From NCBI GenBank assembly GCA_036387335.1, contig DASVTZ010000007.1, positions 1 to 58,921 of the forward strand: DNA of 58,921 bases, given 5' to 3'. The notes beneath the pieces are model-generated. The model saw only the letters and a list, made by a program, of their open reading frames with translations, was not told the DNA's origin and did no database searches. This DNA is from Longimicrobium sp. GTDB taxonomy: Bacteria > Gemmatimonadota > Gemmatimonadetes > Longimicrobiales > Longimicrobiaceae. Shown piece by piece: positions 1 through 58,921 of the stretch. Each line of letters opens with the position of its first letter. Position 1 is the stretch's first letter. The position numbers were made by a program, and so were the translations under genes.

Positions 1-23
1 GCGTCTCCGCGCCTCCGCGTGAG
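1..23. repeat. right half of a dispersed CGCGGAG/CTCCGCG intergenic inverted repeat
   Basis: The window opens with tandem CTCCGCG units ending in CGCGTGAG, the same end as the copies at 37651-37735 and 56957-56992. Only the right arm is inside the window. The stretch to 120 holds no gene. Confidence 0.6.
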
Positions 24-120
24 CCATGCTGTTGCCGTTCTTCGCACGACACTGTCAAAGGCGCCAGCGGCGCCGTAGATTGCGCCCACTGCCACCCAGC
101 GAGACCGCACCGGGAACGGG

Positions 121-1257
121 ATGAAGGTCGCATACTTCACGGAAAGCCTTCTCCCCCACGTGGACGGGGTGTCGCGCACCCTGGCCCAGCTCTTCGGGAC
201 GCTGGAGAAGCGGGGCGTCGACTTCCGCATCTTCTCGCCCTTCAAGCCCGGGCCGGAGATCTCGTGGAGCCACCGCGTCCACCTGATCCCCTACATCCGC
301 TTCCCGCTCTACAAGGACTACCGGCTGGCCTCCCCCATCGGCCACCGCGCCTCCGCCCGCCTCGACGAGTACCAGCCTGACCTGATCCACGTGGTGAGCC
401 CCACCCCCATCAACGTGCGCGCGGAGAAGTACGGCCGCCGCCGCGGGGTGCCGGTGGTGTCGTCGTTCCACACGCACTTCGTATCGTACTTCCGCTTCTA
501 CGGCTTCGGCGGGCTCGAAGAGCTGGGATGGAAGATGATGCGGCGCTTCTACGGCAGGTGCGAGGTGGTGTACGCCCCGTCGCACAGCATCATCCGCGAG
601 CTCGCCAGCCACGGAATCCACAACACGGAGCTCTGGTCGCGCGGCATCGACCTGCACCGCTTCTCCCCCGCTTTCCGCGACCCCGGCCTGCGCCGCATGG
701 CCGGCGCGGAGAGCGACGACACCCCCGTCCTCCTGCTGGTGAGCCGGCTGGTGCGCGAAAAGGACCTGGCGGACCTGGTGGCGATGGAGCGCATCCTCCG
801 CCAGCGCGGGAACCGCCACCGCCTGGTGCTGGTGGGCGACGGGCCCATGCGCGAGCAGCTCCAGGCCGACCTCCCCGACGCCCTCTTCCCCGGCCACCAG
901 ACCGGCGAGGCGCTGGCCCGCTGGTACGCGTCGGGCGACGTCTTCGTCTTTCCCTCCACCACCGAGACGTTCGGCAACGTGGTGCTGGAGGCGCAGGCCA
1001 GCGGCCTCCCCACCGTCGTCGTGGACCGCGGCGGGCCGCCGGACCAGGTGGAGCCCGGGCAGAACGGCTTCATCGCCCGCGCCAACGACCCCGCCGACCT
1101 CGCAGACCAGGTGGAGCGGCTGCTGAACGACCCCGCCGAGCGGCGCAGGATGGGCGCCGCGGCGCGCGCGGCGGCAAGCGAGCGCGACTGGTCGGCCATC
1201 AACGGACGGCTGATCGACAGCTACGCGCGGGTGATCGCGCGGGGGCCTGGGCGGTGA
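121..1257 (+). CDS. GT4-family glycosyltransferase (GT-B fold)
   Basis: Likely transfers a sugar, possibly mannose from a nucleotide-sugar donor, to a lipid or glycan at the inner face of the membrane. The 378-residue protein has the GT4 layout: an N-terminal acceptor domain starting MKVAYFTESLLPHVDGVSRT, the motif SSFHTHFVSYFR near residue 120, and a C-terminal donor domain with LLVSRLVREKDL near 205 and the EX7E-type segment TTETFGNVVLEAQASGLP near 278. The N-terminus resembles GDP-mannose-dependent alpha-mannosyltransferases (MgtA/PimB-like), but donor and acceptor cannot be read from sequence. The stop overlaps the GTG start of the next gene (GTGA), so the two are probably translationally coupled. 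A glycolipid or exopolysaccharide role is inferred. Confidence 0.88.
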   Translation: MKVAYFTESLLPHVDGVSRTLAQLFGTLEKRGVDFRIFSPFKPGPEISWSHRVHLIPYIRFPLYKDYRLASPIGHRASARLDEYQPDLIHVVSPTPINVRAEKYGRRRGVPVVSSFHTHFVSYFRFYGFGGLEELGWKMMRRFYGRCEVVYAPSHSIIRELASHGIHNTELWSRGIDLHRFSPAFRDPGLRRMAGAESDDTPVLLLVSRLVREKDLADLVAMERILRQRGNRHRLVLVGDGPMREQLQADLPDALFPGHQTGEALARWYASGDVFVFPSTTETFGNVVLEAQASGLPTVVVDRGGPPDQVEPGQNGFIARANDPADLADQVERLLNDPAERRRMGAAARAAASERDWSAINGRLIDSYARVIARGPGR

Positions 1258-2330
1258 GCACCGCCGGGGAGGAAGCCGGGGAGAGCCGCCTGTCGCGCGG
1301 CCTCAACCGCGTCTTCCGGACCTCGATGATCCTGGTGCCCTTTGGGGTCCTGTTCAACCTGTGGATCTCGTGGGCGGCCACGGACCGCGGCGTCTTCCGC
1401 CGCTTCGGCGAGCTGGACCGGCGCTACCTGTACCTGGGGATCGTGCTGGCGCTCCTCCCCTGGATCACCAACACGATCCGCATCCTGGTGTGGGCGCGCT
1501 TCATCGGCCACCCGCTCACCTTCCGCGACTGCTTCCGCATCACGCTGGGCGCCGAGCTCGCCTCCTCCGTCTTCCCCACCTCATCCGGCGGCGAGGTGTT
1601 CCGCTGGGGAATGATGGTGCAGAAGGGGGTCACCAAGGGCGAGGCCGCCTCCATCGTCACGCTGGGCTACCTGGAAGACCTCTGCTTCTTCGCCACCGCC
1701 CTGCCCACGGCGTTCATCCTGTCCCGCGCCTGGGAGCTCCCCGTGCTGCGCCGCATGGGGCGCGAGATGCGGGGCGAGGCATCCGGAGTGCTCCCCGTCG
1801 TCGTACTGACGATCGTGGCGGTGGTCGCGCTCTGGCAGGGTGCGCTGCGCGGCTTCCTGGGGCGCCGCGTGCGCTGGTGGAGCCTGCGCCGCGCGGTCCG
1901 CACGCGCCAGCGGTCGCGCAAGACGCGCGAGGACTTCCGCAACGTGTTCGCCCTGGTGCGCGAGCGGGGTAAGCTGCGCTTCGCCATGACCTTCGGCGTG
2001 ACGGCGGTGCAGTGGTCCTCTCGCTACTCGGTGGCGACGGCGGTGGCGTACTTCCTGGGGGCGGAGGTGGACCCGGTGCTCTTCTTCCTCCTGCAGTGGG
2101 TGATCTTCACCGCGATGCTCTTCGTCCCCACGCCCGGGGCGGCGGGCGGGGCGGAGGCGGCGTTCTACCTGGTGTACTCGGCGCTGCTGCCCGCCAGCAT
2201 CGTGGGGATCGCGACCGGGGGGTGGCGCCTCCTGACCTTTTACCTGCAGCTCTCGCTGGGCGCCATCCTGTTCATGATGATGAACGTGGCCGACGCCCGC
2301 ACCCGGGCCCGCGCCCCGCAGAGGGGTTGA
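1254..2330 (+). CDS. flippase-like integral membrane protein (lysylphosphatidylglycerol synthase TM / UPF0104 family)
   Basis: 358-residue polytopic membrane protein. The hydrophobic segments, the motif GAELASSVFPTSSGGEVFRW near residue 100 and the late motif VPTPGAAGGAEAAF match the LPG_synthase_TM/AglD-like family, which is often encoded beside glycosyltransferases and is thought to move or modify lipid-linked substrates. The GTG start at 1254 is chosen because it overlaps the glycosyltransferase TGA by 4 bp and gives a normal soluble N-terminal tail before the first helix. The open frame extends further upstream, but that part lies inside the previous gene. No MprF catalytic domain follows, so lysyl transfer is unlikely. 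Confidence 0.82.
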   Translation: MSTAGEEAGESRLSRGLNRVFRTSMILVPFGVLFNLWISWAATDRGVFRRFGELDRRYLYLGIVLALLPWITNTIRILVWARFIGHPLTFRDCFRITLGAELASSVFPTSSGGEVFRWGMMVQKGVTKGEAASIVTLGYLEDLCFFATALPTAFILSRAWELPVLRRMGREMRGEASGVLPVVVLTIVAVVALWQGALRGFLGRRVRWWSLRRAVRTRQRSRKTREDFRNVFALVRERGKLRFAMTFGVTAVQWSSRYSVATAVAYFLGAEVDPVLFFLLQWVIFTAMLFVPTPGAAGGAEAAFYLVYSALLPASIVGIATGGWRLLTFYLQLSLGAILFMMMNVADARTRARAPQRG

Positions 2331-2390
2331 CGCGGCTGTTAAATTCGGCTCGTGCAAACACTTGCGGTTTCGTTCAGCGGTGAACCGACC

Positions 2391-2425
2391 TCGACAAGCG
2401 CGGGGTTTTCCCTTATATTGAAGTC
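2391..2425 (+). promoter_or_regulatory. predicted promoter of the sigma-factor gene, probably leaderless
   Basis: TCGACA at 2391-2396 and TATATT at 2414-2419 are separated by exactly 17 bp. The expected transcription start falls on or next to the A of the ATG at 2426, and no Shine-Dalgarno sequence lies between. Confidence 0.55.
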
Positions 2426-3124
2426 ATGAAAACCGCCATCGACCTCACCAGTGCCGCCGCGCAGTTCGGCGCGGCCCAGGACGACTCCCGGAGTCGGGGT
2501 GTGCGCCCTTCCATGCGTCTTCCGCACGGCGATGCGCCGCTGCGCGAGATGACTGACGAGGACCTTTTCCAGCGCTACACGCAGGGCGAGGAGGAGGGTT
2601 TCCGCCTCCTCATGGAGCGCTACCAGCCGCGAATCCAGGGCTTCCTCCGCAAGCGTCTCAACGACGAGGAGCGGGTGGAGGACCTTACGCAGGACACTTT
2701 CCTTCGCATTCACCGCGCGCGGGAGAGCTACGATCCCAGCCGGAAGTTCTCGACGTGGATCCACACGATCGCGAACAACCTGCTGAAGAACGAGTTCCGC
2801 AACCGCTCGCGCCGCCGGGAGACGACGTTCTCGGAGATGCGCCCGGAGGTTTCGGCCTCGGGTGCGCCGGCCCGGCCGGTGGAGTTCGCGGCCACGGGCC
2901 ACAACCCGGAGCGCGAGGCGTACCGCCGCGAGCTGCGCGAGGCCATCGACACCGCCATCGGCCGCATGGACGAGCATCACCGCATCCCCTTCGTGATGCG
3001 CGAGGTGGAGGACCGCACCTACGAGGAGATCGCCGAGGAGATCGGCATCCCCGTGGGCACGGTCAAGAGCCGCCTCAACCGCGCGCGGAATTCGTTCCGG
3101 CTGCTGCTGCCCGTACCGGTGTGA
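2426..3124 (+). CDS. ECF-like sigma-70 family RNA polymerase sigma factor
   Basis: 232 residues. After about 45 poorly conserved residues comes sigma region 2 (RYQPRIQGFLRKRL, then EDLTQDTFLRIHRA, FSTWIHTIANN), a linker, and region 4 (RMDEHHRIPFVMREVE, YEEIAEEIGIPVGTVKSRL), the standard two-domain ECF layout for core polymerase and -35/-10 recognition. No anti-sigma factor gene lies next to it, which is unusual for an ECF sigma; the N-terminal extension or other proteins may control it. The ATG at 2426 follows the predicted promoter immediately. Target genes cannot be deduced here. Confidence 0.9.
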   Translation: MKTAIDLTSAAAQFGAAQDDSRSRGVRPSMRLPHGDAPLREMTDEDLFQRYTQGEEEGFRLLMERYQPRIQGFLRKRLNDEERVEDLTQDTFLRIHRARESYDPSRKFSTWIHTIANNLLKNEFRNRSRRRETTFSEMRPEVSASGAPARPVEFAATGHNPEREAYRRELREAIDTAIGRMDEHHRIPFVMREVEDRTYEEIAEEIGIPVGTVKSRLNRARNSFRLLLPVPV

Positions 3125-3189
3125 GGGTGGGGTAGGGAGGGGGGTGGACGTGGATGGATGATGGACGGAATGGATCGTGGATCGGCCCG

Positions 3190-3250
3190 CTTCCCGGGAT
3201 GGGGGGCGGGCTGGTTTGTGTGTGGGGGGCTGGTTTGTGTGGGGGGCGGG
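3190..3250. repeat. G-rich short imperfect direct repeats
   Basis: Two close copies of a GGGCTGGTTTGTGTGGGGG-like unit lie between the sigma gene and the REP element. No coding function is seen. Confidence 0.5.
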
Positions 3251-3280
3251 CGCCAAACACCGGGAGCCGGGCGCCGAAAA

Positions 3281-3333
3281 CCGGGGGATAAATCCCCCGG
3301 CTGGAACTACGGGAAGACCGCTGAACCGGTCTC
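3281..3333 (+). repeat. REP-like palindromic element, left of RAYT
   Basis: Two consecutive hairpins: CCGGGGGAT/ATCCCCCGG and then GACCG CTGA..CGGTC, joined by GGCTGGAACTACGGGAAG. The same composite occurs inverted at 3813-3865 and again at 27217-27268. Confidence 0.85.
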
Positions 3334-3347
3334 GCGCGGCGCGGGGG

Positions 3348-3767
3348 TCAGGGTGGGGGCGGGTTGGTGAGCTCGAAGGTGGGGCTCAGGGTTCCGTCGC
3401 GGTGGTGGCGCTCCTGGTCGAGCACGTAGGCGCGGACACGGGGGACGATGGAGCGGGAGATGGTGAACGCGCCGTAGCCGTCCTGCCATTTGAAGGAGCG
3501 CGGGCCGGTTAGCTGATTCGCGAGGTGCGAAGATGCGCCTTTCATCTGACCGGCAAGCTCCGCGACGGATACCGTCGGTGGGGTGCGGAGGAGCACGTGC
3601 GCGTGGTCCGCGATCCCGCCGATCGCGAGAATGTCCGCCTTCAGCTTCCTGCACTGGTCGGCAATCGCGCCATAGATCCGCGGCTGCAGCTCCGGCGTGA
3701 TGATCGGGTGCCGCCGGTGCGTGGCCCAGACGATGTGCAGGTACAACTCCGTATGCGCGCTTGGCAT
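3348..3767 (-). CDS. REP-associated tyrosine transposase (RAYT, Y1_Tnp/IS200-like)
   Basis: 139-residue single-domain HUH nuclease. It starts PSAHTELYLHIVWATHRRHP, has the HUH-type motif GGIADHAHVLL near residue 50 and a downstream Tyr-bearing segment (WQDGYGAFTISRSIVPRV) where Y1 transposases keep the nucleophile. It is about the size of IS200/RAYT proteins. The ATG at 3767 is preceded by AAGGGGGG, so the longer upstream reading frame is ignored. It sits between two inverted copies of a GGGGGCT..AGCCCCC/GACCGCT palindrome, the classic RAYT-REP arrangement, so it probably acts on single-stranded REP hairpins. It is a domesticated-type single gene, not a full insertion sequence. Confidence 0.9.
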   Translation of the reverse strand: MPSAHTELYLHIVWATHRRHPIITPELQPRIYGAIADQCRKLKADILAIGGIADHAHVLLRTPPTVSVAELAGQMKGASSHLANQLTGPRSFKWQDGYGAFTISRSIVPRVRAYVLDQERHHRDGTLSPTFELTNPPPP

Positions 3768-3812
3768 ATCCCCCCTTATGCGTGGATGTGATCCGGCCGC
3801 CCAATGCCTACC

Positions 3813-3865
3813 AGACCGCTTCAGCGGTCTTCGCGTTGTTCCAGCCGGGGGCTTTAGCCCCCGGT
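3813..3865 (-). repeat. REP-like palindromic element, right of RAYT (inverted)
   Basis: Reverse complement of the composite at 3281-3333: AGACCGCTTCAGCGGTCT, a spacer containing GTTCCAGC, then CCGGGGGCTTTAGCCCCCGG. It lies just upstream of the transposase start. Confidence 0.88.
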
Positions 3866-4022
3866 GCGCGTGCCGGGGTCCCTGCCCCGGTGCCCCTGCG
3901 TTCGCGCTCCCCCCCACATCCAAATACCCCGCCTCCCCCCACCCCGCCCCCCACCACCCGATAACGGCCACCCGGCCCTGGCCCCTGCGCGCCGCGCGGC
4001 CCCATACTTGTGGAAGCCACGC

Positions 4023-4058
4023 GGCTGCACGGCTGCACGGCTGCACGGCTGCACGGCT
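4023..4058. repeat. 8-bp tandem repeat GGCTGCAC x 4.5
   Basis: Perfect tandem units end 34 bp before the NADH dehydrogenase ATG. The rest of 3866-4091 is C-rich and has no gene; it must hold that operon's promoter, which I could not place. Confidence 0.9.
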
Positions 4059-4091
4059 GGCCTACATCGAGCCTGTTGGGGGAGAGACACA

Positions 4092-5519
4092 ATGGCGACA
4101 CGCATCCTGCGGGTACCGCACGTGGTGATCGTGGGGGGCGGCTTCGGAGGGCTGTGGGCGGCGCGCGCGCTGCGCCGGGCGCCCGTCACCGTGACGGTGG
4201 TGGACCGGCGCAACCACCACATCTTCCAGCCGCTGCTCTACCAGGTCGCCACCGCCACCCTGTCCCCCGCGGACATCGCATCCCCCATCCGCCAGGTGCT
4301 GCGCCGGCAGAGGTCCACCGAGGTGCTGATGGCGGAGGTGGAGGACTTCGACCTCGCGCGTAAGCAGGTCGTGTTCACGGACGGGGAGCGGATGGACTAC
4401 GACTACCTGATCCTCGCCACCGGCGCCACGCACGCCTACTTCGGCCACCCGGAGTGGGAGCCGCTCGCCCCCGGCCTCAAGACGCTGGAGGACGCCACCG
4501 AGATCCGCCGCCGCTACCTCCTCGCCTTCGAAGCCGCCGAGCGCGAGGAGGATCCCGAGGAGCAGCGCGCCCTCCTCACCTTCGTCGTCATCGGCGGCGG
4601 GGCGACGGGGGTGGAGATGGCGGGCGCGATGGCGGACACGGCGCGGCATTCCATCGCCCGCGACTTCCGGCGCATCGACCCGTCCCAGGCGCGCATCGTA
4701 CTGCTGGAGGGCGGGCCGCGGCTGCTGGCGGCCTATCCCGAGGAGCTGTCCACGTATGCCCGCGAGGCGCTCCAGCTTCGCGGCGTGGAGGTGAGGACGG
4801 GGAGCATCGTCACCGACGTGCAGCCCGAGCTCGTCCGCGTCGGCGAGGAGACGATCCGCACCCGCAACGTCATCTGGGGCGCGGGCGTCACCGCGTCGCC
4901 GCTGGGAAAGCGGCTGGGCGTCCCCACCGACCGCGTGGGCCGCGTGGAGATCCTCCCCGAGCTGTCGATCCCCGGCTATCCCAAGGTCTTCGTCATCGGT
5001 GACCTGGCGAGCCTGAACGGCGCCGACGGCAAGCCCCTCCCCGGCGTCGCGCAGGTGGCGATGCAGATGGGGAGGCACGCCGCGTCCAACATCGTGGCCA
5101 GCATCGAAGGGGGCGTGCGGCGGCCGTTCAAGTACAAGGACAAGGGGAGCATGGCGGTCGTGGGACGCAACGCGGCCGTCCTGCACGCCGGGCGGGTGAA
5201 GCTCACGGGGATGCTGGCGTGGCTGGGATGGCTCCTCGTCCACATCCTCTTCCTGATCGGCTTCCGCAACCGCTTCTCCGTCTTCTCGCAGTGGGCGTGG
5301 TCGTACCTCACCTGGCAGCGCGCGGCGCGGCTGATCACCGGCGAAGTAGGGTCCGAGCTGGCGCCGCACGGCAAGCCGCTCGGCACGCCGGACACCCCGC
5401 AGAGCCAGTCTGGCCGCGACGCCTATGCCGCCGCGCGCCAGGGCCAGACCGCCCCCTCCGACACCGAGGCGACTGGCTGGATGAGCGGCGACCGTCACCA
5501 GGCCGGTTCGGCGCGGTGA
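4092..5519 (+). CDS. type II NADH:quinone oxidoreductase-like NAD(P)/FAD-dependent oxidoreductase
   Basis: 475-residue two-dinucleotide-fold flavoprotein. The FAD-binding motif VVIVGGGFGGLWAARAL is near residue 10, followed by HHIFQPLLYQVATATLSP, typical of NDH-2. The NAD-binding motif VVIGGGATGVEMAGA is near residue 165, and the second FAD motif VFVIGDLAS near 300. The C-terminal segment with an aromatic hydrophobic stretch (LGWLLVHILFLIGFRNR) fits monotopic membrane attachment. It would oxidise NADH and reduce quinone without pumping protons. The ATG at 4092 follows GGGGGAGA; earlier in-frame codons run through the tandem repeat and are rejected. The stop overlaps the GTG of the next gene. 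Confidence 0.92.
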   Translation: MATRILRVPHVVIVGGGFGGLWAARALRRAPVTVTVVDRRNHHIFQPLLYQVATATLSPADIASPIRQVLRRQRSTEVLMAEVEDFDLARKQVVFTDGERMDYDYLILATGATHAYFGHPEWEPLAPGLKTLEDATEIRRRYLLAFEAAEREEDPEEQRALLTFVVIGGGATGVEMAGAMADTARHSIARDFRRIDPSQARIVLLEGGPRLLAAYPEELSTYAREALQLRGVEVRTGSIVTDVQPELVRVGEETIRTRNVIWGAGVTASPLGKRLGVPTDRVGRVEILPELSIPGYPKVFVIGDLASLNGADGKPLPGVAQVAMQMGRHAASNIVASIEGGVRRPFKYKDKGSMAVVGRNAAVLHAGRVKLTGMLAWLGWLLVHILFLIGFRNRFSVFSQWAWSYLTWQRAARLITGEVGSELAPHGKPLGTPDTPQSQSGRDAYAAARQGQTAPSDTEATGWMSGDRHQAGSAR

Positions 5520-6361
5520 CGGCACGCCTGGAGGCATGGCTCGCCGCGTCCGGCGCGCACATGGAGACGGTCGGCTACCCGCGCGCCGGCGGACGGGTGC
5601 GCGGGTTCCGGCTGGTGCCCGCGGGCGAGGCGCGAGGCCGCGTCCTGCTGGCGCACGGGGCGGGGAACGATGCGCTCTATCCCCTCCACGCCCTCTGCAA
5701 GCCGCTGCTGCGGGCGGGGTTCGAGATCTTTGCGTTCGACCTGGATGGGCACGGCCGGGAGAGCACCACCGTCTTCGACGTGGAGCGGATCGAGGACGCG
5801 CTCGCGGATGCGGCGGAGCACGCGGAGGCCGGCGGGCCGCCCCTTCCGCTCCACCTGCTGGGGCACAGTCTCGGCGGGTCGCTCGTTCTGCACGCGCTTT
5901 CGCGGCCGGGGTGGGAGCGGGTCGTGTCCGCGGCGGTCATTTCGGCGCCGGTGCGCCTGCGGATCGGATGGGCGGTGCTGGGGGAGCTGCGCGGCGTCTT
6001 CGGGCGCGCGGCGCTGGCGCAGCGAGAGCACTACGGTGTGTGGGGCGTTGTGCCGGCGGTGGGTCCGTTGAAGCGGCGCGCGTTTCCGTTTCGCGGTACC
6101 GCGGGCGGGTTCGGGTACGTCGCCAGCGTGCAGGCGCTGCTCGAGCGGCTGCGTCTGGACGATGCGGCGGAGCGGATCAGCACCCCCGTGCTCCTCGTCT
6201 ACAGCCGCGCCGACGGCATCGTGCCGACGGTGCAGGGTGAGCTCCTGGCGAGCCGCATCCCCGGCGCGCGGCTGGAGATGCTGGAGCGGGCGCCGCACTG
6301 GTGCGTCCCGTTCCAGCCACGGACCGTGGCGCGGGTGGCCGAGTGGCTGGAGGCAGCGTGA
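5516..6361 (+). CDS. alpha/beta hydrolase (lysophospholipase/monoglyceride-lipase type)
   Basis: 281 residues with a clear catalytic triad: Ser118 in GHSLGG, Asp233 in YSRADGIVPT and His261 in APHWCVP. The oxyanion-side motif LLAHGAGNDALYP lies near residue 45. No signal peptide is seen, so it is probably cytoplasmic. The GTG start at 5516 overlaps the NADH dehydrogenase stop by 4 bp (GTGA); longer in-frame extensions lie inside that gene. The substrate is unknown; the fold family includes lipid esterases. It is coupled to a redox enzyme upstream and an amidohydrolase downstream. Confidence 0.85.
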   Translation: MTARLEAWLAASGAHMETVGYPRAGGRVRGFRLVPAGEARGRVLLAHGAGNDALYPLHALCKPLLRAGFEIFAFDLDGHGRESTTVFDVERIEDALADAAEHAEAGGPPLPLHLLGHSLGGSLVLHALSRPGWERVVSAAVISAPVRLRIGWAVLGELRGVFGRAALAQREHYGVWGVVPAVGPLKRRAFPFRGTAGGFGYVASVQALLERLRLDDAAERISTPVLLVYSRADGIVPTVQGELLASRIPGARLEMLERAPHWCVPFQPRTVARVAEWLEAA

Positions 6362-7323
6362 AGATCGACGTCCACACGCACCTGGCGGGGGTGGGCTCCG
6401 GCGGAAGCGGGTGCTGGGTATCGCCGAAGTTCAGGCGCAGCTTCATGTTCCGCGCGCTGGGCCGCATCCACGGCATGCGCCCCGATGCCCCTGACGGCGA
6501 CGCGGAGTGGGCCGCTCGTCTGGCCGCGCACGTACGCGGCAGCGAGATGGACCGCGCCGTCGCCCTGGGCTTTGACGCCGTCTGCGACGCGAGCGGAGAG
6601 CCGGACCTGGCGCGGTCGCAGATGGTGATCCCCGCCGGTTGGGTCTTCCGCGTCTGCCGCGAGCACCCGGAGCTCCTCCCCGGCCCCTCCATCAACCCCG
6701 CGCGCCGCGACGCGCTGGACCGGCTGGAAGAGTGCATCGAGAACGGCGCCGTCCTTCTCAAGTGGCTCCCCGCTACGCAGGGGATCGATCCCGCCGACCC
6801 CGCGCACCGCCCCTTCTACCGCCGCATGGCCGACGCGGGGCTCCCCCTCCTCGTCCACTCCGGCGGCAGCGAGAACACCTTTGCCGAAGTCGACCCGGGG
6901 CTCAAGGACCTGGCCAAGATCCGCTTGCCGCTGGCTGAAGGCGTGCCGGTGATCGTGGCGCATCTGGCCGCGCCCGTCCCCTTTCGCCGCGACCCGGACC
7001 AGACGCCGCTGCTGCGCGCACTGATGGCCGAGTTCCCGCACCTTTGGACGGACAACTCGGGGATGAACAACCCGGCGCGCTCCGCCACCCTCGGCCGCCT
7101 CGCCGCCGACCCGGAGCTTGCCGCGCGCACCCTGCACGGAAGCGACTTTCCGGTGCCCAGCAGCCCCGTCTGGCACGTCCGCCGCCTGGGCGCGCGCCGC
7201 GTGGCCGAGCTGCGGCGCATTCGCAACCCGCTGCAGCGCGAGGTCGAAATCAAGCGCGCACTCGGCACGCCGGACGAGGTGCTGGGTCGCGCGGCGGAGG
7301 TGCTCCCCCGCCTGGCGCGCTGA
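6358..7323 (+). CDS. amidohydrolase-2 family metal-dependent hydrolase
   Basis: 321 residues beginning KIDVHTHLAGVGSGG, with the HxH metal motif at the N-terminus. Other motifs of the TIM-barrel amidohydrolase_2 family are LVHSGG near 170 (third His), VIVAHLAAP near 200 and LHGSDFPVP near 265 (catalytic Asp). Relatives include decarboxylases and lactonases of aromatic or sugar metabolites; the substrate here is unknown. The GTG start overlaps the hydrolase stop by 4 bp. This third gene completes a coupled operon 4092-7323 whose metabolic theme is not obvious. Confidence 0.85.
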   Translation: MKIDVHTHLAGVGSGGSGCWVSPKFRRSFMFRALGRIHGMRPDAPDGDAEWAARLAAHVRGSEMDRAVALGFDAVCDASGEPDLARSQMVIPAGWVFRVCREHPELLPGPSINPARRDALDRLEECIENGAVLLKWLPATQGIDPADPAHRPFYRRMADAGLPLLVHSGGSENTFAEVDPGLKDLAKIRLPLAEGVPVIVAHLAAPVPFRRDPDQTPLLRALMAEFPHLWTDNSGMNNPARSATLGRLAADPELAARTLHGSDFPVPSSPVWHVRRLGARRVAELRRIRNPLQREVEIKRALGTPDEVLGRAAEVLPRLAR

Positions 7324-7535
7324 TCCCGCTCTTCTCCAGACGCCGGCCGGTAGCGGCGCGGTGCGGAGACGCGCCGCGGCGCCGGCAGTTGAAAGAAGAC
7401 ACTTGCTTCACGGAGATTCCGCGTCAGATTGGCGTCTCAGGGGCCGTGCCAGGCGCGGAGACGTGGACGCACCCCTTTTGGTGTCTCCCTCTGCACGTCC
7501 ACCCCCTCTACCCTCTTTCCCCCTCCGAGGTGGCG

Positions 7536-8954
7536 ATGCGCGTACGACAGGACGTCTGGGATCTGAGCGACGAGAACCCGTGGCACCCGGTGCTCGAGTG
7601 GTACGCACGCGGGGTCGCCGAGCTTCGGGCCCGCGACGGCGACGACTTCTCCGATCCCACCTGCTGGCGCTACCTGGCGGCGATCCACGGCGCCGGGAGC
7701 GAGCCGGCCTGGCCGCAGGGCGCCACCTGGAACCGGTGCGAGCACTGGAACTGGTTCTTCCTCCCCTGGCACCGCGTCTACCTGCACTACTTCGAAAAGG
7801 CGGTGCGCGGTGCCGTCGTGCAGCTCGGCGGGCCCGACGACTGGGCGCTCCCGTACTGGAACTACAGCGATCCCCAGAAGCCCGGCCGCCGCGCTATCCC
7901 CCCGGCGTTCCGCGCGCGCACCCTCCCCTCGGGCGAGGACAACCCGCTCTTCACCGACGAGCGCAACACGGACGTGAACGAGGGCGATCAGCTTCACCCC
8001 TACGAGGTGGAGCTGGGAGGTTCGCTCAGGACCGCCCTCTTCGCCGGACCGAGCGACGGGATTCCGACCGGGTTCGGCGGCACCGATGCGGGAGCGGGGG
8101 CCATGGGTGGGTCGATGGGAACGCTGGAAAAGGCGCCGCACGGCAGCGTCCACATGGGTGTGGGCGGATGGATGGGCGCATTCAACACGGCGGGGTTCGA
8201 CCCGCTGTTCTGGCTGCACCACGCCAACATCGACCGCCTGTGGGAGGCGTGGCTCGCGGGCATGCCGGGCGCCTCCAACCCGGACACGCCGCGCTGGCTG
8301 GACCAGTCGTTCGACCTGGGGCAGGGTGAGCACGCGGTGGCGATGCGCGTGCGCGACGTGCTGGACACCACCGCGGAGCCGCTCGGCTACCAGTACGCGA
8401 GCATCGACCTTCCCGCCATCCCGGCCGGGAACGGCGTGTTCACGGCCGCCGCACCCACCCCGGAGGATGCCGTGCCGCACGACTTCCCGCCCGAGATGGT
8501 GGGCGCCAACGACCATTCCGTGCCGCTCACCGCGGGCACCACCTCCACCCGCGTGCCGGTGAGCTCCCCCACCGGGGCGATGGCCGCCGCCGTGGAGGAG
8601 GGGGTGGAGCCGAAGATCTACCTGCGCATCGAGAACGTCACCGGCCGGCAGCCCGCCAGCTCCACCTACCTGGTGCACGTCAACGTACCGCAGGGCGACG
8701 ATCCGGCCGCGCACCCGGAGCTGAGCGCGGGCCGCATCACCACCTTCGGCGTGGCCGAGGCGTCGGACCGCACCGACGAGCACGGCGGAAGCGGGATCTC
8801 GTTCACGCTGGACATCACCCCGGTGGCGCGCCTCCTTCTGGAAAAGGATGAGTGGGTGGCCGACGAAGTGGCGGTGACGTTCACGCCGGTGCGCCCTTCC
8901 GGGACCGGGGAAAGCGACCTGCGCGTGGGGCGGGTAAGCGTCTACTATGCCTGA
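7536..8954 (+). CDS. tyrosinase-family type-3 copper oxidase
   Basis: 472 residues. Copper-A ligands sit in RCEHWNWFFLPWHRVYLHYF and copper-B ligands in HGSVHMGVGG and FDPLFWLHHANIDRLWEAWL, the hallmark of tyrosinase or polyphenol oxidase (hydroxylation and oxidation of phenols to quinones). A C-terminal beta-rich domain of about 170 residues follows, as in plant-type polyphenol oxidases. No signal peptide precedes MRVRQDVWDLSDENPWHP, although such enzymes often act outside the cytoplasm. The ATG at 7536 follows GAGGTGGCG. The stop overlaps the next start by 8 bp, linking it tightly to a metal-binding-type membrane protein. The preceding 7324-7535 gap shows no gene. Confidence 0.9.
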   Translation: MRVRQDVWDLSDENPWHPVLEWYARGVAELRARDGDDFSDPTCWRYLAAIHGAGSEPAWPQGATWNRCEHWNWFFLPWHRVYLHYFEKAVRGAVVQLGGPDDWALPYWNYSDPQKPGRRAIPPAFRARTLPSGEDNPLFTDERNTDVNEGDQLHPYEVELGGSLRTALFAGPSDGIPTGFGGTDAGAGAMGGSMGTLEKAPHGSVHMGVGGWMGAFNTAGFDPLFWLHHANIDRLWEAWLAGMPGASNPDTPRWLDQSFDLGQGEHAVAMRVRDVLDTTAEPLGYQYASIDLPAIPAGNGVFTAAAPTPEDAVPHDFPPEMVGANDHSVPLTAGTTSTRVPVSSPTGAMAAAVEEGVEPKIYLRIENVTGRQPASSTYLVHVNVPQGDDPAAHPELSAGRITTFGVAEASDRTDEHGGSGISFTLDITPVARLLLEKDEWVADEVAVTFTPVRPSGTGESDLRVGRVSVYYA

Positions 8955-9717
8955 CGCGGCGGCACTCTCCGCCCCCCGCCGGGTGGCGTGGGGATGGCAG
9001 GGGGTGCGCCGCCGCGCGTGGCGACACCCCGAGTGGTGGGCGCTGGCGATCTCGGCCGCGGCGTGGGGGGCGCTCGCGGCGATGGGCGTACACCGGGGCG
9101 GCGCGGCGTGGACGATCGGCCACGCCGCCGCGATGGGCGCCGCCATGATGCTCCCGCTGGCCGTGCCCGAGCTGCGCTTCGTGGCGCTGGGCAGCCTTTG
9201 GCGCCGCCGCGACCGCGCGATGGCGATGTTCGTGGCGGGGTTCCTGGGGGTGTGGACGGCGTGCGGGGCGCTGATCCTTGTCGCGATGCACGCGCTGGTC
9301 TCCTGGGCGGGGTGGCCGGTCGCGGCCGGCGCGGCGGTGTCCGGGGCGGCGCTCTGGGAGCTCGCACCCGCCAAGAGCTACCTCCTTCGCCGCTGCCGCC
9401 GCACCGTGCCGCTGGCGCCGCGCGGCTGGCGCGCGGACGCCTGCTGCGCCCGCTACGGCGGCACCACGGGGTGGGGATGCCTCACCACCTGCGGCCCCAT
9501 CATGGTGGTGTGCGCCGCCTTCGCCCACAGCCTTCCCGTGATGGTGGTGCTGTTCGGAGTGCAGATCGACGGCCGCTACGGCACGCGGCGGTCTCCCCGG
9601 CTGGCGGCGGGGGCGCTGGTGGGGGCGTGCCTGCTCGCCGCGCTCGCGGGCGGAAACGCCCACTCCGCGCTGCACGCCCGCACGACCCCGGCGCCCCACC
9701 ACGCGCCCGCCCGCTGA
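8947..9717 (+). CDS. DUF2182 integral membrane protein (predicted metal-binding)
   Basis: 256 residues with about five to six hydrophobic helices. Conserved DUF2182 features include GHAAAMGAAMMLPLAVPELR near residue 60, WELAPAKSYLLRRCRR near 140 and a Cys-rich segment (ADACCARYGG, GWGCLTTCGPIMVV) near 165-190. The Met- and Cys-rich intramembrane motifs are why this family is described as predicted metal-binding. Its start lies inside the tyrosinase stop, so it is cotranslated with a copper enzyme. A role in copper supply or export is plausible inference, not shown by sequence. Confidence 0.78.
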   Translation: MPDAAALSAPRRVAWGWQGVRRRAWRHPEWWALAISAAAWGALAAMGVHRGGAAWTIGHAAAMGAAMMLPLAVPELRFVALGSLWRRRDRAMAMFVAGFLGVWTACGALILVAMHALVSWAGWPVAAGAAVSGAALWELAPAKSYLLRRCRRTVPLAPRGWRADACCARYGGTTGWGCLTTCGPIMVVCAAFAHSLPVMVVLFGVQIDGRYGTRRSPRLAAGALVGACLLAALAGGNAHSALHARTTPAPHHAPAR

Positions 9718-9750
9718 CCCGGGCGGCTCCACCCACCCTCCCACACGCCG

Positions 9751-11535
9751 ATGCTCAACGCCATCAGCTTCAACGCCCAGCGCGACCGGGTGGCACCCGT
9801 GGCGCCGGAGATGCTGCAGGTTCCGCAGATCGTCTTCGAAAAGGCCGCCGCGGCCGCGGCCGGGGCGGTAGGCGGCGTGTCGGTCTTTTCGCTGGATGCC
9901 GCCGCGCCCGCCTTCGAGCCCGCGCCGCTGAGCGTGGAGGCGGCGGCGCGGGGCCACCTGCAGGCGCTGCTGGAGGGGCAGGGGTCCGACCGCCTGGCCG
10001 CCATCACCTCGCCGGAGCGGCCCGAGCTGGTGCCGGACCTGAAGCTGGAGCGCCAGCGTGAGCAGGTGCTGATGGAAACGGACACCGTGTCGTTCGTGCA
10101 GACGGCCCGCTCCATCCCCGTCTTCGGCACGCGGGCGACCGTGGAAGTGAAGGGGACCGAGCGCACCCTGATGTCCGTGGAGGGGGCGCTGGCGGACGTG
10201 CCGGACGTGGACCCGCTCCCGGCGCTCGGGCCGAAGCAGGCGGCCAAGGCGCTGGCGGAGCGCCTGGGGGTGGATCTGTCCGCGGTGACGGAGGCCGGCG
10301 CCCCGCAGCTCAACTTCTACGCGGACGAGCAGGAGGGCGGAAGCCGCTGGCGTCTGGTGTACGTCTTCGACCGCGTCGCCGTGACGCCCGCCGCCGCCGA
10401 CGACGCGATGCAGTGCTGCGGCAGCGTGTCCCCCTTCGTGCCGCGGCGCACCTGCCTGGTGGACGCCGACGACGGCGGGCTGGTGATCTCCTTTAATGCC
10501 GCGGCGCACTTCGACGTCCCGGTCGCCTGCCGCGGCGTGGACGTGGACGGGGTCGTGCGCCAGTTCGACGGCCTCCCCCTGCCGGACGGCACGGTGCAGC
10601 TGCACGACCCGTGGCGCAACATCACCACCTACGACTACCAGTTCGCGGACGTCAGCCAGGCGCCCCCGTTCCCCCAGGTGCCGGTGAGCAACCCCACGCC
10701 GGAGTTCGGCGACGCCTCGCCGGCCGCGGTCTCCGCGCACTACCACGCCACCCAGGTGTTCGACTTCTTCAACGGCGTGCTCAAGCACCAGGGGATCGAC
10801 GACAAGGGGATGAAGCTGGAGTCGGTGGTCAACTGCTACGTGAGCAGGGAGAACAAGGAGCCCTCGCCCATCTGGCGCAACGCCATGTGGGCGGAGAACC
10901 GCATGTGGTACGGGCAGATACCCGTGGAGGGGGGGAACCGCAGCACCGCGCGCTACGTGGACATCATCGTGCACGAGCTTACGCACGGCGTGACGCAGCA
11001 CACGGCGGGGCTCAGGCTCGTGAACCAGAGCGGAGCGCTCAACGAGTCGTTCAGCGACATCTTCGCGGTGATGGTGCGCAACTGGTTCCTGGGCACCCAG
11101 ACCCCGGTGGCGGAGTGGGACTGGTCGATCGGGTCCGGATGGAAGGAGCCCGGAACGCCGCTGCGCAGCCTGGCCGATCCAGGCCTGGGGAAGCCGCTCT
11201 GGCCCAAGGGGCCGGGCCAGCCGGCGCACATGAACGAGTTCGTGAAGACGCTGCAGGACGACGGGGGTGTTCACGTGAACAGCGGGATCCACAACCGCGC
11301 CGCCTACAACCTGATCACCGCAAAGGGTGCGGACGGCAGCCCGGTCTTCACCCCCGAAGAGCTGGCGCGGCTCTACTACCTGACGCTCACGCGGCTCGCC
11401 CCGCTGGCGAAGTTCTCGGACTGCCGCCGTGCGCTCCTGAACATCGCCACTACCTACTACCGCGCCGATGCCGCGGCGCAGCAGGCGAAGCTCGCCGCCA
11501 TCGCGGCCGCGTACGACGCCGTGGGCATCGCGTAG
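9751..11535 (+). CDS. M4-family (thermolysin-like) zinc metallopeptidase
   Basis: 594 residues. An N-terminal FTP/PepSY-like propeptide (about residues 20-270) precedes the catalytic domain. Zinc ligands are His408 and His412 in HELTH and Glu432 in NESFSD, 20 residues on as in thermolysin; the later active-site motif HVNSGIHNRAAYN is also present. M4 enzymes are normally secreted and self-processed. Here the N-terminus (MLNAISFNAQRDRVAPVAPE) has no recognisable signal peptide, the same oddity as the neighbouring tyrosinase. It is 33 bp downstream of the DUF2182 gene in the same direction. Confidence 0.9.
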   Translation: MLNAISFNAQRDRVAPVAPEMLQVPQIVFEKAAAAAAGAVGGVSVFSLDAAAPAFEPAPLSVEAAARGHLQALLEGQGSDRLAAITSPERPELVPDLKLERQREQVLMETDTVSFVQTARSIPVFGTRATVEVKGTERTLMSVEGALADVPDVDPLPALGPKQAAKALAERLGVDLSAVTEAGAPQLNFYADEQEGGSRWRLVYVFDRVAVTPAAADDAMQCCGSVSPFVPRRTCLVDADDGGLVISFNAAAHFDVPVACRGVDVDGVVRQFDGLPLPDGTVQLHDPWRNITTYDYQFADVSQAPPFPQVPVSNPTPEFGDASPAAVSAHYHATQVFDFFNGVLKHQGIDDKGMKLESVVNCYVSRENKEPSPIWRNAMWAENRMWYGQIPVEGGNRSTARYVDIIVHELTHGVTQHTAGLRLVNQSGALNESFSDIFAVMVRNWFLGTQTPVAEWDWSIGSGWKEPGTPLRSLADPGLGKPLWPKGPGQPAHMNEFVKTLQDDGGVHVNSGIHNRAAYNLITAKGADGSPVFTPEELARLYYLTLTRLAPLAKFSDCRRALLNIATTYYRADAAAQQAKLAAIAAAYDAVGIA

Positions 11536-11631
11536 ACGTTACGGCCTGCACGACGGCACGGCTTACCCACAGACCGCGAAGACGTACGAGACAGGCGCGA
11601 GGCTTTACTAGCTTCGCGCCTTGCGTGCGGT

Positions 11632-11661
11632 TTGCGGGCGGGCAACGCAGGGATGTATCCT
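11632..11661 (+). promoter_or_regulatory. candidate promoter for the AAA-Toprim pair
   Basis: TTGCGG (11632-11637) and TATCCT (11656-11661) are 18 bp apart, about 48 bp before the ATG at 11709, which has AAGGA just upstream. Confidence 0.35.
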
Positions 11662-11708
11662 TTAGAGATACGAACGGCACCCCAGCGATCTCCCAGGCCG
11701 GAAGGATC

Positions 11709-12926
11709 ATGGAAGGCAAACGGCTCATCCACCGGTTGAAGCTCACGGACTTCCTCTCATACGGAAGCGCCGGGGTGGAGATCGACCTTCAGCCGCTCAA
11801 CGTCCTGATCGGCCCGAATGCCTCCGGTAAGTCCAATCTTCTTGAGGCGCTGGGGGCATTGCGTGCCGCGCCCGTGGACTTGGCGGCGTATTTCCGGGAA
11901 CGCGGCGGGATCGGGGAGTACATCCGTCGCGGAGCCGGCTCGTCTGGAGTCGCCCGTATCCAGACCTTCGTGGACTACCCTCAATTCTTGAAACTGGGAG
12001 CGGAGCAGAACCTCAGATACGAATTGGCATTCGAGCAGGTAAACTATCGGCTGGAACTTGTGGGTGAGGAGATCGGATCCCCGAGATTCCATGTAGCGAA
12101 CGCGACGACGGATTACCCCGCCGTGTACCACTCTGGACGTGCGGGGGCCCTGATCGCTGCCTACGATGCCGAGAGCGGCAGCCGTAGGATGATTGAGATT
12201 AACCGGCAGGATCTGAAGCCGAATCAATCTATCCTTGCTCAACGCAAGGACCCGGTCGCGTACCCCGAACTTTCCCACCTGGCGGCGTCCTTCGAATCAA
12301 TCGCCCTTTTCCAGGAGTGGAATTTCGGGCGCCGAAACCTGGCGCGCATGGGACAGGGCGCGGATCTGCCTGTCGACTTCCTGCTCCCGGATTCGAGTAA
12401 CCTTGTTCTGGTGCTCCACGATCTGGTGCAGCGGCGGGATACCCGCGGAACGGTCGAGAAGTACCTCCGGCACGTGCACGAGGCGGCAGAGCGCATTATC
12501 ACGAAGATCCAGGGCGGAGTCGTCCAACTCTACGTCGAGGAGCGCGGGGGAGAGCAGATCTCCGCGTATCGGCTATCCGACGGCACGCTCCGCTATCTCA
12601 GCCTGCTCGCAATTCTTTGTCATCCTGAGCCACCCCAGCTGATCTGCATAGAGGAGCCGGAGCTCGGGTTGCATCCCGACATCCTCCCGACGATCGCCGA
12701 GCTATTGAAGGAGGCGTCCAAGCGGACGCAGCTTATCGTCACGACCCATTCCGACGCCCTCGTCTCCGCGCTGTCGGACGTACCGGAGAGCGTCATCGTT
12801 TGCGAGTCTGGCAAGAGCGGGACATCACTGCGTCGGTTGAACGAAGAGCAGCTCGCCACGTGGCTGGAGGAGTATTCGCTGGGTGACGTTTGGCGGATGG
12901 GAGAGATCGGGGGCACCCGATGGTGA
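11709..12926 (+). CDS. AAA-15/21-type SMC-like ATPase (COG4637-like)
   Basis: 405 residues. Walker A is GPNASGKSNLLEAL near residue 34; Walker B LICIEEPELGLHPD near 310 and the H-loop motif TTHSDALVSAL near 340 show a RecF/OLD-type ABC ATPase without a fused nuclease. Between them lies a lid or coiled region (AAERIITKIQGGV, RLSDGTLRYLSLLAIL). The stop overlaps the start of the DUF4276 gene by 7 bp (ATGGTGA), so the two are made together. Codon use is visibly less GC-biased than in the flanking peptidase and beta-barrel genes, suggesting acquisition. ATPase-Toprim pairs of this sort are known in phage defence (OLD, PARIS); function here is inferred. Confidence 0.85.
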   Translation: MEGKRLIHRLKLTDFLSYGSAGVEIDLQPLNVLIGPNASGKSNLLEALGALRAAPVDLAAYFRERGGIGEYIRRGAGSSGVARIQTFVDYPQFLKLGAEQNLRYELAFEQVNYRLELVGEEIGSPRFHVANATTDYPAVYHSGRAGALIAAYDAESGSRRMIEINRQDLKPNQSILAQRKDPVAYPELSHLAASFESIALFQEWNFGRRNLARMGQGADLPVDFLLPDSSNLVLVLHDLVQRRDTRGTVEKYLRHVHEAAERIITKIQGGVVQLYVEERGGEQISAYRLSDGTLRYLSLLAILCHPEPPQLICIEEPELGLHPDILPTIAELLKEASKRTQLIVTTHSDALVSALSDVPESVIVCESGKSGTSLRRLNEEQLATWLEEYSLGDVWRMGEIGGTRW

Positions 12927-13528
12927 AGGAGACACGCATCTACGTGGAGGGCGGCGGCAGCAAGGAAAGCAAGGCATTGATGCGGCGGGCGTTCGGCCGG
13001 TTCCTGAGCGAACTCGGCCCTGAGGCCTGGGACCACGAACACGATTTGCAGATCGTGGCGTGTGGTTCTCGCGAGGCTACATACGAGAAGTTCCTGCGTG
13101 CCCGGAACGAGCACCCCAACGCATTCAACCTTCTGTTGGTCGATTCTGATGGTCCGGTCGAAGCGACTCCCCGCCAGCACCTCACGGCGGGTGGGTGGAA
13201 GCTCGGATTTGCGAGGGATGAGCAGGTTCACCTGATGGTTCAGGCGATGGAAGCCTGGCTGATCGCCGATCCGGACACCCTCGCTCGATTTTACGACCAG
13301 GGATTTGCACCGGGCGCGCTCCCTCGCACACAAAACGTAGAGAACATCCCGAAGAACGATCTGCTGCCGGCCCTGAAACGTGCCACGCGCGGCACCTCAA
13401 AGGGCGAGTACCACAAGACTCGTCACGCCTTCGAGCTCCTCGCGCGGATCGATCCCCGAAAGGTGCGAAGGAGAGCTCCACACTGCGACCTACTGTTTGC
13501 CACGATTCACGGTTACATCGCCTCTTGA
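12920..13528 (+). CDS. DUF4276 protein, Toprim-like partner of the AAA ATPase
   Basis: 202 residues. It opens ETRIYVEGGGSKES, and about 65 residues later has NLLLVDSDGPVE: an early conserved Glu and a DxD on a hydrophobic strand, the layout of a Toprim metal site. This, with the overlapping ATPase upstream, makes a nuclease-like effector likely. DUF4276 proteins are typically encoded beside such ATPases. The ATG at 12920 overlaps the ATPase stop; the longer frame upstream is rejected. Its TGA overlaps the ATG of the next gene, but that gene is a secreted beta-barrel-like protein of high GC and is probably unrelated. Catalytic activity is not proven by the motif alone. Confidence 0.8.
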   Translation: MVKETRIYVEGGGSKESKALMRRAFGRFLSELGPEAWDHEHDLQIVACGSREATYEKFLRARNEHPNAFNLLLVDSDGPVEATPRQHLTAGGWKLGFARDEQVHLMVQAMEAWLIADPDTLARFYDQGFAPGALPRTQNVENIPKNDLLPALKRATRGTSKGEYHKTRHAFELLARIDPRKVRRRAPHCDLLFATIHGYIAS

Positions 13529-14364
13529 TGCTCTCCTTTCCTTCCGTGAAGGTCCCTAACGCTTGGATACTCGCGGCGCTGGCGCTCGCGGTGCCGGGCC
13601 CGGCGCGGGCGCAGCTGCGGCCGCTGGATCCGGCGGAGTGGCGGGCGTTCGTGGAGGGGCCGGAGGTGTGGGTGGAGGCGGGGGGCGGGGCGTTCAGGGG
13701 GCAGCGCGCGTCGCTGGCGGGGACGGAGGGGTCGCTGGTGGAGGCGGGGAATTTCCGCGCGGTGTGGAGGACGGGGCGGGTGGTGCTGGAGGCGGGCGGC
13801 ACCGTGCGGCGCTTCTTCGAGGATGAGGAGCGCTTCGCCGACGCCGACCCGTCCGTCACCGAGGCGGGGCCCGGGCGACAGGATTCCGGCGACTACCGTG
13901 TCTCCACGCTGCTGCGGCTCACGCCGGAGCGCGCGCGCGTGCTGGCGATCCTGCGCTTCGGCACGCGCATCCCCACGACGGACAACCGTGTGGGGCTGGA
14001 CCGAGACGCCACCGACTTCTTTGCGCTGGTGGGGGCGCGGGCGGCGCGCGGCGGCGCATCGCTGGCGGCGGAGACGGGCGTGACCATCAACACAACGCGC
14101 CGTCCCGACTTCGAGCAGGACGACCTCATCCTCTACATCGTTCGCGCGGAGTACGACCGGCTCCCCGTCGTCCCCTCACTGACGATCACGGGGCAGCAGG
14201 TGGGGAGCGGGCACCGCGAGATCCGCGGCAACGAGTCGCTGGGCGAGGCGCGGCTGGGGGTGCGGTTCGGAAGGCGGAGGTGGATCAGGGTGGAGGGCGT
14301 GGCCGGCCTCACCCGCTTCTCGCCCGAGGCCGGGGTGCTGGTGAGCGTGGGGATCGCCCCTTGA
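13528..14364 (+). CDS. hypothetical exported, probably outer-membrane beta-barrel protein
   Basis: 278 residues with a signal peptide (hydrophobic WILAALALAVPG, cleavage near ARAQ at 27). The mature part has alternating short beta-like strands with Arg/Glu turns and ends in a Val-rich strand (AGVLVSVGIAP), suggesting an outer-membrane barrel. I recognise no family. The ATG at 13528 is used (TGATG overlap with the previous stop); a TTG one codon earlier is possible. It precedes an exported phosphodiesterase by 13 bp, so the two may share a transcript. Confidence 0.6.
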   Translation: MLSFPSVKVPNAWILAALALAVPGPARAQLRPLDPAEWRAFVEGPEVWVEAGGGAFRGQRASLAGTEGSLVEAGNFRAVWRTGRVVLEAGGTVRRFFEDEERFADADPSVTEAGPGRQDSGDYRVSTLLRLTPERARVLAILRFGTRIPTTDNRVGLDRDATDFFALVGARAARGGASLAAETGVTINTTRRPDFEQDDLILYIVRAEYDRLPVVPSLTITGQQVGSGHREIRGNESLGEARLGVRFGRRRWIRVEGVAGLTRFSPEAGVLVSVGIAP

Positions 14365-14377
14365 TGGAGGCCGGGAG

Positions 14378-15787
14378 ATGACACCGTCTCGTACACGCTT
14401 CTTCTTCGCCGCTCTGGCGCTGCTGTCGGGCGCGCGGGCGCTGCCGGCCCAGACTCCCGACGTGGTGGTGCAGGAGGAGCGCCGCAACGCGCCCGCGCAG
14501 CAGGCGAAGCCGTACGTGGTGCTCGTCTCCATCGACGGGTTCCGGCCGGACTACGTGGAGACGGTGCCCGCGCCCCGCATCGCGCAGTTCCGGCGCAAGG
14601 GTGCGGCGGCGCCGTACATGCTGCCGGTCTTCCCCTCCAAGACCTTCCCCAACCACTACTCCATCATCACCGGGATGTACCCCGGCACGCACGGGCTGGT
14701 GGGGAACCAGATGTGGGACCCGGTGCTCCGCGACTCGTTCAGGGTCGGCGACCCCGCGACGGAGCTGAATCCGCAGTGGTATGGGGGCGAGCCGCTCTGG
14801 GTGACGGCCGAGCGGCAGGGGATGCTGAGCGCGGCGCTGTACTGGCCCGGCTCGCAGGTGCCGATCGGGGGCATCCTTCCCACTTACCACGCGCGCTACG
14901 ACAAGTCGGTGCCGAGCGGGGCGCGCATGGACCAGGTGCTCAAGTGGCTCCGCCTTCCCCCCGAGCGCCGGCCGCACCTGGTGGCCGTCTACCTCTCCGA
15001 GGTGGACGAGGGGCACCATCCTCCGGGCTCGCCCGAGGTGCGCGCGGCCGTCACGCGAGTGGACTCGGTGCTGGACCTGCTGCTGAACGGGATCAACGGG
15101 CTCCCCATCGCGCGGCAGGTGAACGTGGTGCTGGTGTCCGACCACGGGATCCAGGACGTGCGCGCCGGCCGCACCCGCTTCCTCGCCGACCACATTCCGC
15201 TGGAGGGGGTGCGGGTGGTGGGGACCGGACCCACGACGTCGCTCTTCTTCGACGGCGACACGGCCGCGCTGGAGCGGGCGCGCACGGCGCTCCGCAGGGG
15301 ACTCCCCGGCGCGGGCGTCTACCGGCGCGCCGAGATCCCCGCGCGCTACCACCTCTCCGCCTCCCCGCGCGCGGGCGACCTGCTGGTGGAGATGCCGGCC
15401 CCCGACCTGATCGCCGCCCGCCGCCCCGGGTGGGGCAACGACGACGCGAACCACGGCTACGACCCGGCGACGCCTTCGATGCACGCCTTCTTCGCCGCCG
15501 CGGGCCCCGCCTTTCGCCAGCGGACGCGCGTCCCCGCCTTCGAGAACGTGCACCTCTACCCGCTCATCACCACCATCCTGCGCCTGCGCCCCAACCCGGC
15601 CATCGACGGCCGCGCCTCCGTCCTGGCGCCGCTCCTGAGGAAAACAGCGGGGCTCACACAGAGACACAGAGACACAGAGAGAAGAACAAAGGAAGTTCTC
15701 TGTGGCTTGCAGTTCCCTCTGTGTTCTCTGTGTGAGGCTTTTCTCCTGACCCGGCACACTTCGTGCTTTACATCGCAAAGCACTTGA
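14378..15787 (+). CDS. ENPP-type ectonucleotide pyrophosphatase/phosphodiesterase (alkaline phosphatase superfamily)
   Basis: 469 residues with a signal peptide (FFFAALALLSGARALPAQ). The catalytic domain starts VVLVSIDGFRPDYVE with the metal-binding Asp, and the nucleophile is the Thr of PSKTFPNHYSIITGMYPGTHG. Later metal motifs are EVDEGHH near 210 and VLVSDHG near 250, with NHGYDP near 362. It would hydrolyse phosphodiester or pyrophosphate bonds in the periplasm. The recognisable domain ends near residue 425 (SVLAPLL); the last 40-odd residues are encoded by a CACAGAG-type intergenic repeat at 15653-15736, so the C-terminus is either a repeat-derived tail or the product of a lost stop. Confidence 0.85.
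   Translation: MTPSRTRFFFAALALLSGARALPAQTPDVVVQEERRNAPAQQAKPYVVLVSIDGFRPDYVETVPAPRIAQFRRKGAAAPYMLPVFPSKTFPNHYSIITGMYPGTHGLVGNQMWDPVLRDSFRVGDPATELNPQWYGGEPLWVTAERQGMLSAALYWPGSQVPIGGILPTYHARYDKSVPSGARMDQVLKWLRLPPERRPHLVAVYLSEVDEGHHPPGSPEVRAAVTRVDSVLDLLLNGINGLPIARQVNVVLVSDHGIQDVRAGRTRFLADHIPLEGVRVVGTGPTTSLFFDGDTAALERARTALRRGLPGAGVYRRAEIPARYHLSASPRAGDLLVEMPAPDLIAARRPGWGNDDANHGYDPATPSMHAFFAAAGPAFRQRTRVPAFENVHLYPLITTILRLRPNPAIDGRASVLAPLLRKTAGLTQRHRDTERRTKEVLCGLQFPLCSLCEAFLLTRHTSCFTSQST
15653..15736. repeat. CACAGAG-type intergenic inverted repeat, full copy
   Basis: 84-bp imperfect palindrome beginning CTCACACAGAGACACAGAG and ending CTCTGTGTGAG, with the family core CTGTGGCTTGCAGTTCC near its middle. 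It lies inside the open frame of the phosphodiesterase. Confidence 0.88.
15763..15783. promoter_or_regulatory. operator-like inverted repeat, site 1
   Basis: Perfect 7-bp arms GTGCTTT and AAAGCAC around the spacer ACATCGC, 35 bp before the membrane protein ATG. A close relative is at 16838-16858; the likely ligand is the winged-helix regulator encoded at 16438. Confidence 0.7.
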
Positions 15788-15818
15788 CTGGCGCGCCGAA
15801 CCCGTGCATCTTGAAACC

Positions 15819-16445
15819 ATGGCAACCATCCACCCGATCCGCCGCGAAGAGACGCCCGACGAGGAGCCCTCGCTCGAGCTGCACGCGAAAGCGATGGAGA
15901 ACCTCCGCTTCATCCGCGAGACGATGGAGCGGGCGGGGAGCTTCACGGCCGTCAGCGGGTGGGGGCAGGTGGTGATCGGCGTGACCGGCTTCCTGGCGGC
16001 GTGGCTCGCCTCGGCGCAGGGTTCGCCGCGGCTGTGGCTCGCCACCTGGTGCGTGGCCGCCGTGGTGTCGGTCGCCATCGGGGTGCTGACCACGGCGATG
16101 AAGGCGCGCGCCGCCAAGATGCCGCTCCTCACCGGCCCGGGGCGCAAGTTCACCCTGTCGCTGGCGCCGCCGCTGGTGGCGGGCGCGGTGCTCACCGTGG
16201 TGCTCTTCAACACCGGGAGCGTGGCCGTGCTGCCGGGGGTGTGGCTCCTCCTCTTCGGCGTGGGGATCCTGACGGCCGGCGCGTTCTCGGTGCCGGTGGT
16301 GCCGGTGATGGGGCTCACCTTCATGGCGCTGGGCACCGCCGCGCTCTTTTCGCCGGCGGCGTGGGGCGATGCGTACATGGCGCTCGGCTTCGGCGGGCTG
16401 CACATGTTCTTTGGCACTCTGATCGCGCGGAGGTACGGTGGCTGA
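15819..16445 (+). CDS. hypothetical integral membrane protein paired with a winged-helix regulator
   Basis: 208 residues. A soluble N-terminal 45 residues (RREETPDEEPSLELHAKAMENLRFIRETME) lead into five or six hydrophobic helices (for example VVIGVTGFLAAWLA, LATWCVAAVVSVAIGVL, GVWLLLFGVGILTAG, LGFGGLHMFFGTLIA). No known transporter motif is seen. The ATG at 15819 is preferred; a GTG at 15804 is alternative. It overlaps the regulator gene by 8 bp, forming a two-gene operon under operator site 1. A sensing or membrane-stress role is possible but unsupported. Confidence 0.72.
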   Translation: MATIHPIRREETPDEEPSLELHAKAMENLRFIRETMERAGSFTAVSGWGQVVIGVTGFLAAWLASAQGSPRLWLATWCVAAVVSVAIGVLTTAMKARAAKMPLLTGPGRKFTLSLAPPLVAGAVLTVVLFNTGSVAVLPGVWLLLFGVGILTAGAFSVPVVPVMGLTFMALGTAALFSPAAWGDAYMALGFGGLHMFFGTLIARRYGG

Positions 16446-16809
16446 GGCGAAGCGCGACACGCGCGACAACCAGGACTTCTCCCTCCGCGCCGTCGTAGGC
16501 GGGGCGGAGAGCGGCGCGGCCGAGCTGGACCGGCTGATCCACGAGCGCGTGCGCCTGGGGATCGTCAGCGCGCTCGCCGTCAACCAGTCGCTGTCGTTCA
16601 ACGAGCTCAAGGACATGCTGAGCCTCACCGACGGCAACCTCAGCGTGCACGCCCGCAAGCTGGAAGAGGCGGGGTACGTGGAGTGCACCAAGAGCTTCGA
16701 GGGCCGCGTCCCCCGCACGGAGTTCCGCCTGGCCGAGACCGGGCGCCGCGCGCTGGCCGCGTACCTCGACCACATGGAGGCGCTGATCCAGGCCGTGCGC
16801 GACGGCTGA
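16438..16809 (+). CDS. winged-helix transcriptional regulator (HTH_34/MarR-like)
   Basis: 123 residues, GTG start overlapping the membrane-protein gene by 8 bp. The helix-turn-helix core is [43 protein letters not shown] (quoted here only as start [10 protein letters not shown] and end KLEEAGYV), followed by wing residues around [13 protein letters not shown] and a C-terminal dimerisation helix. This fits small PF13601-like regulators. Two matching inverted repeats flank it, before its own operon and before uppS, so autoregulation and control of uppS are plausible. The gene's last codons form the left arm of a terminator. Confidence 0.85.
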
Positions 16810-16829
16810 CCGCCGCACGGCCTTTTTTT
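16791..16829 (+). terminator. rho-independent terminator overlapping the regulator's 3' end
   Basis: GGCCGTGCG (16791-16799) pairs perfectly with CGCACGGCC (16814-16822) and is followed by seven T. It separates the regulator operon from uppS. Confidence 0.9.
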
Positions 16830-16837
16830 ACGTCCGT

Positions 16838-16858
16838 GCACTTTACATTGCAGAGTGC
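16838..16858. promoter_or_regulatory. operator-like inverted repeat, site 2
   Basis: Arms GCACTTT and AGAGTGC (6 of 7 complementary) around ACATTGC, in the uppS leader 40 bp before the ATG. It shares the core CTTTACATyGCArAG with site 1 at 15763-15783. Confidence 0.65.
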
Positions 16859-16897
16859 TTTGGGCGCGCTCGGTACCCGCGAGAGGAGGAGGGGAGG

Positions 16898-17584
16898 ATG
16901 AGGGGGATCCACGTGGCGGTGATCATGGACGGGAACGGGCGGTGGGCCAACGCGCGCGGGCTGCCGCGGGTGGCGGGGCACACCGAGGGCGCGCGAGTGG
17001 TGCGGCGCATCGTGGAGGCGGCGCCCGACCTGGGGGTGGGGGTGCTGACGCTGTACGCCTTCTCCTCCGACAACTGGGGGCGCCCCTCTCGCGAGGTGAG
17101 CGGGCTGATGCGGCTCTTTCGCTCGTACCTGGCGGCGGAGACGCAGCGGTGCGTGGAGAACGACATCCGCATGAGCATCATCGGGCGCCGCGACCGGCTC
17201 CCCGAGGCGCTGCGCCGCGCCATCGACGGCGCCGAGGCCGCGACGGTGGATGGCACGCGGATGCACCTGCGCATCGCCCTCGACTACTCCTCACGCGACG
17301 CCCTCCTCGCCGCCGCCGCGCGCCTGGGCCCCGACGCCACCCGCGACGACTTCGCCCTCGCTCTCGGCGGCGAATCCCCCGCGCCGGACGTGGACCTCCT
17401 CGTCCGCACGGGGGGCGAGCAGCGGCTGAGCGACTTCCTGCTGTGGGAGTGCGCCTACGCGGAGCTGTACTTCACGCCGCGCATGTGGCCCGACTTCGAC
17501 GCCGGCGCCCTGGGCGAGGCCGTCGCCGAGTTCCACCGCCGCGAGCGCCGCTTCGGCCGCGTGCCGGCCGCCGCGGCGGGGTGA
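16898..17584 (+). CDS. uppS: isoprenyl transferase (undecaprenyl diphosphate synthase)
   Basis: 228 residues. The cis-prenyltransferase signature [19 protein letters not shown] sits at the N-terminus with catalytic Asp11; further conserved blocks are [28 protein letters not shown] near 62, and the C-terminal [24 protein letters not shown], split here as [11 protein letters not shown] and LWECAYAEL. It condenses isopentenyl units to undecaprenyl diphosphate, the lipid carrier of cell-wall precursors. The ATG follows GAGGAGGGGAGG. Usual neighbours cdsA and dxr are absent. The leader carries operator site 2. Confidence 0.93.
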
Positions 17585-17591
17585 GACGGTG

Positions 17592-18045
17592 ATGCCCGGC
17601 TGGTGGTCGGCGAACGACTTCCGCCGCGCGCGGATGGCGCTGATCGGCGCGAGTGCGGCGAGCTTGGTTTCGCACCTCACGCTGGGCGCGGGCGCGCTCG
17701 GGCTCCTGGCTGCGGGTGTCCTCCACCTGGGCCTCCTGGCTTCGCTCGGCCTGGAGGGCCGCGGCTGGCTCGCGCACGCGTTCGGCGCCGTGCTCCTCCT
17801 GCCGACCTCCGTCATGGTGGCCGTATTTGCGATGTACGTCCTCGGATCCACCAGCCTCGACTACATCGCGCCTTCCGTCGCGGCGGTCGCGCTGGTGTTC
17901 GCCCTCGCGCACGCCGCCCAGCTGTGGCGGCTCGCCGGCCGCCCGATTTCCGCCGCTGCACCCGCTCGCGGCACCGGTGACGGACGACTTCTTCCATCCA
18001 CAGGCCGCGCCGGAGCAACGCGCGGAAAGGATTGCAGCACGATGA
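17592..18045 (+). pseudogene. three-helix membrane protein, probably frameshifted near 17945-17960
   Basis: Starts PGWWSANDFRRARMALIGA with three hydrophobic segments up to about residue 118 (HAAQLWRLAGR). In the starting frame the sequence then becomes codon-poor and runs without a stop into the DUF4173 gene. In the +1 frame the same DNA reads RFPPLHPLAAPVTDDFFHP and ends in a TGA that overlaps the DUF4173 ATG as ATGA, the junction type common in this window, with better GC3. The simplest reading is a one-base indel (real or an assembly error). If there is no indel, the product is a 600+ residue fusion. Family unknown. Confidence 0.55.
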
Positions 18046-19613
18046 ACGTGCACGAGACGCTGGACGAGCCCGCCATCCGCGTTCAGGAGGCACCCGCGCC
18101 GCTGAGCATCAACACCCGCAACGCGCTGGGGGTGCTGGGCGGCGCGGTGGCGATGGGCGCGCTGGGCGATGCACTCCTCCGCGCCACGCCGTGGGGGATC
18201 AACCTGACGCTCTGGACGCTGGCGCTGGTCGCCGCCGCGGTGGGGCTGCGCCGCTGGGCGGGCTTCAACGCCGCCGGACGCGCATGGGTGCCGATGGCGC
18301 TGGTGATCGCCGTGCTCATGGCGTGGCGCGACTCGCCGACCCTGAAGGCGTTCGACATCGCCGCGCTCGGCCTGGTGCTGGCGCTGGCGATGCACCGCGC
18401 ACGCGGCGCCCGGCTCCGCACCGGCGGCATCCTGGGGTACGCGGTTGGCTTCGCGCGCAGCACGCTGGAGACGGTCGCGGGACTGTTCGTGCTCGCGTTC
18501 GAGGACGTGCGCTGGAGCGAGGTGGCACGCGGGCGCGGGGCCGGCTTCCTTCTCCCGCTGCTGCGGGGCCTGGCCATCGCGCTGCCGCTGCTGGGGATCT
18601 TTGCCGCCCTCCTCGTCGCCGCCGACGCTGCGTTCGAGGGGATGATGAACCGCGTCTTCCGGCTCGATGGGGCCGTCCTGGCGTCGCACCTCTTCCTCGC
18701 CTGCGCGGTTACCTGGGTGTCGGCGGGCGTGCTGCGCACTCTCTCGCTCGGCGATGAGCGCGCGGAGGCGGAGGAGCTCAAGGTGCCCGGGCCGTTCCTG
18801 GGCGTGGTGGAGGTGGCGACGGTGCTGGGGCTGCTGAACGCGCTCTTTCTCTCCTTCGTCGTCGTCCAGCTTCCGTACCTGTTCGGCTCGTCGCCGTCGG
18901 CCGAGGTGTCGCATGCGCAGTACGCGCGGCGCGGCTTCTTTGAGCTCGTGACGGTGGCCGGGCTGGTGCTTCCGCTGCTGCTGGGGCTGCACGCCGCCAT
19001 GCGCCGGAGCGAGCCGCGGCACGAGCGTGCCTTTCGGTGGCTGGCGGGGGTTCAGGTGGCGCTGCTCTTCGTGATCATGGCTTCGGCCATGCACCGCATG
19101 CGGCTCTACCAGGCCGCGTTCGGCCTCACGGAGCTGCGGCTGTACACGACGGCGTTCATGCTCTGGCTGGCGGCGGTGTTCGCCTGGTTCGGCGCCACCG
19201 TGCTGCGCGGGCGGCGCGAGCGCTTCACCTTTGGCGCGCTGGTGATGGCGGGGGAAGCGCTGGTGATCCTGCACGCCTTCAACCCCGATGCGCGCATCGT
19301 GCACACCAACGCCGCGCGCGTCGTCGCCGAGCGCCCCTTCGACGCCCGCTACGCCGCCGGCCTCAGCGCCGACGCCGTGCCGGGCCTCCTCGCCGCCCTT
19401 CCGCGCGCCACCCCTGCCGAGCGCTGCGCCGCCGCCACCCGCATCCTGCGCCGCTGGGGCCCCGCGACGGAGGCCGACTGGCGGTCGTGGAGCCTCGCGC
19501 GCGGCCGTGCACGTGGTGCGGTGCGCGCGCAGGCGAAGGAGTTGCGCGCGGCGTGCGCGGGATTGCCGGCGGGCGCGATGAACAGCGGTCAGCACCCGCG
19601 CCTGTCGTTCTGA
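18042..19613 (+). CDS. DUF4173/DUF4153 polytopic membrane protein
   Basis: 523 residues from the ATG at 18042 (MNVHETLDEP). It has about ten hydrophobic helices and the conserved DUF4173 block of alternating Tyr/Arg (YARRGFFELVTVAGLVLPL, then HRMRLYQAAFGLTELRLYTT) near residues 290-370. The C-terminal 130 residues are soluble and Ala/Arg-rich (NPDARIVHTNAARV). Function of the family is unknown; members are bacterial inner-membrane proteins. In the current sequence its frame is continuous with the upstream partner, but the usual DUF4173 length fits this start. It follows uppS in the same direction. Confidence 0.75.
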   Translation: MNVHETLDEPAIRVQEAPAPLSINTRNALGVLGGAVAMGALGDALLRATPWGINLTLWTLALVAAAVGLRRWAGFNAAGRAWVPMALVIAVLMAWRDSPTLKAFDIAALGLVLALAMHRARGARLRTGGILGYAVGFARSTLETVAGLFVLAFEDVRWSEVARGRGAGFLLPLLRGLAIALPLLGIFAALLVAADAAFEGMMNRVFRLDGAVLASHLFLACAVTWVSAGVLRTLSLGDERAEAEELKVPGPFLGVVEVATVLGLLNALFLSFVVVQLPYLFGSSPSAEVSHAQYARRGFFELVTVAGLVLPLLLGLHAAMRRSEPRHERAFRWLAGVQVALLFVIMASAMHRMRLYQAAFGLTELRLYTTAFMLWLAAVFAWFGATVLRGRRERFTFGALVMAGEALVILHAFNPDARIVHTNAARVVAERPFDARYAAGLSADAVPGLLAALPRATPAERCAAATRILRRWGPATEADWRSWSLARGRARGAVRAQAKELRAACAGLPAGAMNSGQHPRLSF

Positions 19614-19639
19614 GCGGTCGTCCGAGACGCGGCGAGGGA

Positions 19640-19938
19640 GGGCAGACACGCAGGTCTGCCCCTACCGGATCGCGGTGCGGAGGGGTGGGTGGGCGGGGCA
19701 AGACAGGCGGGCATCGGTGCGGCGTCGGGCACGGGCGGCCACACGGGGCCGCCCCTACAGGGCATCGGTTTGCGCGAGCGGGGGGGCGGAGCGGCGCGGG
19801 GCACGGGCGTGATAAATCGCGCCCCAACGGGACATAATCAAACACGCCCCCGCCGCGATGGTTGCGGCAGGGGCGAATTCCCGCCCCCTCTCTCGATAAC
19901 AGAGGGCGGAGCCCTCTCCTGTTATCGGGAGAGGGGGC
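19640..19938. repeat. mosaic of intergenic palindromes between convergent genes
   Basis: Successive hairpins fill this gene-free gap: GGGCAGAC/GTCTGCCC followed by CCTACC (19640-19666); GGGCGGCC/GGCCGCCC followed by CCTAC (about 19733-19758); GCCCCCGCCGC/GCGGCAGGGGC (19846-19874); and a long stem with CGATAACAG/CTGTTATCG arms (about 19884-19938) that could act as a bidirectional terminator. The first and third recur together at 28699-28832. Confidence 0.8.
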
Positions 19939-19967
19939 AGCGAGGAACGAGCGGGGGTGAGGGCCGC

Positions 19968-21179
19968 CTACCCCCGCACCGCCCCCACGTTGGCGGTGTT
20001 CTCGTACGGCTGGAACTCGCAGCCGGGGCGCACCGGCACGTAGTACACGTCCGGCGCTCTCACGCCCGCCTCGGCGAAGACCGGGACGCCGCGGTACTCG
20101 CCCGCCGGCTGAAGCTGGCGCGCGGGAAGCCTGCGCGGGAGACCGTACTTCACCACCCGCCGGTTGCCCATCATGATCGGCTCGTTGTTGATGTACCACT
20201 CGGCGCTCGACGCGTACGGCAGCGCGTCGGCTGGGTACGTCATGGCGACCGGGCGGCCGTCCACGAGGGTGTCGGCGCGCTGGGGGTCGTACACGGCGTC
20301 CACTTCGGCGAGACGGCCATCGCGCACGACGCAGTAGCGGATGGCGACCGCGGGCGCGGCGGGGGCGGCCTGCGGCGGGGCCGGCGTGTAGGTGGCCACC
20401 GGCGTCATGCCGCGCGGCGCGGGGCGGTACGAGATGCCGAAGCGCGCCACGAGGATGTTGGCGTTGCTGTAGTTGTAGTCGATCGCCACCGGACCGCCCT
20501 CGAAGCGCGGCTCGCCGCCGAAGCGCGCCGCGTCACGGTCCAGGAAATCGTCCGTGTTCCAGAAGGTGATGTAGTCCTCCAGCCCGATCTGGAAGGCGAA
20601 GCCGCTGCGGCCGATGCGCGCGGTGGCGTCCGCGCCCAGGTTCAGCGCGAAGTGCCGCGTCGCCTCCTGCCCCGCCTGCTCCCCCATGAAGATCATCGCC
20701 GGCGCCACCGTCACGAAGGCGGACGGGTGGAAGCGGCGGTCGTCCGGGCTGGGGTCCGGGAGGCGCGCCGTGATCCCCGCCTTGGCGAACCACATGGAGG
20801 GCGCGTCGGTGATGAACCGCCCCTCGGGGAGCGAGTCGCCCGGGGTGCCGAAGGTGAAGATGTCCTGCGGCGCGGCGCTGTAGGCGACGCCCGCCGTGAA
20901 GCCGAGCACGCGGCGGAAGAAGAAGTCCGCGTTCAGCCCCACCGCCGGCGCGCCCTCGCGCTCCTCCTCCACCTGCAGCTCCGCCCCGTTGGCGCCCGTC
21001 ACGAAGAAGGTGCCGGTGTTGTACGGCACCCGCGCGCCCACGTACGGCGTGATGGCCCAGCGCGAGTGCGGAAGCTGCTGCGGGTGCGGCTCGGGCGAGT
21101 ACGTCGGGCGCGTCTGTGCCCCGGCGGCGGCCGGTAGCGCGAGCAGCCCTGCTGCGAGCGTGAGCGCTAAGCGCTTCAT
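19968..21179 (-). CDS. hypothetical outer-membrane beta-barrel protein
   Basis: 403 residues with a clear signal peptide (KRLALTLAAGLLALPAAAGAQ). The first 260 residues alternate aromatic strands and turns (WAITPYVGARVPYN, GFAFQIGLEDYITFW, NILVARFGISYRP), a barrel-like pattern. A Pro/Ala linker (PAPPQAAPAAPA) leads to a C-terminal domain with two Cys (RYCVVRDGRLAEVD and VRPGCEFQPY). No named family is recognised. The ATG follows AGGAGATC. The gene is convergent with the DUF4173 gene. Confidence 0.7.
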   Translation of the reverse strand: MKRLALTLAAGLLALPAAAGAQTRPTYSPEPHPQQLPHSRWAITPYVGARVPYNTGTFFVTGANGAELQVEEEREGAPAVGLNADFFFRRVLGFTAGVAYSAAPQDIFTFGTPGDSLPEGRFITDAPSMWFAKAGITARLPDPSPDDRRFHPSAFVTVAPAMIFMGEQAGQEATRHFALNLGADATARIGRSGFAFQIGLEDYITFWNTDDFLDRDAARFGGEPRFEGGPVAIDYNYSNANILVARFGISYRPAPRGMTPVATYTPAPPQAAPAAPAVAIRYCVVRDGRLAEVDAVYDPQRADTLVDGRPVAMTYPADALPYASSAEWYINNEPIMMGNRRVVKYGLPRRLPARQLQPAGEYRGVPVFAEAGVRAPDVYYVPVRPGCEFQPYENTANVGAVRG

Positions 21180-21453
21180 CGGATCTCCTGTAAGGTCTGG
21201 CGGATGTGCGGAGGCCGGGCCGTGGCGAGGGGGCTCGCGTCAGGTGGTGCGTACGGCGGCGGGATTGTCTCGGCGGTAGGGCGAAGATAAGCGTTCCCCT
21301 GCGGATGCGGAATAGCGCTCCGTGCGGCGGCGGCTAAGTGCTTTAGGGGCAGGAGATTGGATGCGCGCCCGGCGGGTGGCGCGGGGGAGGGAGCGGCGCG
21401 TACGAGCGTGGAACCGGCAATCTTTGCGCACTTCGCGCACGAAGGGCGGGGCC

Positions 21454-21840
21454 TCAGGGCTGCGCCGCCAGCCAGTCGCGCGCTTCCTCGATCGTATCGA
21501 ACGCCTCGATGTTGCGGCGGCTGAAGAGGACGACGGCGCGAAAGAGCACCCGGTGCAGCCCCTCCATCCCCACCACCGCGGCGGCGGTGACGTACGGCTT
21601 GTTGTGGACGGTGAGCTGCTTGAGCGCCTCCATCACCGGCGGGGTGTAGCGCGCGTCCTTGACGTGCGTCAGCGTGCGCAGCGACGCGGGGGGCTGGCCG
21701 GCGACCACCTCGCGCGCGACCTCCACCTCGCGCAGGATCTCTTCCGTCTTCTGAAGGCCGGAAAAGTCGATCAGCAGGATGCGGGCGCCGCGGTGCTCGA
21801 TGAAGCGAACTCGTGAGGTGGGAGGGCTCTGCGTGGACAT
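21454..21840 (-). CDS. hypothetical STAS/SpoIIAA-like protein
   Basis: 128 residues, cytoplasmic. The alternating strand/helix pattern (VRFIEHRGARILLIDFSG, TEEILREVEVAREVV, PYVTAAAVVGMEGLHRVLF, AFDTIEEARDWLAAQ) resembles the SpoIIAA-like/STAS alpha-beta fold that holds many uncharacterised proteins. No catalytic motif is seen. The upstream gap 21180-21453 has no gene. It lies 79 bp downstream of gluQ on the same strand. Confidence 0.6.
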   Translation of the reverse strand: MSTQSPPTSRVRFIEHRGARILLIDFSGLQKTEEILREVEVAREVVAGQPPASLRTLTHVKDARYTPPVMEALKQLTVHNKPYVTAAAVVGMEGLHRVLFRAVVLFSRRNIEAFDTIEEARDWLAAQP

Positions 21841-21919
21841 GGTGGCTCGGGGGGAGGACTGCGGGGGAGGGTGCTTGTGGCGCGAAAGGAATCGAAGGTT
21901 ATTCGGAGTTCGCGCGATG

Positions 21920-22912
21920 TCAAGGCGTTCGCAGCGCCGCCAGCGAGGCGCCCGTCACCACCGTCGGCGCGGCGGGGATGCGGGGGGTGGAGAAGCGGGG
22001 GATGAGCTCGGCGGGACGGAGGTGCTCGCCCGGGTCCGCGAGGCCGCAGGTGGAGGCGAGCCAGCCCACCACCTTTTCCGGCGCGACCCCTTCGCCGCGC
22101 AGCTCGGCCAGCGAGACGGCGCCGTGCCGCTTGGCGAGGCGCTCGCCGTCCGCGCCCAGCATGAGCGGGACGTGGGCGAAGCGCGGCGCGGGCAGCCCAA
22201 GCGCGCGGAAGAGGAGGATCTGACGCGCGGTGGAGCCCAGCAGGTCGCCGCCGCGCACCACGTCGGTGATCCCCATCGCGGCATCGTCCACCACCACGGC
22301 GAGCTGGTACGCGGCCACGCCGTCCTTGCGTCGCACCACGAAGTCGCCCGTGTCCGCGGCGGGGCGGAAGCAGGCGCGGCCCAGCACGCCGTCGTCGAAG
22401 CACACCTCCTCGTTCGCGTCGTCCACGCGGAAGCGGAGGGCGCGCTCGGAGACCGCCCAGCGCGTGAGGCTGACGGCGTCGGCGGGGACGGGCTGGTGGC
22501 GGCACATGCCGGAGTAGCGCGGGCCTTCCTCCCCGGCGTGCGGTGCGCTGGCCGCGGCCGCGATGTCGCGCCGGGAGCAGCCGCAGGCGAAGAGATGGCC
22601 GTCGCGGGCCAGGCGGCGCAGGGCGTCCTCGTAGAGCGCGACCCGTTCGGACTGGACGTACGGCGCGTGGCGGCCGCCCACATCCGGCCCCTCGTCCCAG
22701 TCCAGCCCCAGCCAGCGGAGCTCGTCGAGCTGCGCCTCCATGATCCCGGGCCGCACGCGTCCGAAGTCCAGGTCCTCCACCCGCATCACGAAGCTGCCGC
22801 CCGCGGCCCGCGCGTGCAGCCACGCCAGCAGCGCCGTGCGCGCGTTGCCGATGTGCAGCGCGCCCGTGGGGCTCGGCGCGAAGCGGCCTCGATAGGAGTG
22901 CGATTCCGTCAT
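21920..22912 (-). CDS. gluQ: glutamyl-Q tRNA(Asp) synthetase
   Basis: 330 residues. It is a truncated glutamyl-tRNA synthetase lacking the anticodon-binding domain. The class I HIGH motif appears as SPTGALHIGN near residue 16 and the KMSKS equivalent as RLAKRHGA near 240. Between them lie the Cys residues of a zinc site (FACGCSRRD and later SGMCRHQ). It would attach glutamate to the queuosine of tRNA(Asp). The ATG at 22912 is chosen at the conserved start MTESHSYRGRFAPSPTG; the open frame extends upstream without homology. Confidence 0.93.
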   Translation of the reverse strand: MTESHSYRGRFAPSPTGALHIGNARTALLAWLHARAAGGSFVMRVEDLDFGRVRPGIMEAQLDELRWLGLDWDEGPDVGGRHAPYVQSERVALYEDALRRLARDGHLFACGCSRRDIAAAASAPHAGEEGPRYSGMCRHQPVPADAVSLTRWAVSERALRFRVDDANEEVCFDDGVLGRACFRPAADTGDFVVRRKDGVAAYQLAVVVDDAAMGITDVVRGGDLLGSTARQILLFRALGLPAPRFAHVPLMLGADGERLAKRHGAVSLAELRGEGVAPEKVVGWLASTCGLADPGEHLRPAELIPRFSTPRIPAAPTVVTGASLAALRTP

Positions 22913-23017
22913 GTGGGGAGAATAAGGCGGTCCGCGGGTGCGCGCACCCGGTGTCACACCCCCGGCGCTCCGCTCGTTCTCTGGCCGACACGAACCTCGA
23001 ATCAGACGGAGACCGAC

Positions 23018-23458
23018 ATGCGCACCATCGCCTTGCTGCCGCTCGCCGCCCTGCTCGCGCTGGGATGTTCCGGGTCCCCCACCGGCTCCGGCCCCGGTCT
23101 GCCCGCGGCCGTGCTCCGCGACGCGGAAGGGATCACCTTCGCGGCCGAGCGTCCCGCCTATCGCCGCGGCGACACCGCCACTATCGTGCTGCGCAACGGC
23201 ACCACGCAGTCGCTCGGCTACAACCTCTGCCACTCGTCGCGCGAGCTGAGGGCGGGCGGCACGTGGTCGCGCATCTCCTCCCTCCGCCTCTGCACCATGG
23301 AGCTCCGCATCCTCGCTCCCGGCGCGGAGACGGTGCTGCGGGAGCCGATCACCGCGGAGTGGCAGCCCGGCGAGTACCGCATGGTCACCCGGGTCGAGCG
23401 GATGCGGAGCGGCGACGGCGGCGAGGTCTTCACGCCTCCCTTCACCGTCGAGCGCTGA
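23018..23458 (+). CDS. hypothetical lipoprotein
   Basis: 146 residues. The signal sequence MRTIALLPLAALLALGCSG ends in the lipobox LALGC, so lipid attachment at Cys17 is expected. The mature part (ITFAAERPAYRRGDTATIVLRNG, split as AERPAYRRGD and TATIVLRNG, then YNLCHSSREL, LRLCTMELRI) looks like an immunoglobulin-like beta domain with two further Cys that may pair. Such small domains occur in secreted proteins of this phylum-like background; the role is unknown. It is divergent from gluQ. Confidence 0.7.
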   Translation: MRTIALLPLAALLALGCSGSPTGSGPGLPAAVLRDAEGITFAAERPAYRRGDTATIVLRNGTTQSLGYNLCHSSRELRAGGTWSRISSLRLCTMELRILAPGAETVLREPITAEWQPGEYRMVTRVERMRSGDGGEVFTPPFTVER

Positions 23459-23478
23459 ACGGGAAAACGGAACGGCGT

Positions 23479-23504
23479 CTCACACAGAGCCACAGAGGGA
23501 ACTG
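23479..23504. repeat. CACAGAG-type repeat, half copy
   Basis: CTCACACAGAGCCACAGAGG marks one arm of the family found in full at 15653-15736; the matching arm is missing and a different palindrome follows. Confidence 0.75.
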
Positions 23505-23514
23505 AAAGAACGAA

Positions 23515-23548
23515 AGAGGAGGCGCGGAGAGATCTCCGCGCCTCCTCT
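23515..23548. terminator. perfect 16-bp palindrome, bidirectional terminator candidate
   Basis: AGAGGAGGCGCGGAGA and its exact reverse complement are separated by GA. The element sits between convergent genes ending at 23458 (+) and 23569 (-). Confidence 0.75.
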
Positions 23549-23568
23549 TCTTCGTGCGGACCAGCCGT

Positions 23569-24126
23569 TCACGGTCCGCCGAGCATCCGGTCCACCCGCG
23601 CTTCGAGCGACGGCTTCGTGGCGCCGGAGAGGGCGCTCTCTAGCAGGTCGGCCAGCTCCTCGCCGAAGTCGTCGGGGAAGCGGCGGGCGAGGCGAACCAG
23701 CGGGGCGAAGGCCAGCATCACCGTGCGCGGGGTCTCCTCCGGCTCGGCGCCCTCGCCGCGCCAGGCGTCGGCGGCGGGGGCGGACTGCCAGGGCTCCAGC
23801 TCGTGCTCGTGCTCTTCTTCCTCGCCGTCGGTGGAGATCCCTTCCGGCAGCTGGTCGACGGGGATGGAGAGGCCGACCATGGCGTGGATCTCGGCGGTCG
23901 CCTCCTCCGGCTCCTCGGCCAGGAGGCCGAGCTGCACGGGCGTCTGCAGCGCTTCCTCCAGGATCGCCAGCGTCTCGGGAGGCAGGAGCGCGCGGAACGA
24001 CGGGCGGTCGTTGCCGTCTGCGTAGAACGCCACGGGGATCAGCTCGGCCTCTTCTGGAAGCAGCCCCTCGTGGTCCACTTCGCGGAGCTCGAGCTCGACG
24101 GGTTCATCTCGAAGATATACGTGCAT
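23569..24126 (-). CDS. hypothetical acidic cytoplasmic protein
   Basis: 185 residues starting MHVYLRDEPVELELREVDHEG. Strongly acidic throughout, with an Asp/Glu/His-rich run near residue 100 (GEEEEHEHELEP) and a helical C-terminus (DFGEELADLLESALSG). No signal peptide or known domain. The start at 24126 is preferred over an in-frame ATG 11 codons upstream because the extra residues are not protein-like. Function unknown. Confidence 0.6.
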   Translation of the reverse strand: MHVYLRDEPVELELREVDHEGLLPEEAELIPVAFYADGNDRPSFRALLPPETLAILEEALQTPVQLGLLAEEPEEATAEIHAMVGLSIPVDQLPEGISTDGEEEEHEHELEPWQSAPAADAWRGEGAEPEETPRTVMLAFAPLVRLARRFPDDFGEELADLLESALSGATKPSLEARVDRMLGGP

Positions 24127-24251
24127 GGGCGGAAAATCCGGTTGCGAGCACGGGCGCACGCGCCTCGCGCCACGGACCTCTGGTACACCCCTTCCGGCGG
24201 GGGTTCCACGGTTGCCGGACGATCCGTGCCGGATATGTTACAGAACAGCAG

Positions 24252-24328
24252 TGCCTAGTGCCCAGTGCTCAGTGCCCAGTAGCTTCGGACGCTCCACTAG
24301 GTACTAGGCACTAGGCACTAGGCACTTT
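24252..24328. repeat. head-to-head CTAGTGC/GCACTAG tandem repeats forming a long hairpin
   Basis: Four 7-8-bp units of the type AGTGCCTAGTGCCCAGTGC face four of the type CTAGGCACTAGGCACTAGGC across a short spacer. The structure ends 13 bp before the dehydrogenase start. Confidence 0.9.
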
Positions 24329-24340
24329 CCCGGAACTCCC

Positions 24341-27226
24341 TTGCCTCTCCCGATCATCCAGTCCGATCCGCGCGCGGCCAAGCTCGAGCGCGCGCTCAAG
24401 GAAAAGGTGCGCGGCGAGGTGCGCTTCGATGCCAAGTCGCGCCTCCTGTACAGCACCGATGCGTCGCTCTACCAGTTCCTCCCCGTCGGCGTGGTGGTGC
24501 CGAAGGAGGCGGCGGACGTGGAGGCGACGGTCAAGCTGGCGGCGGAGGCCGGGGTCGCCATCCTGCCGCGCGGCGGAGGGACCGCGCTCGCCGGGCAGAC
24601 GGTGGGGACGGCGCTGGTGATGGACTTCAGCAAGTACATGAACCGGGTGATCGAGATAGACCCGGACCGCAGGCGCGCGCGCGTGGAGCCGGGGCTGCGG
24701 CTCGACCGCCTCAACCGCGCCGCGGCGCCGTACGGGCTCCACTTCGGACCCGATCCGGCCACCATCCGCCAGTGCGCGCTGGGCGGGATGATCGGCAACA
24801 ACTCGTGCGGCGCCCGCTCGCTCGTCTACGGCAAGACGGGCGACCACGTGCACTCGCTGGAGTGCATCACCGCGGACGGACGCTGCGCCCACTTCGGCTC
24901 CGTCGCGCGCGAGGATGTGGCGCAGATGCCCGGGCTGGAGGGGGAGATCGCGCGCTCCGTCCTCGGCATCCTGGAGCCGGAGCGCGAGCGCATCCTCGCC
25001 CGCTATCCAAAGATCCCGCGCCGCGTATCGGGCTACAACTTCGACGCGATGCTGGAGGGCGACACCCTCAACCTCGCGCAGCTCATCGTCGGCTCCGAGG
25101 GGACGCTGGCGACGGTGGTGGAGGCGGAGCTGGGGCTGGTGCCGGTGCCGCCCGCGCGGTCGCTCGTGCTGCTGAGCTTCCGCGAACGCTTCACCTCGAT
25201 GGATGCCGTCCCCGCCATCCTCCTGGAGCGCGGCCTTTCGGCGCTGGAGATCGTGGACAGCCGGGTGCTGCAGGGCGCGCGCTCGCTGATCGAGTTCCGC
25301 GACACCGCCGCCATGGCCGCGCCCGATGCGCTGGGCGTCCTCTTCTGCGAGTTCAGCGGCGACTCGCCCGAGGAGGTCGCGGGGCTGGCGCACGACTTCG
25401 CGGCGCGGGCGAAGACGCTCCCGGGCGCGCCCCAGGCCAACGCGTATCTCACCGCGCGCGAGCAGGCGGCGGCGTGGGCGCTGCGCCAGGCGGCGACGGG
25501 GCTCCTCTACCTCACGACGCCCAACAAGAACATCAAGCCGCAGGAGTTCGTCGAGGACACCGGCGTGCCCCCCGAGCGGCTGGGCGACTACACGCGCCGC
25601 TTCGAGGAGATCGTCAACCGCCACGGCACCACCACGGGGTACTTCGGGCACGCGGGGCAGGGGTGCCTGCACATCCGCGTGGACCTGGACCTGAAGCGCG
25701 GCGAGGACGTCCAGCGCATGCAGGGGATCGCGCACGACATCGCCGAGCTCGTGGTGGAGTTCGGCGGCTCCCTCTCTGGCGAGCACGGCGACGGGCTGTC
25801 GCGCAGCGAGTTCCTTCCGCTGATGTTCGGGCCGGAGATCATCCGCCTGCACCAGGAGGTCAAGCGCGTTTTCGACCCCGAGGGGCGGATGAACCCCGGC
25901 GGCAAGATCGTGCCGCCCTACCAGCGCATGTCCGAGAACCTGCGCTTCGACGCCGTGGCCAACGCCGGCGCGCCCGACACCTGGTTCGACTACTCGGCCG
26001 ACGGCGGGTGGGATGTCGCGGTGGAGAAGTGCAACGGGATGGGGGTCTGCCGGAAGCTGGACACGGGAACGATGTGCCCCTCGCACATGGTCACCCTGGA
26101 AGAGCAGCACGCCACCCGCGGCCGCGCCAACGCCCTGCGCGAAGCGATGCGCGGCAACCTGCCGGGGATGAAGAGCGGGGCCGTGATGGAGGCGCTCGAC
26201 CTCTGCCTCGGCTGCAAGGCGTGCAAGACGGAGTGCCCCGTGGGCGTGGACATGGCGCGCTACAAGGTGGAGTACCTCGCACAGCACTACCGCGAAACGG
26301 GCACGCCACGCGACGCGCTCTTCTTCGGCCGCATCCGCGACTTCGCGCGCGCGGGGAGCCTGGCGCCGGGGCTCGCCAACCTGGGAAGCCGGCTGATGGG
26401 CGGCACCATCAAAGGGATCGGGCGGATGGACCCGCGCCGCGAGCTTCCGCCGCTGGCCAGTCATCCGTTCCGCCGCGGGTGGAAGCCGAAGCCGTCCGCC
26501 GGCCGCCCCACGGTCATCCTGCTGGACGACACCTTTCACAACTTCTTCCAGCCCGGCCCGCTGCACGCCACCGCCACCGTGCTGGAGCGCGCCGGCTTCC
26601 ACGTGAAGCTGCCAAAGAAATCCGTCTGCTGCGGCCGCGCCGCCATCTCCAACGGCCTCCTGGACCACGGACGCGCCCTCCAGACGGAGCTGCTGGAGAC
26701 GCTGCTTCCCGAGGTGGAGGCCGGGGCGATGGTCGTGGGCGTGGAGCCGAGCTGCATCCTCACCCTGCGCGACGAGCTCCCCGACCTGGTCCGCGATCCG
26801 CGCGCGAAAGTGCTGGCGAGCGCGTCCGTCATGCTGGAAGAGTTCCTCGCGGCGCTCCCCGACTGGCGGCCGGGCCGGCTGGAGCGGCGCGCCGTCGTCC
26901 ATGGCCACTGCCACCAGAAGGCGATCGTGGGGATGGGGCCGACGAACGAGGTGCTGGGGCGCGTGGAGGGGCTGGAGTTCTCCGTGCTCGATTCGGGGTG
27001 CTGCGGGATGGCGGGGTCGTTCGGCTACGAGAAAGGGCACTACGAGGTGTCGAAGGCGTGCGGCGAGCGCGTCCTCTTCCCCGCCGTCCGCGCCGCGGAG
27101 GCCGAAGACCTGGTGGTGGCCCCCGGCTTCAGCTGCCGCCACCAGATCGCCGACTTCTGCGACGGGCGCGCGACGCTGCACACGGCCGAGCTGCTGGCGA
27201 TGGCGGAAACCGCAACCGCGGGCTGA
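24341..27226 (+). CDS. FAD-binding and Fe-S (GlcD-GlcF-type fusion) oxidoreductase, D-2-hydroxyacid dehydrogenase-like
   Basis: 961 residues. An FAD_binding_4 domain (residues about 45-185, with ILPRGGGTALAGQTVG and GGMIGNNSCGARS), an FAD-oxidase C domain (to about 530, FGHAGQGCLHIR, GEHGDG), a ferredoxin-like region with CxxC motifs (CNGMGVC, LDLCLGCKACKTECP near 620) and two CCG cysteine blocks (KKSVCCGRAA, SGCCGMAGSFGYEKG). This is the fused form of GlcD/GlcF or Dld-II, oxidising D-lactate, glycolate or 2-hydroxyglutarate; the substrate is not decidable. The start is a TTG with weak Shine-Dalgarno pairing right after a long hairpin, suggesting restrained translation. The stop lies inside a REP palindrome. 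Confidence 0.88.
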   Translation: MPLPIIQSDPRAAKLERALKEKVRGEVRFDAKSRLLYSTDASLYQFLPVGVVVPKEAADVEATVKLAAEAGVAILPRGGGTALAGQTVGTALVMDFSKYMNRVIEIDPDRRRARVEPGLRLDRLNRAAAPYGLHFGPDPATIRQCALGGMIGNNSCGARSLVYGKTGDHVHSLECITADGRCAHFGSVAREDVAQMPGLEGEIARSVLGILEPERERILARYPKIPRRVSGYNFDAMLEGDTLNLAQLIVGSEGTLATVVEAELGLVPVPPARSLVLLSFRERFTSMDAVPAILLERGLSALEIVDSRVLQGARSLIEFRDTAAMAAPDALGVLFCEFSGDSPEEVAGLAHDFAARAKTLPGAPQANAYLTAREQAAAWALRQAATGLLYLTTPNKNIKPQEFVEDTGVPPERLGDYTRRFEEIVNRHGTTTGYFGHAGQGCLHIRVDLDLKRGEDVQRMQGIAHDIAELVVEFGGSLSGEHGDGLSRSEFLPLMFGPEIIRLHQEVKRVFDPEGRMNPGGKIVPPYQRMSENLRFDAVANAGAPDTWFDYSADGGWDVAVEKCNGMGVCRKLDTGTMCPSHMVTLEEQHATRGRANALREAMRGNLPGMKSGAVMEALDLCLGCKACKTECPVGVDMARYKVEYLAQHYRETGTPRDALFFGRIRDFARAGSLAPGLANLGSRLMGGTIKGIGRMDPRRELPPLASHPFRRGWKPKPSAGRPTVILLDDTFHNFFQPGPLHATATVLERAGFHVKLPKKSVCCGRAAISNGLLDHGRALQTELLETLLPEVEAGAMVVGVEPSCILTLRDELPDLVRDPRAKVLASASVMLEEFLAALPDWRPGRLERRAVVHGHCHQKAIVGMGPTNEVLGRVEGLEFSVLDSGCCGMAGSFGYEKGHYEVSKACGERVLFPAVRAAEAEDLVVAPGFSCRHQIADFCDGRATLHTAELLAMAETATAG

Positions 27227-27268
27227 AGCCCCCGGCTGGAACCACGGGAAGACCGCTGAAGCGGTCTC
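27217..27268 (+). repeat. orphan REP-like element overlapping the dehydrogenase stop
   Basis: GCGGGCTGAAGCCCCCGGC, GGAACCACGGGAAGACCGC and GAAGCGGTCT match the RAYT-flanking composites at 3281 and 3813. The TGA at 27224-27226 is formed by the first hairpin loop. Confidence 0.88.
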
Positions 27269-27367
27269 GGCGCGGCAAGTTGGCGCGCTATTCGGCGGAG
27301 AGGAACGTTGTCGGGCGTGGCGGGGCGCGGGTATGTTGGGGTGAACCCTTATGCGGAGTGCTTTGCG

Positions 27368-27646
27368 ATGACCGCCAAGCGGGCACACGACATCGAGCCA
27401 GGCACGGCCGGGCCCAAGCGGGTCTACGAGGAAGTGGTGAACTTCATCGCGGCCGGGCCGAGCTCACGCCAGGTGGCGGAGTTCCGCGCTTCGGAAGAGG
27501 CGCGCGGCCGTGTCACTGACCTCATCCAGCGCGAAAAGACGGGGGGCCTCTCCACCGAGGAGACGGCTGAGCTGGAGAGCGCGATCCAGCTCGAGCACAT
27601 CATGCGCCTCGCGAAGGCACGGGCGCGGTTGCACCTTGAGTCGTGA
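27368..27646 (+). CDS. small protein encoded with an HNH endonuclease
   Basis: 92 residues, helical: VYEEVVNFIAAGPSSRQVAEF near residue 20, then VTDLIQREKTGGLSTEETAE and LEHIMRLAKARARLH. Proteins of this pattern are found directly upstream of small HNH nucleases in several phyla, so it may be an antitoxin-like or accessory partner. The ATG at 27368 is preferred over the frame's upstream start. Its stop overlaps the HNH gene's GTG by 4 bp (GTGA). Confidence 0.65.
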   Translation: MTAKRAHDIEPGTAGPKRVYEEVVNFIAAGPSSRQVAEFRASEEARGRVTDLIQREKTGGLSTEETAELESAIQLEHIMRLAKARARLHLES

Positions 27647-28071
27647 GCAGCACCTACGTCTCGGCGGCGCTTCGCCGGCTCGTCATAGCGCGGGCGCGGT
27701 CGGCTTGCGAGTACTGCCTGATCCATGACGATGACACCTTCCATGGGTGCCAGGTGGATCATGTTGTGAGCGAAAAGCACGGCGGTCCCACGGAAGAAAG
27801 CAACCTTGCCCTCGCCTGTTCCGTTTGCAACCGGCGAAAGGGGAGCGACATCGGATCGATCATGCCGGAGAGTGGTAGCTTCGTCCGCTTGTTCAACCCA
27901 CGTATCGATCGCTGGGACGAGCACTTCACGTTCGACGAACGAGTGCTTTCCATCGTGCCGCTTTCCGAGATCGGCACGGTGACGGTCCGGGTGCTGGGCC
28001 TGAACGACCCCGACCGCCTTCTGGAGCGCCGCTTCCTGCACGCTGCTGGCAGGTATCCACCCCACCCGTAG
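27643..28071 (+). CDS. HNH endonuclease
   Basis: 142 residues with a zinc-supported HNH motif: CEYC near residue 24, then VDHVVSEKHGGPTEESNLAL and CSVCNRRKG. It would cleave double-stranded DNA. The C-terminal half (FTFDERVLSIVPLSEIGTV) is typical of stand-alone HNH proteins of unknown biological role. It is coupled to the small helical protein upstream; GC is lower than in the flanking genes, which fits a mobile two-gene module. Confidence 0.85.
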   Translation: MSSTYVSAALRRLVIARARSACEYCLIHDDDTFHGCQVDHVVSEKHGGPTEESNLALACSVCNRRKGSDIGSIMPESGSFVRLFNPRIDRWDEHFTFDERVLSIVPLSEIGTVTVRVLGLNDPDRLLERRFLHAAGRYPPHP

Positions 28072-28097
28072 TCTCCCTTTACAACCAGAGGTTCAGG

Positions 28098-28673
28098 ATG
28101 GAAGCTGCGTCCGCGGCGGCGTTTGGGCTGGTGCTGGCGGCTTGCGCGGGGCTGCGCGCCTTTCTGCCCGTGTTCGGGGCGAGCGTGGCGATTCGCATGC
28201 TGAATTTGGAGGTGCCGCCGTCGCTCGGGTGGATGGCGTCGACGACCACGATCATCATCTTCGGCGTGGCGACGGTGCTGGAGGTGCTCGGGGACAAGAT
28301 CCCCCTCGTGGACCACCTGCTGGATACCGTGCAGACGTTTACGAAGCCGGGGCTGGCGGTGCTGGCCGCGATTCCGTTCGTGCACCAGCTCGCGCCGGAG
28401 CACTCGGTGGCGCTGGCGATCATCGCGGGGGCGCCGCTGGCGCTCGGGGTGCACACGGCGAAGGCCTCGGCGCGCGTGGGGAGCACCGCGTTCACCGGCG
28501 GCCTCGCCAACCCGCTGATCAGCATCATCGAAGACGTTGCCGCCGTGGTGCTCATCGTGCTGGGGCTGATCGCGCCGATTCTGGCGTTGCTGCTGGCCGT
28601 GGCTCTACTGTGGAAGCTGGTGTCGTACGCGCGCAAGATGGCCAGGCGCAGGCGCGCGGCGGCTGTACCGTAG
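28098..28673 (+). CDS. DUF4126 membrane protein
   Basis: 191 residues with about five hydrophobic helices. Conserved DUF4126 features are AACAGLRAFLPVFG at the N-terminus, LEVLGDKIPLVDHLLDTVQT near residue 60 and GGLANPLISIIEDVAAVVL near 135. Function unknown; the family sits in the inner membrane. The ATG follows CAGAGGTTCAGG. It is 26 bp downstream of the HNH gene but has typical high GC and is probably independent. Confidence 0.8.
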   Translation: MEAASAAAFGLVLAACAGLRAFLPVFGASVAIRMLNLEVPPSLGWMASTTTIIIFGVATVLEVLGDKIPLVDHLLDTVQTFTKPGLAVLAAIPFVHQLAPEHSVALAIIAGAPLALGVHTAKASARVGSTAFTGGLANPLISIIEDVAAVVLIVLGLIAPILALLLAVALLWKLVSYARKMARRRRAAAVP

Positions 28674-28698
28674 GAGGGGTCCGAGGTACGGAAAGGGT

Positions 28699-28832
28699 GG
28701 GCAGACACGCAGGTCTGCCCCTACCAGGTGCCGGCGCGGGGGGCGAGGGTCACGGGGCGTGGCAATGATGGGATGGGGCGGAGATACCGCCATGACGAGA
28801 TCCGCCCCTGCCGCGAACATTGCGGCAGGGGC
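28699..28832. repeat. palindrome mosaic, second copy
   Basis: GGGCAGAC/GTCTGCCC plus CCTACC (28699-28725) and GCCCCTGCCGC/GCGGCAGGGGC (28803-28832) repeat the order seen at 19640-19874. The gap 28674-28899 contains no gene. Confidence 0.8.
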
Positions 28833-28899
28833 GGCAGTTCTCCCCCTCACCCGCCCTGCGCCCCCGCAGGCGGGGGAGGGGGCCGGGGGGAGGGGGCAC

Positions 28900-29277
28900 T
28901 CAGCCGCGCAGGGTCCGATCCACGGCGCTGAGCACGCTCCGCACGCGCTCCAGAACCGCGCGCGAGCGGCTCACCCCGTCCGCGGTGGGGGGCGGTGAGT
29001 CGGCGGCGGCGGGGGCGGCGGCCTCGGGCGCGTCGTCGGCGGGGGTGGCGCGGGCAGGGCGGTTGGGCTGCGCGCGGGCGAGCATCGACCTCAGGTCGTC
29101 GTCGCTCGCCTCCTCCCAGCCGGCGGGGACGGGGGCCAGGCGCCGCCGCTCCGCCTCGCACTCGAAGCCCAGCCACCCGCCTTCGAACCCCGGGCGCACG
29201 TTGGCGGCGGAGCCAGGGTAGGTGTCCCAGGCCCGCCAGAAGTTGCCGCCGTCGTCGGTGAACTCGCGGTACGCCAT
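28900..29277 (-). CDS. hypothetical protein
   Basis: 125 residues starting AYREFTDDGGNFWRAWDTYPG, a short N-terminal domain of about 65 residues with many aromatic residues, then a low-complexity Pro/Ala-rich linker and a basic helical tail (SRAVLERVRSVLSAVDRTLRG). The N-terminal pattern recurs in small proteins of related high-GC genomes as far as I recognise it; no function is known. No signal peptide. Confidence 0.55.
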   Translation of the reverse strand: MAYREFTDDGGNFWRAWDTYPGSAANVRPGFEGGWLGFECEAERRRLAPVPAGWEEASDDDLRSMLARAQPNRPARATPADDAPEAAAPAAADSPPPTADGVSRSRAVLERVRSVLSAVDRTLRG

Positions 29278-29415
29278 CGCCCCGTCTGTTTGGCTGCCCC
29301 GAACGATCCCCCACGCGGAATATGCAGCGCGACAGACAGCGGCGGAAGGTACTCGTGTAACAAGTGTGACCGTGCTTGACGGGCGTGCCCGGACGCGGCC
29401 CGGCGGTCCCCGCGA

Positions 29416-29688
29416 TCAGGCGGGGGCCGCTTCGTCGTTCAGTCGCTGGGCCGCTTCGATGATGCTGCGCCGCCGGGCTGCTCTCTGCGCATCGAATTCA
29501 CGCCACCGGCTTTCGCTGAGCCCGCCGATCGGGTTCACGGAATCGAGCGCCCGCAGCTTGCGATAGAGCTCCTCCTTCCGGTCCTGGATGCGCAGGTACT
29601 CGGCCACAAAGCTGTCCAGTTCGGGGGGTTCCGCACGGGTGTCGATCGAGAGCTCCAGATCCTCATCGCGCCGGCTGTCTGTTGCCAT
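29416..29688 (-). CDS. hypothetical small helical protein
   Basis: 90 residues from the ATG at 29688, which has AAGGAGG 6 bp upstream. It begins ATDSRRDEDLELSIDTRAEP and is mainly charged helix (IQDRKEELYRKLRALD, EFDAQRAARRRSIIEAAQRL), probably coiled coil. It overlaps the upstream membrane-protein gene by 26 bp, so the two are likely cotranslated partners. Confidence 0.6.
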   Translation of the reverse strand: MATDSRRDEDLELSIDTRAEPPELDSFVAEYLRIQDRKEELYRKLRALDSVNPIGGLSESRWREFDAQRAARRRSIIEAAQRLNDEAAPA

Positions 29689-30034
29689 GTTCGCCTCCTT
29701 CTCCCGTGGTTGCTTTCCCGTCGACACCCACCATCGCTTCGAGCCTGCGGACCGCGCTCTGAAGCTCGACCAGACGCTTCGCGGTCGCGTCGGCCAGATC
29801 TTCGCGCCCGGTCTCGATCTCCGCGCTGAGCACGAGCTTCTGCCCCATGACCTCCGCCTCGCCGCCGATCTTGCTGAAGACGGGTAGATCCGCCAGGACG
29901 AGGCGCTTGAGGTGGCTCGGGCGCAGGAAGCGAGCGAGGTACAGCGTAACGATCAGTGTGGCGCCCCACAGGGAGACCAGGACGAAGATGCGGCTCGTCC
30001 AGATCAGCGGTACCCACGCGAACACGTCCTTCAT
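29663..30034 (-). CDS. hypothetical membrane-anchored protein
   Basis: 123 residues. One long or two short hydrophobic segments (IFVLVSLWGATLIVTLYLARFL, given as IFVLVSLWGA and TLIVTLYLARF) near residues 15-38, then a helical cytoplasmic region (LVLSAEIETGREDLADATAK) that could form a coiled coil. No known domain. Its 3' end overlaps the next gene by 26 bp. Confidence 0.6.
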   Translation of the reverse strand: MKDVFAWVPLIWTSRIFVLVSLWGATLIVTLYLARFLRPSHLKRLVLADLPVFSKIGGEAEVMGQKLVLSAEIETGREDLADATAKRLVELQSAVRRLEAMVGVDGKATTGEGGEHGNRQPAR

Positions 30035-30160
30035 CGGGCACTCGCGCCTCCGGGTGGGATTTCCGCGGGCCGTCCGGTGCCCGTTGCATCGAAGGTAGAA
30101 AGGTCCGCTAAATCCTACAATACCCGCGCTTTAACTCGTTCGCGCGGAGGCACGACGAGA

Positions 30161-30199
30161 GCGGGGGGCGCTCCTTCCAGAGCGCCCCCCGCCGTTTTC
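30161..30199. terminator. GC-rich hairpin terminator
   Basis: GCGGGGGGCGCTC pairs perfectly with GAGCGCCCCCCGC around a 6-base loop, followed on the plus strand by TTTT and preceded by AAAA on the reverse reading. It lies downstream of the SPFH gene (minus strand). Confidence 0.75.
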
Positions 30200-30226
30200 T
30201 GATGCGGCTACGAGTGAGGCGGCCGC

Positions 30227-31153
30227 TTACTGTCGCGCGGGGAGCTGGATCATGGGGACCGCGTTGCCGCTGACCTGCGGCATCTTGCCGTCCCAGCGCT
30301 TGGTCATCTCGTACTGCACCAGCGTGTTGGTGATGCTCTGGCTCAGCAGGCGGTTGGCCTCGGCCTGGGCACGCGCTTCGGCCAGGATCGCCATGGCGCG
30401 GCCGGCGGCCTTGATGCTGTCGCCCTGCGCCTGGAACGTGTTCTTCTGCAGCTCGTTCTGCGCGGTCAGCGCCTGCTGCTGCATCACGTTCTTGGTGTTG
30501 ATGGCCTCCATCACCGCGCCCGGCGCGCGGATCTCGTTGATGGTGAACTGCTTCACCATGAAGCCGTACTGCCCCAGCCGGCTGGAGATGAGCGCCTGCG
30601 CCTTGGCCACCGTCTCGGCCTTCTTGGGACCCAGGATCGCCGCGATCTCTTCGCTCCCCACCACCTCCTGCAGCGCCTGCCGGATGGCCTGCTTCACGTA
30701 GCCGTGCTGGATGGACTCGATGTCCGTCCGGAAGGTGGAGTACAGCGCCGGCGTCTTGCTGGGGTCCAGCTCGAAGGAGAGCGATACGTCCAGCGAGACC
30801 GGCTGCCCCTCGACGCTGTTGACGTTGATCTCGTCGTTCTGCTTCGTCCCTTCCGTGGTGCCCTGCGTCAGCACCAGCGTCTGCATGAAGACCGGGTACT
30901 CTTCGATGCCGGTGGAGATCGGGTTGATGAAGTGCATCCCCTGGCCGAGCGGCTTGGGGTCTACGCCGCCGCCCAGCTTGTGGATGACGATCCCCACGTT
31001 CCCCGGGTTGATGTACGTCACCGTGGTGGGGATCGCCGCCAGGAGGAGCACGCCGCCGATCAGCAGCGGCGCCTTCCCCAGCACGGCGCCGAACGGGTTG
31101 GTGCGGCCGATGCGGCTCGCCGGGCGGCCGGTGGGGATCTGCGTGGTAGGCAT
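30227..31153 (-). CDS. SPFH-domain (prohibitin/stomatin-like) membrane protein
   Basis: 308 residues. An N-terminal transmembrane helix (APLLIGGVLLLAAIPTTV) is followed by the SPFH/Band-7 domain (NPGNVGIVIHKLGGGVDPKPLG, here NPGNVGIVIHK; FRTDIESIQHGYVKQAIRQA) and a coiled-coil region rich in Ala, Gln and Glu (QALTAQNELQKNTFQAQGDS, AEARAQAEANRLL). Such proteins form membrane-bound oligomeric rings that organise microdomains or protect proteases. The ATG at 31153 gives a short cytoplasmic lead before the helix. It is divergent from 31526; the 372-bp gap holds both promoters and no gene that I can support. Confidence 0.88.
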   Translation of the reverse strand: MPTTQIPTGRPASRIGRTNPFGAVLGKAPLLIGGVLLLAAIPTTVTYINPGNVGIVIHKLGGGVDPKPLGQGMHFINPISTGIEEYPVFMQTLVLTQGTTEGTKQNDEINVNSVEGQPVSLDVSLSFELDPSKTPALYSTFRTDIESIQHGYVKQAIRQALQEVVGSEEIAAILGPKKAETVAKAQALISSRLGQYGFMVKQFTINEIRAPGAVMEAINTKNVMQQQALTAQNELQKNTFQAQGDSIKAAGRAMAILAEARAQAEANRLLSQSITNTLVQYEMTKRWDGKMPQVSGNAVPMIQLPARQ

Positions 31154-31525
31154 ACTGTGTTGATGCTCCGCGTTCGTACAGGTGGTGGGCCGCTCCCGTC
31201 CGGGGCGCCCGTGCGGCTTCGGCATGACGCCGGGCCACGGAGATTGGTACGATTCCGCAGGGGACCGGTTTCACTCGCTCCGGCGGAAGCGGCTGCGTGC
31301 CGCGCCACGGTGCGCGCAAGGGATGCGGCCTCTCCGCGGCGGTCGCGTGGTTCCAGTGTGTGACCGCCGGGGCGCTGAACGCAAGGACTTTGACCGATCC
31401 CTTCACCGCGCCGGCCGTGGGTTGCCGTGTGGAAGGATCTTGTGGGGCATCCCGCGGCGCGGCTACTCTGGTGTGCCCGCCGGCAGAGGATCCTGCCCGC
31501 TTCCCACGACCCAGGAGCGGTTCCC

Positions 31526-32689
31526 ATGCACTGCCGTTCAGTCTTCCCGCGGTGGCTCGCGGTGATGGTGCTCGCGTCGATCTTCGTCCTGGGCGGCCGG
31601 CCCGCCGCGGCGCAGCAGGTGCTCGACAACCGGAGCGTCATCCAGCTGACCGCGGCGGGGGTGGACCCGGCGGTCATCGTGGCTGCCATCGAAGGCTCCC
31701 GCTCCGCCTTTTCCACCGGCGTGAACGACCTGGTGGCGCTCAGCAACGCGCGGGTGCACCGCGACGTGATGCTGGCGATGCAGGCCGCCGTCGCGCGGCG
31801 CGGGGAGCCCAAGGGAGCGCCGCCCCCACGCGCGGCCGCGCCGCCGGCCCCGGCGCTTCCCACCCACTTCGGAGTGTTCGTCGCGCGGGAAGCGGGGGGC
31901 GTCGACCCGATCGCCGAGGGGAGGCTGACCGTGGAGCGAACCACGGACAGCGCCGGGGTCACGACCCAGAAGCTGCGGATGCGGCACGGCCCCGAGCTGG
32001 AGGAGACGTTCGCGCTGGGAGCCCAGCCCACCTTCCTCGTCTATCTGCGCGACCCGGCCGCGCGCGTGAAGATGTTCGAGATCGGGACCGGTTCGGCGAG
32101 TGTGGGGGTGCCGCTCGGGCGCGAGATTCCGCTGCGCGCGGGTCCCGCCGGCGCCGACCGCCGGGCATTCCGGGTGACGCCCGCCGAGTCCCTCCGGCCT
32201 GGAGGCTACGCGTTCGTCATCGACGAAGACAGCATCGCGTACGGTTTCGTGCACGCCAGGGGCAGAGTCAACCCGCCGGCGATGGATGTGGCGACGGCGC
32301 TCCGCAGGGCGCGCGCGGCGCGCGCCCTCGGCACCCGGCTGGCGCCCGCCGCCGCCATGGCGCTCGTGCGGGCCACCCTCGCGGAGGAGAAGCTTCCGAT
32401 CGCCCGCGACTTCGGGCCCGAGGGGGTGCTGATCACCCGCCGCGTCGTGCAGAGCGGCGGGTGGTTCGGCAAGGACGTCGCGGTCCAGTTCGCGGTCCTG
32501 GTGCAGCGGACCACGAGCGGGAGCGTGATCCGTGTCGCGCCGGACGTGTACACCTCGGGGCTGCCGAGCGGCGTGGTGAAGCCGGCCCAGCTTTCCCGCA
32601 CCCCCCTCGTGCCGGGATCCGCCCAAAGGCTCAGCGATCACGCGCAGTCTCTGTACACCGAGATCGAGTTCAATCTCCCGTCTCGCTAA
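31526..32689 (+). CDS. hypothetical secreted protein
   Basis: 387 residues with a signal peptide (WLAVMVLASIFVLGGRPAAAQ). A short helical region (VIQLTAAGVDPAVIVAAIEG, given in part as LTAAGVDPAVIV) resembles motifs found in exported proteins that sense or count residues, followed by a Pro/Ala linker near 95-110 and a beta-rich body (THFGVFVAREAGGVDPIAEG). Late blocks are VAVQFAVLVQRTTSG and a C-terminal EIEFNLPSR strand. No family name is recognised. The ATG follows CAGGAGCGG. Confidence 0.62.
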   Translation: MHCRSVFPRWLAVMVLASIFVLGGRPAAAQQVLDNRSVIQLTAAGVDPAVIVAAIEGSRSAFSTGVNDLVALSNARVHRDVMLAMQAAVARRGEPKGAPPPRAAAPPAPALPTHFGVFVAREAGGVDPIAEGRLTVERTTDSAGVTTQKLRMRHGPELEETFALGAQPTFLVYLRDPAARVKMFEIGTGSASVGVPLGREIPLRAGPAGADRRAFRVTPAESLRPGGYAFVIDEDSIAYGFVHARGRVNPPAMDVATALRRARAARALGTRLAPAAAMALVRATLAEEKLPIARDFGPEGVLITRRVVQSGGWFGKDVAVQFAVLVQRTTSGSVIRVAPDVYTSGLPSGVVKPAQLSRTPLVPGSAQRLSDHAQSLYTEIEFNLPSR

Positions 32690-32709
32690 GGGAACGGTGC
32701 GCGTGCCGC

Positions 32710-33213
32710 TTACCGGTGCACCGCGCGGAGCGGCGCCCCCGCGAGCGTCGCGACCGCATCCTCGAAGGCCCTGAACTCGCTCGGCGCCTCCATCTCGTGC
32801 TCCAGGCCGTGACGGTCCGGGTACGCGTTGCTTCCGGTGGACTCGACCTTTGCGCCCGCCGCCACGATGCGCAGGCTCCACCCCGAGCCGTCCACCACGT
32901 TCTCGGCCATGTAGCGCGGCCGCCAGCGCTGCACCCCCGCGTCCGCCGCCGCATCCCAGAACGCGCGCCACGCCTCCGGCGAGGGCACGGTGCGGATGGT
33001 GTCCGGGCGGGTTCCCGGGCGGGTGTCCCACGGCATGCGGACCAGCACCACCGTATCGCCGCGCAGCTCCACCCGGCCGGAGCCGACGCCGAAGCCGCCG
33101 ACGGAGTATTCGAGCTCCCGCGGCGCGCCGTCGCGGGGAAGGGGTCCGGTCGGATCGTCGCACGAGGTGAGGAGCGCGGCCGCGACGACGGCCGAGATGG
33201 CGCGAGAAAGCAT
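32710..33213 (-). CDS. hypothetical lipoprotein
   Basis: 167 residues. Signal sequence MLSRAISAVVAAALLTSCDD with lipobox LLTSC. The mature part has beta-like segments (LEYSVGGFGVGSGRVELRGD, DTVVLVRMPWDTRP) and an aromatic helix (PSPEAWRAFWDAAADAGVQR). No family recognised. It is convergent with the gene ending at 32689 and 21 bp from it. The ATG at 33213 is the start; the open frame continues upstream through dinB in a shadow frame. Confidence 0.68.
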   Translation of the reverse strand: MLSRAISAVVAAALLTSCDDPTGPLPRDGAPRELEYSVGGFGVGSGRVELRGDTVVLVRMPWDTRPGTRPDTIRTVPSPEAWRAFWDAAADAGVQRWRPRYMAENVVDGSGWSLRIVAAGAKVESTGSNAYPDRHGLEHEMEAPSEFRAFEDAVATLAGAPLRAVHR

Positions 33214-33320
33214 GGGTGTTTCAGTCAGGAGTGTCGTGGGTGAAGCTGGCCTCCCACAAACGCCGCTGTGACGCGATTCCTGACAGTCCGCGCTCGCACT
33301 GCAACTGCATGGGATTGCTT

Positions 33321-34535
33321 TTAGGATTCCCGCGGCTCGGTAATGCGTCCTGGGATCAGCGCGTCCTTGCCGAAGCGGGCGCGCAGGCGGTCGGTGATCT
33401 CGGAGAGCTTGCGGTCGCGCTCGCTCTCCACGCCGCCGGGGGCTTCGAAGAGGAGCGGCTCGGCGTCCACGTCCTCGCCCAGCTTGGAGACGCCCACGCC
33501 CAGCAGCCGGATGCCGCCCCCGCGCTGCTCGCGAAGCTGGCGGAGGAGCTGGCGCGCGACGGCAAAGATCGCGCGGTCCGACTCCAGCGGCTCGGGGAGC
33601 GTGCGGCTCGCGGAGCGGTCGGTGAAGTCGGCGTAGCGCAGGCGCACCGTCACCGTGCGCGCCTTCATCCCCTCCTTGCGCAGCGATGCGCCCGTCTCCG
33701 TGGCGAGGTACAGGAGGCGGGTCTCGATCTCGCGCTCGTCGGTGAGGTCGCGCGGAAAGGTGCGCTCGTGCGAAACGGACTTCTGCGGCGATCGTGGCGT
33801 GACTTCGGAGCTTCCCTCGCCGCGGATGACGGTGTGGAGCCACCGCGCCCGCGCCGGGCCCATCCACGCCGTCAGCGTCGCGAGGTCCAGCGGGAGCGCC
33901 TGGTGCACGGTGGTGACGCCGCGGCGGCGGAGCGCTTCGGCGAAGGAGGGGCCCACGCCTGGGAGGTCCGCCAGCTCCCAGCGCAGCATGAAGTCCTGCT
34001 CGCCGCCCGGCGGGACCACAAAGATCCCCGCGGGCTTGTTCACCCCGGCCGCCATCTTGGCCAGCATCTTCGACGTCGCGCCGCCGATGGAGACCACGAT
34101 CTCCGTCCGCTCGCGCACGGCGGACTGGATGCGGCGCGCGGTTTCCTCGAGCGGCTCGTTGTGGTAGAGGAGCTCGGTGCCGGTGAGGTCCAGATAGAAC
34201 TCGTCCACGCTCGCGGCTTCCACGAGCGGCGAGAACTCGTCGAGTACGGCGCGCACCTCCACGTGCTTGCGCTTCACCATCTCGCCGGGCACGGGGGCGA
34301 GGGTGGCGCGCGGGCAGAGCTGGAGGGCGCGCGCCATCGGCATCCCCGCGTGCACCCCGTACTTGCGCGCCGCGTAGCTGGCCGAGGTCACCACGCCGCG
34401 TCCATCCGGCCGGCCGCCCACGATCAGCAGCTCGGCACGCCCCGCGCCCTCGGGGTCCGCCAGCTGCGCGCAACGGACGAAGTACGAGTCGCAGTCGGCC
34501 AGCAGTATGCGGCGGGGGCGCGCGTCGGTGGACAT
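33321..34535 (-). CDS. dinB: Y-family DNA polymerase (Pol IV, DinB-like)
   Basis: 404 residues. Catalytic carboxylates are in LLADCDSYFVRCAQL at the N-terminus and SVDEFYLDLTG near residue 110; the palm/thumb motif LPGVGPSFAEALRRRGV gives the helix-hairpin-helix, and a little-finger domain with RTVTVRLRYADF completes the enzyme. A translesion polymerase is expected. The replacement of the common SIDEAYLD by SVDEFYLD and the DCDSYF (rather than DMDAFF) start resemble the DinB2 branch. No LexA box was identified upstream. A CACAGAG half repeat lies 70 bp upstream. Confidence 0.92.
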   Translation of the reverse strand: MSTDARPRRILLADCDSYFVRCAQLADPEGAGRAELLIVGGRPDGRGVVTSASYAARKYGVHAGMPMARALQLCPRATLAPVPGEMVKRKHVEVRAVLDEFSPLVEAASVDEFYLDLTGTELLYHNEPLEETARRIQSAVRERTEIVVSIGGATSKMLAKMAAGVNKPAGIFVVPPGGEQDFMLRWELADLPGVGPSFAEALRRRGVTTVHQALPLDLATLTAWMGPARARWLHTVIRGEGSSEVTPRSPQKSVSHERTFPRDLTDEREIETRLLYLATETGASLRKEGMKARTVTVRLRYADFTDRSASRTLPEPLESDRAIFAVARQLLRQLREQRGGGIRLLGVGVSKLGEDVDAEPLLFEAPGGVESERDRKLSEITDRLRARFGKDALIPGRITEPRES

Positions 34536-34604
34536 CGGGTGCGGTTGCGGGTGATCGATGCGATCTCATACACCGGAACGCGGCGGATGGGTGAGGAACT
34601 GCAT

Positions 34605-34633
34605 CTCACACAGAGCCACAGAGGGGACCTGCA
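34605..34633. repeat. CACAGAG-type repeat, half copy
   Basis: CTCACACAGAGCCACAGAGG followed by GACCTGCAAG, one arm only, between dinB and the DUF72 gene. Confidence 0.75.
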
Positions 34634-34648
34634 AGGGGGGAAGGGGAT

Positions 34649-35395
34649 TCAGCGCAGCCGTTCGAGGAGGTCGAGGGCGTTGGTGGTGGCGGCGCCGGAG
34701 GCGGTGTTGTCGAAGATGCACCAGGTGGATGCATTCCGCTCCGTGGCTTCTTTCAAGGATGCGGCGAGGGTGTCCAGGTAGGACGGCGGGTAGTCGGAGT
34801 AGTAGATGCGCGGCGAGCCGTGGAGGCGGTAGTAGACCAGCTCGGGCCAGCCGCCCGGCTCCGCGGCTTCGGGGACGCGCGCGGGGTCCGCGGCGACGCG
34901 GGCAACGCGGTGGTCGATCAGGAGCGCGTCGGCGGGGGTGGCGAACCAGGTGGGGTGGCGCGGCTCGCAGGCGACGGGGCCGGCGTGGCGCTCGCGCAGG
35001 GCGCGGAGGAATGCGCCCGCGATCTCTTCATCGAAGGCAAGGCTGGGCGGGAGCTGGACGAGAAGGCACCCCAGCTTCGCGCCGAGTCCCGATGCCTCGC
35101 CCAGGAAGCGGTCGAGCGGCTCTTCGGCGCCCACCAGCTTGGCCGTGTGCGTGATCTCGCGCGGGAGCTTGACGGAGAAGAGGAACGCGTCCGGAACGGC
35201 ATCCGCCCAGCGCGCATAGGTCGTTGGGCGGTGCGGGCGATGGAAGGAGGAGTTGATCTCCGCCGCCGGAAAGACGGACGCATAGCGCTGCAGGTGCGTG
35301 CCCTCCGCCGGGAAGCGCGGCTGGTCCTTGAGCGGCAGGCTCCACCCCGCGCATCCGACGAACGCGGGCGGGGCTGGTGTGGGATCGGGATTCAT
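34649..35395 (-). CDS. DUF72 domain protein (YecE-like TIM barrel)
   Basis: 248 residues. Conserved DUF72 blocks: FVGCAGWSLP at the start, RYASVFPAAEINSSFHRPHR near 38, FLFSVKLPREITHT near 70, GCLLVQLPPSLAFDE near 105, CEPRHPTWF near 145, VYYRLHGSPRIYYSDY near 185 and WCIFDNTASGAATTNAL near the end. The family is structurally a TIM barrel of unknown activity. The ATG at 35395 is favoured over a longer frame with no conservation. Confidence 0.88.
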   Translation of the reverse strand: MNPDPTPAPPAFVGCAGWSLPLKDQPRFPAEGTHLQRYASVFPAAEINSSFHRPHRPTTYARWADAVPDAFLFSVKLPREITHTAKLVGAEEPLDRFLGEASGLGAKLGCLLVQLPPSLAFDEEIAGAFLRALRERHAGPVACEPRHPTWFATPADALLIDHRVARVAADPARVPEAAEPGGWPELVYYRLHGSPRIYYSDYPPSYLDTLAASLKEATERNASTWCIFDNTASGAATTNALDLLERLR

Positions 35396-35580
35396 CCCGC
35401 CAAACTGAGTCCGGTCCGGCGGGCGCAGCAAGGGGTGCAGGCACGCGGCATCGTTGTGCCGCGCGCCATTATCCGGTATCGTGCAGGAGAGGGCGTCCAA
35501 CGATGGCACGAGCTCCGCTGTAGGAGTAGTGCCGGCCGTTGCGGACATGCGATCCACTCAACCCTTCTTCAGAGGTCCCC

Positions 35581-36171
35581 GTGCTCAACCGAAAGATGGC
35601 CGCCCTGCTCCTGGTGCTGGCGACGACCGCCGCCTGCGAGCGCAGCGCGACGGGCGCGCGCGACGAGTCTCCGTCCGCCGAGGCGCCCCAGCTCACGGAG
35701 TTCGGCGACGGGCTCTATTCGTCGCCGGACGCGGCGGGCACCGCCACTTTCGACCTGAACGCGGGCGCGGGCACCTTTGAGCGCACGCATGCCTGCCCCG
35801 CGGGCGGCAGCGTGACCGTCTCCGGCACGGTGGATCGCACGATCGACCGCGCCACGCAGACCGGCACCCTCGCCGTGAGCGCGAAGCGGGTGGAGAACGC
35901 GTGCGCCGTCAAGCAGCGCAACGGCGTCACCGTGACCGTCACCGGCCAGCCCAACACCGCGATCGGCGTGACCGCGAGCTTCAACAAGGGCGTGCCCGGC
36001 GTCATCACCCAGACGCAAAAGGGCGCCTTCGCCTGGAGCCGCAGCAACGGCAGAAGCGGCACCTGCGCGATCGACCTGACCTCGACCTTTGATCCCGCCA
36101 CGCGCACCGCGACCATCAAGGGCAGCTTCTGCGGCCGCCCCGTGGACGAGACGCGCACCCGCACGCGCTGA
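35581..36171 (+). CDS. hypothetical lipoprotein
   Basis: 196 residues from GTG at 35581 (VLNRKMAALLLVLATTAACE), with lipobox TTAAC. The mature region is Thr/Ser-rich beta sequence with four Cys (ERTHACPAGGSVTV, ENACAVKQRNGV, GRSGTCAIDLTS, KGSFCGRPV), probably two disulfides. An ATG five codons downstream is an alternative start. No family recognised. A strong terminator follows at 36198. Confidence 0.65.
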   Translation: MLNRKMAALLLVLATTAACERSATGARDESPSAEAPQLTEFGDGLYSSPDAAGTATFDLNAGAGTFERTHACPAGGSVTVSGTVDRTIDRATQTGTLAVSAKRVENACAVKQRNGVTVTVTGQPNTAIGVTASFNKGVPGVITQTQKGAFAWSRSNGRSGTCAIDLTSTFDPATRTATIKGSFCGRPVDETRTRTR

Positions 36172-36197
36172 TCCAGTCTTCATCGCAACGCAGCAAC

Positions 36198-36226
36198 GGA
36201 GGCCGAACCCCCGCCGGGTTCGGCCT
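36198..36226 (+). terminator. hairpin terminator after the lipoprotein gene
   Basis: GGAGGCCGAACCC pairs exactly with GGGTTCGGCCTCC around CCG-type loop bases, followed by TCTCGT. Confidence 0.75.
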
Positions 36227-36258
36227 CCTCTCGTATCACCCTCCGCGCCTTTCCGTCC

Positions 36259-36279
36259 CCCTCTGTGTCTCTGTGTGAA
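36259..36279. repeat. CACAGAG-type repeat, right half copy
   Basis: CCTCTGTGTCTCTGTGTGA matches the right arm of the full copies; it sits 7 bp downstream of the amidohydrolase stop. Confidence 0.7.
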
Positions 36280-36285
36280 ACGCGG

Positions 36286-37575
36286 TTACGGACGCTCCGC
36301 GGAACCGGGCCCGCGGAACACGACGCCGTTCTTCATCACCCACCGCACCGCCCGTGTCGCATGGATGTCGCGCGTCGGATCGCCATCGACGGCCACCAGG
36401 TCGGCGAGGAGGCCGGCGCGCACGGTGCCGAGCCGGTCTGCCAGGCCGAAGAGGCGCGCGTTGACGGAGGTGGCGGCCATCAGCGCCTGCACGGGCGTCA
36501 TCCCGTAGTCCACCATCAGCTCCAGCTCGCGCGCGTTGTCGCCGTGGGTGTACACGCCGACGTCGCCGCCCATGCAGATGGTGACACCGGACTGCAGCGC
36601 TGCCCGAAAGGAGGCGCGCTTTTCCCGGATGCGCGCAGGCTCGGGATCCACCCCTTTGCGCCACCCGCGGTACTGGAGGATGGCGTCACCCGCCGCGAGG
36701 GTAGGGCAGAGCGCCGTGCCGCGCGCCTTCATCAGCTGAAAGACCTCGGCGGTGCCGTTGTCGCCGTGCTCGATGGTGGCGACGCCCGCGGCGGCGGCGC
36801 GGCGCATCCCTTCGGGTGTGGAGGCGTGCACCGCGACGGGGCGCCCGGCGTCGCGCGCGGCCTGGACGGCCAGGCGGATCTCGGCCTCGGTGAAGGTGGG
36901 GCGCGACGGCTCGTCCGGGCCCCAGCGGTAGTCGCCGTACAGCTTCACCCAGTCCGCGCCGTGCCCGATCTGCCGGCGCACCGCACGGAGGAGCGCGTCG
37001 GTGCCGTCCGCCTCTTCGGCGCCCTGCGGAAAGCTCACCTCACTGGCGCCCTTGGGCCCGTAGCTGCCGCTGGCGACGATGGCGAGCGTCGACACCTGCA
37101 TCCGGGGCCCGGGGATGATCCCCTGCGCGATGGCGTCGCGCAGCCCCACGTCCGCCCAGCCCGCGCCCTCCGTCCCCAGGTCGCGGACGGTGGTGAAGCC
37201 GGCCATCAGCGTGGCGCGTGCGTGCACGGTGGCGCGGGCGACGCGCAGTGCTTGCGACTCGCGCAGCACCTGGTCGTCCCACGACGTCTCGTTGTACGGG
37301 TGGAGGAGGAGGTGCGAGTGCCCCTCGATCATCCCCGGCATCAGCGTGGCGCCGGGGAGCTCCACTACCCGCGCATCGGCCGGCGCGCGGACTTCGGACG
37401 CCGGCCCCGCGGCTTCGATGCGGGCGCCGCGCACCAGCACCACCCATCCCTCGTGCGGCGCGGCGGCGATCCCATCCCACACCCGCGCGGGGCGGATGAG
37501 CACGGCCTGCGCGGGCGTCTGCGCGGTGAGCGGGAGGGCGCAGAGGGCAAGGAGAAGCGTGAGGAGCGTTCGCAT
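36286..37575 (-). CDS. secreted metal-dependent amidohydrolase (prolidase-like)
   Basis: 429 residues with a signal peptide ([18 protein letters not shown]). Metal motif [15 protein letters not shown] near residue 80, carboxylated-Lys region [10 protein letters not shown] near 215, later His motifs [14 protein letters not shown] near 245 and [10 protein letters not shown] near 267, and [19 protein letters not shown] near 335 with the catalytic Asp region. This is the imidazolonepropionase-related group that includes Xaa-Pro or Xaa-Arg dipeptidases in secreted form. Substrate unknown. Confidence 0.87.
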
Positions 37576-37650
37576 GGTGCGGCTGTGCGGGGTGGCGGTT
37601 CGTCCGTTTCCCCAAGCTACCACGCGCGGCCTGGCACCGAAACAGATGGC

Positions 37651-37735
37651 CTCACGCGGAGACGCGGAGACGCAGAGGAAAGAACAGCAGAGGGTCCTCC
37701 GCGGCTTGTAGTTCCCTCTGCGTTCTCCGCGTGAG
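37651..37735. repeat. CGCGGAG-type intergenic inverted repeat, full copy
   Basis: 85-bp palindrome beginning CTCACGCGGAGACGCGGAG and ending CGTTCTCCGCGTGAG, with core CCGCGGCTTGTAGTTCC. It is the same element as 15653-15736 with A replaced by G in each unit. Confidence 0.88.
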
Positions 37736-37743
37736 GCTTCTCT

Positions 37744-38529
37744 TTAGACGCACTCCGCAACGGCGGCCTCGTACGCCTCTGCGAGCGCCGCCTTGCGCTC
37801 GCGCAGCGGGAGGTAGCCGGTGCGGCGCGCGTGGAGCCAGCGGAGCAGCTCGACCTTCCACTCGGGCGCGTCGGCGAGGGCGGCATCGATGGCGTTCTCC
37901 GGGCCGAACACCGCGGATAGATCGCCGACGTCGAGTGCGTGCGCCTCCAGCACGTCGAAGAGGTGAAGGGCGCGCCACGGATCGTAGCCGGCCGCCAGGC
38001 ACAGGTTGAATCCGTGCGCGTCCGCCTCCGCCTCGTCCTCGGGTCCGTGCAGGCGCCGCCGCGCCATCCACACCAGCGGGGATGCGGTGTCCAGGTGTCC
38101 CAGGTCGTGGTGGGCGATCTCGTGCGCCACCATCATCGCGACGGCGTCTTCGTACATGCACCGCTCCATCAGCCGCCGCGAGAGGTACACCCACCGTCCC
38201 GGCGCCGTGAACGCGTTGACCTCCGCCGTCCAGAGCACCTCCACGTGCAACCGCTCCTCCGGCGGTCTCCCTGCCTGAAGCCGGTCCGCCACGCGCCTCG
38301 CCTGCTCCAGCGCCCATGCTTCGCGCTCGTGGCAGAACCCGTCGGTCAGGATGCGGTGCAGGAACGCGCCGCTCGCCAGCTCCTCGTCGTCGCGCGGGAG
38401 CTCGGGCTCGGCGCCTTCCAGCTCGTCCGGCCAAAGCGCGGGGAAGTCCCACAGCGCCAGATACAGCTGCCGGATGCCGCACGCGATGACGGATAGGACA
38501 ATCAGGAGCAGGATGACGCGCGGGAGCAT
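37744..38529 (-). CDS. M48-family zinc metallopeptidase, membrane-anchored
   Basis: 261 residues. An N-terminal helix (MLPRVILLLIVLSVIACGI) anchors or exports it. The protease core contains VNAFTAPGRWVYLSRRLME near residue 105, the zinc motif HEIAHHDLGH near 134 and the downstream Glu ligand in EDEAEADAHGFNLCLAAG near 168. M48 enzymes cleave misfolded or prenylated membrane proteins. The start overlaps the 3' end of the next gene upstream by 28 bp. Confidence 0.87.
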   Translation of the reverse strand: MLPRVILLLIVLSVIACGIRQLYLALWDFPALWPDELEGAEPELPRDDEELASGAFLHRILTDGFCHEREAWALEQARRVADRLQAGRPPEERLHVEVLWTAEVNAFTAPGRWVYLSRRLMERCMYEDAVAMMVAHEIAHHDLGHLDTASPLVWMARRRLHGPEDEAEADAHGFNLCLAAGYDPWRALHLFDVLEAHALDVGDLSAVFGPENAIDAALADAPEWKVELLRWLHARRTGYLPLRERKAALAEAYEAAVAECV

Positions 38530-39215
38530 CGCGGGGACGTGGGTTCGGGACTCCGGCGGACCGCGTTCGGCCAGCTCGGCGCCCGTTGCCCTACGATGTG
38601 CGAGGCCGGTGCGTTTCGGTGGAGGATGGCGTGCGGCGGCGGGGATCGGGATGGGGCAGAGGGGGGGGCGGAGCCCCTCCTGACGCATACAGACCAGAGC
38701 GTGGCACCTCCCACGATCATCCAGACAGCCACGAGTAGGGGCGTCCGTTCAACGAGTGCCAGCGCCGATCCAGCGAAGCCTACCATCAGCGACCATGCGA
38801 CGTGGACGGCGGTGAGCGCTTTCCCTTCCGGAGGGCCTCGCCACCGCCACCATGCACCAGCCCCACCCGCGACCATCCAGGCGAGCGCGTCGACGGGCGA
38901 GGCATCGGCGGCTAGCTGGAGCGCACCCAGTACGAAGCCGCACGCGCTCAGAACCGCGAACACGGCTCGCGTCGTGGTCTCAGGCGGCGCGATGACGGCG
39001 GCAAGTGGAGCCGAGAGCATCAGCAACAGCACGGAGACACCGTACAGAGCCGCAAGGTACCACTCCGTCGAGCTCGCGACGGAGCGGCGGCCGAACGCGT
39101 CAACAATGACGTGCAGGATTACCGTGCCCGTGCCGAAATACCCGGCCCAGAGCCCGCACGCGAGCGTCAGCAGCGCAGCCACGCGCCGAGCCGTGTTGCT
39201 CGTGGGATCATCCAT
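38502..39215 (-). CDS. hypothetical polytopic membrane protein
   Basis: 237 residues from the ATG at 39215, preceded by AAGGA at 6 bp. Five or six helices (VAALLTLACGLWAGYFGTG, ALYGVSVLLLMLSAPLAAVI, VFAVLSACGFVLGALQL, VAWSLMVGFAGSALAL, LLVAVWMIVGGATLWSV). The last 55 residues after VCVRRGSAPP are Ser/Pro/Arg-rich and look like non-coding DNA read in frame, so the ancestral stop may have been lost by an indel. No family recognised. Overlaps the M48 gene by 28 bp. Confidence 0.6.
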   Translation of the reverse strand: MDDPTSNTARRVAALLTLACGLWAGYFGTGTVILHVIVDAFGRRSVASSTEWYLAALYGVSVLLLMLSAPLAAVIAPPETTTRAVFAVLSACGFVLGALQLAADASPVDALAWMVAGGAGAWWRWRGPPEGKALTAVHVAWSLMVGFAGSALALVERTPLLVAVWMIVGGATLWSVCVRRGSAPPSAPSRSPPPHAILHRNAPASHIVGQRAPSWPNAVRRSPEPTSPRCSRASSCS

Positions 39216-39355
39216 ACCCATTCCTTGCATTGAGTGAAGCGCGCGAGTCACGTTCACCGGATGGGGACCCCGCCTGTACGACGCGCGAACCGCCTCTCAT
39301 TTCAGCTCGAGCAGAAATCGCCTGTCGAAGTTCGATGAAGGTCCAGCCAAGCGTG

Positions 39356-39631
39356 TCAGGCAGGGGTGCCGAAGCGCCTCGCCGACTGCAGCCGCGCCTT
39401 CCGTGCCTCCTCCTCGCGATTCCGCGGCGAGGACTTCGTCTCGATGGAGTCGATGAGTCGCCGAGCGCTCACGGTGATTTCGTCGACCGCTTGGTTGAAC
39501 GCCTCTTCGTTCGCGCGTGAAGGGTGTGTGGTCCCGCTCAGCTTGCGGACGAACTGGAGCGCAGCGGCGCGCACTTCATCATCGGTCGCGGCCGGCTCGA
39601 AGTTGGCCAGTGTCTTGATGTTACGGCACAT
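39356..39631 (-). CDS. DUF2277 family protein
   Basis: 91 residues. The start MCRNIKTLANFEPAATDDEV and ALQFVRKLSGTTHPSRANEE are the signature of DUF2277, a small widespread cytoplasmic family of unknown function. The conserved Cys2 is present. It lies at the left edge of the accessory region and is typical in length. Confidence 0.85.
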   Translation of the reverse strand: MCRNIKTLANFEPAATDDEVRAAALQFVRKLSGTTHPSRANEEAFNQAVDEITVSARRLIDSIETKSSPRNREEEARKARLQSARRFGTPA

Positions 39632-39712
39632 GAAGCCTCGCTTGGATCAGGGTATAGCAGCATGCCGATCAGGTCAGCCGCGCGCAGAGTTGGCTGCAAC
39701 CTGGTTCGGCGA

Positions 39713-40060
39713 CTATCCCGTAAAGAGGTCCGAGAGCGTTCCGAGGACTGACGTCACTGTCTCCGCCGGGAGCTTGCCTAGATAGCGGGTGAGCCGTTCT
39801 CGATCTACGGTGCGGAGTTGATCGAGCGCCACTCGCCCTTCTTGCTCCTGAAAGCGACATGCCACTCGCCAGGGATACGGCCGCCCACCAGTGGTCATCG
39901 GAGCAATGATGACCGTCCGAAGGTGCTCGTTCAACTCGTCTGGCGAGACAACAAGGCACGGCCGGGTCTTCTGGATCTCGCTTCCGCGCGTGGGATCCAG
40001 GTTAACCAGGTATACCGCCCCACGGCGAGGGAGCTTTGGCAGATGCTCTACCACGTCCAA
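39713..40060 (-). CDS. mazF: MazF/PemK-family mRNA interferase toxin
   Basis: 115 residues. Family motifs: RRGAVYLVNLDPTRGSEIQK with the catalytic-loop Arg, RPCLVVSPDELN, and VIIAPMTTGG near residue 50 with the conserved Thr, then GRVALDQLRTVDRERL. MazF cleaves single-stranded RNA at short sites and is neutralised by the upstream antitoxin. The start overlaps the antitoxin stop by 13 bp. The DNA just after the stop (39704-39716) matches the attC-like end at 42490-42502. Confidence 0.93.
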   Translation of the reverse strand: MDVVEHLPKLPRRGAVYLVNLDPTRGSEIQKTRPCLVVSPDELNEHLRTVIIAPMTTGGRPYPWRVACRFQEQEGRVALDQLRTVDRERLTRYLGKLPAETVTSVLGTLSDLFTG

Positions 40061-40296
40061 TCCTCGGCATCGAACCGGGTAGGCGTAGGCTCGTCGAGCA
40101 GGCCATCTTCTCCCTCCGCCGCCATCTCACGTGCGGCGTCCGCCCAGCCGGCGCGAGGCCGTGCCGCCGACTCGATGACGATGCGGCCGGGTTCGGCATG
40201 GATCTCCACCTCATCACGGAGGCCAGCCTGCTCAAGCAGGAGTTTGGGCAGGCGTACTCCTCTTGAGTTGCCAACCCGAACAATACGTGTTTTCAT
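40048..40296 (-). CDS. mazE: MazE/AbrB-family antitoxin
   Basis: 82 residues. The N-terminal swapped-hairpin DNA-binding domain reads MKTRIVRVGNSRGVRLPKLL, then EIHAEPGRIVIES; the acidic C-terminus (EGEDGLLDEPTPTRFDAEDW) would wrap MazF. The ATG at 40296 follows AAGGTG. A MazEF complex usually represses its own promoter, which is visible at 40326-40354. Confidence 0.92.
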   Translation of the reverse strand: MKTRIVRVGNSRGVRLPKLLLEQAGLRDEVEIHAEPGRIVIESAARPRAGWADAAREMAAEGEDGLLDEPTPTRFDAEDWTW

Positions 40297-40325
40297 GTGC
40301 ACCTTCCTCATGAGAGTGTGCATAC

Positions 40326-40354
40326 AATGTAATCACGCCGTGCGCCGACGCCAA
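40326..40354 (-). promoter_or_regulatory. predicted mazEF promoter
   Basis: Read on the minus strand: TTGGCG (40354-40349) and TACATT (40331-40326) with a 17-bp spacer, about 30 bp before the mazE ATG. Confidence 0.5.
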
Positions 40355-40509
40355 CCTCGGCCGAACGGATCAAGGATGGGGCCGGCGCGCAAGCCTCTCG
40401 TTTCCACCGATGTGTGAACGGCCCCGAAATCCTTGCAGCTGGCCTGGGTTCCGTAGCGATTAGAGTCCGAGCGCAGGATTGTGAGCGCGAGGGACTGGCT
40501 CCGGGTGCG

Positions 40510-40652
40510 CCGCGCACGTTCCGGCGTGCTTCGTCTCGCAGCTTCTCGTTGGCCCGCAGGAGCTCACCTTGTACGGTGTCCGCTTGGCCTCTGGGCGGCA
40601 CATAGGTCTGCCAGATGTGGCGGCCAAGGGCGACGTAATCTTCGTTGGTCAC
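40510..40652 (-). pseudogene. 5' fragment of a conserved hypothetical gene
   Basis: GTG at 40652 begins TNEDYVALGRHIWQTYVPPR followed by GQADTVQGELLRANEKLRDE, a strongly protein-like stretch that I recognise as the start of a family of roughly 150-residue hypothetical proteins. After ARRNVRG the frame continues to 40308 but is Ser/Arg/Pro-rich without structure, so the gene appears truncated or frameshifted. The remaining bases to 41054 contain no other gene that I can support. Confidence 0.5.
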
Positions 40653-41054
40653 GGTGGCTCTTCGGCTGGCTGTCAGCTGCGACGACCGGTTCGGCGGTGG
40701 ACGCCGCCCGCCTGTCCAATGGCGGCCGATGCGATGAATCACGCCACATCAAGGATCAGGCTGAGAGCGTAACAGCTTAGAGCCGCCTTTCCCCAGGAAC
40801 TCATCTTCTTGGGTCGTGAGACACGTCGTTGAGGAGGCCGGAGCTCGAGTTTCCGGTGCTCCAGGGCGCCCCTGCGTCCATACTAACGTTTCCTTGTGCC
40901 CCGCAGAAAAGCATCTACCTTGCGACGGGCGGACCAACGTTTCTTGCCTTTCTTTGTCCGCCCGATCACGCCAGACCACGCTAGATGGCAGAACGATGAG
41001 GGACCGGGCGCATCCATTCCGCGGGATCCATCAACCCACAATGAGGAGGACGCA

Positions 41055-42101
41055 ATGGCACTCGAGCAGCGCTTCACCCGCCAGGGGTCCAGGCTCCTGT
41101 ATCGTGGCGCGCCGGCGCGCCTGGCCGGGATCTACCCGCGCCAGAGCGACGCGGCGGGCATCGAGGCCCTGAACGTGGACACCGCCCCGCCGCTGAACGA
41201 TCTGCGCGCCCGGAAGAACAACTACTTCCGCTTTCCCATGCTGCCGTACTGGCTCTACGGCCAGCCCGGCTTCGCGTACAGCCCGTACTTTCGCGACAAC
41301 AACGGGACGTGGAAGCTGGACTCGTTCAACGCCGACTACTTCCAGCGCCTGCGGACAATGCTGGCGAACGCGGCGGCGCGCGGCTTCGCGGTGCAGATCA
41401 CGCTCTTCGACGCGACGGGGCTGGAGTACGAGACCGCCGATCGCGAGACGCGCTGGCCGAGAAATCCGTGGAACGAGAAGAACAACTACTTCAACTTCAT
41501 CCTGGACGAAAAGGCGCCCGCCGGCGGCCTTCCCGAGTTCTACCACGTTCAGCACAACGCGAAGCAGAAGGAGCTCCAGGCGAAGTACATCCAGCACGTG
41601 GTGGCGCTCACCAAAGACTACTGGAACGTCTTCTACGAGATCATGAACGAGCCCGGCGGCGGCGGCAGCGACGCCGCCCGGCGGGACCGGATCTACTGGG
41701 CGGACTGGGTGACGGGTGAGATCGACCGCGAGACGCTGGGCGGGCGCCTGATCTTCTACAACGACTTCTCGCTCCCGACCTCTCCCGGCGGGCTCGGCGG
41801 GGACGTGAACTTCTGGCGCGCCAACAGAGCCACCTTCCAGTACTACGACCGGCTCGATGGCGTAATCTTCCACGGCGACCCCAACGAGATCGACCCGAGC
41901 TCCACGCAGTACGCCTTCCGCGGGGAGAAGATCTTCCTGGCGTCGTCGGACGCGGCGGGCACCGCGAAGCAGGACGATCCCACCTTCAACCAGAATGCCG
42001 CCCGGCGCGCGCTGGACCTGGGCATGCCGTACCAGGCCGAAACGCTGAAGCTCGCCGTCGCCGACGTGCTGGGGACACTGAACCTCACGGTGCTGATCTG
42101 A
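41055..42101 (+). CDS. glycoside-hydrolase-like TIM-barrel protein (cellulase/GH5-like)
   Basis: 348 residues. The motif YEIMNEPGG near residue 197 places a probable acid/base Glu on strand 4 as in clan GH-A; FRFPMLPYWLYGQPGFAY near 58 and FAVQITLFDATGLEY near 115 fit a (beta/alpha)8 barrel. A C-terminal nucleophile region (IFLASSDAAGTAKQ) is less clear. There is no signal peptide. The ATG follows GAGGAGG. It is high in GC and the only plus-strand gene of the accessory block. Activity and substrate unproven. Confidence 0.68.
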   Translation: MALEQRFTRQGSRLLYRGAPARLAGIYPRQSDAAGIEALNVDTAPPLNDLRARKNNYFRFPMLPYWLYGQPGFAYSPYFRDNNGTWKLDSFNADYFQRLRTMLANAAARGFAVQITLFDATGLEYETADRETRWPRNPWNEKNNYFNFILDEKAPAGGLPEFYHVQHNAKQKELQAKYIQHVVALTKDYWNVFYEIMNEPGGGGSDAARRDRIYWADWVTGEIDRETLGGRLIFYNDFSLPTSPGGLGGDVNFWRANRATFQYYDRLDGVIFHGDPNEIDPSSTQYAFRGEKIFLASSDAAGTAKQDDPTFNQNAARRALDLGMPYQAETLKLAVADVLGTLNLTVLI

Positions 42102-42405
42102 AGGACGCCGGACGCGGCCGCCAAGCTCCGCTACGGACGCGGAGGCACGCCTGCCTTCCTCCCTCACGCACTGGTTGATGATTGCCGCGTACACGGATGA
42201 CGGCACGCTGGCCGGCATGCTCCTGCGCTACCATGCGGGCGACCGGAAGGTCCGGAGCGGGGCCGCGTGCCCACGCCCAAGGAAGCAGGACCGGCGGCAC
42301 CTTCATCGCGAGTTGAAGGCAGCGAAGCCGTTCGGCGAAGCCAGTCTGAAACACACGGCAGCCGTGGGAGCGTTCCCCTGCGGCTGCCGTGGTGCTTGCC
42401 CCAGC

Positions 42406-42496
42406 GGCCAACGATCAAGTTCAGGCGCGTGCGCCTGACGATCCTTACCTCAGAAACAATCCCTGGCCGCACGTCGCCTGGAACGCCTTGTTCGGC
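42406..42496 (-). repeat. attC-like imperfect palindrome 1
   Basis: Ends GGCCAAC and GTTCGGC with inner complementary segments AGTTCAGGCG and CGCCTGGAAC. The rest of the 42102-42540 gap has only a CACGGCAGCCG/CGGCTGCCGTG hairpin (about 42353-42392) and no gene. Confidence 0.6.
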
Positions 42497-42540
42497 GACT
42501 ATGTGCACTCCGATGTTCCACCGATCAGAAGCCAAACCCT

Positions 42541-42945
42541 TTAGCTGTACCCATAACGCTCCCGGAACTTCTCGCAGGCACTGGGATCTGGCACCCATGC
42601 CTCCATCGCGGTCAGTTCTGCCCGAAGTGCCGGTCCTAACCACTCTCGCAGGTGGCGCTCCCCAACGTTTGCCGGATCGCTTGCGAGGTATTCAAGAAAA
42701 GAAACGGCGATGACGTTCTTCACTTCCTCGTCGCCCTCAGTCATGAAGCAATCCAGCAGATTGAGGGGAGGCCGCAGGGTTGCCTCAGATGCTCCTTCTG
42801 CCGCTTGGGTGAGCAACCGTCGGATGTCGCCCATCAAGACGTGGGGTAGAAGCTCGCCTTGATCGCTCAGGTGCTCGGTACGGGCAGCAGACAGTAACGG
42901 CGTCACTCTGGCAAGCTCGTCGAAAAGATCGGCTACACGGCGCAC
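42541..42945 (-). CDS. hypothetical cassette protein (DUF7674-like)
   Basis: 134 residues from GTG at 42945, which has AAGGTGG upstream. All-helical acidic sequence: RRVADLFDELARVTPLLSAA, QGELLPHVLMGDIRRLL, then LNLLDCFMTEGDEEVKNVIA and VSFLEYL. The pattern resembles small DUF7674-type proteins, some of which are annotated near toxin or immunity genes; I am not certain of the family. It lies between attC-like sites at 42406 and 43003. Confidence 0.6.
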   Translation of the reverse strand: MRRVADLFDELARVTPLLSAARTEHLSDQGELLPHVLMGDIRRLLTQAAEGASEATLRPPLNLLDCFMTEGDEEVKNVIAVSFLEYLASDPANVGERHLREWLGPALRAELTAMEAWVPDPSACEKFRERYGYS

Positions 42946-43002
42946 GCTTCCACCTTGTCGGGACCGCTGATGGTGCAGGCTGGGTCGATGCCACGGAAAG
43001 CC

Positions 43003-43103
43003 GTCGAACGACACAAGGGTCAGGGGTGCGGGGTTGGCACGCAAGACTTTCATCACGCTATAAGCATGCAAGGCCCCGCATCCCCTGCAGCCGATTGTTA
43101 GGC
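43003..43103 (-). repeat. attC-like imperfect palindrome 2
   Basis: Ends GTCGAAC and GTTAGGC. Complementary inner arms GGGTCAGGGGTGCGGGG and CCCCGCATCCCCTGCAG. Near-identical to the site at 46083-46184. Confidence 0.82.
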
Positions 43104-43131
43104 CTGCCGGCGAGGCACTTCCACTGTCCTG

Positions 43132-43338
43132 CTAAGCAACGTGACTCTCGCCAGCAGAAACCCGCTGCTTGGCTGCCAGCATTGACGTCAGGATTCTCAC
43201 GAAGACACGCGTCGTCTCCGTGAACGTCTCCACCGCATCCTTCCGCTCTTCCAGAGGCCACATACGCCCACCATTAACGGCAACTTGGAAGTAAACCGTT
43301 CCCTGAGAATCATCAGGATGCAACCAGGCGCTCAGCAT
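43132..43338 (-). CDS. small hypothetical cassette protein
   Basis: 68 residues: MLSAWLHPDDSQGTVYFQVA, then EERKDAVETFTETTRVFVRI and LTSMLAAKQRV. An N-terminal beta-like part and C-terminal helix look protein-like, and the stop lies 29 bp before an attC-like site as expected for a cassette's last gene. No family recognised. Confidence 0.5.
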   Translation of the reverse strand: MLSAWLHPDDSQGTVYFQVAVNGGRMWPLEERKDAVETFTETTRVFVRILTSMLAAKQRVSAGESHVA

Positions 43339-43376
43339 CCCCGGCCTAGAGAAGTGGACTGAACCGGATGCGATCT

Positions 43377-43787
43377 TTAAACATGGCTAACCCAGGGAAA
43401 CGTCTTGGACAATTCTCGGTGGAGATAGCTATCGGTAAGGTTTTCTCCCCCTTTCGATCGGAGTTTATTCAAAGGGACATCGTCCAAGTACGCTCTCAAC
43501 ACTGCATGCGGGTCCTCCGCCAGCATAAACGCGAACAACCGCATGCAGTTGTCAAGATGAATCCGAATGAGAGGCAGAGCGCATATGGGGTTGCACTCCT
43601 CCACCATGGTGGCGAAACCGCTCGTTAGCATAATCGAGCGCTGGACCAGACCGGGTATCGCCAAGTCGGACGGCAACGGATGCTCGGGGTCAGTCGCCAG
43701 TAGGTCGTGACCGAGCTGTAGCTGCTGTGGGATAGTAGACCGGAGATACGCGACGGCTTCTGCGAGAGTACTGAGGTTTTCGTCCAC
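43377..43787 (-). CDS. hypothetical cassette protein (DUF5677/HEPN-like helical)
   Basis: 136 residues, helical: LAEAVAYLRSTIPQQLQLGH, GLVQRSIMLTSGFATMVEEC and LIRIHLDNCMRLFAFMLAED near residue 75. The last block resembles the core of DUF5677-like proteins (helical, HEPN-related), but no RxxxxH motif is evident. Its GC is lower than flanking core genes. It is 39 bp upstream of the 68-residue gene on the same strand. Confidence 0.6.
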   Translation of the reverse strand: MDENLSTLAEAVAYLRSTIPQQLQLGHDLLATDPEHPLPSDLAIPGLVQRSIMLTSGFATMVEECNPICALPLIRIHLDNCMRLFAFMLAEDPHAVLRAYLDDVPLNKLRSKGGENLTDSYLHRELSKTFPWVSHV

Positions 43788-43832
43788 GGCTGTAGCACTC
43801 GTTCTGTTTTCGCCCGGCTCAGCTGGACCGGG

Positions 43833-44345
43833 TTATCCAATCGGTGCGATGAGTCCGCGCGTTCCTACCGGCGCACACACTCGTCGCAAGCTTTCGAACC
43901 GATGCGCATCGTAAACGGGATTCAGCGCATACTCCAATGGCCCAATGATATCGAACAAAACGTTCAAGCCGTCGACCGCCGCAACTGCTCTCAGGAATTT
44001 CTTGGAAGCATACCCCGTTTCATAGAGCCGATAGGCCCGAACGAAGTAGACCTTGACCGCTCGCCGGGCTAGGTCAACCTCTTGAGCCCACTCTTCTCCC
44101 TGGTCAAGAGCTTGCTTCCACTTTAGAGCGAAGTGTTCGCCGTGCTGTTCCCTGCACTGACGGAGACGCCGGAGTGCTCGCACCATCTCGGGCGTCCCAT
44201 ACTCCGTATAGTAAGTAGAATTTAACTGCCCCTCGGCTACTTGAGAGGCCGCCTTCGCCGCCTGCCAAGCCGCAACAGCAGCCACCACTGTACCGAGTGC
44301 GCTGGCGGCAGTAAAAACGAAACTGAAGGATTCTGCGCTGATCAT
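43833..44345 (-). CDS. hypothetical membrane-anchored cassette protein
   Basis: 170 residues. An N-terminal hydrophobic segment (FVFTAASALGTVVAAVAAWQ) is followed by a helical soluble domain (MVRALRRLRQCREQHGEHFA, VDLARRAVKVYFVRAYRLYE). The layout (one helix then a charged domain containing YYTEYGTPEM) is common for DUF4760-like phage or defence-associated small proteins; assignment is tentative. It starts the multi-gene cassette that ends at the attC-like site 43003-43103. Confidence 0.62.
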   Translation of the reverse strand: MISAESFSFVFTAASALGTVVAAVAAWQAAKAASQVAEGQLNSTYYTEYGTPEMVRALRRLRQCREQHGEHFALKWKQALDQGEEWAQEVDLARRAVKVYFVRAYRLYETGYASKKFLRAVAAVDGLNVLFDIIGPLEYALNPVYDAHRFESLRRVCAPVGTRGLIAPIG

Positions 44346-44378
44346 CTCAGGACAGGCTCATGTGGTATCGAATCCGAT

Positions 44379-44457
44379 TTAGATGGCCGTAGATGCCGGG
44401 ACGTCGAATGCAACCGCGGGTAAGATGACCTGCGGCTGCCGCGACGCTTGCCCAGCG
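44379..44457 (-). repeat. shared cassette leader
   Basis: CCTGCGGCTGCCGCGACGCT and TGCCCAGCGGCC just outside attC 3 closely match the DNA outside attC 1 (42378-42410). Read on the minus strand it is the 5' leader of the following cassette. Confidence 0.55.
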
Positions 44458-44548
44458 GCCTAACGACACAGGGTCAGCGGTGCGGGGGAGGCGCGCAAGA
44501 CTTTCATCCGGCTGAAGGCATGCACGGCCCCCCTGCAGCGATTGGCAC
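44458..44548 (-). repeat. attC-like imperfect palindrome 3, one end degenerate
   Basis: Begins GCCTAAC; inner arms GGGTCAGCGGTGCGGGGG and CCCCCCTGCAGCG; the far end reads ATTGGCA instead of GTTAGGC. Shares GCAAGACTTTCATC with sites 2 and 4. No gene in 44346-44687. Confidence 0.72.
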
Positions 44549-44687
44549 CCCGCGCGCGAATTCCATGTTGGCCCGGAGCCGCGAGGCTCCACACCGGGGG
44601 CCGCCGTATTTACGACTGCAGCCCGTCCCCTGCCGTGCGTCAGGGATGCTTTCTCACGACGATGACCCTGAGCCGAGAGGGATCGGA

Positions 44688-45935
44688 TCAGTGGTTCGGC
44701 AGTGAGACTTTCTGGAGTTCCTGCCAGTCGATCCGCCCGGCGTCGATAGGCGTGTCGGTACCGTAATACTGCGTCGGGTTCCGGTTGTCGCGGTAGACGT
44801 GGTTGGAGCCGTCCTGTAGCTTCACCCGCTCCCCTGACGTCGGGTCGACGTAGTTGGCCTCGCCCCGGATGCCGTCGATCCGAGTCTCCTGCTGCCGGTC
44901 CATCGAGCCCATGCGGTTGTCGAACGCCGCCTTGTCCCGGTCCATCGCCGCCATGCGGTCGTTGTGCCGGGCGGTGTTGGCGGCGCCCTGTTGCTGGATG
45001 TCATTCATCCGGGCGTTGTGCCCCCGGGTCATCGCAGCGGTGTTGGCGTCGATCTGCCCCATCGTCGCCTCGTGCTGCTGGCGACTCAACTCGCTGTTCG
45101 CCTGGGCACCACGCGTCTGGGCGGCCTGATTCTGTTCCATCCACGTCGGGTTCATCACGATGGATTCCTGGGCGACCACCGTGTGGCCGTGGGCGGTGTC
45201 CAGGTCGTCGGCCGTCTGCGTGATTGACGGGATCACCATCCAGGTGGTGTAAGTGTCGTTGCCGATCTGCTGCACGTTCCGGGTGATGCGGCACTCCACC
45301 CGGGCCCGGTTGCCATTGGGCAGGATGCCGTCGACCGACCCGCGCGACTCCATCTGTCCGTTCGCGTTCCGCCGCTGCGGCGCGTCCATCTCGTTGCCGA
45401 CGTTGCGCAGCTGAAACCCGTTCTGCGCCAGGAACGGCAGCAACACCTGCCGGATGTACGTCACGGGCGGCATCGGCGGAAGTTCGTCCGGAAGCCGGGA
45501 GATCGGCAGCCCCATCGACTGTGCCATGCCCCGGGTCTGCCGGATCGTGGGGCCGTCCGCGTGGTTGTAGGTGCGCGACGGCAGGTACTCGATCCGGGTG
45601 CGACCGTCGGGCGCGCGCAGGTCGAGGTAGATCTGATTCTGCGGCATCGCCCCCACCCAGCGCCGGGTGAACGTCTGCTTCGCCTGCCAGCTGCGCGGCA
45701 CCTTCATCGCGAAGGCGACCAGGTTGCCCCGTTCAGGGTCGAGCACGCCCAGGAGGCGGTACCCGCCCTCGGCCGGGGATTCGGCGGATGCGTTCATCGC
45801 CTGAGGGTCCGAAGATGGGCTGGACGTCCCGTCGCGACCGGTGGAATCGGCGGCGCGGGTACCGGGTTCGGGCCGACCGCGGCAGGCACCCAGGCCCAGC
45901 GCGACGACCAGCAGCGACGGCAGGAAAAAACGCAT
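44688..45935 (-). CDS. hypothetical lipoprotein with Met/Gln/Asn-rich C-terminal helix
   Basis: 415 residues. Signal sequence FFLPSLLVVALGLGACRG with lipobox LGLGAC. A globular region (residues about 60-240, e.g. MKVPRSWQAKQTFTRRWVG, MPPVTYIRQVLLPFLAQNGF) is followed by a long polar helix (residues about 275-355) with repeated RM.. and Gln/Ala units (HNARMNDIQQQGAANTARHN, DRMAAMDRDKAAFDNRMGSM), then a short C-terminal domain (YVDPTSGERVKLQDGSNHVY). It is far larger and richer in GC than its cassette neighbours. Function unknown. Confidence 0.7.
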   Translation of the reverse strand: MRFFLPSLLVVALGLGACRGRPEPGTRAADSTGRDGTSSPSSDPQAMNASAESPAEGGYRLLGVLDPERGNLVAFAMKVPRSWQAKQTFTRRWVGAMPQNQIYLDLRAPDGRTRIEYLPSRTYNHADGPTIRQTRGMAQSMGLPISRLPDELPPMPPVTYIRQVLLPFLAQNGFQLRNVGNEMDAPQRRNANGQMESRGSVDGILPNGNRARVECRITRNVQQIGNDTYTTWMVIPSITQTADDLDTAHGHTVVAQESIVMNPTWMEQNQAAQTRGAQANSELSRQQHEATMGQIDANTAAMTRGHNARMNDIQQQGAANTARHNDRMAAMDRDKAAFDNRMGSMDRQQETRIDGIRGEANYVDPTSGERVKLQDGSNHVYRDNRNPTQYYGTDTPIDAGRIDWQELQKVSLPNH

Positions 45936-46082
45936 GGTCTTGAACGAATAGGAGGTGTGAGAAACTACGACGCCGACAAGATACATCTACCGGAGCTGTG
46001 CACCTAACCATTTGGCAATCCTCCTGTTTGTACCATGCTTTCTTTAAGTCCAAGATTCGGAACGAATATCCGAAGCGTAGCC

Positions 46083-46184
46083 GCCGAACAACGCAAGGGT
46101 CAGGGGTGCGGGGCCGCCGCGCAAGGCTTTCATCCCACCCGAAAGCATGCAAGGCCCCGCATCCCCTGCAGCCGATTGTTAGGC
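46083..46184 (-). repeat. attC-like imperfect palindrome 4
   Basis: Ends GCCGAAC and GTTAGGC with arms GGGTCAGGGGTGCGGGGCC and GGCCCCGCATCCCCTGCAG. The TAA of the gene ending at 46179 lies within GTTAGGC, the usual cassette arrangement. Confidence 0.85.
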
Positions 46185-46757
46185 CGCGCGAGGACCGCGG
46201 GCTCTTGGTAGCCTTACGGCGGGCATCGACGGCTTGTAGCACAGCAACGCGGCAACGTGATGCTGCACTCGGGCGCGCAGATCGGGATCTTGCTCGATGT
46301 CCTCCTGGAACCGCTGAACTGCGTGCCTCAATGCGTCAGCCAACGCCTCGATCTCTACGACCACAGCCCCGTCGTTAACGTGTTGCTGCAGTAAAAGGTC
46401 GTTCGGGTGATGAACGTGTCTCCACCTGTAGACCAGGCTCCTTGCCTGTCCCTGGCGAGACAAATCGCTATGCCTGCTATAGGCATGCAAGACGCCGCAA
46501 CGGGCGGCCCAAAGGTCAGCAGAACTCAGCGCGGTGTGGAGGTATGGAACGAAGTACTTCTCGGCCCATGCCTTGAAGTCTGGACCGCCCCCACTCGCTC
46601 GGTTAGTCGGTACCGTTAATCCCGCGAGAGCGTCCATCGCGGAATAGATCAGGGTCACAGCCGAAACGAGGCACAAGGCTTCGATGCACGCGTCGATTCC
46701 GCGTAACATACCGCGTTCGCCGTGAACGATCTCGTGAACACTCGGATCTCCCATCAT
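46179..46757 (-). CDS. hypothetical cassette protein
   Basis: 192 residues. Helical, starting MGDPSVHEIVHGERGMLRGI, with AVTLIYSAMDALAGLT near residue 33, FKAWAEKYFVPYLHTALSSA near 62 and a block DLWAARCGVLHAYSRHSDLS near 82 that is characteristic of a small family of HEPN-like proteins found in accessory regions. Its stop codon is inside the attC-like site at 46083-46184, which ties gene and site into one cassette. Function unknown. Confidence 0.65.
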   Translation of the reverse strand: MMGDPSVHEIVHGERGMLRGIDACIEALCLVSAVTLIYSAMDALAGLTVPTNRASGGGPDFKAWAEKYFVPYLHTALSSADLWAARCGVLHAYSRHSDLSRQGQARSLVYRWRHVHHPNDLLLQQHVNDGAVVVEIEALADALRHAVQRFQEDIEQDPDLRARVQHHVAALLCYKPSMPAVRLPRARGPRAA

Positions 46758-46782
46758 GTGCGGTGCTTGGATAGTAGTTGAC

Positions 46783-46829
46783 GGCCTAACTACTCTCTAA
46801 CTCGACGGAATTCGGATATGCGCGCAAGA
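46783..46829. repeat. 46-bp dispersed repeat, copy A (possible attC end)
   Basis: GCCTAACTACTCTCTAA, then GACGGAATTCGG and TATGCGCGCAAG, matches 54298-54342. Read on the minus strand it ends GTTAGGC immediately before the cassette gene at 46757. The rest of 46758-47027 shows no gene. Confidence 0.6.
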
Positions 46830-47027
46830 GCTTCGTTGGTGATGTTCTGCACGCGTTTGGGTTTATGTCGGAATCGCTGGGAGTGTTACGAGGAATTAGA
46901 CGGTTCCAGATAACACCCACGAACGTAGGAGGGGCTATGTGTGCACCTCTTGCCCGGCTAAAGGTTGGTGGAGGACGCGCGGAAGCGCAGTGCGTGTACT
47001 GACGCCGATTGGCCGTATAACGCGCTT

Positions 47028-47759
47028 CTATCGCAGGTTATCCCGACCGGACGGATCGAGGCCGCGCATTTGGCGCTCGCCGTAGGGGCACAGGTCGAGA
47101 ACGGGGCAACGTGGACAGTCCGGATTGCGGTAGTAGCAGCAGCGTTGCCCGTGCAGCATCAGAGCCTCGTGGTTGTCGTACACCTGCTGGGCATCCCACT
47201 GCGGCGGAAGCTGCGCCTCCAGCAGCCGGTGCGCGGGGCCTACCGATACGTTCGCCGGAATCAGCCCCAGCCGTTGCGCCACACGGTGGTGGTGGCTGTC
47301 CACGGGGAGTGCGGCCATCCGCAACCGGCTGAACAGGAGCACGGCCGCACTCGTCTTCGGCCCCACCCCGTTGAGCGCTTCAAGCCACTCCCGCGCCTGC
47401 TCCACGGACAGGGTCCCGAGGAAGTCCAGCGACAATTCTCCACCACGCCGCACACCGATCTCGCGCAGCACCGCCTGAATGCGGGGCGCCTTTTGCTCCG
47501 GCCAGGTAGCGGGCGCGATCGCTTCCTCCACCGCTTCCACGGGCGCGTCCCTGACCTGTGCCCAATCGGGGAACCTGGCCCGGAGTTGACGGAATGCGCG
47601 GCCCGAATCGCTGTTCCTGGTGCGGTGGCTGAGGAGCGAGGAGACGAGCTCGCCCATCGGATCGAGCTCATGGAAGAAAGGGATCGGGCAGCCGTACTCG
47701 GCGCACAGTCGGTCGTGCACCACGAGAGCTTTCGTGCGGAGATCGTCGTGGATGCTCAT
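47028..47759 (-). CDS. endonuclease III-like HhH-GPD DNA glycosylase with 4Fe-4S cluster
   Basis: 243 residues. The helix-hairpin-helix is LNGVGPKTSAAVLLF near residue 137 with the catalytic Lys; the catalytic Asp is in LPVDSHHHRVAQRLG. The Fe-S ligands follow C-x6-C-x2-C-x5-C (CYYRNPDCPRCPVLDLC) near residue 210. It would excise oxidised bases. The substitution of VDSHHHRV for the usual VDTHVxRV suggests a subfamily different from housekeeping Nth. The ATG at 47759 begins MSIHDDLRTKALVVHDRLCA. It sits inside the accessory region. Confidence 0.85.
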   Translation of the reverse strand: MSIHDDLRTKALVVHDRLCAEYGCPIPFFHELDPMGELVSSLLSHRTRNSDSGRAFRQLRARFPDWAQVRDAPVEAVEEAIAPATWPEQKAPRIQAVLREIGVRRGGELSLDFLGTLSVEQAREWLEALNGVGPKTSAAVLLFSRLRMAALPVDSHHHRVAQRLGLIPANVSVGPAHRLLEAQLPPQWDAQQVYDNHEALMLHGQRCCYYRNPDCPRCPVLDLCPYGERQMRGLDPSGRDNLR

Positions 47760-47810
47760 CCCCGCTCGCTCGGCAAACCACGCGCCCGCAGCCTGGAAGG
47801 CGCACCAGTG

Positions 47811-47842
47811 GCGGGAAGCAACAACGGCGGGAAGCAACAACG
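47811..47842. repeat. 16-bp tandem repeat x2
   Basis: Two units of GGCGGGAAGCAACAAC abut the M13 terminator copy. Confidence 0.8.
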
Positions 47843-47995
47843 GCGGCCCGGATCACTCTGGGCCGCCGTTCTCCATCGTCACACCGGGCGCCACCGATCC
47901 TCACGCGCTGCTCAGGGGCAGGTACGTCTTGTCGCCAGGCGGGACGTTGAAGGGCGGGCGTTAGGAGCCCCGGGATGTCGCCGAGGACGGCGTCT
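47842..47995 (-). pseudogene. decayed copy 1 of the M13 peptidase gene 3' end plus terminator
   Basis: Hairpin GGCGGCCCGGATCACTCTGG.., then GATCCTCACGCGCTGCTC, GGGGCAGGTACGTCTTGTCG and GGGACGTTGAAGG match the C-terminal codons at 54604-54760 in the same orientation, with indels that break the frame. Confidence 0.8.
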
Positions 47996-48016
47996 CTTGG
48001 CCGCGCTCGGACGACG

Positions 48017-48391
48017 TCACCCGATCTCCACGAGCTCTTCACCGGCGGCGAGCAGCGCCGCCACCTGCGGCCAGACGGGCATCACGAGCCCGCGTAGCGC
48101 GGCATTGCGCACGTTCCCACACGTGACCCATACAACCTGAGGCGGAGATCCCTGCTGCTCCAGCAGCCGAACAAAATCTTCATCCTTCGTGATCACCACT
48201 GCCGCACCTCCGGTCCGAGCTGCGGCGAAGATTACGGCGTCGTCCTCGCCCAAGAACCCGATGTCGTTCACATGTGCAGCGTCAACCCCATACTCCCGAA
48301 CCAGCCAGCGGGCGAGCACAGGCGGAAGTTGGGCGTCAACCCACACGCGGCGGCCCGCGAGTGCTTCCTTTCGCTCTGCGTCCGCGAGCAT
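48017..48391 (-). CDS. DUF5615 PIN-like toxin
   Basis: 124 residues. DUF5615 features: VWVDAQLPPVLARWLVREYG near residue 16, AAHVNDIGFLGEDDAVIFAA near 38 and GGAAVVITKDEDFVRLLEQQ near 61, with the Asp residues of a PIN-like ribonuclease site. Typically the toxin of a DUF433/DUF5615 module. Its ATG follows the antitoxin stop directly (TAAATG). Confidence 0.87.
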   Translation of the reverse strand: MLADAERKEALAGRRVWVDAQLPPVLARWLVREYGVDAAHVNDIGFLGEDDAVIFAAARTGGAAVVITKDEDFVRLLEQQGSPPQVVWVTCGNVRNAALRGLVMPVWPQVAALLAAGEELVEIG

Positions 48392-48622
48392 TTACGCCGC
48401 GAAGCGCGGGTGGTCCACTCGCCGCGCCGCGTACAGCAGGCACGCCGCGATGTCGTCGCGCTCGAGATATGGGTAGTCTTGGAGAATCTCAGCTTCGGGC
48501 GCTCCGGCGGCGAGCAAAGAGAGCACGTCGGCCACGCGAATGCGCATGCCTCGGATGCAGGGACGACCGCCACACTGCTCAGGGCGGAACGTAATGCGGC
48601 CAAGGAGCTCGTCGTCGGACAC
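48392..48622 (-). CDS. DUF433 antitoxin
   Basis: 76 residues from GTG at 48622 (GAGG upstream). The family core is RITFRPEQCGGRPCIRGMRI, RVADVLSLLAAGAPEAEIL and QDYPYLERDDIAACLLYAAR, a helix-turn-helix of the DUF433 family that represses the operon and neutralises the adjacent PIN-like protein. Compact two-gene toxin-antitoxin unit between M13 3'-end copies 1 and 2. Confidence 0.88.
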   Translation of the reverse strand: MSDDELLGRITFRPEQCGGRPCIRGMRIRVADVLSLLAAGAPEAEILQDYPYLERDDIAACLLYAARRVDHPRFAA

Positions 48623-48783
48623 GGCAGCCTCCAGATTCGTCGGATACAAGATACACGGAGTGGCAGTGTGAAGCGGATTGGTGCTCCTCACATGCGCGCG
48701 ATGCGCAGTTCGCGCACCAGAACCGAGCAGTGCCTCTCAGAATCTAACCCGCAACCCGAAGATGTGTAAGCAGAAACCGAAGC

Positions 48784-48860
48784 GGCGGCCCAATCGCTCT
48801 GGGCCGCCGTCTTCCATCGGACCAGGACCCGGCCGCAAATCGCCTCGCCGGCTCCTCACG
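48784..48860 (-). pseudogene. remnant copy 2 of the M13 gene terminator region
   Basis: GGCGGCCCAATCGCTCTGGG.. then CCGCCGTCTTCCATC matches the M13 terminator; the following GCTCCTCACG is all that remains of the coding end. The flanking CAGAAACCGAAGCGG is also shared with copy 3. No gene in 48623-48938. Confidence 0.6.
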
Positions 48861-48938
48861 TCCGGCGGCATCATTCGCCGGGTAGCTCCGTCTTCGCTGC
48901 AGGCGATTATCAGGCCATGGGGAGGCGCGGACGTGAGC

Positions 48939-49508
48939 TCACCCGACCTGCCGGACCCAGTCGCGACCAATGCTCTCAATGCGCTCGATCTCAAGTTGTG
49001 GGAGGATTCCCGTATGCATGATAATATTCCGCGACATCTCAAGATCGTTGAACCGAGCTGTTACCCACGCTTGGTCAGGAAACAAGTCCGAAAACTCCTC
49101 CCAGTTAGCGATTATGATCTGACCGAGGTTGCCAAACATGGTGTAGCCAATGAGCTCGCTCGATCGCTGGGAATGATACCGATTATTCTCCTCCTTCTCC
49201 TTGAGCTTCTCAACCGCTGTGCGAATTTTTGTCGGCACGCAGAGGTGCCACCAATCCGCACCCTTACGCTCCAGTAGCCGCTCACTGATAAGTTCTCGCC
49301 CAGCGTTTTCAAGACAGAAAAAGGCTATGTAGATCGACGCCATTTTCTGTGCGTTATGCACTATGCGGGGACTAAAGTCCGTCTCCGCAATGCGCGCCAC
49401 AGGTGCCGTGTTCCGGTTCTGTCGTACGGAAGTACCGGACTCCTCAAGCCGGTCGAGGGTGTCCTCAAGGAGGATGGCATTAAAAACAAATTGCTTGAGC
49501 GCTTTCAT
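48939..49508 (-). CDS. Swt1-type HEPN domain protein
   Basis: 189 residues, AT-richer than its surroundings. Helical HEPN fold: IVHNAQKMASIYIAFFCLEN near residue 50, GRELISERLLERKGADWWHL near 70, ENNRYHSQRSSELIGYTMFG near 107, GQIIIANWEEFSDLFPDQAW near 128, and the catalytic-type Rx4H as RNIIMH near 160. This matches the Swt1-like HEPN family of putative metal-independent ribonucleases found in toxin and defence loci. The ATG overlaps the DUF5343 stop (ATGA). Confidence 0.85.
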   Translation of the reverse strand: MKALKQFVFNAILLEDTLDRLEESGTSVRQNRNTAPVARIAETDFSPRIVHNAQKMASIYIAFFCLENAGRELISERLLERKGADWWHLCVPTKIRTAVEKLKEKEENNRYHSQRSSELIGYTMFGNLGQIIIANWEEFSDLFPDQAWVTARFNDLEMSRNIIMHTGILPQLEIERIESIGRDWVRQVG

Positions 49509-50137
49509 AAAGCGATGTGTGCGAGGTGCTCCTTCATGCTCTTGAAAATCGCGTTGTACACGGAGATGTCGGTGGTCGCTGGCAAGTGAATTTGGATGTT
49601 GTAATGGAATGATGGTTCCCGGGCACCTGCGGGCGGCTCGTGGGGAGTGGCACGCTGAGGTGGTGGTTGGACATCAACTTCCTGTACTTCCACGTGTGGT
49701 TTCGACTTGGAGGGCCGGCCTGAAAAATTAGCGAGCGAAGCGAGAGTCTTGAATGTCGTCAGATAGCGCGCAACCGACCTCTCGTCTTTGCCAGTGATTC
49801 GACTGATTGCACCTTTTATTTCATCATCGGTTGCATTGTGGATCTCGGTATTTAAGGCATAAAGATCAGAGTAAAGATCTTTCACGCGCTCACCCAAAAC
49901 CACCTTCCAATCGGTCGCGTCGCGGAGTCGATCATAGTACTCAGTTGGGGAACCGGTCTCTCCAACGAAACCGAGATCCCGCATCACTGTCACCATCGCA
50001 CGATCATTCGACGCAGTGAAGCCCATTTTTTTGAGAAACTCTCGCGAGAACCGCTCCGGTTTGGCTGCGGAGCGGATCTTCGCCAGAATCGGCTCAATCT
50101 TATTATTGGAGATGATGTAGGGGTAGCTCTGAGGCAT
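49505..50137 (-). CDS. DUF5343 domain protein, partner of the HEPN protein
   Basis: 210 residues. The N-terminal two thirds (SYPYIISNNKIEPILAKIRS, FLKKMGFTASNDRAMVTVMR, DLGFVGETGSPTEYYDRLRD) form the DUF5343 winged-helix-like domain, followed by a helix, a Pro-rich linker (QPPPQRATPHEPPAGAREP) and a C-terminal beta/alpha piece (FHYNIQIHLPATTDISVYNA). It is cotranslated with the HEPN gene. Some DUF5343 proteins bind DNA or act as antitoxins; here that is inference. Confidence 0.82.
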   Translation of the reverse strand: MPQSYPYIISNNKIEPILAKIRSAAKPERFSREFLKKMGFTASNDRAMVTVMRDLGFVGETGSPTEYYDRLRDATDWKVVLGERVKDLYSDLYALNTEIHNATDDEIKGAISRITGKDERSVARYLTTFKTLASLANFSGRPSKSKPHVEVQEVDVQPPPQRATPHEPPAGAREPSFHYNIQIHLPATTDISVYNAIFKSMKEHLAHIAL

Positions 50138-50214
50138 AGCGGATCCCGGCAGATGGTGAGAAATAGGGAGCGTGGAGGTTTAGCGAAAACATGGCTGGCC
50201 CGCAAGCCAGTTAG

Positions 50215-50305
50215 CCGAGACAAGAGCTTGAAGGTGCGGGGCTGGCAACGTTATCGGCTGGTGAAGAAGCATGGATGGCCCCGCATCCATCAGCCGATTA
50301 TAGGC
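50215..50305 (-). repeat. attC-like palindrome 5, diverged
   Basis: Contains GGTGCGGGGCTGGCAACG and GGATGGCCCCGCATCC, then CAGCCGATTATAGGC, parallel to sites 2 and 4 (TGCGGGG, GCATG, CCCCGCATCC, CAGCCGATTGTTAGGC), but the ends are altered. Confidence 0.55.
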
Positions 50306-50319
50306 GGCCCGTAGCGAGG

Positions 50320-50910
50320 TCAACAGAGACGCGTCAAATCGATCGGTCCAAGGACCAAAGGGTGGAGTACCCGCAGAGCCTCCTCAAGTCCCTGTAAGAG
50401 CGCTCGAATCATTTCCAGTTCGCTAGAAGAGATCTGGGACGGTGAATATGGTCCTGGTGTAATACCAATTGGATACTTCCCGCACTCGATAATTTGCTGT
50501 AGGCGCACGAGCAGGCTTTCAAGAGGCTTCTCAACGGTGAGATCGGCCTCTCGAAAGAGTCGAAGTAGGTTGTGGGTCTTGAAGCTTTTGTCTAAGGAGC
50601 CATTCGCTGTCGGATTTCTCCCCTTCGCAACGAGAATTGCCTTAATCAGGTTTTCAGTCGCAAACGCATATAGCAGTAAGGCGGGCATCAGCGAAGTATG
50701 GAACCTCTGGTAATCGATGGGGAGCGGCGGCCATTGTGAATCTTTGGGCCAGGGCTCGATTGTAGAGTACCTCTGGACTACCACATTCGCTGCGCAGATT
50801 AGCTCGCGTGCCACTATCTGCCATACGACGGGTGATGTTCCGGCCTGTCCAAACATCGATGCTTCTGGAGAGTAGTCGGTCATCGCCTGGGAACTGCCTC
50901 GCTCAACCAT
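50320..50910 (-). CDS. hypothetical HEPN-like helical protein
   Basis: 196 residues (ATG at 50910; ATG at 50883 is alternative). Helical with VWQIVARELICAANVVVQRY, ALLLYAFATENLIKAILVAK near residue 78, HNLLRLFREADL near 112 and CGKYPIGITPG near 145. The ATENLIKA, HNLxxL and GKYP elements are typical of HEPN-related proteins annotated as hypothetical in mobile regions; the RxxxxH motif is not clear. It lies between attC-like site 5 and M13 3'-end copy 3. Confidence 0.65.
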   Translation of the reverse strand: MVERGSSQAMTDYSPEASMFGQAGTSPVVWQIVARELICAANVVVQRYSTIEPWPKDSQWPPLPIDYQRFHTSLMPALLLYAFATENLIKAILVAKGRNPTANGSLDKSFKTHNLLRLFREADLTVEKPLESLLVRLQQIIECGKYPIGITPGPYSPSQISSSELEMIRALLQGLEEALRVLHPLVLGPIDLTRLC

Positions 50911-51193
50911 TAGGTGAACAGGACAAGGAGGGGCTAACACATTAAGTAGAATCGATTCGGGTATGCACACAAGGGGTTCGTGGAAGTATCCCCTGCCTGT
51001 GCACGGGGTAGGGGAGTTGCCACCCAGTGTTATGCGGAATCTTGGTGGCGGGGCGCCACCTCGTTGCCACGAAGCGCCTTGCGAGCTCGTGGCGGAAGGG
51101 TATCTCCAGAACTGTGAACGGATTGGACGCGTACCCCGCTTTCGGAGCGGCTTATCCGAAGTGGCGCCGACGGCGGGCGGCCAAATCAGAAAC

Positions 51194-51418
51194 CAAAACG
51201 GGGCCCGGATCGCTCCGGGCCGCCGTCTTCTTGCCATCGATCCGCCAACGCTTACCAGATCCTCACGCGCTGCTCGGGCGGCAGGTACATCTTGTCGCCG
51301 GGCTGAACGTTGAAGGCGGCGTAGAACTCCGGGATGTTGCGGAGGACGCCGTTGGTGCGGTACTCGCCCGGCGAGTGCGGGTCGGTCATCACCTGCTGCC
51401 GCAGGGGCATCCTCGCGC
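51194..51418 (-). pseudogene. copy 3 of the M13 peptidase gene 3' end plus terminator
   Basis: Reads in frame MPLRQQVMTDPHSPGEYRTN to the stop after PPEQRVRIW, the last ~52 codons of the gene at 54655-56709, followed by the same terminator (GGGCCCGGATCGCTCCGGGC). Very few differences from the intact copy. There is no other gene in 50911-51444. Confidence 0.9.
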
Positions 51419-51444
51419 GGGAGGGTGGAACGTTATGTAACGAC

Positions 51445-51804
51445 TCACATGCTCTGCAGCGAACAATTGGGTGAGATCCAGATCTCGATCTGGCCGGGGC
51501 GCGACGGCAGATTAATATGCTTCAGGCGTCGCGAAAAGGCCTTTGAACATCTCTGACGGGCGAAATACGCATCTGCTAACTGCGCGACGCGCTCTGCTGC
51601 CTCTCGATCCTTTTTGTGGAAGTACCGCACGTCCGATGATCCAATAGGCCCCGGGATTCGCTGAACGCCTGGAGACGAAAGAAGGGTCGTGTTGAGGTTT
51701 GCGCGAAGGCTATCTAGATCGCTTTGTTCTAAGCGTGGGTCTGCTTGTATTAAGACGAATGCCGGAAACGGGTCCTTGATGTATGCTTTGAAGGCGCTAT
51801 CCAA
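51445..51804 (-). CDS. hypothetical protein, probably the C-terminal part of a frameshifted membrane protein
   Basis: 119 residues from a TTG at 51804. Alpha/beta sequence: FKAYIKDPFPAFVLIQADPR, SLRANLNTTLLSSPGVQRIP, DVRYFHKKDREAAERVAQLA and GQIEIWISPNCS. The frame is open and protein-like upstream of the TTG (YTYLLIPYEGRSTNYTSLDS), where it overlaps the gene at 51797-52039 in another frame. This suggests that one membrane-anchored protein has been split by an indel near 51865. If not, the two are overlapping coupled genes. Confidence 0.5.
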   Translation of the reverse strand: MDSAFKAYIKDPFPAFVLIQADPRLEQSDLDSLRANLNTTLLSSPGVQRIPGPIGSSDVRYFHKKDREAAERVAQLADAYFARQRCSKAFSRRLKHINLPSRPGQIEIWISPNCSLQSM

Positions 51805-52039
51805 CGACGTGTAGTTCGTGCTTCTTCCTTCGTAGGGAATCAGTAAGTATGTGTATCGTACGACGGATGCTGTCCGACTGCTCGGTTAGTTGCTCGACCT
51901 GGAGCAGCAGCGGGCGAGTTTGGGTGAGCACATATATGGAGCTTGCAACAACAAGAACACACATTGTCAGCAAAATCACAAAAATTCGACGCAGCCGCCG
52001 CGTCGGATCATGGCTCTCATTCTGCGTGGCCGCGTCCAT
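51797..52039 (-). CDS. hypothetical single-pass membrane protein
   Basis: 80 residues: a charged cytoplasmic lead (NESHDPTRRLRR), one transmembrane helix (IFVILLTMCVLVVASSIYVL) and a short coiled-coil-like region (LLLQVEQLTEQSDSIRRT). Start ATG overlaps the previous gene's stop as TAATG. It may be the N-terminal part of the protein continued at 51445-51804. Confidence 0.55.
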   Translation of the reverse strand: MDAATQNESHDPTRRLRRIFVILLTMCVLVVASSIYVLTQTRPLLLQVEQLTEQSDSIRRTIHILTDSLRRKKHELHVVG

Positions 52040-52260
52040 TACTTTCTCTCCGTCGGGATGTTAGGCGCCTGAGGTATGGGTCGGATGGTATCACGAATGA
52101 TTCTGTGCAGCACGACCACCGCGCCGATTAAGCCCGTGGCAACCCCGCCTGTCCCAAGCGCCCCTAAGACGGCTGAGGCATTGAAACCTGCAGGGTTGCT
52201 CCGCGAGGCATGAATAGCTACGTACAGCATCGCGGCGATTACGAGGGGAATACACGCCAC
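52039..52260 (-). CDS. hypothetical two-helix membrane protein
   Basis: 73 residues from GTG at 52260, with helices ACIPLVIAAMLYVAIHA and ASAVLGALGTGGVATGLIGA and a short basic tail. The frame is open and hydrophobic-amphipathic upstream (VEDTIRLAAGLTAV), so the true start may be earlier, but no good start codon is visible. The region 52261-53039 otherwise shows no convincing gene. Confidence 0.45.
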   Translation of the reverse strand: MACIPLVIAAMLYVAIHASRSNPAGFNASAVLGALGTGGVATGLIGAVVVLHRIIRDTIRPIPQAPNIPTERK

Positions 52261-53039
52261 GGCGGTCAGTCCTGCCGCGAGCCGTATCGTATCTTCAACC
52301 GGACGGGTTGCTCTGCGTGCCCCACGTGTACCAATCGGTAAGGGAAGGAGACAGGTGAAGAAAAGCTGATTGGAAGCGGCGCCTCGATAGAGAAAGAGCT
52401 AGCGACATCCGTTCCGCAAGGAAACATATTGTTCGTTGCCGGTCTTTTCTCGCTGCGGCGGCCGTGAAGTCAAATCGAACGTACGTGCGCCGATGCCTGG
52501 ATTTTGTCGAAAGGGACCGCGTTAAAGCCGTAAGTGCCAGAAGGCGGGTGGAAGGTGGTGGATCAGATTTGCGCCCGTCACCCGGCGGGATCGTACTCAG
52601 CTTGATCCGGACCGGCGCACGAGCGGTCGCCCTCCAGTGGGATCGCGGCGAAGCAAACTTTTGGTGGAACTGATCCGCGCGCTTGTCTTCGTATCGTACA
52701 ACACGTCGGGCGTTCAAACCAGCGTAACGCCTTCAACATCCGCCCGTCTTCAACGCACCTCACAGCGTGATGGGTGGTATCGGTGCTGAGTCAAGTTTCC
52801 CGCCCAGCAAGCTCCGGGTCCGCCTCAAGCATGCCCTGCTCTCCGAAATGTCTTGCGGCCGCCCTCGAATCGGGCTGCTGCCCGTCCGCTCGCAGACGTT
52901 GCTCTCGACCGCGAACACGCAGTGAATCCAATCCTCTTCGCGTCTGACGTCAGCTCGGGTCACGGAGTGCTGTCACGATATTCGAACATGCGGGTGAGTA
53001 AATGCACGGGGAACCAACTTCAGAGTACAACGAACCGCA

Positions 53040-53657
53040 CTACTTCTTGCGCTTGCGAGGCTTAGCTTGTGGTTTCGGCGCCGATCTGTCCTGCAACAGC
53101 TTGTTGCAGCCGCACCATCGGTCAAGAACTCCACGTTTAAGGAGGAACACGCCAAGTGCGATTGGTGGGAATGCCATGTGGAGCTTCGTTTCAATGATCC
53201 ACCCACAGAGTGATGTGAGCACCGACCACCCATCATCCTCAGCTTTCCGCCACTGGTCCCACTCACAATAGTGCAGCCGAGCGCAAAGCTCCCTTTGCAC
53301 GGTAACGTCAAGCGATGTTATCAAGAGTTCAAGATCGAGGGTGAGGAGATGGTTAGCCAAAATCGCCCATTCACCACCGTACAATCCCACTCCTTGGTCG
53401 TGACGGACGAACGAGGGTAGCTCGTCATCAAACGTGGGAAATTCCAGATGAGCATAACCACCATATCCGTTCGGTTGATTTCGAGGATAGTCCCATCCCG
53501 GAAGTAATTTCCCGTCGTGGGCGAGGATAGCAGCGGCTCGGCACTCTGCAAGTATGTGCGCGTCCCGAGGAAACGGCTCAGCCAGCACCCGATTAAGGAC
53601 TCGGTCGTCCTCAAGGTATGCTCGGAGGATCTGCTGGTCAGCGGGGGATAGCATCAT
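53040..53657 (-). CDS. hypothetical protein
   Basis: 205 residues. Helical N-terminus (SPADQQILRAYLEDDRVLNR, AEPFPRDAHILAECRAAAIL), a Tyr/Gly-rich middle (PNGYGGYAHLEFPTFDDELP) and hydrophobic segments later (WSVLTSLCGWIIETKLHMAF), ending in a basic tail (KPQAKPRKRKK). No domain recognised. AT-richer than the core genome. Start could be either of two consecutive ATG codons. Confidence 0.6.
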   Translation of the reverse strand: MMLSPADQQILRAYLEDDRVLNRVLAEPFPRDAHILAECRAAAILAHDGKLLPGWDYPRNQPNGYGGYAHLEFPTFDDELPSFVRHDQGVGLYGGEWAILANHLLTLDLELLITSLDVTVQRELCARLHYCEWDQWRKAEDDGWSVLTSLCGWIIETKLHMAFPPIALGVFLLKRGVLDRWCGCNKLLQDRSAPKPQAKPRKRKK

Positions 53658-54297
53658 GCCTCATGGGGGTGTCAGACCAGAGAGATGGTAGCTTGAGCGG
53701 GGTCGGAGCCCTTCATCATGATAGTAGCGTTAAGTGCCATCGGTTTAGTCTTAGGTACGGAGACGCGCCTTCTGCTGAATCAGTTCAAATGGACGTCGTT
53801 TCAACCTTTTCCGTTGTGCAGCTGACAGCGTGGTTGGTCTCGCTCCTGCGCTCACAAGGCGAAACACCTAGTTCAGCGGCAGCAGGAAGCAGGAGTATAT
53901 CAAGCTGCACAATCATTCAGGCTTGGTGCCAAATGCAAGGCCTTCGTTCGGCGGCGGGTGATCTGATGGAGTAGCTCGCAAACTCAAGATGCTAGTTTAG
54001 CTCAGCTGCCAGTCGGCGGCCTCGTGCAGTCAAGATGCTGTGCCTTCGCCCGTGCGTCACGCATCCGCTGTGGGATACGCGCAGAAAGACCCGTGGACGC
54101 AGGGCGCAGCTAATCTGGTTCCTGATGATAAAGGTCCTGTCGTTTGCAAAGATGCGAATAGACGCAGACGCGATCTCGGGGTGACTCTGCAGCCGGGCTT
54201 TGACCGGCGCATGGTCGAGCCGTTGTTCGGTGGCGCAGGGCTACGGCTACAGGAGAGCTTCTGATCCTATTAGGGAGCGAGATTTGAGGAACAGCTG

Positions 54298-54342
54298 CCG
54301 AACCACCCTCTAAGTAGACGGAATCGGCGTATGCACGCAAGC
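54298..54342. repeat. 46-bp dispersed repeat, copy B
   Basis: GCCGAACCACCCTCTAA, then GACGGAATCGG and TATGCACGCAAG, matches 46783-46829. Apart from this, 53658-54603 contains no gene that I can support. Confidence 0.55.
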
Positions 54343-54604
54343 ATTTGCGTCTCGTGTGCGTCCGCGGCGCCTTATGTCGATCTGCCGTAAAGTGAAATGC
54401 CGGACCGCGGAATACCAGGTAAGCGCGTTCTCCCTCTGAAATCACTGGGATGGATCGGCACGTTGCCAGCACTCTGATTGCATTTGTGCGCGCTCGTGCG
54501 GAACGAGCCAAATATGCACGCGGAATCGCGGAATAACGCTCCTGAGTAAACTGTTGTGCGGATTCGTGCCGCGCGCGTGTGCTGGCCGCGCCAAACGAAA
54601 AGTC

Positions 54605-54631
54605 GGCGGCCCGGATTCGCTCCGGGCCGCC
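54605..54631 (-). terminator. terminator of the M13 peptidase gene
   Basis: GGCGGCCCGGA and TCCGGGCCGCC form a perfect 11-bp stem; on the minus strand it is followed by GACTTTT. Three other copies lie at 47842, 48784 and 51194. Confidence 0.85.
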
Positions 54632-54654
54632 GTCTACCATCCATCCACCAAGGC

Positions 54655-56709
54655 TTACCAAATCCTCACGCGCTGCTCGGGCGGCAGGTACATCTTGTCG
54701 CCGGGCTGGACGTTGAAGGCGGCGTAGAACTCCGGGATGTTGCGGAGGACGCCGTTGGTGCGGTACTCGCCCGGCGAGTGCGGGTCGGTCATCACCTGCT
54801 GGCGCAGGGCGTCCTCGCGCATCAGCGTGCGCCAGATCTGCGCGAAGCCGATGAAGAAGCGCTGGTCGCCCGTGAGGCCGTCGATCACCGGGGCCTCGCG
54901 GCCGTTCAGCGACTTCTTGTAGGCGCGGTACGCCATCGCGATGCCGCTCAGGTCGCCGATGTTCTCGCCCAGGGTGAGGCGGCCGTTGAGGTTGAGGCCC
55001 GGCGCCGGGCTGAAGGCGGCGTACTGCGCCACCAGGGCGTCCGCACGCTGCTTGAAGGCGTCGTTGTCCGCCTCGGTCCACCAGTCGCGCAGGTTGCCCT
55101 CGCCGTCGGAGCGGCGGCCCTGGTCGTCGAAGCCGTGGCTGATCTCGTGGCCGATCACCGCCCCGATTCCCCCGTAGTTCACCGCGTCGTCGGCGGCCGG
55201 GTTGAAGAAGGGAGGCTGCAGGATCGCCGCGGGAAAGACGATCTCGTTCATCGTCGGCGAGTAGTACGCGTTCACCGTCTGCGGGGTCATCCCCCACTCC
55301 GCGCGGTCGATGGGCTGCCCCAGGCGGCGCACCATGCGGTTGTGGCCGAACTCGGCGATGCGGCGCAGGTTGCCCGGCAGGTCGCCCGGGCGGATCGTGA
55401 GCGCCGAGTAGTCACGCCACTGGTCCGGGTAGCCGATCTTGACGTTGAACTTCGCCAGCTTGGCCTGCGCCTGCACCTTGGTCTCGGGGCTCATCCACTC
55501 CAGGGAGTCGATGGCCGTCTGGAAGGCGGAGCGGAGGTTGCCCACGAGCTCCTGCATCCGCGCGCGGCTCTCCGGGCGGAAGTTGCGCTGCACGTACAGG
55601 CGGCCGGCGGCCTCGCCCAGGGCGCCCTCCACCAGGCCGACGCCGCGCTTCCAGCGGGGGCGGTTCGCCTCCAGCCCCTGCAGCGCCTTGCCGCGGTACG
55701 CGAACTGGGCGTTGACGAAGGGCGAGCTGAGCGCCGACGCGTAGTTGTCGACCAGCTTGACCGTCAGGTACTGGCGCAGCACCGGCACCGGCGTGGCGGC
55801 GATGATCTGGTTCATCGCCGTCATGTAGTCCGGCTGGCGCACGACGACGCCCGGCGTGCTCTCCGCGCCGACCGCGCGCAGGAAGCGGGTCCAGGAGAAG
55901 CCCGGCATCATGGAGTCGAGCTGCGCGACGGTGCGCAGGTTGTAGCTCGCCTCGCGGTCGCGGCTGCGGGCGCGGTCCCACTGCTTCTCGGCCAGCGCCG
56001 TCTCCAGCGCGAGCACGGCGCGAGCGCCCGCGGCGGGGTTGCGGTCGCCGGCCAGGCGCAGCAGCGTCTCCACGTACGTCTGGTACGCGGCGCGGGCGGC
56101 GACGAGCTTGGCGTCCTGCTTCAGGTAGTAGTCGCGGTCCGGAAGCCCGAGCCCGCTCTGCCCCGCGGAGGCGATGTAGCGCGTGGCCTGGCGGGCATCC
56201 TGCCCCACGCCGAAGCCGAACGGCGTCTGCACGCCGATGCGCTGCAGGTGCGCAAAGAGCTCCGGGAGCGCGGCGCGGTCGCTGAGCGCGGCGATGCGGG
56301 CCAGCTCGGGGCGGATGGGCGTGATGCCGGCCGCCTCGATGCGCGCCGAGTCCATGAAGCTGCGGTACAGGTCGCCCACCTTCTGCGTCTCGGAGCCCGG
56401 CTGCGCGTTGCGCGCGGCGGCGGCCTCGTCGATGATGGCGCGGAGCGACTCTTCGCTGCGGTCGCGCAGCTCCACGAAGGAGCCGAAGCTGGAGCGGTCG
56501 GCCGGGATCTGCGTGGTCTTGAGCCAGCCGCCGTTCACGTAGCGGAAGAAGTCGTCCTGCGGGCGAACGGTCGTGTCGAAGTTGCGGCGGTCGAAGCCGA
56601 GCGCGGGGGTGCCCGTCTGCGCGGCGAGCGTGCCGGCGAGGCCGGTCGCCACCAGCGCGCCCACGACGCCGAGGCGCCGCGGCAGGCGGAGCTGCTTGGG
56701 AGGTGTCAT
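54655..56709 (-). CDS. M13-family (neprilysin-like) zinc metallopeptidase
   Basis: 684 residues with a signal-like N-terminus (LGVVGALVATGLAGTLAAQ). Zinc ligands His521 and His525 in GHEISHGFDDQGRRSDGEGN (HEISH) and Glu582 in GENIGDLSGIAMAYRAY, with Asp586. Other family motifs: NAYYSPTMNEIVFPAAILQP and DFFRYVNGGWLK near residue 45. It degrades peptides in the periplasm or outside. The ATG at 56709 begins MTPPKQLRLPRRLG. Its 3' end is present in three further truncated copies in the accessory region, so this gene is the right-hand boundary of that region. Confidence 0.95.
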   Translation of the reverse strand: MTPPKQLRLPRRLGVVGALVATGLAGTLAAQTGTPALGFDRRNFDTTVRPQDDFFRYVNGGWLKTTQIPADRSSFGSFVELRDRSEESLRAIIDEAAAARNAQPGSETQKVGDLYRSFMDSARIEAAGITPIRPELARIAALSDRAALPELFAHLQRIGVQTPFGFGVGQDARQATRYIASAGQSGLGLPDRDYYLKQDAKLVAARAAYQTYVETLLRLAGDRNPAAGARAVLALETALAEKQWDRARSRDREASYNLRTVAQLDSMMPGFSWTRFLRAVGAESTPGVVVRQPDYMTAMNQIIAATPVPVLRQYLTVKLVDNYASALSSPFVNAQFAYRGKALQGLEANRPRWKRGVGLVEGALGEAAGRLYVQRNFRPESRARMQELVGNLRSAFQTAIDSLEWMSPETKVQAQAKLAKFNVKIGYPDQWRDYSALTIRPGDLPGNLRRIAEFGHNRMVRRLGQPIDRAEWGMTPQTVNAYYSPTMNEIVFPAAILQPPFFNPAADDAVNYGGIGAVIGHEISHGFDDQGRRSDGEGNLRDWWTEADNDAFKQRADALVAQYAAFSPAPGLNLNGRLTLGENIGDLSGIAMAYRAYKKSLNGREAPVIDGLTGDQRFFIGFAQIWRTLMREDALRQQVMTDPHSPGEYRTNGVLRNIPEFYAAFNVQPGDKMYLPPEQRVRIW

Positions 56710-56816
56710 TCGATTGGCTTTACCTGGGGGAAACAAAAGTTCACCATCGCGACTCGTTACCCGCGACGATGGCGGCGGTTCCTGATGGTTCCGTGGTGCG
56801 TTCAGGAACGGCTGGT

Positions 56817-56992
56817 CTCACGCGGAGGCGCGGAGACGCAGAGAGAAAAGAACAGAGGCTCACACAGAGACACAGAGCCACAGAGAGAACAGCAATAAGG
56901 GTTTTCTCTGTGGCTTGCAGTTTCCTCTGTGCCCCTCCGTGTGAGGCTTTTCTCCGCTGTTCTCTCTCCGCGCCTCCGCGTCTCCGCGTGAG
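56817..56992. repeat. nested inverted repeat: CGCGGAG-type arms enclosing a complete CACAGAG-type element
   Basis: Outer arms CTCACGCGGAGGCGCGGAG (56817-56855) and CTCCGCGTCTCCGCGTGAG (ending 56992) enclose CTCACACAGAGACACAGAG (from 56859) to CCTCCGTGTGAG (56945), with core CTGTGGCTTGCAGTTTCC. Confidence 0.9.
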
Positions 56993-57005
56993 GCTGCTGT
57001 TGCTT

Positions 57006-58921
57006 TTACCGTGTGGCCGCCGGCTGCGGGGCCGGAGTGCGCGGGCCGGCGTTCTTCACGTAGCGGTCCATCCAGCGGATCATCTCCGCCAGCGTGTGCA
57101 TCACGGATTCACGGCCGCGGTAGCCGTGCGCCTCGTACGGGAGGACGACGTAGCGCACCGTGGCGCCATGGCCCTTGAGCGCGGCGTAGAAGCGCTCGCT
57201 CTGGATGGGAAAGGTGCCGGAGTTGTCGTCCGCCTCGCCGTGGATGAGGAGGATCGGCTCGTTCACCTTGTTGGCGAAGGTGAAGGGGCTCATCCGCGTG
57301 TACGTGTCCGTGGCCTCCCAGTAGCTGCGCTGCTCCGCCTGGAAGCCGAACGGCGTGAGCGTGCGGTTGTACGCGCCCGACCGCGCGATGCCGGCGCGGA
57401 AGAGGTCGCTGTGCGCCAGCAGGTTGGCCGTCATGAAGGCGCCGTACGAGTGCCCGCCCACGCCTATGCGGTCGCGGTCCGCCACGCCCATCTCCACCAC
57501 CTTGTCCACCGCGGCCTTTGCGCTGGCCACGAGCTGCTCGATGTAGGTGTCGTTCGGCTCGGCACCGTTGGCGCCCACGATGGGCATCGTCGGGTTGTCC
57601 AGCACCGCGTAGCCCTGCGTGAGCAGGAAGAGATGCGAGATGCCGCCCGGCCGCGCGAAGCGGTTGGGCGAGTCGCTCACCTGGCCCGCGCTGGCCGCGT
57701 CGCGGAACTCCGTGGGATACGCCCACATCAGCAGGGGGAGCGGACCGTCGCGCCGGGCGTCGTAGCCGGCGGGGAGGTACAGCGTGCCGCTCAGATCCAC
57801 ACCGTCCGCGCGCTTGTAGGTGATGAGCTGGCGCGTGACGCCCGCGAGCTGCGGCGCCGGGTCCGTGAAGCGCGTAACCGCCTGCGCGGTGCCGCCCGGA
57901 AGGGTGCGGACGTAGTAGTTGGGCACCTCCGTCAGCGACTCGCGGCGCGTGAGGATGCGGTTGCCCGAGCGGTCCAGCACCGTGACCACGCTCTCGAAGT
58001 GCGGGTCCTCGGCGCGCCACAGGCGGCGGGTGGCGCCGGTCGCGATCTCCATCCGGTCCAGGAAGGGATAGAGGCCTTTGGGCGACGCGCCCTGGCCCGC
58101 GAGGAAGATCGCGCGCCCGTCCTCCGTCGTCAGCATTACCGGGTGGCCGCTGGCGGTGGAGGTGTACATCGGGCCGCCGGGGTCGCCGTAGCGGTCGTCG
58201 TAGGTGCGGTCCGCCAGCTTGCGCGGCGCCGCCGAGGGGTTGGCGGGGCTGGCGGCGTAGCGGCGCTCCCACCGCGTGTTCCACCAGCGCGACGTCACCA
58301 GCGCGAAGTCGTTCGTCCCCCACGACACGCCGGCGAAGCGCTGGTCCAGGTCCAGCCAGCGCGTGGGCTGCGCGGTGAAGGGAGCGTCCAGCAGGAAGAG
58401 GCGGTCGCGCACCGGCGCCTGCTTGCGCGGGTCGCCCTCGTCCTGTGCCTCCACCCAGAACAGCGTGGCCGGCGCGTCCGACCGCCACTCCACGTCGCGC
58501 GGGCCCGTGGCGACCGCGTCGAATGCGGTGGGGAGGTCGTCGGTCAGCGGGATGTCGGCGACGCGCTTCACCTCGCGCCCCGTCATGTCCAGCACCTGGA
58601 TGCGGTTGGGGAAGCGGCCCGCGGGTGCCACGAAGCTGTACGGCTTCTCGATCCTCGTCACCAGCACGAACCGGCCGTCCGGCGACACGCTGGCGTCCTC
58701 GATGATCCCGGGCTCGCCCAGCCTCGTGGGCGCGCCCCCGGCCACCGGCACGCGCACGAGCTGCGAGGTGAAGTAGTAGTCGAAGAGGCGCGCGTCGTGC
58801 GGCGTCTGCAGCAGGTCCTGGTACGTGCGCCCCGGCGAGGTGCGCCCCAGGTTCTCCTGCACCAGCGGGCCCGTGGGCGCGCGCGGCGCCTGCGGAACCG
58901 CGCCGCGACCGGCCGGCACCT
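57006..58921 (-). CDS. S9-family serine peptidase (glutamyl endopeptidase / dipeptidyl-peptidase-like), 5' truncated by the window
   Basis: About 638 residues present; the start lies beyond the right edge. A beta-propeller-like N-terminal region (LVRVPVAGGAPTRLGEPG, ASVSPDGRFVLVTRIE) leads to the alpha/beta hydrolase domain. Nucleophile Ser is in GVGGHSYGAFMTANLL, the Asp region is PILLIHGEADDNSGTFP and the His is in VVLPYEAHGYRGRES. The layout is closest to the S9D/glutamyl endopeptidase branch. It is likely secreted, but the signal peptide is outside the window. The stop is 14 bp after the nested repeat. Confidence 0.9.
   Translation of the reverse strand, partial: VPAGRGAVPQAPRAPTGPLVQENLGRTSPGRTYQDLLQTPHDARLFDYYFTSQLVRVPVAGGAPTRLGEPGIIEDASVSPDGRFVLVTRIEKPYSFVAPAGRFPNRIQVLDMTGREVKRVADIPLTDDLPTAFDAVATGPRDVEWRSDAPATLFWVEAQDEGDPRKQAPVRDRLFLLDAPFTAQPTRWLDLDQRFAGVSWGTNDFALVTSRWWNTRWERRYAASPANPSAAPRKLADRTYDDRYGDPGGPMYTSTASGHPVMLTTEDGRAIFLAGQGASPKGLYPFLDRMEIATGATRRLWRAEDPHFESVVTVLDRSGNRILTRRESLTEVPNYYVRTLPGGTAQAVTRFTDPAPQLAGVTRQLITYKRADGVDLSGTLYLPAGYDARRDGPLPLLMWAYPTEFRDAASAGQVSDSPNRFARPGGISHLFLLTQGYAVLDNPTMPIVGANGAEPNDTYIEQLVASAKAAVDKVVEMGVADRDRIGVGGHSYGAFMTANLLAHSDLFRAGIARSGAYNRTLTPFGFQAEQRSYWEATDTYTRMSPFTFANKVNEPILLIHGEADDNSGTFPIQSERFYAALKGHGATVRYVVLPYEAHGYRGRESVMHTLAEMIRWMDRYVKNAGPRTPAPQPAATR

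Follow-up and report, generated by a model that had tools for sequence, protein, structure and literature searches.

The region at positions 56817–56992 of the window (the whole analysed stretch of 58,921 nucleotides, from a draft genome of Longimicrobium sp., here G000) raises the question of how one long palindrome comes to lie precisely inside another, close behind a gene. According to the inverted-repeat data, two outer arms of the CGCGGAG type (G-type), 83% complementary across 41 nt, are separated by a gap of 94 nt, and this gap contains a complete element of the CACAGAG type (A-type). Genes on the minus strand flank the nest on both sides, and the stop codon of the upstream gene is 13 nt away. 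The features of the locus, together with related elements of the window, are as follows.

54655..56709, minus strand: downstream gene, same strand as the upstream one (home-made gene call).
56807..56816, plus strand: outer left end AACGGCTGGT, with the AACNGC motif (from the sequence and from motif enrichment at element ends).
56817..56857, plus strand: outer (G-type) left arm (inverted repeat I8).
56851..56858, plus strand: left linker AACAGAGG, from the outer arm to the inner element, overlapping the end of the outer arm (from the sequence).
56859..56945, plus strand: inner (A-type) element, with an 11-nt bulge in the right arm (from the sequence and from RNA and DNA folding).
56946..56952, plus strand: GCTTTTC, a right end common to many stand-alone A-type elements (sequence comparison).
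56952..56992, minus strand: outer (G-type) right arm (inverted repeat I8), covarying with the left arm in 29 copies.
56993..57001, minus strand: outer right end GCTGCTGTT, reading AACAGC on that strand and immediately following the next gene's stop codon (from the sequence).
57006..58919, minus strand: upstream gene, putatively peptidase-like by sequence reading, stop codon abutting the element (home-made gene call).
37651..37735, plus strand: lone element of 85 nt, built like the inner type but spelt in CGCGGAG letters; a stop codon lies 8 nt away.
15653..15736, plus strand: single CACAGAG-type element.
1..23, minus strand: G-type right arm truncated by the contig end (inverted repeats I12 and I16).

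As RNA, the 206-nt strand of the locus is predicted to fold at −120 kcal/mol (shuffled sequences, −72.5, SD 4.5; z = −10.7), and as DNA at −65.9 (z = −8.8), in both cases into one long hairpin, which on the window strand is continuous and has an 11-nt bulge. Arms, gap content and folding, the last proposed as a check in a preliminary description of this locus, all agree with its claim that CGCGGAG-type arms enclose a complete CACAGAG-type element at their centre. It had also held that each type exists alone, which is true of the CACAGAG-type element at 15653–15736, but the element at 37651–37735 is not the outer frame alone, having inner-type anatomy, including the GGCTTGTAGTTCC bulge, written in CGCGGAG letters. 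What corresponds better to the outer frame in un-nested form is a short hairpin (about 70 nt) of the kind seen at the orthologous site of the relative G004.

The nest is not peculiar to this locus. Nested copies are found at about 70 places in G000, and in the genome search more than 25 of them cover at least 170 of 197 nt. A pattern for the nested half-junction has 110 matches genome-wide and its reversed control has none; since, in addition, the folding goes far beyond that of the shuffles, a chance origin of the nest is excluded. The order is fixed in this genome, G-type outside and A-type inside, the reverse order not being found. The 838 kb that were parsed hold G-type frames around A-type elements, partly degraded versions of these, and singles; L366/L546 may be a further degraded multi-storey case, and in two loci, L373 and L394, the outer frame holds a short A-type hairpin. 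Interrupted outer elements thus proved common in the collected copies, and side-by-side arrays were absent from these 838 kb apart from one segmental duplication, so the idea that one repeat had been inserted into the loop of another survives the comparison that was proposed along with it. In an alignment of 29 copies, 58 stem cells are changed on both sides, compared with 33.6 (SD 4.8) in shuffles, and the clearest covarying pairs lie in the stem formed by the outer arms.

These numbers refer to a draft genome, assigned to Longimicrobium through its similarity to Longimicrobium sp. YPbin7 and AVDCRST_MAG68, with home-made gene calls, and the site counts come from selected loci; moreover, contigs terminate in or near such elements (positions 1–23 of the window and the ends of contigs C40, C44, C93, and C206), and therefore the copy numbers are probably too low. 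Contig ends of this kind also fit an artefact of assembling repeats in a draft genome, an explanation that we regard as extremely improbable given that independently assembled genomes have this architecture between the same flanking sequences (L058, L067) and that offsets are tight in 39 arms of the relative G009, an assembly of about 60 contigs.

In G009, nests are built from other families, namely, an H-type frame (116 arms) and I-type elements (125 arms). An H arm lies 52–62 nt outside 39 of the 100 listed I arms; among the 36 complete I elements, 15 are flanked by none of the listed H arms. Conversely, 18 out of 19 complete H frames hold another hairpin, of the I or A' type, and four out of 19 have a third (J) layer or its remnant. 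The three-storey nests H[I[J]] and H[A'[J]] were observed at L459, L460, L532, and L543, one of them without the left I arm. The nest types, outer family first, are hence G[A] in G000, and H[I], H[A'], H[I[J]], and H[A'[J]] in G009. Other palindromes also lie within some G-type hairpins of G100, a member of a different family within the same class. The CRCRGAG-type motif is also present in scattered genomes of other phyla, the few elements inspected there having mostly the opposite arm polarity. In a Mantel test of outer against inner divergence, the positive control also failed.

The multi-family nests bear on both routes named in the preliminary description. Loop-targeted insertion is upheld as a recurrent process involving different families; as an event at the window locus it is not established, because the nested form is the genome-wide standard. 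Template switching within a single palindrome fails, because the nests combine different families, while switching between dispersed copies is a possible source of nests. The same observations make it very unlikely that the second storey arose in place by slippage or inverted duplication inside one palindrome: although the arms are made of direct repeats and some derivatives resemble slippage deletions, inner and outer storeys are distinguishable families that also occur alone, and the nests H[I[J]] and H[A'[J]] join unrelated families.

The basic unit consists of AACNGC, 2–4 nt, CTCAC, three to four CRCRGAG repeats, an apex with AACNGC/GCNGTT, and the mirror image of all this. AACNGC is present in 45 out of 96 element ends, compared with 2.7% of intergenic 16-mers, and in 74 out of 100 nested linkers and 64 out of 69 H-type ends, the intergenic background being about 3%. 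As AACNGC/GCNGTT is common to element ends and apices, the motif suggests a microhomology that could serve for capture. In 23 H-to-I copies from G009, the linkers are all distinct and only 51% identical (shuffled, 41%), and the arms are 93–95% identical; homogenisation of arms could be another source of variable linkers next to uniform arms.

Linkers also bear on the possibility that the nest formed only once and that the composite then spread as a unit, moved in trans in the manner of a MITE or REPIN. Most nests of G000 have one order, one offset, and often one linker, and the junction GAACTGCAACTGCATGG, common to many of them, fits a ready-made composite; a subset is 92–96% identical over both storeys and has in common an outer layer of the TGATACCATT type. 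Two copies of this last kind, L060 and L063, have empty orthologous sites in G006, the only empty sites seen there, no clean empty site of a plain element being found among the orthologous sites compared. However, different outer and inner subtypes combine (the short A-type hairpins of L373 and L394; the frames of G009 with I, A', I[J], and A'[J]), linkers in G009 all differ, and no transposase partner has been found. As an account of the nests, we thus consider unit spread unlikely, though finished composites probably spread as well, in particular those with the TGATACCATT layer. At L052, L056, L060, L063, and L073, nests are themselves enclosed by an additional layer whose ends resemble TGATACCATT...AATGGTATGA, and this layer is possibly a separate MITE.

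The elements are closely associated with gene ends. According to home-made gene calls, an element lies no more than 30 nt from 37 out of 53 neighbouring gene 3' ends, the commonest distances being 8–16 nt; there are 21 tandem cases, where 10.1 (SD 2.3) are expected, and 12 convergent placements compared with three divergent ones. The AAC of the element end often overlaps the stop codon. Tails are T-rich (4.5 of 14 nt, compared with 2.4 in intergenic controls), with a run of four T in only five out of 21 tandem cases. A terminator scan did not flag the window element, though its hairpin is very strong, and no Rfam model matched the window at the gathering score.

The sites, moreover, persist longer than the hairpins that occupy them. 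In G006, whose genes are about 93% identical to those of G000, a superfamily hairpin is present at 30 out of 33 comparable sites, and these loci, 127 kb in all, contain only five hairpins elsewhere. At only six out of 30 sites does the best match come from the positional counterpart, a number that may be too low because longer BLAST words were used against counterparts than against the bank, a bias that works somewhat against counterparts; the change of hairpin subtype is visible directly on reading the G006 sites. In 21 sites, hand-picked for having exchanged hairpins, the 14 nt adjacent to the element are more alike than in permuted pairs (p about 0.01 on each side). The window's own site has other content in each of five relatives: the short G-type hairpin in G004, A-type hairpins in G005 and G006, a degenerate arm in G008, and a different nest in G009. 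At a given position, then, related species carry different hairpins, suggesting small elements that repeatedly enter or replace one another.

Nesting itself alternates at orthologous sites. The window site and the L058 locus are nested in G000 and have the outer frame only in G004, and conversely, C110:74320 is un-nested in G000 and nested in G006. Each difference could be a gain or a loss; since L058 in G004 retains both linkers, the un-nested states could be losses. No target-site duplication was seen at L058.

It may be that selection maintains the hairpins at gene 3' ends as terminators or mRNA protectors and that their copies overwrite one another by ectopic gene conversion, nesting being a by-product. 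The tight spacing from stop codons, the excess of convergent placements, the conservation of sites while sequence is exchanged, T-rich tails, covarying arms, and one dominant subtype in AVDCRST_MAG68 are all in line with this. At the same time, the element at 56817–56992 was not flagged as a terminator and a minority of the tandem cases have a four-T run, and gene conversion alone does not account for apices that hold complete units from a different family, so that we give this explanation little weight as a whole.

No transposase with ends matching the repeats, for which the preliminary description had suggested looking, was found at the Y1_Tnp loci or in the stretches between lone arms that were examined. 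A RAYT was rejected as the mover, both Y1_Tnp genes of G000 sitting between other REP families. None of 16 Y1_Tnp loci is closely flanked by a pair of CRCRGAG arms, only L426 having arms within 300 nt, and Y1_Tnp genes were not found in G100, G131, G294, and G296, though these genomes carry the hairpins. An autonomous element between lone arms was likewise sought in nine stretches covering part of the genome, translated and inspected by eye, which contained ordinary-looking genes. In the window, a RAYT-like (Y1_Tnp) gene (3414–3752, minus strand) lies at 3280–3865 between inverted REP-like repeats GGGGGCTTTAGCCCCCGG...AGACCGCTTCAGCGGTCT, another copy of which occurs at 27214–27269; at 34605–36279, a gene has inverted CACAGAG-type half-elements on both sides, 1.6 kb apart; and at 42350–46200, small ORFs alternate with palindromic repeats whose ends read GCCTAACAA/TTGTTAGGC, which may represent a cassette array of the integron kind.

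Taking all this into account, we read the locus as a two-storey member of a superfamily of stop-codon-adjacent palindromes in Longimicrobiaceae, whose units are repeatedly placed at the apices of other units and whose hairpins are replaced over time, a reading to which we give an even chance. Since different partners are found at the apex again and again, whole units have probably been placed there repeatedly, producing two storeys here and three in G009. The gene-adjacent site, meanwhile, persists as its hairpin changes, and it may be retained because a hairpin there serves the 3' end of the gene. Breakage or stalling at a hairpin apex may be followed by the copying-in of a dispersed hairpin, primed by AACNGC/GCNGTT. 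Recurrent partners, the motif at ends and apices, and the lack of a linked transposase make such apex capture by template switching our preferred route. More tentatively, and with the odds rather against it, these may be mobile palindromes that have no dedicated transposase and land on one another's apices, with the result that hairpins at fixed positions behind genes would constantly be invaded, enclosed, and exchanged for others.

Researchers have long asked how REP-like palindromes originate, spread, and turn over. The hundreds of copies described here stack their families in a definite order, and between species the hairpin at an orthologous site changes but the site itself is kept; this exchange makes the route testable by comparison of close strains, and the exchanged hairpins behind genes are natural experiments on their role there.

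In the REP/REPIN–RAYT systems, the RAYT gene lies between cognate repeat copies, and a REP is a palindrome of 20–40 nt with a GTAG or CGTC tag at one end. The hairpins described here have units of about 60–200 nt, longer arms of CRCRGAG repeats, AACNGC ends instead of such tags, and recursive nesting; no RAYT is flanked by them, and they are present where no Y1_Tnp was found. In the open-access literature, we found nothing relevant on these repeat sequences or on Longimicrobium. Like REP and BIME palindromes, they have many dispersed intergenic copies with compensatory changes (PMC3116915) and lie near stop codons, which REP termini adjoin or supply (PMC3733652), a likeness that extends to REPINs. 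IS1397, IS621, and ISKpn1 insert specifically into REP palindromes (PMC1525189), and the present nests resemble these insertions into a palindromic repeat, but the inserted piece is a short palindrome without a gene. Like MITEs, the hairpins are short, non-coding, and numerous, with terminal inverted repeats (AACNGC...GCNGTT and the palindromic arms); neither a target duplication nor a parent transposase was found at the sites and stretches examined. Finally, small variable segments, or microdiversity loci, are fixed loci with strain-specific short segments, for which illegitimate recombination has been proposed as a main source (PMC2884548); our sites are similarly fixed and differ in their short segments, but what alternates at them is almost always a hairpin from a single superfamily. 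Thus, the hairpins are a variant of REP/MITE-like palindromic repeats, and their recursion and their exchange at conserved sites are unusual features compared with REP/BIME/REPIN palindromes, MITEs, and REP-targeting insertion sequences.
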